From a virus, in IMG/VR virus record IMGVR_UViG_3300032087_001311, positions 1 through 28,095 of that record: a stretch of 28,095 nucleotides of DNA, one strand, 5' to 3'. The translations under genes and the position numbers were made by a program. The notes under the pieces were generated by a model. That model was not told the origin of the DNA. It saw only the letters and a list, made by a program, of their open reading frames with translations, and did not search any database. The stretch's first letter is position 1, and every line of letters begins with the position of its first letter. Shown here one piece after another: positions 1 through 28,095 of this stretch.

Positions 1-394
1 GAGCAGGATCAATAATCTCTGGTCGGAAAGTAAACATCTCACGAATCATATCAGACACGTTAGAGAAATATTTCTCAGTCTGAAAGAATCCCCTCAAGTC
101 AACCCAATCTGGACACTCATTAAAAATAGATTCATTGAAGTGAAATCCGTTCTCATTCATCACAGGACGGTCTGGATCAATGAATTGAATGTTCAGTGGA
201 TTAACATTCTGTAGGGTGAATACGTTTTGAATATCGACCCTAAGTTTATTACCAAGATTATCTACAACAACTTGTTGATGAATCGGAAAACAATAATTGT
301 AACCATTATTTGCAGCAATACCTCTCAAAGAGGCCACTTGGAACATCTGGTTTCCCAGTTGTCCAAGTTGACCAAGTGCATTAAAACCAATCAT
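1..394 (-). CDS. GT11-family glycosyltransferase, C-terminus cut by window edge
   Basis: The reading frame opens with ATG at 394 and runs off the left edge without a stop. The N-terminus reads MIGFNALGQLGNQ-like: residues 8-20 contain GQLGQLGNQMFQVAS, matching the GxGNQMFQYA nucleotide-sugar motif of alpha-1,2-fucosyltransferases (GT11). About 90 residues later GFFQTEKYF matches the family's GYFQSEKYF block. Family members transfer L-fucose from GDP-L-fucose to a galactose-containing acceptor; the sugar used here is not shown by the sequence. The start overlaps the stop of the upstream epimerase gene as ATGA, so the two are probably translated together and act in one glycan pathway. Roughly two thirds of the protein lies outside the window. 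Confidence 0.82.
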   Translation of the reverse strand, partial: MIGFNALGQLGQLGNQMFQVASLRGIAANNGYNYCFPIHQQVVVDNLGNKLRVDIQNVFTLQNVNPLNIQFIDPDRPVMNENGFHFNESIFNECPDWVDLRGFFQTEKYFSNVSDMIREMFTFRPEIIDPA

Positions 395-1512
395 CCTTCA
401 AATACTCCGTCATAGTCTTCTGCAGAGGCAGATCCATATTGTTCTACCATTGCATTGATCTCTTCAGATCTTTTATCCCAATCAACTTGTCGTTTTATCC
501 ATTCATATGTTCTCGCAATTCCTTCATCAAGACTGATGGTATAGTCCCAATCCAAACAACTGCGTAACCGATCGTTTTGGCTATTGCGACCGCGAACTCC
601 CAGGGGACCGTCAATATGGTTGATCGTGACCTCCTTACCCGCGGCCTTCGCCGCCTTTCTGATGAGCTCGTTGATGGATACCATCTCCTCCGACCCGATG
701 TTGATGACTTCAAGATAGTTACTCTCCATTAAACGACGTGTAGCTTCGATACAATCATCGATGTACAAGAATGAACGGGTTTGTTCACCGTCTCCCCAAC
801 ATTCAACCTCTCCTGAATCACCCAAGATGGACGCAACCTTTCGGCACATAGCGGCGGGAGCTTTCTCCTTTCCACCGTCCCATGTTCCTTCAGGTCCATA
901 GATGTTATGGTAACGAGCAATCCTAATATCCAGGTTGTAGTTACGCCCGTATGCAAGATAAAGTCTTTCAGAGAAAAGTTTTTCCCATCCATATTCTGAG
1001 TCTGGGTTAGCTGGATATGCGTACTCTTCACGCAAACCAGGATTATCTGTGTCTTCTTGGATCGTAGAAGGATAGATGCAAGCAGAAGACGAATAAAAAA
1101 TCTTAGGAACTTTACGTCCCATACCTTTGGTCTTCACAATCGCATCCAAAAGATTCAGATTGATTGTGGCAGAATTATGCATGATGTCTGCAGAGTGTTC
1201 ATCAGTAAAGATGTAACCTGCACCACCCATGTCTGCAGCGAATTGATAGACTTCATCAAAGCCTTCAATCATTTTATAAGGGATACTGTTAAAGAAGTTA
1301 CCAAGTTGTCCCTTGTACTCAACCACACGGTTGACAAAACTCTTGTCTCTCAGATCTCCAATTACAAATTCATCTGCTTCATGTCTGGAGAATTCTGGAT
1401 GTTTGAGATCAACACCACGAACCCAATAACCTTCAGATTTAAGCCGTTTTACCATCCAGGAGCCAATAAATCCACCCGCTCCCAGGACCAGTGCGGTTTT
1501 CATTTGTTTCAT
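391..1512 (-). CDS. GDP-mannose 3,5-epimerase-like SDR sugar epimerase
   Basis: A 373-aa extended short-chain dehydrogenase. The NAD-binding GAGGFIG motif is at residues 11-17. The protein closely resembles plant GDP-mannose 3,5-epimerase: SSSACIYP puts a cysteine at residue 145, YGWEK gives the Y174/K178 catalytic pair, and GGKEKAPAA gives a lysine at 217. These are the catalytic residues known in the plant enzyme, and the numbering even agrees. RYHNIYGPEGTW, GDGEQTRSF and GVRGRNS blocks are further family signatures. The expected reaction is GDP-D-mannose to GDP-L-galactose (and GDP-L-gulose) in the host cytoplasm. I chose ATG 1512; ATG 1503 is an alternative, while the frame opening at 1560 lies in the terminator. 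A late-type promoter sits just upstream and the GT11 gene just downstream. Other SDR epimerases are possible but fit less well. Confidence 0.9.
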   Translation of the reverse strand: MKQMKTALVLGAGGFIGSWMVKRLKSEGYWVRGVDLKHPEFSRHEADEFVIGDLRDKSFVNRVVEYKGQLGNFFNSIPYKMIEGFDEVYQFAADMGGAGYIFTDEHSADIMHNSATINLNLLDAIVKTKGMGRKVPKIFYSSSACIYPSTIQEDTDNPGLREEYAYPANPDSEYGWEKLFSERLYLAYGRNYNLDIRIARYHNIYGPEGTWDGGKEKAPAAMCRKVASILGDSGEVECWGDGEQTRSFLYIDDCIEATRRLMESNYLEVINIGSEEMVSINELIRKAAKAAGKEVTINHIDGPLGVRGRNSQNDRLRSCLDWDYTISLDEGIARTYEWIKRQVDWDKRSEEINAMVEQYGSASAEDYDGVFEG

Positions 1513-1525
1513 ATGTAGTCCACGA

Positions 1526-1536
1526 TATTTATTATA
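1526..1536 (-). promoter_or_regulatory. Putative late promoter (AATAAATA) overlapping a TATAAT box
   Basis: On the minus strand TATAATAAATA lies 14 bases upstream of the epimerase start and directly after the terminator hairpin at 1544-1563. It contains ATAAATA, the core of the T4-type late promoter, and also a perfect TATAAT. No good -35 box is seen 16-18 bases upstream, so late use is the better reading. Confidence 0.6.
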
Positions 1537-1563
1537 CAACAAAGGGGTGGTTTGCACCACCCC
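1537..1563 (-). terminator. Rho-independent terminator after the 74-aa gene
   Basis: A perfect 8-bp stem (1544-1551 with 1556-1563, GGGGTGGT/ACCACCCC) with a TTGC loop is followed on the minus strand by TTTGTTG. It lies 6 bases after the stop of the gene at 1570. Confidence 0.75.
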
Positions 1564-1569
1564 CTGTTA

Positions 1570-1794
1570 TCAATTCCACTTACGGTATGCGGGACGACCC
1601 AACAACCATTTGGAATATTCTATATCTTCAATTGCAAGTAACATTTGATCTTTATTATCAAATAGATACTGATCAACCCAACGTGTTGAATGAGCCCATG
1701 GTTCTAGAGTTTGCATTCTACAATCAAGGACTCCATTTTCAAGAGGACCGTGTTCAACGAATCGAACATCACCTCTTTCCAATACAATGTTCAT
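1570..1794 (-). CDS. Hypothetical protein, 74 aa
   Basis: I do not recognise a family. The 74-aa product has a hydrophilic, aromatic-rich sequence with several Trp (WAHSTRWVDQYLF, SKWLLGRPAYRKW) and no membrane segment. The ATG at 1794 shares one base with the stop of the upstream gene (TGATG), which supports both being real and coupled. A terminator follows at once, so this is the last gene of its unit. It is probably a small cytoplasmic protein conserved among cyanophages, but that is inference. Confidence 0.75.
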   Translation of the reverse strand: MNIVLERGDVRFVEHGPLENGVLDCRMQTLEPWAHSTRWVDQYLFDNKDQMLLAIEDIEYSKWLLGRPAYRKWN

Positions 1795-2012
1795 CAGGCT
1801 TCACTCTTTACTTTTTGAAGATCCTCCTTCAGAAGATCAACAACCAATTCATAAGTGTCATAGGGATCATCATAAAACTCAACTCCTTGATCCTCATAGA
1901 AACGAAGAACTTTTTTATACAGTTTAGGATTCTTGTAGTCGAGATCGATTACACCCTGTGCAGTTTGTTCCAGGGTTTGAATGTTTTTCTTGAACCTTTG
2001 AACGAGAGACAT
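1794..2012 (-). CDS. Hypothetical protein, 72 aa, helical
   Basis: The product begins MSLVQRFKKNIQTLEQ and is predicted by eye to be mostly helical and charged, with an acidic centre (YEDQGVEFYDDPYDTYEL) and a basic-acidic tail. No catalytic motif or membrane segment is seen. The frame extends upstream to 2045, but the ATG at 2012 gives a protein that does not overlap the small gene ending at 2042. Its stop shares a base with the next gene (TGATG). Function unknown. Confidence 0.75.
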   Translation of the reverse strand: MSLVQRFKKNIQTLEQTAQGVIDLDYKNPKLYKKVLRFYEDQGVEFYDDPYDTYELVVDLLKEDLQKVKSEA

Positions 2013-2041
2013 CTTTGTGAAATATGAATGGAACGACGTGA

Positions 2042-2167
2042 TCAACTCGCGTCGTTGTGTGTAGTATACAAGGAGAGGTAGTCCTCAGGCAAGTCTTCTG
2101 TTGACTCCTCTTGGACAGTTTCGTTACTGTCCTCTTCTTCATCGGGATTGTACGGCTTTCCAGTCAT
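2042..2167 (-). CDS. Small acidic protein, 41 aa, overlapping the talC 3' end
   Basis: An ATG at 2167, inside the last codons of talC, opens a 41-aa frame beginning MTGKPYNPDEEED and ending YTTHNDAS before TGA at 2042. It overlaps talC by 29 bases in another frame. More than a quarter of its residues are Asp or Glu, which fits the many tiny acidic proteins of T4-like phages, and it fills a stretch otherwise left empty between talC and the 72-aa gene. No fold or function can be named. Homologues would decide whether it is translated. Confidence 0.5.
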   Translation of the reverse strand: MTGKPYNPDEEEDSNETVQEESTEDLPEDYLSLYTTHNDAS

Positions 2168-2786
2168 TGTCAAAAATTTCTAACCCTTTATCTGTGAGAA
2201 CGTGGTTGTACATGTCTTCAAATACCTTAGGTGGCATCGTGACGACCTCTGCACCGTTGTACCAGGACCTTACGGCTCGTTGTACGGTGCGAATAGAAGC
2301 GGAGAGAACCTGAGTATGGATTCCCTGAATACGATAGATCTCTGAGATAGAACGAACAACCTCAAGACCTGCAATAGAGTTATCATCAAGTCTTCCTACA
2401 AAAGGAGAGACATAAGTTGCACCAGCCTTTGCAGCGAGAATAGCTTGTGCAGCACTGAAGATCAAAGTAACGTTGACTCTAATCAGATTCTTAGAGAGAA
2501 CTCTACATGCATACAAACCATCAGGTGTGCAAGGTACTTTGATTGTGGCTCTTTCACCAAACTTTTTGTAGAGACGTTCCCCTTCACGGGCCATCTCAAT
2601 TCCATTACCTACAACTTCCATACTAATGTCTTTGATTCCAAGATCAATTAGTTCTTGATAAACATCTTCTGGATCTCTCCCACTCTTCTTAATCAGAGAA
2701 GGATTTGTTGTAACCCCATCAATCAATCCTGTAGCAAAATGTTTACTGATGACCTCTGTGTCAGCAGTATCTAAAAAGATTTTCAT
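2139..2786 (-). CDS. talC: Transaldolase-like protein TalC
   Basis: A 215-aa protein of the short transaldolase / fructose-6-phosphate aldolase family. MKIFLDTADTEVI opens the barrel, GVTTNPSLIKKSG is the classic second-strand signature, and IKVPCTPDG carries the Schiff-base lysine (residue about 85). The length is that of the TalC subfamily, not the ~320-aa TalB type. Transaldolase links sedoheptulose-7-P and glyceraldehyde-3-P to erythrose-4-P and fructose-6-P. In cyanophages it is a well-known auxiliary metabolic gene thought to push host carbon through the pentose phosphate pathway towards NADPH and ribose for dNTPs. A CTAAATA element 21 bases upstream of the ATG may be a promoter. The 3' end overlaps a small acidic frame. 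Confidence 0.95.
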   Translation of the reverse strand: MKIFLDTADTEVISKHFATGLIDGVTTNPSLIKKSGRDPEDVYQELIDLGIKDISMEVVGNGIEMAREGERLYKKFGERATIKVPCTPDGLYACRVLSKNLIRVNVTLIFSAAQAILAAKAGATYVSPFVGRLDDNSIAGLEVVRSISEIYRIQGIHTQVLSASIRTVQRAVRSWYNGAEVVTMPPKVFEDMYNHVLTDKGLEIFDNDWKAVQSR

Positions 2787-2805
2787 TGGTCAAGATAGAC
2801 TTGGT

Positions 2806-3033
2806 TTATTTAGATTTTTTTATGGCAGCTTGAGATTTTCTAGGTACTTTATACTGAAAATTATCTTTAAGATCAAACACAAGTTCGTAGTTCTCTGTTA
2901 AAACATAATATCCAGTAAGATCTTTCCCATTATCAACCCAACCATAACTGATTAGTTTTTCGTTGACATCTTTCAAATCTAACTTTTTATCAGTATTCAA
3001 ATAATGGTTGAATCTCTGATGAAGATTGATCAT
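2806..3033 (-). CDS. Hypothetical protein, 75 aa
   Basis: The product starts MINLHQRFNHYLNTDKKLD and ends in a basic tail (KSQAAIKKSK). The middle (ENYELVFDLKDNFQYKVP) looks like beta strands. I see no known domain. Its ATG overlaps the stop of the zinc-ribbon-like gene as ATGA, so it belongs to the same coupled group. Its TAA stop lies within a CTAAATA sequence that could serve as a promoter element for talC. A basic tail would allow nucleic-acid binding, but that is a guess. Confidence 0.75.
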   Translation of the reverse strand: MINLHQRFNHYLNTDKKLDLKDVNEKLISYGWVDNGKDLTGYYVLTENYELVFDLKDNFQYKVPRKSQAAIKKSK

Positions 3034-3281
3034 CGTTCCTCAAAATCTAGTTTACGAACCTTACGTTTCCGTCGATTCTCTTGGAATTCTAAGTCCTTAC
3101 TGGACAGAAGACCTCTTTTATTTACACTTTCTACAGAATTAAGTAACACAACTTCATTCAAGTCTTTAGCAGTTACCTTATCGCAGGTAATCGTCGTCAT
3201 ATTCGGACACCCACACATGTGCGTCTTGTTGTCGTAAGCTTTCAACTCTTTGTTGCAGAGTTTGCACCTGACTGATAACAT
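3030..3281 (-). CDS. Small zinc-ribbon-like protein, 83 aa
   Basis: The N-terminus carries CKLC at residues 6-9 and HMCGCPNM around residues 21-28, a CxxC...CxC arrangement like a small zinc ribbon. A polar strand-helix region follows (TCDKVTAKDLNEVVLLNS) and the C-terminus is strongly basic (ENRRKRKVRKLDF). I recognise this type as a recurrent short protein in T4-like cyanophages, with no known job; nucleic-acid or protein binding is inference. The gene overlaps the next gene as ATGA. Its first 104 bases also overlap the 3' end of the coiled-coil frame 3178-3381 in another frame, which is unusual. Confidence 0.8.
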   Translation of the reverse strand: MLSVRCKLCNKELKAYDNKTHMCGCPNMTTITCDKVTAKDLNEVVLLNSVESVNKRGLLSSKDLEFQENRRKRKVRKLDFEER

Positions 3282-3381
3282 CTGTCAACATACCTTTAAT
3301 TTCTTTTAGTTCCTCATGGATATCCTGATGATGAAACCGCAAAGGCTTCTGAATTAACTTTTTCAATTTTTTATCCTTCAT
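3178..3381 (-). CDS. Short coiled-coil protein, 67 aa
   Basis: The product MKDKKLKKLIQ... has a heptad-like stretch from about residue 20 to 50 (IHEELKEIKGMLTDVISQVQ and LQQRVESL) and an acidic end (SEYDDDYLR). It lies between tRNA-Val and the zinc-ribbon gene, and its last 104 bases overlap that gene in a different frame. The coiled-coil pattern and the lack of any other gene at 3282-3381 support it, but the long overlap is a reason for caution. It may be a small structural or adaptor protein; no function can be assigned. Confidence 0.6.
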   Translation of the reverse strand: MKDKKLKKLIQKPLRFHHQDIHEELKEIKGMLTDVISQVQTLQQRVESLRQQDAHVWVSEYDDDYLR

Positions 3382-3396
3382 GGATCTTATGAGGCA

Positions 3397-3468
3397 TGGG
3401 CGATACTGGAATCGAACCAGTGACTTACCACTTGTAAGGAGGCCACTCTACCGCTGAGTTAATCGCCC
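3397..3468 (-). tRNA. tRNA-Val (anticodon TAC)
   Basis: A full cloverleaf of 72 bases. The acceptor stem GGGCGAT/ATCGCCC is perfect, the D arm is ACTC/GAGT, the T arm ACTGG-TTCGATT-CCAGT is perfect, and the anticodon loop is CTTACAA. The anticodon stem (GCCTC/GTGGT) has one T-T mismatch. The discriminator is A and the 3' CCA is not encoded. Confidence 0.9.
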
Positions 3469-3644
3469 GATACACTACACTTATCCGTATGCTATGTGGG
3501 CACTCAACCCAGTATACTGACAGTTTGTAATGGAGTAGGACAGGGGTCCTCCCTGAACATCCAAAGGGGGCTGATTCCCAACTACAGGGTTTCGGTATAT
3601 CCGAACCGCTGGGCACCTTTGGTTGGAAGATCTCAACTTCCTTA
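3469..3644 (-). other. Structured spacer between tRNA-Asn and tRNA-Val
   Basis: These 176 bases hold no convincing gene. They contain at least four short perfect hairpins: 3497-3511 (TGGG/CCCA, 7-base loop), 3541-3555 (CAGGG/CCCTG), 3591-3605 (TTCGG/CCGAA) and 3625-3641 (GGAAG/CTTCC, 7-base loop). On the minus strand two of the loops begin TTGAG. The spacer could be a structured RNA released by processing of its tRNA neighbours, or decayed tRNA genes. I could not fold a complete tRNA from it. Confidence 0.4.
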
Positions 3645-3716
3645 CTCCCCTTCCTGGGATCGAACCAGGGACCAAACGATTAACAGTCGTTCGCTCTACC
3701 GCTGAGCTAAAGAGGA
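3645..3716 (-). tRNA. tRNA-Asn (anticodon GTT)
   Basis: A 72-base cloverleaf: acceptor TCCTCTT/AAGGGGA with one T-G pair, D arm GCTC/GAGC, perfect anticodon stem AACGA/TCGTT with loop CTGTTAA, T arm CCTGG-TTCGATC-CCAGG. The discriminator is G and CCA is not encoded. It reads AAC/AAU codons. Confidence 0.93.
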
Positions 3717-3719
3717 TTG

Positions 3720-3727
3720 AATAAATA
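3720..3727 (+). promoter_or_regulatory. Putative plus-strand late promoter (AATAAATA)
   Basis: AATAAATA on the plus strand lies 23 bases before the ATG of the only plus-strand gene in the window and just outside the 5' end of the divergent tRNA-Asn. It matches the T4-type late core ATAAATA. Confidence 0.5.
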
Positions 3728-3750
3728 AATTGTAATCTATCTATGTGAAA

Positions 3751-3951
3751 ATGGCAACCAGGAAAACTACCAGGAAACCATCAGTTTCCGCAGAACCTGC
3801 GGTAGAAATTTCTGATGATGTATATATGTCTAAGTATGACAAGATTTCTGAAGAGAAGTTTGCAGAACTAGAAGCTCGTATTGCAAAACTTGAAGCATTT
3901 GAAGCTCAAGCAAAACAGATTAAAGGTTGGTTTCCACAGAAGTGGAGTTAA
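3751..3951 (+). CDS. Plus-strand hypothetical protein, 66 aa, coiled-coil
   Basis: This is the only gene I call on the plus strand. The product has a basic N-terminus (MATRKTTRKPS), an acidic linker, and a helix with coiled-coil character (EEKFAELEARIAKLEAFEAQAK), ending GWFPQKWS. The ATG at 3751 is preferred over the in-frame GTG at 3745. An AATAAATA late-type promoter sits just upstream, so it could be a late, perhaps virion, protein; that is inference. Its stop and the stop of the convergent minus-strand gene share the palindrome TTAA (3948-3951). Function unknown. Confidence 0.75.
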   Translation: MATRKTTRKPSVSAEPAVEISDDVYMSKYDKISEEKFAELEARIAKLEAFEAQAKQIKGWFPQKWS

Positions 3952-4265
3952 TCTCTTTGTCGCCAATCATCAGGTTTGTCACGTTGAAACCAATCTACAA
4001 TTTCATCTGCAGACCCAAACCCCGTTTTGTGATTGGATGGGTCGGGGTCACCTAGTCCCATCCTATTCATAAAATCATCCAAACTACCTTCTTGCATGTC
4101 GGGATTAGTTGCAACTCGACGTGCTTTTTTAAGCATTTCACGGGCAGTAGTATTTGCCTTACCAAGTTTTTCTGCCCAAATCATGTCATCAAGTTTGACT
4201 TCTTCACCGTTAGCAATACACTTACAGATAAACTCTAATCTCAGTCTATATTGAGTAGATAACAT
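3948..4265 (-). CDS. Conserved cyanophage hypothetical, 105 aa
   Basis: The product begins MLSTQYRLRLEFICKCIANG and continues with a helical region (EVKLDDMIWAEKLGKANTTA), then an acidic and polar C-terminal half ending DWFQRDKPDDWRQRD. I recognise the type as a recurrent cyanophage protein but know no function. No transmembrane segment or catalytic motif is seen. The helical N-terminal half could be DNA-binding, but there is no clear helix-turn-helix. It lies one base after the 63-aa gene, in the same unit, and converges on the plus-strand gene. Confidence 0.85.
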   Translation of the reverse strand: MLSTQYRLRLEFICKCIANGEEVKLDDMIWAEKLGKANTTAREMLKKARRVATNPDMQEGSLDDFMNRMGLGDPDPSNHKTGFGSADEIVDWFQRDKPDDWRQRD

Positions 4266-4266
4266 A

Positions 4267-4458
4267 TCAGTCTCGTAGTTTTAATTCAAGATCTTCCAAC
4301 TTATGATACTCAGCATGTGCTCGTTCTTGTCGAACACATATGATATCTAAAATATCATTAAGGATGATCTCATTGTCAACATAATCATCCAGATACTTAT
4401 CAATGGCTTCTTTAAGGTAACGATACCTATGCCATTCTGGTGAGTATGGTTTGTACAT
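4267..4458 (-). CDS. Conserved hypothetical, 63 aa, helical
   Basis: The product MYKPYSPEWHRYRYLKEAID... is rich in Tyr, Asp and Glu and likely all helical (KYLDDYVDNEIILNDILDII, then a second helix to the end). No motif for catalysis or membrane insertion is visible. It is the first gene after tRNA-Arg; a CTAAATA element at 4475-4481 lies 17 bases before its ATG and may promote it. One base separates it from the next gene. Function unknown. Confidence 0.8.
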   Translation of the reverse strand: MYKPYSPEWHRYRYLKEAIDKYLDDYVDNEIILNDILDIICVRQERAHAEYHKLEDLELKLRD

Positions 4459-4484
4459 GATGTAGGTTTCGTAGTATTTAGGAA

Positions 4485-4556
4485 CAGGCCCACCAGGACT
4501 CGAACCTGGGACAACCGCTTAGAAGGCGGGGGTTATATCCACTTAACTATGGGCCC
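4485..4556 (-). tRNA. tRNA-Arg (anticodon TCT)
   Basis: A 72-base cloverleaf: acceptor GGGCCCA/TGGGCCT closing with a G-T pair, T arm CCAGG-TTCGAGT-CCTGG, anticodon loop CTTCTAA on a CCGC/GCGG core stem. It reads AGA, a codon rare in many cyanobacterial hosts. CCA is not encoded. Confidence 0.92.
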
Positions 4557-4563
4557 AAAAAAG

Positions 4564-5094
4564 TCAGGGTTTGACTAAACGTTTGACGTAATCATAAGAG
4601 TAGATCTCACGATTACCTTTAATTCCCCAACCAAGCCAATAATAACACGGAACCATGTATTGTGCAACAGTTTGTCCACTACCTTCAAACTCAGGAAGAA
4701 CTTGTTGGAAATGACGTTCATTAATCATGTAACGAACTTGACCTGCAAGAGTACTAGGATCACAATCATACTTCTTACAGAAACTACCTAACCCATCATA
4801 ACGACCCTGAGTGGTCCACTGGATAATTCCATAACCACCGCTATGACAACTATCATAAGGAACTCTAGCCCCTCCCTCGCAAATGTTGGAATGGAACAGG
4901 CTTTCCTGTTTAATGTTTCCAAGAATCGCAGCAAGAGCATTCCGTGATTTAATCTTTGTCTGTGTTTGAAGTTCTTTAAGAACGTACTGTTCTTCAGGAG
5001 TACAAGTTGGACATTCCCAAACAGGTTCCTTATATTCCACAACAGGAATAGGTTGTGGTGGTGGAGGAGGAGAGGGTTGTAAAAACCAGAACAT
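4564..5094 (-). CDS. Tail-lysozyme-type peptidoglycan hydrolase, 176 aa
   Basis: After a short N-terminus and a proline run (residues 8-17) comes a domain like the phage tail lysozyme family: AAILGNIKQES carries the likely catalytic glutamate (about residue 65), followed by GGYGIIQWTTQGRYDGL, the conserved GxxQW...R block, and a C-terminal YYWLGWG segment. Such domains cut cell-wall glycan for DNA entry or lysis. The seven or so cysteines are notable for a phage enzyme. There is no clear signal peptide, so it may be delivered in the virion or through a holin. The gene begins 5 bases after the 71-aa gene and ends just before tRNA-Arg. Whether it is a tail or lysis enzyme cannot be told from sequence. 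Confidence 0.85.
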   Translation of the reverse strand: MFWFLQPSPPPPPQPIPVVEYKEPVWECPTCTPEEQYVLKELQTQTKIKSRNALAAILGNIKQESLFHSNICEGGARVPYDSCHSGGYGIIQWTTQGRYDGLGSFCKKYDCDPSTLAGQVRYMINERHFQQVLPEFEGSGQTVAQYMVPCYYWLGWGIKGNREIYSYDYVKRLVKP

Positions 5095-5099
5095 AATAA

Positions 5100-5315
5100 T
5101 TATTCTTCAAAGTTCATATCATCGATGACTACGACATCGGTTTCCATATCAGGATCGAGCCATTCTTCAAATTCATAGTAAATTGAAGTTGCATCATCGA
5201 CTCTAGATTCACCAGTCAATAGATTCATACGATCAACGGACCACTTAGTGAATCCCTCAATCATGATCTCCATGATCTTGGCTTCTTCTGGGTTGTTCTC
5301 CATTGGTTCCAGCAT
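5100..5315 (-). CDS. Acidic hypothetical protein, 71 aa
   Basis: I place the start at ATG 5315 (MLEPMENNPEEAK), which has AAGGA five bases upstream; the frame extends to 5375 but that would enlarge the overlap with the GIY-YIG gene. Even so 59 bases overlap. The product is strongly acidic, with a helical first half and an end rich in Asp and Glu (DMETDVVVIDDMNFEE). No family is recognised. Acidic small proteins of this kind in T4-like phages often bind host proteins, but nothing here shows a partner. Confidence 0.75.
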   Translation of the reverse strand: MLEPMENNPEEAKIMEIMIEGFTKWSVDRMNLLTGESRVDDATSIYYEFEEWLDPDMETDVVVIDDMNFEE

Positions 5316-5736
5316 AGTAGTCCTTACGCATGTACCGTCCCAGAATGTTTGAATTGTAGTACCTGGGTGTCCCATCTGTCAAGGCCTCAGACAGGACGTT
5401 ATTAAGAAATAACTGTTTTGTTTCTTCAAAGTTTACATGACTTTTCTTTTTGTGAAGACTTAAGATCTCACGTCGAAAGGCATGGTCTCCAAGTCTACTA
5501 CGTTCTTCATTAAGTTCATCAGAGCTTCCGTAGTATTTTTTCCAGTCACTTTCAGATTTAACTCTCCGACTTTTACCTCTAGGCTTTCTAAATGACCAGA
5601 AGTACTTTCTACCGATGTACTCTCTCCCATTTTGTAGATTAGTGATCCTGTAGACAAAACCGTACAGATCGTTAATATTCTCAGATAAAAAAGGTGATCC
5701 TTCAAAATACCACGGATTTTCATAGTCACAACTCAT
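5257..5736 (-). CDS. GIY-YIG endonuclease-like protein, 159 aa
   Basis: The N-terminal third has the GIY-YIG pattern: YGFVYRITN (GIY element) and GREYIGRKYFW (YIG element), then the phage-type SDWKKYYGSSDEL block and the FRREILSL and NNVLSEA regions. This layout is typical of the putative Seg-like endonucleases scattered in T4-like phages. They cut DNA, either as freestanding homing nucleases or in unknown roles. No DNA-binding domain is obvious beyond residue 140, and the C-terminal tail (PRRSQDHGDHD) overlaps the next gene. It is the first gene after a strong sigma70-like promoter with an inverted repeat in its leader, so it is probably an early gene. Confidence 0.82.
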   Translation of the reverse strand: MSCDYENPWYFEGSPFLSENINDLYGFVYRITNLQNGREYIGRKYFWSFRKPRGKSRRVKSESDWKKYYGSSDELNEERSRLGDHAFRREILSLHKKKSHVNFEETKQLFLNNVLSEALTDGTPRYYNSNILGRYMRKDYYAGTNGEQPRRSQDHGDHD

Positions 5737-5738
5737 TA

Positions 5739-5769
5739 AGCTCTAATGATCTTAGAGTTATTTAGAGCT
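5739..5769. repeat. Inverted repeat in the leader of the GIY-YIG gene
   Basis: AGCTCTAA (5739-5746) and TTAGAGCT (5762-5769) are perfect inverted repeats, with a further TTAGAG at 5752-5757 able to pair with the first arm. It lies between the sigma70-like promoter and the start codon at 5736, reaching within 3 bases of the ATG. It could be an operator or an RNA hairpin affecting ribosome access. Confidence 0.55.
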
Positions 5770-5793
5770 GTTCTCTTGAACCCTGGCAGAGTT

Positions 5794-5822
5794 ATTATAC
5801 TGACAAAAAGGAAGGGGGTCAA
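5794..5822 (-). promoter_or_regulatory. Sigma70-type (early) promoter, TTGACC-17-TATAAT
   Basis: On the minus strand TTGACC (5817-5822) is followed after exactly 17 bases by TATAAT (5794-5799), near consensus for the host housekeeping RNA polymerase. The -35 box lies within the terminator hairpin of the gene to the right. It should start transcription near 5787 into the GIY-YIG gene. Confidence 0.75.
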
Positions 5823-5828
5823 GCCCCC
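5806..5828 (-). terminator. Terminator after the 97-aa gene
   Basis: On the minus strand GGGGG-CTTGA-CCCCC (5814-5828, in a run of nine G) is followed by TTCCTTTTTG. It lies about 10 bases after the stop of the gene at 5838 and shares bases with the promoter at 5794-5822. Confidence 0.7.
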
Positions 5829-5837
5829 CCCCTACAA

Positions 5838-6131
5838 TTATTTGCCTTTGCCTGTTACAAGACCTTTTGTAAAGTCTACAACTGCCCCTGCACCAGTCTT
5901 CAGATCCTTGAGACGTTTCATTTGGGTCTCCTTAGAGGCCTTCATACCAGCATCACTAACTCCTCTTACTTGAGCACCACGGTGTTGTGCAGATCCTGGC
6001 TGGGTCCCTGCCTTCCCTGTGGCGTACCCTTTATAGAAGTCACCGACTGCAGACGCAGCCCTATTAATATACTGCCTGGTGGTCGCCCCTGCGCCTCTGG
6101 CGTCCTCTTGAAATTGTTGAAAGGTCTTCAT
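5838..6131 (-). CDS. Small basic Gly/Ala-rich protein, 97 aa, probable virion component
   Basis: The product starts MKTFQQFQEDARGAGATT and is basic and rich in Gly, Ala and Thr, with two similar segments (AVGDFYKGYATGKAG and AVVDFTKGLVTGKGK), which suggests an internal duplication. The frame opens at 6170, but the late promoter TATAAATA at 6157-6164 lies inside that extension, so ATG 6131 is the sensible start. The MKTF-QF opening recurs in the 61-aa gene at 13821 and is common in cyanophage late genes. A terminator follows. A late, DNA- or capsid-associated role is inferred from promoter, charge and composition only. Confidence 0.8.
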   Translation of the reverse strand: MKTFQQFQEDARGAGATTRQYINRAASAVGDFYKGYATGKAGTQPGSAQHRGAQVRGVSDAGMKASKETQMKRLKDLKTGAGAVVDFTKGLVTGKGK

Positions 6132-6156
6132 TTGCCTGCAAGTTTTCCCTATGTGA

Positions 6157-6164
6157 TATTTATA
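6157..6164 (-). promoter_or_regulatory. T4-type late promoter TATAAATA
   Basis: A perfect TATAAATA on the minus strand, 25 bases before the ATG of the 97-aa gene and just after the terminator of the oxygenase gene. This is the T4 late consensus. Confidence 0.75.
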
Positions 6165-6175
6165 ATTCATGACAA

Positions 6176-6203
6176 ATAAAAAACCCTCCTGGTTCAGGAG
6201 GGT
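6176..6203 (-). terminator. Terminator after the 2OG oxygenase gene
   Basis: An 8-bp perfect stem (6183-6190 with 6196-6203, ACCCTCCT/AGGAGGGT) is followed on the minus strand by TTTTTTATTT. It ends the unit containing nrdA, nrdB and the oxygenase. Confidence 0.85.
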
Positions 6204-6217
6204 AGTGTAATCTTAAC

Positions 6218-6865
6218 TCACACAGATTCTTCAGTGGGTTCCTTAGGAGGATCCAAATCAAAGAGAGCATTTAACAATACTCTATTTTTATGTTTAGATG
6301 GCGAATGTCCACTATGCACCTGATGGCCTGCAAATAGAACTAATCTATTAGCTTTTGGTTCTACAGTTTTTTTAATTGTGTAATGATCATTATCACGCAG
6401 TTCCAAAATGTCACGACACTTCTCATTATAAATTACAGTTTCTCCATCAGAATCTTCCATGTATAAAATTGCACTGACATAATTTTCTCTAAAATTACAA
6501 TCAGTATGAGCACTATGTAAATACTTTTCTGGATTATACACAGTCATATCATATCTAGCACTAAAGATTTCTGTAGCACCAATATAATCTTTCATATACA
6601 TGAGGGCTGGCATTGTAAGAAAAGCCCGAGCACTTTCTTCAACTTTAACCACATTTTCATTTGGGTCCGAATTTATAAAACCGTGAGAAAATCCAATAGA
6701 ACCCAGTCTCTCTGGAACATTTTCATTTGGTTTTCTTGCATGGGTAACATTATGCATGTATCCCCATGACATATCTTCACGAATTGCATTTTGTAGAAGT
6801 TGAAAATATGATTTTGTTAAAAAATCATCAATAACAACTACATCTTCAAAATTTTTGTTTTCCAT
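6218..6865 (-). CDS. 2-oxoglutarate/Fe(II)-dependent oxygenase, 215 aa
   Basis: The double-stranded beta-helix signature is visible: HSAHTDCN carries the HxD iron ligands (about residues 119-121), and VHSGHSPSKHKNRVLLNALF carries the distal histidine and the arginine that would bind 2-oxoglutarate. The strand pattern around SAILYMEDSDGETVIYN fits the fold. Substrate cannot be read from sequence; relatives hydroxylate proteins, nucleic acids or small molecules. It starts 13 bases after nrdB and precedes a terminator, so it is the last gene of the nrd unit. It is one of three distinct oxygenases of this superfamily here. Confidence 0.88.
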   Translation of the reverse strand: MENKNFEDVVVIDDFLTKSYFQLLQNAIREDMSWGYMHNVTHARKPNENVPERLGSIGFSHGFINSDPNENVVKVEESARAFLTMPALMYMKDYIGATEIFSARYDMTVYNPEKYLHSAHTDCNFRENYVSAILYMEDSDGETVIYNEKCRDILELRDNDHYTIKKTVEPKANRLVLFAGHQVHSGHSPSKHKNRVLLNALFDLDPPKEPTEESV

Positions 6866-6878
6866 AATACCTCACAAA

Positions 6879-8063
6879 TCAAAGCTGGAATCCACTAAAA
6901 GTATCTTTTTTGACATCTTGTTTGATACCACCCACAACATAAGACTCTACCTCAGTCTCCTGTGGTGCGACCTGAAGACCCTTAGAGGAGATCCAGTGTT
7001 GCGTCCAGGGCAGTGGGTTGTTACTTGCAGGAACGTCATAGATGGATTTCAGTCCAATCGCCTTCAGGCGACGGTTGGCGATCCACTCAACGTACTTACA
7101 CAACAGTTTATCGTTCAGACCGATCATAGATCCATCTTTGAACAGATACTCAGCCCACTGACGTTCTTCCTCAACACACTTACGGAACATGTCATAAACA
7201 TTCTCTTCTTCCTCCTTGGCAATCTGAACCATCTCTGGATCATCACCTTCACGCCACTTATTCAGAATGTTTTGTGTGAGGACCAGGTGTTGATTCTCGT
7301 CCCTGGCGATAAGGCTGATGATCTTAGCCGATCCTTCCATAAGCTTAAGTTCGCCAAAAGCAAACGAGCACGCGAAGGAGACATAGAATCTAATTCCTTC
7401 CAGGATGTTGACGTTTGCGACTGCTCGATAGAGTTTTCTTTTGAGTTCATACCTTTCTTGTTGAGCTGACTCACAATCCTCCAGAGCGTGTTTCCACTGA
7501 TTACCACTTCCCCAAAGCTGTGCAGCCTGGATGAAGTCATTGTATGCAGCAGTAACAGTTTCCGCTCTCCTGAGGATAGCAGGATCTTCTGTGATGGTGT
7601 CGAAGATCTCTGAAGGATCTGAATATACGTTTTTGATAATATAAGTGTAGGAGCGACTATGGATCATCTCCATAAACTCCCACACGGTCATGGCCGCCTC
7701 CAGTTCAGGCAGAGAACAGAATGGGATGAAAGCCATCCCAGGACCTCTACCCTGAACACTATCCAACATGATCTGATACTTCAGGTTAGAAGTATAGATA
7801 TGTTTCTGTTCGGGTCGCAGTGACTGATAGTCACCACGATCTTTCTGGAGAGATACCTCTTCAGGTCTCCAGAAATATCCAAGTTGTTGTGTAGTCAGTT
7901 TGTCGAAGATTGGATATTTGTATGAATCATATCTTTGGACTCCTAGTGGTTTTCCAAAGAACATAGGTTGTTTTTTAGTGTCAACCTTCTCTGGGTTAAA
8001 AACCGTCATACCTGTGACGATAGGACGGTCTTCAGTGTTGAGTCTAAATTGCACAGGATTCAC
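6879..8063 (-). CDS. nrdB: Ribonucleotide reductase class Ia beta subunit (NrdB)
   Basis: A 394-aa R2 protein. FWRPEEVSL carries the first iron-ligand region, EFMEMIHSRSY holds ExxH plus the tyrosine four residues after His that forms the radical, and ARDENQHL carries the second ExxH. The C-terminus DTFSGFQL is the typical tail that docks on NrdA. Together with NrdA it reduces NDPs to dNDPs for phage DNA synthesis. The start is GTG at 8063 with GAGG upstream, inside the last codons of nrdA, giving a 20-base overlap and likely coupling. All metal and radical residues that I can see are intact, so it should be an active class Ia enzyme. Confidence 0.97.
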   Translation of the reverse strand: MNPVQFRLNTEDRPIVTGMTVFNPEKVDTKKQPMFFGKPLGVQRYDSYKYPIFDKLTTQQLGYFWRPEEVSLQKDRGDYQSLRPEQKHIYTSNLKYQIMLDSVQGRGPGMAFIPFCSLPELEAAMTVWEFMEMIHSRSYTYIIKNVYSDPSEIFDTITEDPAILRRAETVTAAYNDFIQAAQLWGSGNQWKHALEDCESAQQERYELKRKLYRAVANVNILEGIRFYVSFACSFAFGELKLMEGSAKIISLIARDENQHLVLTQNILNKWREGDDPEMVQIAKEEEENVYDMFRKCVEEERQWAEYLFKDGSMIGLNDKLLCKYVEWIANRRLKAIGLKSIYDVPASNNPLPWTQHWISSKGLQVAPQETEVESYVVGGIKQDVKKDTFSGFQL

Positions 8064-10338
8064 AAGCTTCCTCTTCTTGTTTTAACAGTTGTTCGATTAT
8101 ATCATCTGTTGTCTCTTTTGTCTCCACCTCATCACTCTTCATGTCATGAGTGTTTTGGTAGTAACTGGTCTTCCAACCGTACTTATATGTAGTCAAAAAG
8201 TCATTTGCCATGACCGACACAGGAACCTCATTGTCTGGATAGTTCTCTGGATTGTAACTCCAGTTACCACTGATAGCCTGATCAAAGAACTTCTGCATCA
8301 CAGCAACAATATTAATATAACCACTATTGGACTCCATATCCCACAATAACGTGTAATTGTTTTTAAGAGATCCATATTGAGGGACAATCTGTTTGAGAGG
8401 CCCCTTCTTTGATTTCTTAATGGACAGGTAGTCGCGAGGTGGTTCGATTCCATTGGTTGCATTTGACACAACGGAACTGCTCTCCGAAGGCATTTGTGCG
8501 GACAATGTGCTGTGTCGGAGTCCGTGTTCCAGGATAGATTTTCTAAGACCCTCCCAATCATAGTTGAATTCGATATCTACTAATTGATCAACATCTTTTT
8601 TGTATGTATCGATAGGGAGAATACCATCAGAATATTTGGTTCTACCAAAGTCATGACACCAACCCTTCTCCTTTGCAAGTTCATTAGAAGACTTGAGGAG
8701 GAAGTATTGGAAGGCTTCAGTGAGTTCATGAACTGCAGTCAGTGCAGAAGGATCATCATACTTGTGACCCAACTTAGCAAGATAGTGAGCAAGACCGATA
8801 AAACCAACTCCAAGGGACCTACGCGCCTTTGTGGCTCGTTCTGCCGCCTTGATAGGATACTCCTGATAGTCAATCAGTTCTTCCAGACCACGGACTGCCA
8901 GATCACAGAGATCTTCAAGTTCATCCAGAGACTTCAGTTTACCAACATTGATCGCAGACAGAATGCACAATGCAATTTCTGCACCTTCATCATCAATGTG
9001 TTGCAGAGGATATGTCGGGAGGGTAATCTCCTGACACAAGTTAGACATTTCAACCTTATCTTTGAAAGAGGAATGACTATTACAGTGGTCGATGTTCATG
9101 ATGTAGATACGACCAGTCTCTGCACGTTCCTTCAGCAGATCCAGAATCAGTTCTTGAGCACCGACTGTTTTTCTAGGTACAGAATTGTCTGATTCGTAAC
9201 GGCAGTACAGATCATCAAAACGGTCAGTGCCGAAAGCATCATACAAGCCAGGGACATCATGAGGACTGAAGAGTGAAATCTCTCCGTTTTGGATGAAACG
9301 TTCATAGAAAAGCTTTGATAGTTGAATGGAGTAATCAAGTTTTCGTACACGATTGTCTTCCGTTCCTTTATTATTCTTGAGGACAATAATGTCCTCTATT
9401 TCTTGGTGCCAGATAGGAAAGTGGACAGTCGCTGACCCACCTCGGATCCCGTTTTGTGTGCAGCATCGGACAGTTGACTCAAACTTTTTGAGGAAGGGGA
9501 CCACACCTGTGTGTTGAACCTCTCCGCCTCTGATTTTAGCGTTGATGCCACGGATCCGGCCTGCGTTGATACCGATACCCGCCCTTTGTGCAACGTATCG
9601 GCCAATCGCCATATCAGAGCTAAAGATAGAATCGAGGGTGTCATCAACATCAACAAGAACACAGCTAGCAAATTGTCGAAGTGGAGTTCGCACTCCCGCC
9701 ATGATAGGTGTGGGAATGTTGATTCGGTGTTTGGAGATTGCATTGTAGTAACGGTGAACGTAATCCATGCGAGTATCTTTAGGATACTTAGCGAACATGG
9801 TGAGGGCAATCATCATATACATGAACTGAGGCGTCTCGTAGACCTGACCAGTACTACGATCCTGTACCAGATACTTATCAACTACTTGACGCAGACCTGC
9901 ATATGTAAACAAGAAGTCACGATCATGATCAATCCATTTATCGGCCTGTTGAATCTCTTCAAGAGAATAGGCATCATAGATTGCATGGTCATACACTTTG
10001 GCACCCACACATGAGTTGATATGATCAACCAGGTGAGGCAGTTCCTTCATTCGACCATAGAGACTCTTACGAGTTGCAAACAACAACAGTCGTGCAGCCA
10101 CGAACTGATAGTTGGGGTGATCCAAATCAATCAGATCACTAGCGGAACGAATCAGAATTTCTTGAATCTCTTGGGTTGTGATCCCATCGTAAAATTGAAT
10201 ACCAGACTGGATCTCTACCTGAGAGGCAGAAACACCAGCGAGACCATCAGTGGCGGCCTCCACCATCTTATGCATTTTTTCTAGATCAATCGGCTCAATG
10301 TTGCCGTTTCTCTTTTTAACCTTAAGTCCGTTCGTCAT
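8044..10338 (-). CDS. nrdA: Ribonucleotide reductase class Ia alpha subunit (NrdA)
   Basis: A 764-aa R1 protein. The N-terminus (KVKKRNGNIEPIDLEKMHKM) resembles an ATP-cone. RQFASCVLV places the first active-site cysteine near residue 226, MSNLCQEITLPTYP holds the thiyl cysteine with Glu two residues on, EIALCILSAINVG has the third cysteine, and the tail EACESCAI is the CxxC pair that passes electrons from thioredoxin. It catalyses NDP reduction with NrdB. I start it at ATG 10338, where ATGA overlaps the primase stop, rather than at the upstream 10350. A thioredoxin-like protein is encoded at 19.5 kb. Confidence 0.97.
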   Translation of the reverse strand: MTNGLKVKKRNGNIEPIDLEKMHKMVEAATDGLAGVSASQVEIQSGIQFYDGITTQEIQEILIRSASDLIDLDHPNYQFVAARLLLFATRKSLYGRMKELPHLVDHINSCVGAKVYDHAIYDAYSLEEIQQADKWIDHDRDFLFTYAGLRQVVDKYLVQDRSTGQVYETPQFMYMMIALTMFAKYPKDTRMDYVHRYYNAISKHRINIPTPIMAGVRTPLRQFASCVLVDVDDTLDSIFSSDMAIGRYVAQRAGIGINAGRIRGINAKIRGGEVQHTGVVPFLKKFESTVRCCTQNGIRGGSATVHFPIWHQEIEDIIVLKNNKGTEDNRVRKLDYSIQLSKLFYERFIQNGEISLFSPHDVPGLYDAFGTDRFDDLYCRYESDNSVPRKTVGAQELILDLLKERAETGRIYIMNIDHCNSHSSFKDKVEMSNLCQEITLPTYPLQHIDDEGAEIALCILSAINVGKLKSLDELEDLCDLAVRGLEELIDYQEYPIKAAERATKARRSLGVGFIGLAHYLAKLGHKYDDPSALTAVHELTEAFQYFLLKSSNELAKEKGWCHDFGRTKYSDGILPIDTYKKDVDQLVDIEFNYDWEGLRKSILEHGLRHSTLSAQMPSESSSVVSNATNGIEPPRDYLSIKKSKKGPLKQIVPQYGSLKNNYTLLWDMESNSGYINIVAVMQKFFDQAISGNWSYNPENYPDNEVPVSVMANDFLTTYKYGWKTSYYQNTHDMKSDEVETKETTDDIIEQLLKQEEEACESCAI

Positions 10339-11327
10339 ACTTTTTTCCAACTGTTCAGTTTAAGTTTAGCCTCTAGTCCAGAGAATACATTTGATTCTAC
10401 TACATCTTGGACCTGTAGTCCAGATAACATCATGTCATTTAAATCTTTTTCCACTACAGAGTTTGGAAAGATAACGACTCGGTGTCCTTGTTCTATCGTT
10501 CGAGAAATTCTTTGTACGATTTCTCGATTTCGCGGTTCGTTGTCGAAGACGAATATGAATCTATAATCATAACGGCTAAGGTCAACATCGCTACCGCACA
10601 TAGCAATACTGTTCCCAAGGAAGGTGGAGTCGAATGGTCCCTCTGTAACATAGATGTCCTTTGTTGTGTCAACTGTGTCTAGTCCATAAATTTTGGGTGC
10701 ATCCTCATCAAGCATGACTGTGATGTAACGCAGTTTGGAATCAGCTTTCAGGGAACGACCCTGATAACCAAACAAACTACCCTTTTCATCCCTGAGAGGA
10801 ATCACAATTCGCGGATCATCTTTAAAAGATTTGTCAAAAGTTTTTTTGTGTTTGTTGGTCCACTCTACAAAGTTAGGACAAAAGTAAAACTTGGACAAAT
10901 CATTCAAACCTCTACCGAGTAAATATCCTCGTGCAAAGTGTTCTTTATTTAGATCAGAAACCTTTGTTAGTTCTGAACATATGTCTTTAGACTTAAACTT
11001 TGGTTTGGGAAAATTAAAGACTGGGTTGGGAGTATTAGATCCCTTACCAGTCAAACCTTCTTTATACCTCTCCATGACATATTGATCATGAAGATTACCA
11101 TCTTGGTCTTTTAGAAAATTAGCCAGTGTGCGTCCAACACCACAGTTGTGACACTTGTAGATAAAATCATTCTTCTTCTTAAAGAGATATCCCCTACACT
11201 TGTTCTTGTATTTCTGACTATCCCCACAATACGGGCAACGAAAGTTATAGAGACCCTTCTTCTTCTCAGAGAATTTGGTGAGACGAACCGAAACTAGGTT
11301 GATGTACTTCGTGTCGATGTAATTCAA
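10335..11327 (-). CDS. 61: DNA primase, T4 gp61-type
   Basis: A primase of about 330 aa. The N-terminal zinc-binding domain is CPYCGDS followed some 25 residues later by CHNCG. A TOPRIM region follows: DIYVTEGPFDSTFL carries the conserved Glu and FIFVFDNEPRN the acidic cluster. It makes RNA primers and works with the gp41 helicase encoded at 20.4-21.8 kb. There is no ATG near the start: the frame opens with TTG at 11351, and another TTG at 11327 gives the LNYIDTKYIN start I expect for cyanophage homologues, so I use that with modest confidence. The start region overlaps the upstream gene. The end overlaps nrdA as ATGA. Confidence 0.92.
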   Translation of the reverse strand: MNYIDTKYINLVSVRLTKFSEKKKGLYNFRCPYCGDSQKYKNKCRGYLFKKKNDFIYKCHNCGVGRTLANFLKDQDGNLHDQYVMERYKEGLTGKGSNTPNPVFNFPKPKFKSKDICSELTKVSDLNKEHFARGYLLGRGLNDLSKFYFCPNFVEWTNKHKKTFDKSFKDDPRIVIPLRDEKGSLFGYQGRSLKADSKLRYITVMLDEDAPKIYGLDTVDTTKDIYVTEGPFDSTFLGNSIAMCGSDVDLSRYDYRFIFVFDNEPRNREIVQRISRTIEQGHRVVIFPNSVVEKDLNDMMLSGLQVQDVVESNVFSGLEAKLKLNSWKKV

Positions 11328-11748
11328 TGGACGCACTCTGGGATGTATCAATCATACCAACCGACTTACCCGATGTCAAGACTTCAATGACGGGAGTGGC
11401 CACTTGTAACACTGCGACAAGGGTGGCCAACACTGCACCAGCACCGACTACAAACTTCTGATTAGTGTCTACTTTCTTCTGAATTCTATCAATTCTTTCA
11501 TGAAGGATTTGATGATTCTTCTCTTCCTGAGTCTTCATCTCCTCTATCATCTTAATGATCAGTTGATCTGATCTCTCACTATCATCCAGTCGGTTCTCAT
11601 GACGTTCTAAAACAATGGCAATCTTATTACTATTATCAGAGATGGTAGTTACTGCACGTTCTAACTTGTCCAACATCTCTTTGGAAAGATCCTCGTAGAT
11701 GTCAAGTTTCGATTCCAGAACGGCTAACTTACCAAAACCGAAGGCCAT
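11266..11748 (-). CDS. Membrane-anchored coiled-coil protein, 160 aa
   Basis: Residues about 10-95 form a long charged helix with heptad character (LERAVTTISDNSNKIAIVLE, ERHENRLDDSE, HERIDRIQKKVD). A hydrophobic segment follows (FVVGAGAVLATLVAVLQVATPVIEVL, about 99-124), then a polar tail of roughly 35 residues. The layout resembles XhlA-like or holin-accessory proteins, with a cytoplasmic coiled coil and one membrane helix, but equally a membrane-bound scaffold. The last 62 bases or more overlap the primase start in another frame. It begins 4 bases after the 77-aa gene. Function not established. Confidence 0.82.
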   Translation of the reverse strand: MAFGFGKLAVLESKLDIYEDLSKEMLDKLERAVTTISDNSNKIAIVLERHENRLDDSERSDQLIIKMIEEMKTQEEKNHQILHERIDRIQKKVDTNQKFVVGAGAVLATLVAVLQVATPVIEVLTSGKSVGMIDTSQSASIELHRHEVHQPSFGSSHQIL

Positions 11749-11752
11749 TGTC

Positions 11753-11986
11753 CTACTTAGTAGCTTTGTAAACGTCGCCTTTATACTTAAGTAACTTATT
11801 ATAAAACTTGGTCAACTCAGTTGGATAGTTCTTATTCTTTTTCTTTCTTCTGTCAATCCTACCAAGTGAAGGATCGAAACCAGCCCTAGGACCTTCGGCA
11901 GGAGCATCCGCAGTAAATCCAGCAGCACCAACGGTCATGCCTTCTTCACGAAAATATTCAATGACTCTACCAAGACGTTTGTCCAT
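11753..11986 (-). CDS. Conserved hypothetical, 77 aa
   Basis: The product MDKRLGRVIEYFREEGMTVG has a short N-terminal helix, a flexible Gly/Ala/Pro segment (residues 19-41) and a basic C-terminal part (RRKKKNKNYPTELTKFYNKL). I recognise the MDKRLGxVIEYFR start as recurrent in cyanophages, with no known function. The ATG shares a base with the stop of the upstream gene (TGATG), so the pair is coupled. No transmembrane segment is present. Confidence 0.8.
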   Translation of the reverse strand: MDKRLGRVIEYFREEGMTVGAAGFTADAPAEGPRAGFDPSLGRIDRRKKKNKNYPTELTKFYNKLLKYKGDVYKATK

Positions 11987-12357
11987 CAGACTTCTGTTAG
12001 AGATTTATACACATCCAAATCAACTAAAACATTATGTAGTGTTGTCTTAGGATATTCAGGAAGTCTGCCAAGATAGATGACAAAGGACTTCATAGAACTC
12101 CAAAGATCTTTGTCAATTTTGTAGAACAACAGCGGTGTAGCTGCGTCCCCAAAAACATTATATACACTAATAAAGTGGTTTAATAACAGATGAGTTTTCA
12201 AAACTCCTGTTTTCTTATATCGACGAAGTAAACGTTTGATGTATTTAAATCGCTTCAGATCATCATAGAAATCCTCAGACGTAATTGCCTGAGGATTATC
12301 ATAGTTCCTGATTGCGAACATCATGTAGTTGTCTTCGTTCAACTCATGAAACTGCAT
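11986..12357 (-). CDS. Conserved phage hypothetical, 123 aa
   Basis: The product MQFHELNEDNYMMFAIRNYD... has a mixed helical sequence with a basic middle (RFKYIKRLLRRYKKTG) and a hydrophobic but soluble-looking C-terminal half. It resembles a protein common in T4-like phages with no assigned role. There is no Shine-Dalgarno sequence: a perfect 8-bp hairpin ends directly at the ATG, and a late-type GATAAATA lies just before the hairpin. It is coupled to the next gene by TGATG. A packaging or DNA-associated role is only a guess from the late promoter and basic stretch. Confidence 0.85.
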   Translation of the reverse strand: MQFHELNEDNYMMFAIRNYDNPQAITSEDFYDDLKRFKYIKRLLRRYKKTGVLKTHLLLNHFISVYNVFGDAATPLLFYKIDKDLWSSMKSFVIYLGRLPEYPKTTLHNVLVDLDVYKSLTEV

Positions 12358-12379
12358 AAGTCACGAAAGAACGTGACTT
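12358..12379 (-). other. Hairpin directly abutting a start codon
   Basis: AAGTCACG/CGTGACTT, an 8-bp perfect stem with a 6-base loop, ends at the base before the ATG at 12357. No run of T follows, so it is not a standard terminator. It may block translation of read-through transcripts, while transcripts from GATAAATA (12380-12387) would start inside the stem and lack it. Confidence 0.6.
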
Positions 12380-12387
12380 TATTTATC
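12380..12387 (-). promoter_or_regulatory. Putative late promoter GATAAATA
   Basis: GATAAATA on the minus strand begins at the stop region of the 164-aa gene and sits directly before the hairpin at 12358-12379, 22 bases before the next ATG. Confidence 0.6.
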
Positions 12388-12880
12388 AGCTGTTAGGAGG
12401 GAGAACAGTGTTACCAGTGGTGATGCCAGAAGCAGCAACATAGACTTCACTCTTGGTTCTCAGATTACCATGAGTGTCAACATAGGTTGTAACTCCTACC
12501 CAACCAGCGTGAGCAACGTGAGTTCTGTTTGGTGTATTGGCAGCAACACCATGAACTCTACCCGTGTAATCTCTCTCAGCGTTAGCCGAAGTAGGCGCAT
12601 AAGCGGGATCTTCATCCAGATAAATGGGGCAATCACCAATGATATAAGATGCACCAGAGATCGTACCAGTATCAAGAGCGTCTACATCTGCAATCGTCAT
12701 CAGGGTGGTGCTTGCGATACCAACGATCGTAGCAAAACCTTGAGTCTGTCCAGCACCTACGGTAATAACTTGACCCACTGAGAAGTCAGTAAATGTTGTT
12801 GCGCTTCCAGTTACAGTAGTGCCACTGATAGTGACAGTTCCCGAAACTGTAACGTTATCGTTGTTGCCCCAGAGAGCCAT
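12386..12880 (-). CDS. Probable virion structural protein, 164 aa
   Basis: The product starts MALWGNNDNVTVSGTVTISG and is rich in Thr, Gly, Val and Ser in a strand pattern (GTTVTGSATTFTDF, GQVITVGAGQTQGF, TTLMTIADVD). This beta-rich, low-charge composition is typical of phage surface or decoration proteins, and I know this N-terminus as a recurrent cyanophage late protein. A T4 late promoter (12912-12919) lies 31 bases upstream and GTAGGA serves as a ribosome site. It is monocistronic or nearly so. Which virion part it belongs to cannot be told. Confidence 0.85.
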   Translation of the reverse strand: MALWGNNDNVTVSGTVTISGTTVTGSATTFTDFSVGQVITVGAGQTQGFATIVGIASTTLMTIADVDALDTGTISGASYIIGDCPIYLDEDPAYAPTSANAERDYTGRVHGVAANTPNRTHVAHAGWVGVTTYVDTHGNLRTKSEVYVAASGITTGNTVLPPNS

Positions 12881-12911
12881 GGTAATTCCTACAGTAACTT
12901 TTCCTATAATT

Positions 12912-12919
12912 TATTTATA
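12912..12919 (-). promoter_or_regulatory. T4-type late promoter TATAAATA
   Basis: A perfect late consensus on the minus strand, within a 26-base block (12899-12924) repeated exactly at 13527-13552, between the terminator of the 180-aa gene and the ATG at 12880. Confidence 0.8.
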
Positions 12920-12943
12920 AAAAAAGGAGGTCCTAAGACCTCC
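12919..12943 (-). terminator. Terminator after the 180-aa gene
   Basis: A perfect 7-bp stem GGAGGTC/GACCTCC (12926-12932 with 12937-12943) with a 4-base loop, then seven T on the minus strand. It runs straight into the late promoter at 12912. Confidence 0.9.
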
Positions 12944-12968
12944 AAGTGGACAGTTTAAAAAGTGTCCA

Positions 12969-13511
12969 TCAATACATGAGATTTCCTTTCTTATCTCTTG
13001 GATATCTTCCAGTATTTCTAGAAAGATTTTCAGGATTCTTAATCGCCGTACCTCTAGTATCGTAAGGACCTTCACCAGATCCATGCCTAAACTCTGGACC
13101 TCTTGATCCTCTACCACGATTGGCAGAAAGATTTCCGCTAGGTTTATCAGAAGATCTTGTAGATCCATGTTCAAATTCTGGACCTCTTGATCCTCTTTCC
13201 TTAGGAAGTCTCTTCTCAAATTCTCTCGATCTGGCAGGACGCCCAAATCCACCTTGTCTAATCTCTTTCATTCTATTAGCACTTGCCATAGATTCAACAA
13301 TCTCATTTCTCCACTCTGCACTCATGTTAGCCATGATGGCAAGAGCTGCCTCTTCAGTTTCGGCATATCCTTCACCGATCAGGTGACCCTTAACAATATC
13401 AAAGAGATCTACATCATTATTATATTGACCTTCATCTACAACAATCGCAGCTTTATCAGCATAGATCGAAGCATACGATTCGGATAGTGATCTTAATTCT
13501 TTGGGGGTCAT
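12969..13511 (-). CDS. Hypothetical late protein with Arg/Gly-rich repeats, 180 aa
   Basis: The start is ATG 13511 (MTPKELRSLSES); the in-frame TTG at 13517 is less likely. Residues 1-75 look folded and helical (DIVKGHLIGEGYAETEEAAL). From about residue 85 the sequence becomes polar, basic and disordered, with GSRGPEF-HGS occurring twice (RGSRGPEFEHGSTRSS and RGSRGPEFRHGSGEG), matching a repeat at DNA level near 13081-13195. It is bracketed by a late promoter and a terminator, hence a single-gene late unit. The N-terminal helical module resembles those at the start of other cyanophage capsid-associated proteins. Function unknown; a virion-internal or DNA-binding role is inference. Confidence 0.82.
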   Translation of the reverse strand: MTPKELRSLSESYASIYADKAAIVVDEGQYNNDVDLFDIVKGHLIGEGYAETEEAALAIMANMSAEWRNEIVESMASANRMKEIRQGGFGRPARSREFEKRLPKERGSRGPEFEHGSTRSSDKPSGNLSANRGRGSRGPEFRHGSGEGPYDTRGTAIKNPENLSRNTGRYPRDKKGNLMY

Positions 13512-13539
13512 TTTCAAGTAGTCCCGTTTTCCTATAATT

Positions 13540-13547
13540 TATTTATA
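13540..13547 (-). promoter_or_regulatory. T4-type late promoter TATAAATA
   Basis: A second perfect late consensus, in the 26-base block 13527-13552 identical to that at 12899-12924. It lies 29 bases before the ATG at 13511. Confidence 0.8.
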
Positions 13548-13570
13548 AAAAAGGAGGGTCAAAACCCTCC
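13547..13570 (-). terminator. Terminator after the 70-aa gene
   Basis: A 7-bp perfect stem GGAGGGT/ACCCTCC (13553-13559 with 13564-13570) is followed by six T on the minus strand, then the late promoter. It closes the unit ending with the gene at 13577. Confidence 0.9.
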
Positions 13571-13576
13571 TTGAGA

Positions 13577-13789
13577 TCAACTTTCGAGAGATGGATTAGT
13601 TGCTTCTGGGAAGAGTGCTGCCTCCAGTGCCGCTACAAGCTGATCGTCTACAGTGTTATCAGTTCTCGATACTGCTTTCTTTGCAAGACCAATTAAAAAT
13701 CTTTTGATCAAATCATCCAGATTCTCAGGAATTGCATCAACAGCAGCGTCGATGACCTTGATTGCGAGTGGTACTAAGAACTTTGCCAT
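13577..13789 (-). CDS. Hypothetical amphipathic protein, 70 aa
   Basis: The product MAKFLVPLAIKVIDAAVDAI... has a hydrophobic to amphipathic N-terminal helix and two further helices (DLIKRFLIGLAKKAVSR, DDQLVAALEAALF). It could be membrane-associated or part of a helical bundle; the hydrophobic stretch at residues 4-20 is short and interrupted by Lys and Asp, so a true membrane helix is doubtful. The ATG is preceded by a hairpin (13794-13812) and followed by a terminator after the stop. I know no family. Confidence 0.75.
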   Translation of the reverse strand: MAKFLVPLAIKVIDAAVDAIPENLDDLIKRFLIGLAKKAVSRTDNTVDDQLVAALEAALFPEATNPSLES

Positions 13790-13793
13790 GATT

Positions 13794-13812
13794 AGAGAGC
13801 AAGCTACTCTCT
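13794..13812 (-). other. Hairpin just upstream of the 70-aa gene
   Basis: AGAGAG/CTCTCT (13794-13799 with 13807-13812), 6-bp stem with a 7-base loop, ending 4 bases before the ATG at 13789. It covers the place where a ribosome site would lie. No T run follows. Confidence 0.5.
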
Positions 13813-13820
13813 ATATAGGA

Positions 13821-14006
13821 TCACGCTTTCTTTTTTGCAATCTTAGTTGCAGTTGCGTACATCACAGACTTAGCATCATCCCCATAACGGGCCTCAAAGT
13901 CCTTCTTGTTTTTCTTCATGGACTTGACGATCTCCTCTTTCTTATCCTTCTCAGGTTCAGTCAGAGTTTTTTCAATCAAGTCCTGGAACTGTTTAAAAGT
14001 TTTCAT
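13821..14006 (-). CDS. Small basic late protein, 61 aa
   Basis: The product MKTFKQFQDLIEKTLTEPEK continues with a basic helical region and RYGDDAKSVMYATATKIAKKK. The RYG-DAKSVMYATATK block is a motif I have seen at the ends of several cyanophage virion-associated proteins; its role is unknown. ATG 14006 shares a base with the stop of the 696-aa gene (TGATG), so it is coupled to that probable virion gene; the GTG one codon earlier is less likely. A companion structural protein is the best guess. Confidence 0.8.
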   Translation of the reverse strand: MKTFKQFQDLIEKTLTEPEKDKKEEIVKSMKKNKKDFEARYGDDAKSVMYATATKIAKKKA

Positions 14007-16096
14007 CACTTTCTAGGTCCAATTTGACCAAAGCCATATTTGCGGTAGAGTCCAATCTTTTCAATTGAACTCATGGGTTTTGTTGTAGACCCACCTGATT
14101 TATCATAGACCTTCATAACTGGTCTACCATTCAGTCTTGCAGGGTATCTTTTACCAACCTCAACAGACTTAGTTCCAGATCCACTTTCACCTGGTTTTGG
14201 AGTTACAGTTTTTGGTCCAAAGAACTCATCAATCTGATCACCGTCTGGTTCAAAAGAATTGTTCTGTTGAACTACCTTTCCACCCTGCAACATTGGATTT
14301 GGTTTACGGTTGGTCTTAGCAGTACCACCTGCACTCATAGAGGCAGTAGATGTATTTGTTCCTCTACCAGTCTGCTGACCGTGAACATTCTCACCTGGCT
14401 TACGACGCTTACCCTGAGTTGTGTACTTAGTGTTACGGTTCCAAGGAAGAGCGTCAGTGACATCGGCAACCATTCGCGCTACATCCTCGGTGTGATAACC
14501 CTTGTTGTCACAATGCTTGCAACCATCACCTTTACATTCAGGACAAACTTCTTTGCCCTCCATCTTAGGCATGATCTCTACTTTGTTCTTGACACCTTTC
14601 TCTTTAATAGTGCCAACTTCATCAGTGTCCTTGATTACTTCAGTGAGGTCTTGTCTCCAGTTAGAGAGAGACTCTCTATAACCAACCTTCTTTTTCTTGA
14701 CAGGTTTACCTTTAAGAGTTCCATCAGCGACTGGTGGGACAAGAATTTTGGTGACTGTATTAGCGAGGGCGGCCCCAGGATTAAATTTTCTAATATCTTC
14801 CAGAACTTCAAGGTTCTTGTCATAATTATCGAAGTGTTCATGAGCTTCTGCATAGACAACCTCAAGGTTCTCTACTGCAACGTTCTCAAGGATGGCACCA
14901 TCTTCAAACTGAATGTCGTAATGAGTTACGGTTCCGTCTTCTAACATGGTGTGCATTTCTGGAATGCACTTTGCCTTCTTACCCTTGTACTTTACGTCCT
15001 TTGCACAGAGATGGGTCTTCTTACCCATGGCCTTTGCAACAGTCTTACGACGGTTTGCAAGATAAGAATCAGAAGAATCCTCATCACCATCGTTATCGAT
15101 GTCACCATCTTCCTTACCAACGGGGTCAAGTTTCTTGGCCTCACTGGTTACACTTCTCTTCTTAACTTTACTCGCAAAACCACCACCTTCTTTTGCAGCT
15201 CTCTTGGTGTCTTCTTTCTCATCAGACTTCTTGAGATCACCACCACCCTTAGCAAGGGCTTTCTTCTCACCCCTATCCTCAGGCGCATCACCTTCGTCAG
15301 TCATCTCAACAGATGCGATCTTAGGATCATTACGCATCTGTGCGATCATCTCTCTGGTTGCATAACGAATATAAGAAGAACCAGTCTCCTTATGTTTTAC
15401 GCGAACCTTGTACTTGGTTCCAGATTTTGTTTCCTTAGTGGTTACTTCAAGAATGAGATCATTGATTTCCTTTTCATCCCACTCAAGACCTTCGGGTCTA
15501 TATGTCTTGGATCTATCACTACCAGTAGGTCTTGCAGTTCCACGACCACTACCTCTAGCTGGACTTACAACAGCTTTAAGACCAGCTTTAACTGGTTTAG
15601 CAACAGTATCGATTGCTCTGGTAATATTTCTGACTGCTTGTTTTTCTTGTTTGGGAGTCTGTCCTGATGGTTTTAAAACAGTATTGATTGCCTTGGCAGT
15701 TCCAGTTACAAGACCTGCACCCTCTTCGACCATCTCAGTGTCGCCGAAGAACTCATCCCACTCAGCAGACTCTTTGAAACCTTGGAAGGCATTGGCAACC
15801 TGTGCCTTCTTACGAGTATCGACAGAGAACAACAGTTGATTCGCTTCAACGAATCTAGCAAACTGTTTTACAGACATCTGATACTTCTCAGCCTGTTCTG
15901 TAAAAGCACCTTCCTTACGGATTTTTACCATAGGACGGCGATCACCACCCAGAGGAATCTTAGGTTCACCAGCTGGGTTACTCTTTGTATTCTTGAGTCG
16001 TTCCTTCTCGGGTTCAGGAACGGATGCCTCGGCAATCTTACCGTAAGCGTCAACGAACGACTGATACTCAGAGCGAACTTGTTTAGAGTCCTTCAT
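14006..16096 (-). CDS. Large modular probable virion protein, 696 aa
   Basis: A long, polar, low-complexity protein with distinct modules. Residues 1-120 are helical with an acidic end (WDEFFGDTEMVEEG). Residues 215-262 contain KYKVRVKHKETGSSYIRYAT and REMIAQMRNDP. At 330-338 DGDIDNDGD offers a DxDxDG calcium-loop pattern, followed by SYLANRRKTVAKAM. Residues 518-529 (CPECKGDGCKHC) form a DnaJ-like zinc knuckle. The end is basic (KYGFGQIGPRK). The DGDIDNDGDED-SYL-RR signature is typical of large cyanophage virion proteins; no enzyme domain is visible. A late promoter lies 35 bases upstream within the preceding gene, and ATGA/TGATG overlaps couple it on both sides. An internal head or scaffold-like role is inferred. 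Confidence 0.85.
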   Translation of the reverse strand: MKDSKQVRSEYQSFVDAYGKIAEASVPEPEKERLKNTKSNPAGEPKIPLGGDRRPMVKIRKEGAFTEQAEKYQMSVKQFARFVEANQLLFSVDTRKKAQVANAFQGFKESAEWDEFFGDTEMVEEGAGLVTGTAKAINTVLKPSGQTPKQEKQAVRNITRAIDTVAKPVKAGLKAVVSPARGSGRGTARPTGSDRSKTYRPEGLEWDEKEINDLILEVTTKETKSGTKYKVRVKHKETGSSYIRYATREMIAQMRNDPKIASVEMTDEGDAPEDRGEKKALAKGGGDLKKSDEKEDTKRAAKEGGGFASKVKKRSVTSEAKKLDPVGKEDGDIDNDGDEDSSDSYLANRRKTVAKAMGKKTHLCAKDVKYKGKKAKCIPEMHTMLEDGTVTHYDIQFEDGAILENVAVENLEVVYAEAHEHFDNYDKNLEVLEDIRKFNPGAALANTVTKILVPPVADGTLKGKPVKKKKVGYRESLSNWRQDLTEVIKDTDEVGTIKEKGVKNKVEIMPKMEGKEVCPECKGDGCKHCDNKGYHTEDVARMVADVTDALPWNRNTKYTTQGKRRKPGENVHGQQTGRGTNTSTASMSAGGTAKTNRKPNPMLQGGKVVQQNNSFEPDGDQIDEFFGPKTVTPKPGESGSGTKSVEVGKRYPARLNGRPVMKVYDKSGGSTTKPMSSIEKIGLYRKYGFGQIGPRK

Positions 16097-17214
16097 GACT
16101 TTCTATAATTTTTGTACTGTTGCCTAAGTTTATTTATAATTGGATACTGTCCTGGGACCTTCGATGCAGTATATTCCGTATAGGCAGCAGTTCCATATCC
16201 CTTCTTCGTCTTATCAGAAACTTCAATCAAATCTTTCAACCAAGACTTGAACATAATATTATCTTCCGTAACTGCAATCACATAGTTCGCACCACGACGT
16301 GTGATCTCACCAATCAAGCCATGATTCATGTTCTCAACCCATGTACCAACCCGAAAGAGTTTCTTTGCGAAATAGTTTTCGCGCAGAGTATCTGGAAAGA
16401 GTTTAGGTGCAACTTGCCAACCCTCAGTCTTCACCTTCATACCCTTACGGATAGTATTGTAAAGTTGTTTGGTAGTCTTATCGTCTAGGTTCTTAGAAAT
16501 ACCAGACTTGAAAGTTTCATAGTCATCATCTAGTGCGGCTTTACGTAGCTTAGATGCAGACATACCTTCGACACCCTCGGCATCGGCATCACGTTCGCCG
16601 GCCGATACAACGTTAATCTTCGCAAAGTCGTATAACTGACCATTATATTTGTTGGCCAGGTTTTCAAACTCTTTAACTCTATCGGACCCAACCACAATAT
16701 TGACAGAGGAATATCCTTTTCCATGAGCCGCCTTCAATACATCAAAAATAGTTCTGGTCTTCTCATCATCAATAATAGAGTTTGCATGGTCAGGGAACAT
16801 CTGACGCATGTAATTAACCTTGTCACTGGCTTCCAAAGGATTTTTTTTAGGATCCTGAGAACGTGAAGGATAGATGCGATACTGACCACCCTTACCAGCA
16901 GTCTGTGCAATTGTGTTAATCAGTTTTTCGTGACCAATCGTAGGTGGATTGAAACGACCAAATCCTACAGTGATTGTATCAGAAGTTCTTTCCTCAGAAT
17001 CCTGTTCCTTTTCTTTCTGTACAGGTTGTTCTGGTTTTGCAGCCTCTTTCCCTTTGAAGATCTGGAGTCTACCCTTTACCGTTTTGGCACGCAGGTTTCC
17101 TTCCTTGTCGTACCAGTCACCATGATCATTACCAATCAGACCCATCTGTTTGGCCTGTTGAGAGGCCATCGTCTGACCCTCAAGAATAGTCCTGACTTTT
17201 TTAAAGAAACTCAC
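16093..17214 (-). CDS. NMN adenylyltransferase-like nucleotidyltransferase, 373 aa
   Basis: Residues 80-230 match the HxGH nucleotidyltransferase fold: TVGFGRFNPPTIGHEKLI (TIGH at 92-95, the (H/T)xGH motif), VNIVVGSDR near 171-179, and SASKLR at 219-224, equivalent to the ISSTxxR motif. NadM/NadR-type enzymes use this to join NMN and ATP into NAD. The first ~60 residues (with GNDHGDWYDKEGNLRAKTVKG) and the last ~110 (GLIGEITRRGANYVIAV, SH3-like) are extra modules shared with other cyanophage late proteins, so the enzyme may be virion-bound. The start is GTG at 17214, overlapping the 400-aa gene as GTGA; the stop overlaps the 696-aa gene as ATGA. The substrate is unproven. Confidence 0.85.
   Translation of the reverse strand: MSFFKKVRTILEGQTMASQQAKQMGLIGNDHGDWYDKEGNLRAKTVKGRLQIFKGKEAAKPEQPVQKEKEQDSEERTSDTITVGFGRFNPPTIGHEKLINTIAQTAGKGGQYRIYPSRSQDPKKNPLEASDKVNYMRQMFPDHANSIIDDEKTRTIFDVLKAAHGKGYSSVNIVVGSDRVKEFENLANKYNGQLYDFAKINVVSAGERDADAEGVEGMSASKLRKAALDDDYETFKSGISKNLDDKTTKQLYNTIRKGMKVKTEGWQVAPKLFPDTLRENYFAKKLFRVGTWVENMNHGLIGEITRRGANYVIAVTEDNIMFKSWLKDLIEVSDKTKKGYGTAAYTEYTASKVPGQYPIINKLRQQYKNYRKS
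16131..16138 (-). promoter_or_regulatory. T4-type late promoter inside the NMNAT-like coding region
   Basis: A perfect TATAAATA on the minus strand lies within the last codons of the 373-aa gene, 34 bases before the ATG of the 696-aa gene, the spacing seen at the other late promoters in this window. Confidence 0.65.
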
Positions 17215-18413
17215 GGTTTGTCCCAGTTCTTGTCTGCAGTGAAGTTGGCCCTTGAGAACTCTAGTCTATCAACTAACTTGAGTGCGTTCCCTGAACGGAT
17301 GGCCACAAATCCTTCTGGAGCCGTGACTCTATATCCGTTATCAGTGCGAAGGAAGGTTCCAATCTCCTGAACCCTCTCAAGTTTACGAATGACATAGTTC
17401 TTCGCTTCGATCAAATTCATATATGAAGCGACAGTAAAATATACGGATTTTTGATTTCGTTTTAAGAAATCAAGTCCTTCTGTCTTGATCTTCAAATATT
17501 TATCTTGAGTAGCTACTGTCTTTTTAGATTGCACTTCTTTCGTCAAAAGATCACTGTAGTACTTGTTGAAATCATCGACTACAAGTTGTGCGTTTGTAAT
17601 CTTTCTACCCTGTCTGATATATGAATTGAAAAACTGTTTGAACAGTTTATTCATTTGGAATTTACTCTGACCATAATCACCAAGAAGATCCAGAAACGCA
17701 CTGGCTTGTTTCAATGATCCTTCGGCACGATTCACCAACAGATTGAATTGTTGCAACTCAATCGGAGTCATACTAGCGGTTCCCGTAACATCTCTAAAGT
17801 CAGAACTGAATACCATCACTTCAGGATCACCTTGCAATTGTGAAACATCAGCTCCAAATTGTGCGTTCAGATCATCAAGAGTGGGACCAACGTAGGTGGT
17901 ATGGAAGACAATTCCAAGTTTTGCACGGAGAGCGCGCTTACCCATGTCACTAGAAACAGGTATCGCATAGACAATAGTGTTGGGTTGAAACGTAACACAC
18001 TGTTCATTGTTTACCAGGCGAGTGTCTTTATCATCTGTAAAGAGTAAATCACCCTGCAATACTCCAGGAATCCTATCCTTTAGTTTAGAAAGATACCTAT
18101 AGGAGTCTTTTAGTTTTTGTGCAAGTTGACTGTCACCATAGATGCGACTTGCATCAGCTTCACTGTAGATGATTTTAGGCGCAGTCTTAGCAAAAACAGA
18201 TTTAGTTCCAACAAAAAACTGTTTGGATACTGGATCAGTACCACAAATAATAGCAGGGGCTCCATCCCATTTAGTCGTAACCCTTACGTTTGACTTAGAT
18301 ACACTTAACATTTCTCCAAGTTCTCTGAGAAATGTTATTGCATTGAAACCCCCCTGTTTCCCCTGATTGAGGATGTCGTCTTCAAGGTGTTCCAGGTGAG
18401 TGTTTTTTGCCAT
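17211..18413 (-). CDS. Ligase-like nucleotidyltransferase candidate, 400 aa
   Basis: A conserved cyanophage protein normally left hypothetical. I see a set of motifs in the order found in DNA/RNA ligases: VTTKWDGAPA gives KxDG with Lys48 (motif I), GVLQGDLLF at 117-125 resembles motif III, NTIVYAIP resembles IIIa, APEGFVAI with EG at 367-368 resembles motif IV, and ALKLVDR with Lys379 resembles motif V, followed by a phenylalanine-containing end like RNA ligases. A helical insertion of about 200 residues separates III and IV. If right, Lys48 would take AMP from ATP or NAD. The neighbour is NMNAT-like, which makes NAD. GTGA and TGATG overlaps tie it to both neighbours. The fold is inferred by eye and unproven. 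Confidence 0.85.
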   Translation of the reverse strand: MAKNTHLEHLEDDILNQGKQGGFNAITFLRELGEMLSVSKSNVRVTTKWDGAPAIICGTDPVSKQFFVGTKSVFAKTAPKIIYSEADASRIYGDSQLAQKLKDSYRYLSKLKDRIPGVLQGDLLFTDDKDTRLVNNEQCVTFQPNTIVYAIPVSSDMGKRALRAKLGIVFHTTYVGPTLDDLNAQFGADVSQLQGDPEVMVFSSDFRDVTGTASMTPIELQQFNLLVNRAEGSLKQASAFLDLLGDYGQSKFQMNKLFKQFFNSYIRQGRKITNAQLVVDDFNKYYSDLLTKEVQSKKTVATQDKYLKIKTEGLDFLKRNQKSVYFTVASYMNLIEAKNYVIRKLERVQEIGTFLRTDNGYRVTAPEGFVAIRSGNALKLVDRLEFSRANFTADKNWDKP

Positions 18414-19339
18414 CAGATGAATTGTTTTACAGTTCTGCCGCCAAGTGGACTGATCGTTATTCTTGCTCCCTTGATACCATAGTCACTACGATCTGCACCT
18501 TTGTAAACGGCAAGAAAGATTGGTTCGTACCCACCTACTATAGGGTCTCCGTTCTTATATGAGTGTGCAGAAGCGACCAGTTTGTAGGCTGTCCCCTCCT
18601 TCTTGATAGACAGATTACCTTGCATCGCAACATCCACATTGTTCTCTCCATATGGTCCACCATAATCTCTACCATAAACGGCAAGATACTTAAGTTTATT
18701 ATCTTTTATTTTTCTACCAAAACTAGAAGCTTGAGGCAATCCATCTGGATACATTGCACTCAATTTAGTGATAAAAGCCTTCGTCTCTGGATGTTCAGAT
18801 ATTAATCTTTCGACCCTAGCAGATGTACCAGACCACTGTTGGAAAGATCTAGGTGTTGTACCATCTTTATGTGAAATGTGGCCACCATATCCACCACCTT
18901 CCAAGATAAAATGAAAGTCACACTTTGGAACACCTGGGGTACTCTCACATCTTACAACTGGATACGTTGACTTTCCAACTTTCAGGGGAATATAATCAAC
19001 ACCCATACTGTCTTTGATTTTTTGCAATTCTTTATTTACTTCAACAATTTCTTTATCTTCAGCAGCAGTAGTTGCCTGTGTTCTACCAGAAAATTCTGCG
19101 TCCTTATAAATTTGGGATAATCTAACTCCACTACCACCCAAAACAGGCAACATAATACTTTGACCGACTTTGTAGTCGTTTAAGTCATTAATACTTTTTA
19201 CTTCATTTAACAATAATGGATTAATCTTTACCTTTCCACCATTATTGATTAAGGTAAACTCTTTTTTAAATCTGATTCGACTCAAGAATATAGAAAAATT
19301 ATTTCTTTTTCCTAGGTCTTTAACCGATAGGGAAGCCAT
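18413..19339 (-). CDS. Conserved hypothetical, 308 aa, possible nuclease-like core
   Basis: The first 75 residues (MASLSVKDLGKRNNFSIFLS) form a small beta-rich module (KVKINPLLLNEVKSI, YKVGQSIMLPVL). The middle holds KCDFHFILEGGGYGGHISHKDG then FQQWSGTS, a pattern I associate with phage proteins where ISxKDG and FQQWxG recur; D-x(n)-SHK loosely resembles a PD-(D/E)xK nuclease site with a non-standard residue. That is weak evidence. The C-terminus is beta-rich and Gly-rich. The ATG directly follows a terminator T run and has no ribosome site; a late promoter lies upstream of that hairpin. The stop overlaps the 400-aa gene as TGATG. Confidence 0.85.
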   Translation of the reverse strand: MASLSVKDLGKRNNFSIFLSRIRFKKEFTLINNGGKVKINPLLLNEVKSINDLNDYKVGQSIMLPVLGGSGVRLSQIYKDAEFSGRTQATTAAEDKEIVEVNKELQKIKDSMGVDYIPLKVGKSTYPVVRCESTPGVPKCDFHFILEGGGYGGHISHKDGTTPRSFQQWSGTSARVERLISEHPETKAFITKLSAMYPDGLPQASSFGRKIKDNKLKYLAVYGRDYGGPYGENNVDVAMQGNLSIKKEGTAYKLVASAHSYKNGDPIVGGYEPIFLAVYKGADRSDYGIKGARITISPLGGRTVKQFI

Positions 19340-19363
19340 AAAAAAAGAGGGCCTGAGCCCTCT
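19340..19363 (-). terminator. Terminator hairpin abutting the 308-aa start codon
   Basis: AGAGGGC/GCCCTCT (19346-19352 with 19357-19363), a perfect 7-bp stem with a 4-base loop, is followed by seven T that run into ATG 19339. It should end transcripts coming from the 63-aa gene and those upstream. Confidence 0.85.
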
Positions 19364-19554
19364 TATTTATTTTGAAGATAATCTTTTTCATTCTGATAGG
19401 GATGTTTTTCACCCTTCCACAACTGATAACCCTCTACAAGATCTGGAATCAACCACTGGTCCACACGATAACAATACTGCCAGTTGGTAGGTTGAACACA
19501 ATTCATCACAACAACTTGGAAGAAAGCTACCGTATGAATCCAGAGACTATACAC
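19363..19554 (-). CDS. Small hypothetical protein, 63 aa
   Basis: The frame after the thioredoxin stop encodes a hydrophobic start (WIHTVAFFQVVVMNC), then NCVQPTNWQYCYRVDQWL and a polar end. I place the start at GTG 19554, overlapping the thioredoxin stop by 8 bases; ATG 19506 (MNCVQPTNW) is a shorter alternative without the hydrophobic part. The frame stays open to 19644 but that part is thioredoxin in another frame. If the GTG start is right, it may be a small membrane peptide or carry a signal-like segment. The two cysteines spaced in NCV...QYCY are notable. Function unknown. Confidence 0.6.
   Translation of the reverse strand: MYSLWIHTVAFFQVVVMNCVQPTNWQYCYRVDQWLIPDLVEGYQLWKGEKHPYQNEKDYLQNK
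19364..19371 (-). promoter_or_regulatory. Putative late promoter AATAAATA before the hairpin
   Basis: AATAAATA on the minus strand overlaps the stop of the 63-aa gene and directly precedes the hairpin. A start 6-7 bases downstream would fall in the stem, so late transcripts would lack the full terminator. Confidence 0.6.
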
Positions 19555-19843
19555 CGTACTTAGTCCACAACTTACGAATGTTTTGTGTGATTGGCATACC
19601 ACTTGAGAAAGTCTCAAGTAGTTCTCCATCCTCATTAATAACAATGAGAACAGGAGTGGCAGTCACACCATACTTTTTAGCAATTTCAATATTTTCTTCT
19701 GGGATAGGTTCATCACTGAAGTCTTCTAGATGAACTTCTTCAATAAGTTTTGTGCGTTCATCATTGAGAGCATTAAAGTATCGTTTTACTAGACCACAAG
19801 GACCACAACTATCCTTAGTAAACAAAATGAATTTAACCGACAT
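19547..19843 (-). CDS. Thioredoxin-like protein, 98 aa
   Basis: The product reads MSVKFILFTKDSCGPCGLVK with the redox-active CGPC at residues 13-16, preceded by a beta strand, and GVTATPVLIVINEDGE containing the cis-proline (TP) of the thioredoxin fold. The length is short for a thioredoxin and long for a glutaredoxin, typical of phage versions. It may supply electrons to the phage NrdA/NrdB, whose CxxC tail is intact. ATG 19843 shares a base with the upstream stop (TGATG); ATG 19846 is less likely. It sits with mazG and gp41 in the nucleotide and replication unit. Confidence 0.92.
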   Translation of the reverse strand: MSVKFILFTKDSCGPCGLVKRYFNALNDERTKLIEEVHLEDFSDEPIPEENIEIAKKYGVTATPVLIVINEDGELLETFSSGMPITQNIRKLWTKYGV

Positions 19844-20016
19844 CATTCCTCCAATGCAGATTCGATTGCAGCATCTAGATCCGTGATCACCTCTCGAAGT
19901 TCAAAGACACGTTCTGGACATGCTTCACCATAGGTATAGTTTCGCGTATCCCAAAACAAAGATTGACGAACTGCAGCAGCTTGATAGGTGGACATTTCAA
20001 TAGTTACTTTTTTCAC
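19843..20016 (-). CDS. Small conserved protein between mazG and thioredoxin, 57 aa
   Basis: A GTG at 20016 overlaps the mazG stop as GTGA and opens a 57-aa frame: it starts with KKVTIEMSTYQAAAVRQSLF, has a middle NYTYGEACPERVFELREV and ends DAAIESALEE. Its TGA stop shares a base with the thioredoxin ATG (TGATG). The perfect fit into both overlaps and the helix-like sequence make it a real gene. No known domain is seen; one Cys-Pro pair is present. I know similar short proteins in cyanophages at this position, with no known function. Confidence 0.85.
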   Translation of the reverse strand: MKKVTIEMSTYQAAAVRQSLFWDTRNYTYGEACPERVFELREVITDLDAAIESALEE

Positions 20017-20420
20017 AGGTCTCCCTCTTGACGGTTTTCAGAATAGTGTACATCAAACTCACCACCAGGATATCGTTTGACAAGTTTTTCAACATTCATC
20101 TCAATAACTTCATCCAGTGAAATATCCAAACCCATGCAGGCCTGCATGACATACCACATGATATCACCCAGTTCGCGTTTGAGATGAAACAGGTTTTCTT
20201 CGTTGACAGGTTTACCTTGGAAGATAATCTTTTTGATAACTTCAGTAAACTCACCAGACTCAGCAGACATACCTACAGCAGCAGTAAGCAATCGCTCGGT
20301 AGGAAAACCTTGGTCTTGGAGAATCGCAATCCTTTGCGCGAAATCGTAATAGTTCTTACTTTCATTAGAGGTAACGGCATCAACGAATTCTTGATACTTC
20401 TTAGGATCAACGTGACTCAA
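20013..20420 (-). CDS. mazG: MazG-type nucleotide pyrophosphohydrolase, 135 aa
   Basis: The MazG fold signature is present: AVGMSAESGEFTEVIKK gives ExxE (near residues 54-57) and KRELGDIMWYVMQA gives ExxD about 30 residues later; these bind Mg for cutting NTPs to NMPs and PPi. The single-domain length is right for phage MazG. In cyanophages it has been proposed to change (p)ppGpp or to recycle host nucleotides, the latter fitting nearby replication genes. The start is TTG at 20420, overlapping the gp41 stop as TTGA, with GGAG upstream. The following gene overlaps as GTGA. High confidence in family; substrate not shown. Confidence 0.93.
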   Translation of the reverse strand: MSHVDPKKYQEFVDAVTSNESKNYYDFAQRIAILQDQGFPTERLLTAAVGMSAESGEFTEVIKKIIFQGKPVNEENLFHLKRELGDIMWYVMQACMGLDISLDEVIEMNVEKLVKRYPGGEFDVHYSENRQEGDL

Positions 20421-21793
20421 AACTTCAACTCCGCGAATTTACTTTTGAATTTGGATTCGGGTTCATCATAACCCGATTCTTGACCAGAGTCAAGGATATC
20501 ATCTTGTGCGGTCTGTTCACAATCGTACAGACGCATCTTAGCTCGATCGATACCCACAATAAATCGTTTGTTGATTGTGGGATCGTTGTATCGATTCTTC
20601 AACTGTTTCACCATAATCTGTCCCAACTGTTCCAACTCTTCCGTGGAAATAAGGGCAAACATAAGATCAGCAGTAGCAGGGAGACCAAAGGACTCGCTAG
20701 TGTCAGTAATGTCAACATCAGAGCTACCGTAACCAGAACGAGTGGTCTGGGTGGCAGATACGATAGGGACCTCGGCTTCGACAGCCAATCCTCTAAGTTC
20801 CTCTGCAATAGACTTAATAAGAGTATAGGAATTAATATTGGCAGCCCCTTTGTAACGCGAAGAGGTACAAATATTAAGATAATCCACGAATATAATATCA
20901 GGTCGAAAAGACTTTTTAAGTGCAAGTTCGTTAAGTAAGGCACGAAAATGTCCAGCATGAGCCGAAGCAGTAGGATACTCTTTGATGATGAGTTGACCCT
21001 GAGTCTTCTTGGACAGGTTACTCACCTTGTTCTCAAACATCACCTTCGGAAGGTCCGCAATCTCCTGGATGTTGACGTTAAGAAGGTTGGCGTCAATTCG
21101 CTCAGCAATTCTCTCTTCTGCCATTTCAAGAGTGATATACAGAACGTTCTTTCCTTGCAGGAGGACGGAGCTAGCCAAGTGGCACATGAATAGAGACTTG
21201 CCGACGCCTGTACCAGCAAGTGCGATATTGAGAGTCTTGTTAGGGAGACCACCTTTTGTAATTTTGTTGAAGTACTCAAGGTCGAAAGAGATCTTTTCTT
21301 CTTTTCGGTGATATACCTCGTAACGTTGCTCATAATCTTCAAGATAGTCGTGACCAATGTGATTGTCAAATGATACTGCAAGAGCATCACTCAGAATACT
21401 TGGGATAGCATCCCTTCCTTTTTTACTATCTTGTCCATCAGCAATCTTGATTGATTCCATCAGGGCAAGATAGATCGCACGTTCTTTACACCACTTCTCA
21501 GTAGTGTCCAGAATCCAGTCACTGTTGACAGGCTCTCTATCTAGGACAGAAATCTGATCTAAGAGTTGTTTGTGTTCTTCATCCGTGACATCATCACGAT
21601 TCCCAATCTCAATCTTGAGAATCTCTTGGGAGATAGGTTTGTCATACTTGACGATGAACTTTGCAATCTCATCAAAGATCACACGATCTTTACGATCTTC
21701 AAAATATGATGGTTCAATAAAAGGGACCACCTTACGAAGGTAGTCCTCGTCATGAATCATAGTCCGAAGAATTGTATTTTCGACTCTATCCAT
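20417..21793 (-). CDS. 41: Replicative DNA helicase, T4 gp41-type (DnaB family)
   Basis: A 458-aa protein with an N-terminal helical domain (MDRVENTILRTMIHDEDYL) and a RecA-like C-terminal domain: AGTGVGKS is Walker A near residue 195, YITLEMAEERIAERI follows as in DnaB helicases, PDIIFVDYLNI is Walker B, and SATQTTRSGYG is the conserved sensor region. It unwinds DNA at the fork as a hexamer together with the gp61 primase. The start ATG overlaps the oxygenase stop by 8 bases and the end overlaps mazG as TTGA. The acidic and Phe-containing tail (DEPESKFKSKF) is typical of interaction tails. No anomalies. Confidence 0.96.
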   Translation of the reverse strand: MDRVENTILRTMIHDEDYLRKVVPFIEPSYFEDRKDRVIFDEIAKFIVKYDKPISQEILKIEIGNRDDVTDEEHKQLLDQISVLDREPVNSDWILDTTEKWCKERAIYLALMESIKIADGQDSKKGRDAIPSILSDALAVSFDNHIGHDYLEDYEQRYEVYHRKEEKISFDLEYFNKITKGGLPNKTLNIALAGTGVGKSLFMCHLASSVLLQGKNVLYITLEMAEERIAERIDANLLNVNIQEIADLPKVMFENKVSNLSKKTQGQLIIKEYPTASAHAGHFRALLNELALKKSFRPDIIFVDYLNICTSSRYKGAANINSYTLIKSIAEELRGLAVEAEVPIVSATQTTRSGYGSSDVDITDTSESFGLPATADLMFALISTEELEQLGQIMVKQLKNRYNDPTINKRFIVGIDRAKMRLYDCEQTAQDDILDSGQESGYDEPESKFKSKFAELKF

Positions 21794-22346
21794 AGTGGAG
21801 ATACGTGCTCATTATGTACTTCGGTCCACTAATGGGTGGACGGCCAGCATGTGGATACTCCCACGTCGGCGGAAACACCAAGACAGAACCCGTCTTGGGT
21901 CTCACCATCATATCATGGAAAGGGAAGACTGTCTCCCCTCCTTCCTCAACATCGTTGAGATAAAATAACATAGCCAAATAACGTCTGGCACTGGGATAGT
22001 CCCCGACATCAACATGTTCATCAAATCTATCGTCACCACCAGGAACATATTTTTTGACTCTAAAACTCTCCAACGATTTTATTGGAGGCATGTGTCTAGT
22101 AAGTCCCAATAAATCAGATTGATATATTTCAAGACATGTCTTTACTCTATCAACCAAATAATTGATTGCCTGAACATGATGACTATTTACATTCAGTTGA
22201 GTAAAGTTAGGCCTACCATCATTTTTTACAGTCTCATGATATTGAGACATACCCTCAAAAGCAGAAATAAGACCCTGACACTGTTCTAGGTTCAGGATCT
22301 TATCATAAGTTCTAACCGTATGAGAATTCGTTCTTCGCAATTTCAT
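21786..22346 (-). CDS. 2OG/Fe(II) oxygenase, prolyl-4-hydroxylase type, 186 aa
   Basis: The core reads DEHVDVGDYPSARRYLAMLF with the HxD ligands, then LNDVEEGGETVFP, the hallmark of prolyl-4-hydroxylase-type enzymes, then GSVLVFPPTWEYPHAGRPP with the distal His, and ISGPKYIMSTYLHY with the lysine that binds 2-oxoglutarate. All expected ligands are visible. Substrate is unknown. It lies between uvsX and gp41, within the replication unit, overlapping uvsX by 35 bases if ATG 22346 is the start and gp41 by 8 bases. Its position could point to a replication-linked target, but such enzymes also move freely among cyanophages. Confidence 0.9.
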   Translation of the reverse strand: MKLRRTNSHTVRTYDKILNLEQCQGLISAFEGMSQYHETVKNDGRPNFTQLNVNSHHVQAINYLVDRVKTCLEIYQSDLLGLTRHMPPIKSLESFRVKKYVPGGDDRFDEHVDVGDYPSARRYLAMLFYLNDVEEGGETVFPFHDMMVRPKTGSVLVFPPTWEYPHAGRPPISGPKYIMSTYLHYG

Positions 22347-23313
22347 CAAGTTGCTCCATAACTTCAGGAGTGAAATAGACCTCAGGTTCTTTCAAGATTT
22401 GTTTTGCATAGACCTTCTTACCATTCATCTCATATCGACCAGCAACATTCTTCCAAAGTCCACCGATCTCACCGAGTTCAAGAAGACCATAATATCGATC
22501 GAGACCACGCTCATCGTAATAAAGACGCACCGTAACATCCTTATTCTCCTTACTTAGACGCGACTTAGCAGTCTTAGCCTTGATAAGATTTCCGACGATT
22601 TCTGTACCATCCTTTTCTTTTTTCTTTGAGAGATAGATGATTGTACTTGCTGCATACTTGAGGCCACTGCCTCCTCCCATTTCTTTTGTAGGGACATAAG
22701 CACCGATGACATCATAGGTGTGATTGGTTACGATCATTGGGATTTTAGCCTGTCCCAGTTTCAGAGTGATCATACGGAAAGCACCTTTGACCAGTTGGGA
22801 TTTGGTCATGTCACGAACTTGTTTGTCGTTCAGTGCGTCAGTGATCTCTTTCTCTGTAGACAGCATACCGAGAGAGTCTAACACAAACATACAAGGTTTG
22901 CGTTCATCCTCAGGTTTCTTAAGGTATATATCCACAGCTTTCAGGGCTTTACCCCTGAACTCCTCAATTGTAACAACGTTTACAACAATCAGACGACTGG
23001 TGTCAATACCCCGAGACTCAATGAGAGATTTGGTAATAGCAGCTTCAGTGTCAAAATAGAGGCAGTAACCGTCAGGATTAGAATCCAAAAAGTTCTTGAC
23101 GACAGCAAGGGAGAAAAAAGTTTTTCCAGTACTAGACTCGCCAGCAATGGCAGTAATCTTATTCCCAGATACACCACCAAATAGACTACCTGAAACAAGT
23201 CCGTTAAAGATGTACGAACCCGTGTCCACATAAGTTTCAGACTCATCGATTTCTGATGCGAGTTGGGTGTATTCACCACCAATCTCCTTTACAATGTCTT
23301 TCAAAAAATCCAT
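22312..23313 (-). CDS. uvsX: RecA-like recombinase UvsX
   Basis: A 333-aa RecA-family ATPase. GESSTGKT (near residue 58-65) is Walker A, CLYFDTEAAI matches the family's strand with the catalytic Glu, CMFVLDSLGML is Walker B, and VTNHTYDVIG ... GGGSGLKYAAST covers the L2/ATP-cap region. UvsX promotes strand exchange for recombination-dependent replication and repair in T4. It follows the 65-aa gene with no gap (stop at 23314, ATG at 23313) and precedes the oxygenase and gp41, the order common in cyanophages. Length is a little below T4 UvsX. No defects visible. Confidence 0.96.
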   Translation of the reverse strand: MDFLKDIVKEIGGEYTQLASEIDESETYVDTGSYIFNGLVSGSLFGGVSGNKITAIAGESSTGKTFFSLAVVKNFLDSNPDGYCLYFDTEAAITKSLIESRGIDTSRLIVVNVVTIEEFRGKALKAVDIYLKKPEDERKPCMFVLDSLGMLSTEKEITDALNDKQVRDMTKSQLVKGAFRMITLKLGQAKIPMIVTNHTYDVIGAYVPTKEMGGGSGLKYAASTIIYLSKKKEKDGTEIVGNLIKAKTAKSRLSKENKDVTVRLYYDERGLDRYYGLLELGEIGGLWKNVAGRYEMNGKKVYAKQILKEPEVYFTPEVMEQLDEIAKNEFSYG

Positions 23314-23511
23314 TCAGTTCCACCTCAAGGTTTTCAAATATTCTAACACATTTTGACGAACGTCCATCAGTTCGTGATAACACCTCTGATTATGAGCACA
23401 TTGACGCAGTGCGGGATCTGGTTTGAGGACAGACTCAACAAAGAGATCTAGGCCTCGATTCCATTTATCCTGTTTGGATTCTCCATCGTCGATTACATAC
23501 TGGTCTTTCAT
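23314..23511 (-). CDS. Conserved hypothetical between gp43 and uvsX, 65 aa
   Basis: I start it at ATG 23511, which overlaps the gp43 stop as ATGA, rather than at the upstream 23553. The product MKDQYVIDDGESKQDKWNRG continues with FVESVLKPDPALRQCAHNQ and CYHELMDVRQNVLEYLKTL, likely helical, with two cysteines and two histidines (CAHNQRCYHE) that could bind metal. It fills the slot between polymerase and recombinase seen in related phages, with direct coupling to both. A replication accessory role is suggested only by place. Confidence 0.82.
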   Translation of the reverse strand: MKDQYVIDDGESKQDKWNRGLDLFVESVLKPDPALRQCAHNQRCYHELMDVRQNVLEYLKTLRWN

Positions 23512-26006
23512 AGGAAGAATGACTCTAGGTTTACGGTTTTTTCCACGTCCCATCCTATCACGTCTAGGATGATTTTCAAGGGATCAAGGAAAGATTTTTC
23601 AAACTGAAGATCATAATCGACATACTTCTCAATACCCAACTCTCTAGGGAAGTCCTGAATGAAAGACATCACGTTTTCATGAATTGGATTTGGACTACGA
23701 AGATAACAAAACTTGATCTTCTCTCCATTCTTAATCAGTGAATATTTACCATCCAATTTCAGACGTTTAATATGGTGATTGAACAGAAGAGCGCCACGAC
23801 AATGAATAGGAGTTCCTTTCTGATAGATCGCCTGATTACTTTTGTACTTTGTAACCTCACTGACCGAACGGGGGAATGAGATATCTTCGGGAGGAAGACT
23901 CTTAAACTCTTTGCGGAAGTTTTCAATGAAGTCAATAGCTTCATCTTCAGTACCCTTCATCACCACCTTGAGTGCGTCCTTAATAGCCTGACGACAAGGT
24001 GCAGGAGTCGAAGACTTCACAGCTTCAATACCCATAATCTTTAGTTTAGGTTCTGCATATCGAACACCTTCAGAATCATGCACGTTGAGAATGTATCGTT
24101 TCTTCGCAGTCCAGATACCACGATCAGCGATATTCTCCCGTTTCATGAACATCTTCTGATCATATGCCTGAACATAATCCGCAAGTTCCTGATAAGACTT
24201 ATCAATGAATGGTTCCAACTTGTCCTGACAGATCTTATCAAGTAAGCCAACAATCGCTGTTTTATCATCAGACTTATTACTAAGAAATTTAGTAACAAGA
24301 GGTCCAAGATTAAGATAGATTGAGTCAGTGTCAGATGCGATAACATAATCGACTTCCTCAGTTTGCAATAGTTTATTTAGATATCCGTTCATTCGATTCT
24401 CAATCCAACGAATTGATACCTGACCACTCAAAGTGATGGCCTCTGCATTGGCTAGTTTGTAATACCTGAAGTATTGATTACCAATAGCACCATAAGCAGA
24501 GTTAAGAGAAATCTTCTTCGCCATTTGAATGTTATTGCAACGAGCGATCTCCTTTTGTAAAGCAATAGATGGCGTCTTCTCATTGTCTTTCTTGGCTTGA
24601 ATCATCTTCTTCTTGAAGATGACACGTTCGTCATAGTATTTCTGCATCAGTTCAGGAAGAAATCCCTGTTCATCTTTGCGATACATTGCACCATTGGCAC
24701 AGACTGCATAGTCTTTGTACAACTCAAAAGTAAGATCTTCATTCAGAATCTTATCAACAGTTGCAGTAGGATGTCTCTCTTCCTGAAGAGTCTCAGGTGA
24801 GATGTTGTACTGCATGATTAGGTGAGGGTACAGAGAGTTAAGGTCAAAACTGACAACCCAATCATACTTTCCAGGAATCGGTTCCTTGACATAAGCACCT
24901 GCGTACTTTTCATCCTTTTCAGATCTCTCCTTTGGAGGAATGACAATGTTCTTCTTCCTCAGATAGTTGTAGATAATGCAGTCCCAGAGTCGAACTTGAA
25001 AGAAAATATCCTGATAGTTCACCTTGGCATCATAAGCCATAGTGAGAGCAAGTTCGATCAGTTTCAACTTGTCCTCAAAACGGTCAACCAGTTCCACGTC
25101 AACGATGTTGTATTCAACAAACTTCTGCCACCCATGAGTGTAGAAATCTTTGAACGTATCGAACTCACTATGGTCTAGTTTCTGTTGACCGAGTTCCTGT
25201 TGTGCAATGTAGTCAAGACGAAATGACTCTTGGTTAGGAGTACCAGGAGACCACCGATAAAGACGCATGTAGTCCAGGATGGCTACACCACCAACATCTA
25301 CACAGAAGTTCTTACGACCCATCACGAAGACTTCTTGTTGCGTCACCAGACCCCAGGGGGACAGACGTTTCATCATCTTGTCTCCCAGGACCCTCGCCAG
25401 GCGTCCTGCCAGGTACGGAAGGTCAAAGAACTCACAGTTCCACCCTGTCACCACGTCAGGGGTGTTCTCGATCCACCAGTGGATGAATCCATTCAACATG
25501 GCCTTCTCATCAGGGAACTGACGATAGTCCACATTCTTCTGTTTGTTGACGAACGGACCCACACCCCAGGTGATGATCTGTTTGGTATTGAAGTCCTGAA
25601 TCGTGATCAGGAGCATCTCCTCGGCAGCAGACTCTACATCAGGAAATCCATACTCAGCCTTGGTCTCAATGTCAATCGTGACCAGATTGATCTTTGACAT
25701 ATCAAATTCAATATGGTCTTGCTGATAATTATCAGCGATATATTGATAGATGAAACGTTCAAATCCATAGATCTTGAATCCATCAACACCATCGTACTTC
25801 TTGATGAAGTCGCGGGTCTCACGAATCGTACCAGGATTAACAGGACTTACATACTCACCCTCAAGAGTTTTGAATTTACTCTTACCTTTTGCAGGCACAA
25901 AAAGAGTCGGGTTGAAAGACTCGCGGTTCATGAAACGTCTACCGTTTTCATATCCCCGAACGAGAATTTGGTCCCCGACCATTTGAACGTTTGTATAAAA
26001 TCGCAT
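23508..26006 (-). CDS. 43: DNA polymerase, T4 gp43-type (family B)
   Basis: An 832-aa family B polymerase. Exonuclease motifs: VTIDIETKAEYGFPD (Exo I), TGWNCEFFDLPYLAGRL (Exo II), VEYNIVDVELVDRF (Exo III). Polymerase motifs: VSFDLNSLYPHLIMQ (motif A), KKISLNSAYGAIGNQYFR (motif B), IASDTDSIYLN (motif C, DTDS). The C-terminus NLESFFL is a clamp-binding tail. Proofreading and synthesis sites are complete, with no intein or intron. The ATG at 26006 shares a base with the upstream stop (TGATG). It replicates the phage genome with gp41, gp61 and the clamp genes expected outside the right edge. Confidence 0.98.
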   Translation of the reverse strand: MRFYTNVQMVGDQILVRGYENGRRFMNRESFNPTLFVPAKGKSKFKTLEGEYVSPVNPGTIRETRDFIKKYDGVDGFKIYGFERFIYQYIADNYQQDHIEFDMSKINLVTIDIETKAEYGFPDVESAAEEMLLITIQDFNTKQIITWGVGPFVNKQKNVDYRQFPDEKAMLNGFIHWWIENTPDVVTGWNCEFFDLPYLAGRLARVLGDKMMKRLSPWGLVTQQEVFVMGRKNFCVDVGGVAILDYMRLYRWSPGTPNQESFRLDYIAQQELGQQKLDHSEFDTFKDFYTHGWQKFVEYNIVDVELVDRFEDKLKLIELALTMAYDAKVNYQDIFFQVRLWDCIIYNYLRKKNIVIPPKERSEKDEKYAGAYVKEPIPGKYDWVVSFDLNSLYPHLIMQYNISPETLQEERHPTATVDKILNEDLTFELYKDYAVCANGAMYRKDEQGFLPELMQKYYDERVIFKKKMIQAKKDNEKTPSIALQKEIARCNNIQMAKKISLNSAYGAIGNQYFRYYKLANAEAITLSGQVSIRWIENRMNGYLNKLLQTEEVDYVIASDTDSIYLNLGPLVTKFLSNKSDDKTAIVGLLDKICQDKLEPFIDKSYQELADYVQAYDQKMFMKRENIADRGIWTAKKRYILNVHDSEGVRYAEPKLKIMGIEAVKSSTPAPCRQAIKDALKVVMKGTEDEAIDFIENFRKEFKSLPPEDISFPRSVSEVTKYKSNQAIYQKGTPIHCRGALLFNHHIKRLKLDGKYSLIKNGEKIKFCYLRSPNPIHENVMSFIQDFPRELGIEKYVDYDLQFEKSFLDPLKIILDVIGWDVEKTVNLESFFL

Positions 26007-26281
26007 CAATCAATAAGAGTCATGTAATGGGCCAGCAACTGAGGAGCTGGTTCAACGAACGTGAGAATATCCGATGACCTCACCATTATATCAGACTGTT
26101 CCGTAAAGTCCAACCACGGTTGGATCCGTTCATCAGGTGTCATGTCTGGGGCCTCATGACGACCCAGGATCCTGAATGGTTTGACAAGTTTGCAATCGGG
26201 GTCACCGATCTCAGACATCACTTCAATGACTTCAGCAATGACCACCAGGTCATTCTGAAATAGCAGACACTGTACGTTCAT
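26006..26281 (-). CDS. Small protein, 91 aa, possibly Sm-like
   Basis: The product begins MNVQCLLFQNDLVVIAEVIE, then a polar loop (GRHEAPDMTPDERIQPWLDF) and ends DIMVRSSDILTFVEPAPQL and HYMTLID. The strand order (a first hairpin, a variable loop, then strand-turn-strand ending in VEP) resembles an LSm barrel and aligns in outline with the neighbouring 107-aa protein (MSVLLLMLKSGEELIAETKE ... IPIDWVVTVCNPIESL), so the two look like tandem paralogues. RNA binding or oligomer formation would fit an Sm-like fold but is unproven. It overlaps that neighbour by 32 bases and gp43 by TGATG. Confidence 0.85.
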   Translation of the reverse strand: MNVQCLLFQNDLVVIAEVIEVMSEIGDPDCKLVKPFRILGRHEAPDMTPDERIQPWLDFTEQSDIMVRSSDILTFVEPAPQLLAHYMTLID

Positions 26282-26573
26282 CAAATTTAGCCTCGTAAGA
26301 TGTTTTCAATGATTCAATTGGGTTGCAGACAGTCACCACCCAATCAATAGGGATTCGGAATTCAGTATCATCAGAATAAATCTGCCACTTGGAGAAGTTT
26401 ACACTGATTTTGTTTTCTTCTTCGGTTTCTTCATTCAGTGTAGTAGCTCTGGATAAAGAAAGGACTTGTGGATTTGTTAATTGAAATCCAATGACTTTTT
26501 CTTCAAGGAGAAGTTCTTTCGTTTCGGCAATGAGTTCTTCGCCGGACTTGAGCATTAAAAGTAATACGGACAT
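26250..26573 (-). CDS. Small protein, 107 aa, possibly Sm-like
   Basis: The product MSVLLLMLKSGEELIAETKE continues LLLEEKVIGFQLTNPQVLSL, an acidic loop (TTLNEETEEENK), and NFSKWQIYSDDTEFRIPIDW then VVTVCNPIESLKTSYE. This strand layout is known to me from a conserved cyanophage protein near gp43; the Sm-like reading is from pattern only. It is the first gene after the hsp20 terminator and follows a sigma70-like promoter (26586-26614) by only about 5 bases from the expected start of transcription, so its leader would be very short. It overlaps the 91-aa paralogue. Confidence 0.88.
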   Translation of the reverse strand: MSVLLLMLKSGEELIAETKELLLEEKVIGFQLTNPQVLSLSRATTLNEETEEENKISVNFSKWQIYSDDTEFRIPIDWVVTVCNPIESLKTSYEAKFDERTVSAISE

Positions 26574-26585
26574 GGTTTTTCAAAA

Positions 26586-26614
26586 ATTATAAAAGGGGTT
26601 ACCCCTAAAGGCAA
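26586..26614 (-). promoter_or_regulatory. Sigma70-like promoter TTGCCT-17-TATAAT inside a terminator
   Basis: On the minus strand TTGCCT (26609-26614) precedes TATAAT (26586-26591) by 17 bases. The -35 box lies in the stem of the hsp20 terminator and the -10 in its T-rich tail. Expected start near 26579, six bases before ATG 26573. Confidence 0.6.
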
Positions 26615-26618
26615 CCCC
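26591..26618 (-). terminator. Terminator after hsp20
   Basis: GGGGTT (26595-26600) pairs with AACCCC (26613-26618), extended inward by ACC/GGT-type pairs, and is followed by TTTTATAATTTTT on the minus strand. It lies about 27 bases after the hsp20 stop. Confidence 0.75.
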
Positions 26619-26644
26619 ACTGCATGGCACGCAGGTACATCTAT

Positions 26645-27079
26645 TTAGAGGTAGTCTTTGCGTTGATGATGTTCGGGAACAATTTTACCAAGACTGATTA
26701 CTAACATCCCATCCTCAAATTCAACTGATCTAATTTCCGTTTCATCTGAGAGACTCCAAGCTCTGGAGAAAGATCGTTGAGCCACTCCTCGATGGAGGTA
26801 TTCTGGGGAGTGTTCTTCTCCTTCTTTTTTACCTTCGACAAAGAGTCTTCCGTGTTCTGTGTAGACTTTAACATCTGTCTTTTTAAATCCTGCTAGTGCT
26901 AGTTCTAGTCGATATTCGACATTACTCACCTGAACTAGATTGTACGGAGGATAATTATTTGATGCGCCATTAAGTTCAGCAAGACGATCAAAATAATCTT
27001 CCATCCCAATACTGTGTTTATTAATCCTATCGACGAGTGCAGGCAGATCTGCAGCGCGCCACCGTTGAAGGCCGGTCAT
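26645..27079 (-). CDS. hsp20: Small heat-shock protein (Hsp20 / alpha-crystallin)
   Basis: A 144-aa Hsp20. The alpha-crystallin core runs from about residue 44 (YNLVQVSNVEYRLELALAGF) through KTDVKVYTEHGRLFVEGKKE to the conserved hydrophobic block FEDGMLVISLGKIVPE (GMLxIxL motif with an I-x-V-like end). The N-terminus (MTGLQRWRAADLPALVDRIN) is of the cyanophage type. It likely acts as an ATP-independent holdase during infection or capsid assembly. The ribosome site TAGGAG is 9 bases upstream. The long leader has a GGACC/GGATCC-like TTCG hairpin (27116-27132). The stop TAA is embedded in CTAAATAG, and a terminator follows. Confidence 0.95.
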   Translation of the reverse strand: MTGLQRWRAADLPALVDRINKHSIGMEDYFDRLAELNGASNNYPPYNLVQVSNVEYRLELALAGFKKTDVKVYTEHGRLFVEGKKEGEEHSPEYLHRGVAQRSFSRAWSLSDETEIRSVEFEDGMLVISLGKIVPEHHQRKDYL

Positions 27080-27115
27080 GATTCTTAGCTCCTATTAAGC
27101 GAGTTTGTGTTGTGT

Positions 27116-27132
27116 GGACCCCGAAGGCATCC
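27116..27132 (-). other. Hairpin in the hsp20 leader
   Basis: On the minus strand GGATGCC-TTC-GGGGTCC can form a stem with one mismatch and one wobble pair, about 36 bases before the hsp20 ATG. The 80-base space between the preceding terminator and hsp20 otherwise shows only TTAAATAG near 27141, a possible late-type promoter variant. Confidence 0.4.
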
Positions 27133-27154
27133 GATACTATTTAACAATAAAACG

Positions 27155-27188
27155 AAAAAAGGAGATACGGTAAGAACCGTACCTCCTT
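27155..27188 (-). terminator. Terminator after the 214-aa oxygenase
   Basis: A long stem, AAGGAG-x-TACGGT with ACCGTA-x-CTCCTT (27159-27188) with a TCTT loop and one internal mismatch, is followed by a T run on the minus strand. Very strong. A smaller GAGTC/GACTC hairpin lies at about 27212-27231. Confidence 0.9.
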
Positions 27189-27237
27189 ATGGGGGTTTCC
27201 GACAATCGTAGAGTCTGCACGAAAGACTCACATCTAT

Positions 27238-27882
27238 TTAGATGATAAGTTCATCAGGTGTTCCTAGATGAAGTTCAGTTCCATTATCAAAGAACACATT
27301 AAATGTGATTGATTTTCTCTCTTCAAATCCCTCATACCTAGGAGTCTTATGATAAAGAGATGAAGGGAACATTAACAATGTACCAGATCTTGAGAATCTA
27401 AGTTTAGCAAAACTAGAATTAGCTAAGTTAGTATCCGAAAGTTCAAAACGCCAACCAGAAAAATAATCATGTGTGGTGTTATAAACATATATTTCATTAT
27501 CTTCAGTGACACTAATCACACCAGTAAAAATAGAATTTTTGTTGATGTGAAGTTCTTCATGTTGTCCATGCTCTTCAGCATTAACCCATGAAGATGACAC
27601 TTTAAATTTTTGATTTGAAGAAATGCATAACACATCTCTCAGATAATATTCTACGGCATTGTTAACAAACTCTCTGAGATTTGAAAGTTCTGGGGCTTCG
27701 AGAATATTAATGTTATAACTGACATTATTAAACTCTTGAGGAAGATATTGAATATTTTCAATATACTTCAGTTCATCCTCAGTAAAATTGTAACTCTCGG
27801 AGGGTACAGTTTTTAGAATTGTTGTTGGAAAAAGGTTGTGAATTTCGTAATCAGAGGTTTCATCATCAATAAGGTTACTCAT
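27238..27882 (-). CDS. 2OG/Fe(II) oxygenase-like protein, 214 aa
   Basis: The pattern is that of the putative 2OG-Fe(II) oxygenase family common in marine phages: NLFPTTILKT at the start, SSWVNAEEHGQHEELHINKN with the HxH-like iron site region, IFTGVISV, and GTLLMFPSSLYHKTPRYEGF with the distal histidine and a following arginine, then RKSITFNVFF. The substrate is unknown. ATG 27882 shares a base with the regA stop (TGATG). It differs clearly from the other two oxygenases in the window. Its TAA lies in CTAAATAG, and a strong terminator follows. Confidence 0.87.
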   Translation of the reverse strand: MSNLIDDETSDYEIHNLFPTTILKTVPSESYNFTEDELKYIENIQYLPQEFNNVSYNINILEAPELSNLREFVNNAVEYYLRDVLCISSNQKFKVSSSWVNAEEHGQHEELHINKNSIFTGVISVTEDNEIYVYNTTHDYFSGWRFELSDTNLANSSFAKLRFSRSGTLLMFPSSLYHKTPRYEGFEERKSITFNVFFDNGTELHLGTPDELII

Positions 27883-28095
27883 CACTCAGGGTCTCCTTCA
27901 GATTTTTTCTTTTTACCAATATTATACTTGGTCTCTAAAGCCCATTCATTCTTCTCTTTGTAAGAGAGAACTTTAATCTGGTTCAAAGGTGCAACTTCAG
28001 CAACCGATTCCTCTTTAACAACATCAATCAAACCCCAATCACAAAGCAGTTGGGTAATACGATTACGACGTTGTACATCATTCACAGTCAGGTTA
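27882..28095 (-). CDS. regA: RegA translational repressor, C-terminal part only
   Basis: The frame enters from the right edge and ends at 27882. The sequence NDVQRRNRITQLLCDWGLID ... IKVLSYKEKNEWALETKYNI matches the C-terminal half of T4 RegA, where EVRRDSIAWLLEDWGLIEIV and FRVISFKQKHEWKLVPKYTI occupy the same places. RegA binds start regions of early mRNAs and blocks their translation. A basic-acidic tail (KKKKSEGDPE) goes beyond the T4 end. The GTG at 28085 is not the start: the frame continues through the window edge. Its place upstream of gp43 is that of T4-like genomes, so gp62, gp44 and gp45 probably lie just outside. Confidence 0.85.
   Translation of the reverse strand, partial: NLTVNDVQRRNRITQLLCDWGLIDVVKEESVAEVAPLNQIKVLSYKEKNEWALETKYNIGKKKKSEGDPE

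What the first reader, a model, noticed from the sequence alone, without database searches (positions are those of the whole stretch)
17211..18413. The 400-aa 'hypothetical' shows ligase/nucleotidyltransferase motifs in order
KWDG with Lys48, GVLQGDLLF, NTIVYAIP, PEGFVAI and ALKLVDR follow the order I, III, IIIa, IV, V of covalent nucleotidyltransferases. The spacing is unusual, with about 200 residues between III and IV. It may be a divergent RNA or DNA ligase or an AMP-transferring enzyme packaged with the virion.
Basis: inference. Interest (0 to 1): 0.62.

Follow-up and report, generated by a model that had tools for sequence, protein, structure and literature searches.

The report
Unannotated ligase-like enzyme family of cyanophages
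A very common but unexplained gene of viruses that infect ocean cyanobacteria (Pfam DUF6267) carries, almost without exception, the reactive residues of enzymes that join or cap DNA/RNA ends, and it sits beside, and in some viruses is fused to, an NAD-synthesis-like enzyme; the predicted chemistry has not been tested.

Summary
The ORF is real: 400 aa on the MINUS strand (18413 to 17211), full-length Pfam DUF6267/PHROG_455, function unknown, in 468 phage records, mostly cyanomyoviruses. In 226 distinct homologues K48, D50, G51, K71, Y149, E367, G368, K379 and R383 are invariant or broken once; D122 is Asp, once Glu. The ~217-residue IIIa-IV gap is a predicted five-helix insert, ~148 residues in short members. 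AlphaFold models are confident (pLDDT 91.5, 93.5). With the compact member the first seven PDB matches, and about half of the first 50, are DNA/RNA ligases or capping enzymes, but the best E is 0.026. Profile searches give no membership in any known ligase family. Two phages carry an intein directly after KxDG. Best reading: a new, divergent covalent nucleotidyltransferase family working with the adjacent NMNAT-like protein, to which it is fused in S-PM2 and L239. 'Packaged with the virion' is not supported for this protein: it lacks a capsid-targeting N-terminus and was not reported in the S-SZBM1 virion, where its neighbour was; homologues in other phages do carry such tags. Auto-adenylation is untested.

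The parts
17211..18413 (-). DUF6267 protein, 400 aa, predicted covalent nucleotidyltransferase
18381..18398 (-). H6-E11 (HLEHLE): N-terminal segment with invariant H6, H9, E11
18261..18272 (-). motif I K48-W-D-G51, predicted nucleophile K48 at the end of strand 44-48; the intein of L236/L238 is inserted directly after this motif
18192..18218 (-). motif Ia-like F66-F74 (FFVGTKSVF), invariant K71
18039..18065 (-). motif III-like G117-F125 (GVLQGDLLF), D122 in place of the usual Glu (Glu in L239)
17958..17981 (-). motif IIIa-like N145-P152 (NTIVYAIP), invariant N145, Y149 in 225 of 226
17379..17765 (-). helical insert, residues 217-345 (five predicted helices) with invariant N263 and K338; shorter in ~300-aa members
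17298..17318 (-). motif IV P366-I372 (PEGFVAI), E367 and G368 invariant
17265..17285 (-). motif V-like A377-R383 (ALKLVDR), K379 and R383 invariant
16093..17214 (-). partner: NMNAT/cytidylyltransferase-like protein, GTG start overlapping the DUF6267 stop (GTGA); its N-terminus VSFFKKVRTILEG ends in an (L/I)xE site like a longer capsid-targeting tag (by eye)
   Evidence: fused to DUF6267 in S-PM2 and L239
18413..19339 (-). upstream gene, 308 aa, phrog_13937, unknown function; its stop overlaps the DUF6267 start by one base (TGATG)

Best explanation
DUF6267 is a divergent family of the ligase/capping-type covalent nucleotidyltransferases. K48 of KxDG attacks the alpha-phosphate of ATP (possibly NAD+ or GTP) to form a lysyl-nucleotide, held by K71, D122, Y149, E367, K379 and R383, and passes the nucleotidyl group to a nucleic-acid 5' end or another acceptor, in cooperation with the adjacent HIGH-type NMNAT-like protein. 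The helical insert between IIIa and IV, with its own invariant N263 and K338, takes the place of the C-terminal domain of ordinary ligases as substrate platform. Shown: sequence, conservation, predicted secondary structure and fold lean, gene adjacency and fusion. Inferred: catalysis, nucleotide, substrate, role of the insert, cooperation with the partner.
For: Motif order and near-invariance of the catalytic set in 226 homologues. I-Ia, I-III and III-IIIa spacings of 21-23, 67-77 and 17-31 are close to T4 Rnl2 (K35, R55, E99: +20, +64; its IIIa residue from general knowledge). Models with pLDDT 91.5/93.5 place K48 at the end of a strand, then strands 54-59 and 66-69, helices, strand 118-125 (III), strand 147-152 (IIIa), strands 368-373 (IV) and 376-380 (V). 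PDB search of the compact member: ranks 1-7 are DNA ligases, and RNA-editing ligase, Naegleria RNA ligase, Clostridium Pnkp ligase, human capping enzyme and LigA also appear; in the long model's list an archaeal RNA ligase has the highest probability of the 50 rows shown, 0.20. An intein N-terminal region (TIGR01445, E=5e-11 and 5e-10) directly follows KLDG in two phages; inteins often sit in active-site motifs (general knowledge). Partner: start within 150 b downstream in 142 of 246 loci, elsewhere in the locus in 57; fusions in S-PM2 and L239; phrog_455 spans both.
Against: No Foldseek PDB match reaches E<=0.001; TM-scores are low. hhalign against Rnl1, Rnl2, T4, bacterial, LigA and LigD ligases is below 1% probability, like reversed profiles; HMMER with profiles of DUF6267 finds no ligase in the PDB. 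Asp in motif III, Lys in Ia, KLVDR in V; no C-terminal OB fold or motif VI, as the chain ends 17 residues after R383. No biochemistry. 47 of 246 loci show no partner within the stretch held.
Confidence: 0.7

Rival explanations
1. A narrower form of the best explanation: it is specifically a polynucleotide (RNA or DNA) ligase supplying end-sealing in phages without a T4-type ligase, for example for phage DNA nicks or tRNA repair.
For: Fold hits are mostly ligases. P-TIM40, syn9, S-SZBM1, S-SCSM2R, S-RIM2 and two IMG/VR genomes give no DNA_ligase_A_M or RNA_lig_T4_1 match; the first three also give no RNA_ligase match.
Against: Pseudoalteromonas phage XG4 has all three ligase families and DUF6267 too. 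No C-terminal domain; the insert matched no nucleic-acid-binding domain in the searches made. Capping enzymes also appear among the hits.
Confidence: 0.35
2. Another narrower form: an NAD+-linked enzyme. DUF6267 uses NAD+ as AMP donor, releasing NMN, and the NMNAT-like partner rebuilds NAD+ from NMN and ATP.
For: Adjacency and fusion with an NMNAT-like protein (weak NadR/NadD-type NCBIfam matches); S-SM1 also has a gene annotated NAD synthetase; invariant H6/H9/E11 lie N-terminal to motif I, where LigA-type ligases have their NMN-binding region (general knowledge).
Against: No sequence match to LigA was found; the partner's substrate is unknown and databases call it a cytidyltransferase.
Confidence: 0.15
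3. A head-packaged host-takeover protein whose ligase-like core now only binds a nucleotide or has a scaffolding role.
For: CTS-like N-termini M..[FYL]..[FYL][ILV].E in 37 of 49 distinct members of the middle group, e.g. MIRFNTFLTEA|KNTHMEHIED, against 27 of 564 other + strand ORFs and 0 of 180 antisense ORFs.
Against: 0 of 54 close cyanophage relatives have the tag; S-SZBM1_141 is not in the virion table that lists its neighbour _140; near-invariance of every predicted catalytic residue argues against loss of catalysis.
Confidence: 0.12
4. The motifs are a coincidence on an unrelated fold.
For: No significant sequence or fold statistic ties it to a known ligase family.
Against: Joint invariance of all motif residues in order and in strand context, and ligases heading the fold list.
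Confidence: 0.13

Closest known systems
T4 RNA ligase 2 / RNA-editing ligase type (Rnl2, PF09414)
   Same: Motif order I-Ia-III-IIIa-IV-V; similar spacing up to IIIa; a segment N-terminal to motif I of similar length
   Different: No profile match; Lys for Arg in Ia, Asp for Glu in III, KLVDR for KxK, IV-V gap 11-16 rather than ~21, long helical insert, no C-terminal domain
T4 RNA ligase 1 (PF09511)
   Same: KxDG nucleophile motif; EGYV motif IV with K240 13 residues after E227 in T4 Rnl1, close to the 11-16 seen here; weak Pfam match in 2 of 86 members (best E 0.071)
   Different: No profile-level relationship; no matching C-terminal domain
ATP-dependent DNA ligases / mRNA capping enzymes
   Same: Top fold matches of the compact member
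   Different: Two-domain NTase plus OB fold with motif VI, absent here
Pfam DUF6267 / PHROG_455 / T4-GC71
   Same: Full-length member; S-SM1 and S-PM2 homologues are annotated T4-GC71
   Different: These names carry no function
NMNAT-like 'cytidyltransferase' of cyanophage virions (T4-GC190, phrog_395)
   Same: Immediate downstream partner; fusion partner
   Different: HIGH-superfamily enzyme, a different fold and chemistry

Membership tests
Covalent nucleotidyltransferase superfamily (ligases, capping enzymes) | Motif I KxDG with the nucleophilic Lys | tested here: met
   K48/D50/G51 in every one of 226 distinct homologues but the ORF whose motif is split by an intein
Covalent nucleotidyltransferase superfamily (ligases, capping enzymes) | Motif Ia basic residue (usually Arg in ligases) | tested here: inconclusive
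   K71 invariant 226/226, just after strand 66-69; Lys rather than the usual ligase Arg
Covalent nucleotidyltransferase superfamily (ligases, capping enzymes) | Motif III acidic residue (Glu) | tested here: inconclusive
   Asp122 in 225, Glu in 1
Covalent nucleotidyltransferase superfamily (ligases, capping enzymes) | Motif IIIa aromatic residue | tested here: met
   Y149 in 225 of 226, on strand 147-152
Covalent nucleotidyltransferase superfamily (ligases, capping enzymes) | Motif IV Glu (EGxV) | tested here: met
   E367-G368 226/226
Covalent nucleotidyltransferase superfamily (ligases, capping enzymes) | Motif V KxK | tested here: inconclusive
   K379 226/226; the second Lys is absent, R383 four residues on is invariant
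Covalent nucleotidyltransferase superfamily (ligases, capping enzymes) | NTase fold | tested here: inconclusive
   Ligases and capping enzymes dominate the Foldseek list of the compact member, best E 0.026; the long model gives no usable list
Covalent nucleotidyltransferase superfamily (ligases, capping enzymes) | Lysyl-NMP intermediate | not testable with these tools
   Needs biochemistry
DNA ligase / capping enzyme two-domain type | C-terminal OB fold with motif VI | tested here: not met
   Chain ends 17 residues after R383
Rnl1 or Rnl2 RNA ligase families | Profile-level sequence membership | tested here: not met
Pfam DUF6267 | Full-length match above gathering score | tested here: met
   466.7 bits against cut-off 27
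T4-type internal head proteins | N-terminal capsid targeting sequence ending (L/I)xE | tested here: not met
   Window protein starts MAKNTHLEH; 0 of 54 close relatives tagged, 37 of 49 of another clade tagged

The most novel reading that the evidence does not exclude
DUF6267 and its NMNAT-like partner form a two-enzyme nucleotidyl-transfer system of T4-like phages, for instance NAD-linked ligation or cofactor capping of nucleic-acid 5' ends, one or both parts being delivered from the head at infection, with a ligase core whose substrate domain is inserted between motifs IIIa and IV.
Probability: 0.15. Interest if true: 0.82.

Novelty: new variant of a known kind. Interest (0 to 1): 0.6.

Why it matters
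DUF6267 is in at least 468 phage records, chiefly viruses of Synechococcus and Prochlorococcus, and no paper in the library searched mentions it. A concrete catalytic prediction (K48 lysyl-nucleotide, named residues) makes the gene testable with one protein and one mutant. It may also help explain why NMNAT-like proteins keep turning up in cyanophage virions: their genetic partner is a predicted nucleotidyltransferase.

Tried and rejected
PDB sequence searches with the protein and with three profiles: no ligase found. Foldseek with the full-length model: list dominated by chance hits, so a compact relative was modelled. hhalign against seven ligase sets with reversed controls: indistinguishable from null. 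Pfam scan of 86 members: RNA_lig_T4_1 in 2, no better than unrelated families, so not counted as evidence. PADLOC: nothing relevant. NCBIfam: no match for the protein. Plasmids: no homologue. A viral-contig scan with the XG4 protein found nothing. The idea that the protein is itself a virion component was considered and set aside for cyanophages. Two jumbo-phage hits (CBB, Deifobo) are on their annotation the partner enzyme without an annotated DUF6267 beside it. A paper on phage RNA repair that might describe relatives was not held, so priority cannot be fully excluded.

Full report
What is there. The interval holds one 400-aa ORF on the minus strand. It is a full-length member of Pfam DUF6267 (E=9e-140) and PHROG_455, both of unknown function. 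NCBIfam and PADLOC have no match for it and no paper in the library searched contains 'DUF6267'. The window is a fragment of a T4-like cyanophage; the protein is 99% identical in S-PRM1 and S-CAM9, and 468 phage records encode a relative, mostly Synechococcus and Prochlorococcus phages, with a few of Pelagibacter, Methylophilales, Vibrio, Stenotrophomonas and Pseudoalteromonas. The gene overlaps its neighbours by one and four bases and dN/dS against four relatives is about 0.06-0.12 (from the values).

The motifs. I collected relatives in four productive viral scans and one genome scan and aligned 86 of them, down to 26% identity. Invariant columns are H6, H9, E11, K48, D50, G51, K71, N145, H171, N263, K338, E367, G368, K379, R383, F386 and N390. 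In 226 distinct full-length homologues the catalytic set holds everywhere but in two odd rows: L236, where the gene is split at this motif by an intein and the ORF used starts inside it, and L239, which keeps K, D and G but has Glu at 122 and Asn at 149.

Spacing. I to Ia is 21-23 residues, I to III 67-77, III to IIIa 17-31, IV to V 11-16. T4 Rnl2 has K35, R55 and E99 (+20, +64) in the sequence held. The odd distance is IIIa to IV: median 217 in long members, 148 in short ones. The model shows five helices there (217-345) and the compact member three; N263 and K338 inside it are invariant, so it is a conserved part of the protein rather than a loose insertion.

Fold. AlphaFold2 gave pLDDT 91.5, pTM 0.87 for the window protein and 93.5, 0.88 for the 304-aa relative L181. 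K48 ends a strand, two strands and the Ia turn follow, III and IIIa are on strands, IV and V are on the last two strands: the order of the ligase nucleotidyltransferase domain (comparison with known ligase structures from general knowledge). Foldseek with the long model gave no meaningful PDB list, though an archaeal RNA ligase had the highest probability of the rows shown (0.20). With the compact model the first seven matches are all DNA ligases, and RNA-editing ligase, Naegleria RNA ligase, Clostridium Pnkp ligase, capping enzyme and LigA follow; by my count 24 of the 50 rows shown belong to this superfamily. No single match passes E=0.001 (best 0.026), and TM-scores are low, so this is a strong lean, not a proof. 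Related structures are listed many times, so the 24 are not independent.

Sequence-level membership fails. hhalign against T4 Rnl1, Rnl2, T4 DNA ligase, bacterial DNA ligases, LigA and LigD stays below 1% and equals reversed controls. Motif III has Asp, Ia has Lys, motif V is KLVDR, and no OB fold follows. I therefore do not file it as a ligase, only as something predicted to work like the first step of one.

An independent hint. In L236 and L238 the gene is interrupted directly after K-L-D-G by an intein N-terminal region beginning CVHRDTLV or CVHKDTLV (TIGR01445, E=5e-11 and 5e-10). In L236 the downstream ORF begins with 38 residues ending VIVHN and then SPSLVLGHHP, which continues the DUF6267 sequence. 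The layout looks like a naturally split intein; this is inferred from the ORFs. Inteins often settle in active-site motifs (general knowledge).

The partner. The next gene (16093-17214) is a HIGH-type cytidylyltransferase/NMNAT-like protein (Pfam CTP_transf_like, phrog_395; weak NadD/NadR matches). It starts within 150 bases downstream in 142 of 246 loci and lies elsewhere in the locus in 57. The two are fused in S-PM2 (591 aa) and L239 (601 aa). In S-SM1 the pair is T4-GC71 and T4-GC190.

Virion packaging. T4-GC190 was found in S-SM1 virions (PMC3037559), and the S-SZBM1 virion table lists the cytidylyltransferase _140 but not _141, which is DUF6267 (PMC9146016); S-CREM2 and S-SCSM1 also report a cytidylyltransferase or NMNAT-like protein in virions (PMC10665884, PMC9602691). 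Non-detection is not absence. T4 internal proteins enter the head through an N-terminal capsid targeting sequence cleaved after (L/I)xE (PMC9026906). A CTS-like N-terminus is on 73 of 118 distinct partner proteins, on 0 of 54 close relatives of the window protein, but on 37 of 49 of a middle group of DUF6267 (27 of 564 other + strand ORFs, 0 of 180 antisense). In many of these the tag ends directly before AKNTHMEH or KNTHMEH, so cleavage would leave nearly the N-terminus that the cyanophage protein (MAKNTHLEH) has from the start. Packaging is thus predicted for those phages and not for this one; no prohead-protease cleavage was tested.

Ligase background. Seven DUF6267-bearing phage genomes (five named cyanophages and two IMG/VR genomes) have no DNA_ligase_A_M or RNA_lig_T4_1 match, and the three of them tested for RNA_ligase have none; XG4 has all three families as well as DUF6267. 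So DUF6267 is not simply a replacement.

Verdict. A catalytic, ligase-like covalent nucleotidyltransferase: 0.7. A nucleic-acid ligase in the strict sense: 0.35 (a subset of the former). The protein family itself is known by name; the catalytic assignment, the intein at motif I and the packaging split between clades appear new within the limits of the library searched. One T4 Rnl2 query was typed rather than fetched; later ligase queries used the T4 record.

Noticed in passing
L236 1891-3957; L238 1512-2906: Intein, apparently naturally split, inserted directly after KxDG of DUF6267 in two viral contigs; an unassigned ORF lies between the halves (L236 2480-2899) or follows the first half (L238 2319-2906).
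   Followed up: partly
L240-L319 group and others: CTS-like N-terminal tags on DUF6267 and on several neighbouring proteins of T4-like phages, suggesting a set of head-packaged proteins.
   Followed up: partly
L233 and L235 2815-3387 / 3380-4117: DUF6267 split into two ORFs in overlapping frames after motif III in two contigs; real split or frameshift not resolved.
   Followed up: no
H8ZNG8 (metaG-MbCM1): A 728-aa protein that matches the DUF6267 model by fold is named 'NrdB ribonucleotide reductase A subunit'; likely a misannotation.
   Followed up: no
window 14006-16096 (-): 696-aa neighbour with an acidic stretch VGKEDGDIDNDGDEDSSDSY resembling a calcium-binding loop; function unknown.
   Followed up: no
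window 5838-6170 (-): Small protein containing MKTFQQFQEDARGAG, close to the T4 internal-protein tag but without the (L/I)xE site.
   Followed up: no
records P-TIM40, syn9, S-SZBM1, S-SCSM2R, S-RIM2: No T4-type DNA ligase or Rnl1 family match in these complete cyanophage genomes.
   Followed up: partly
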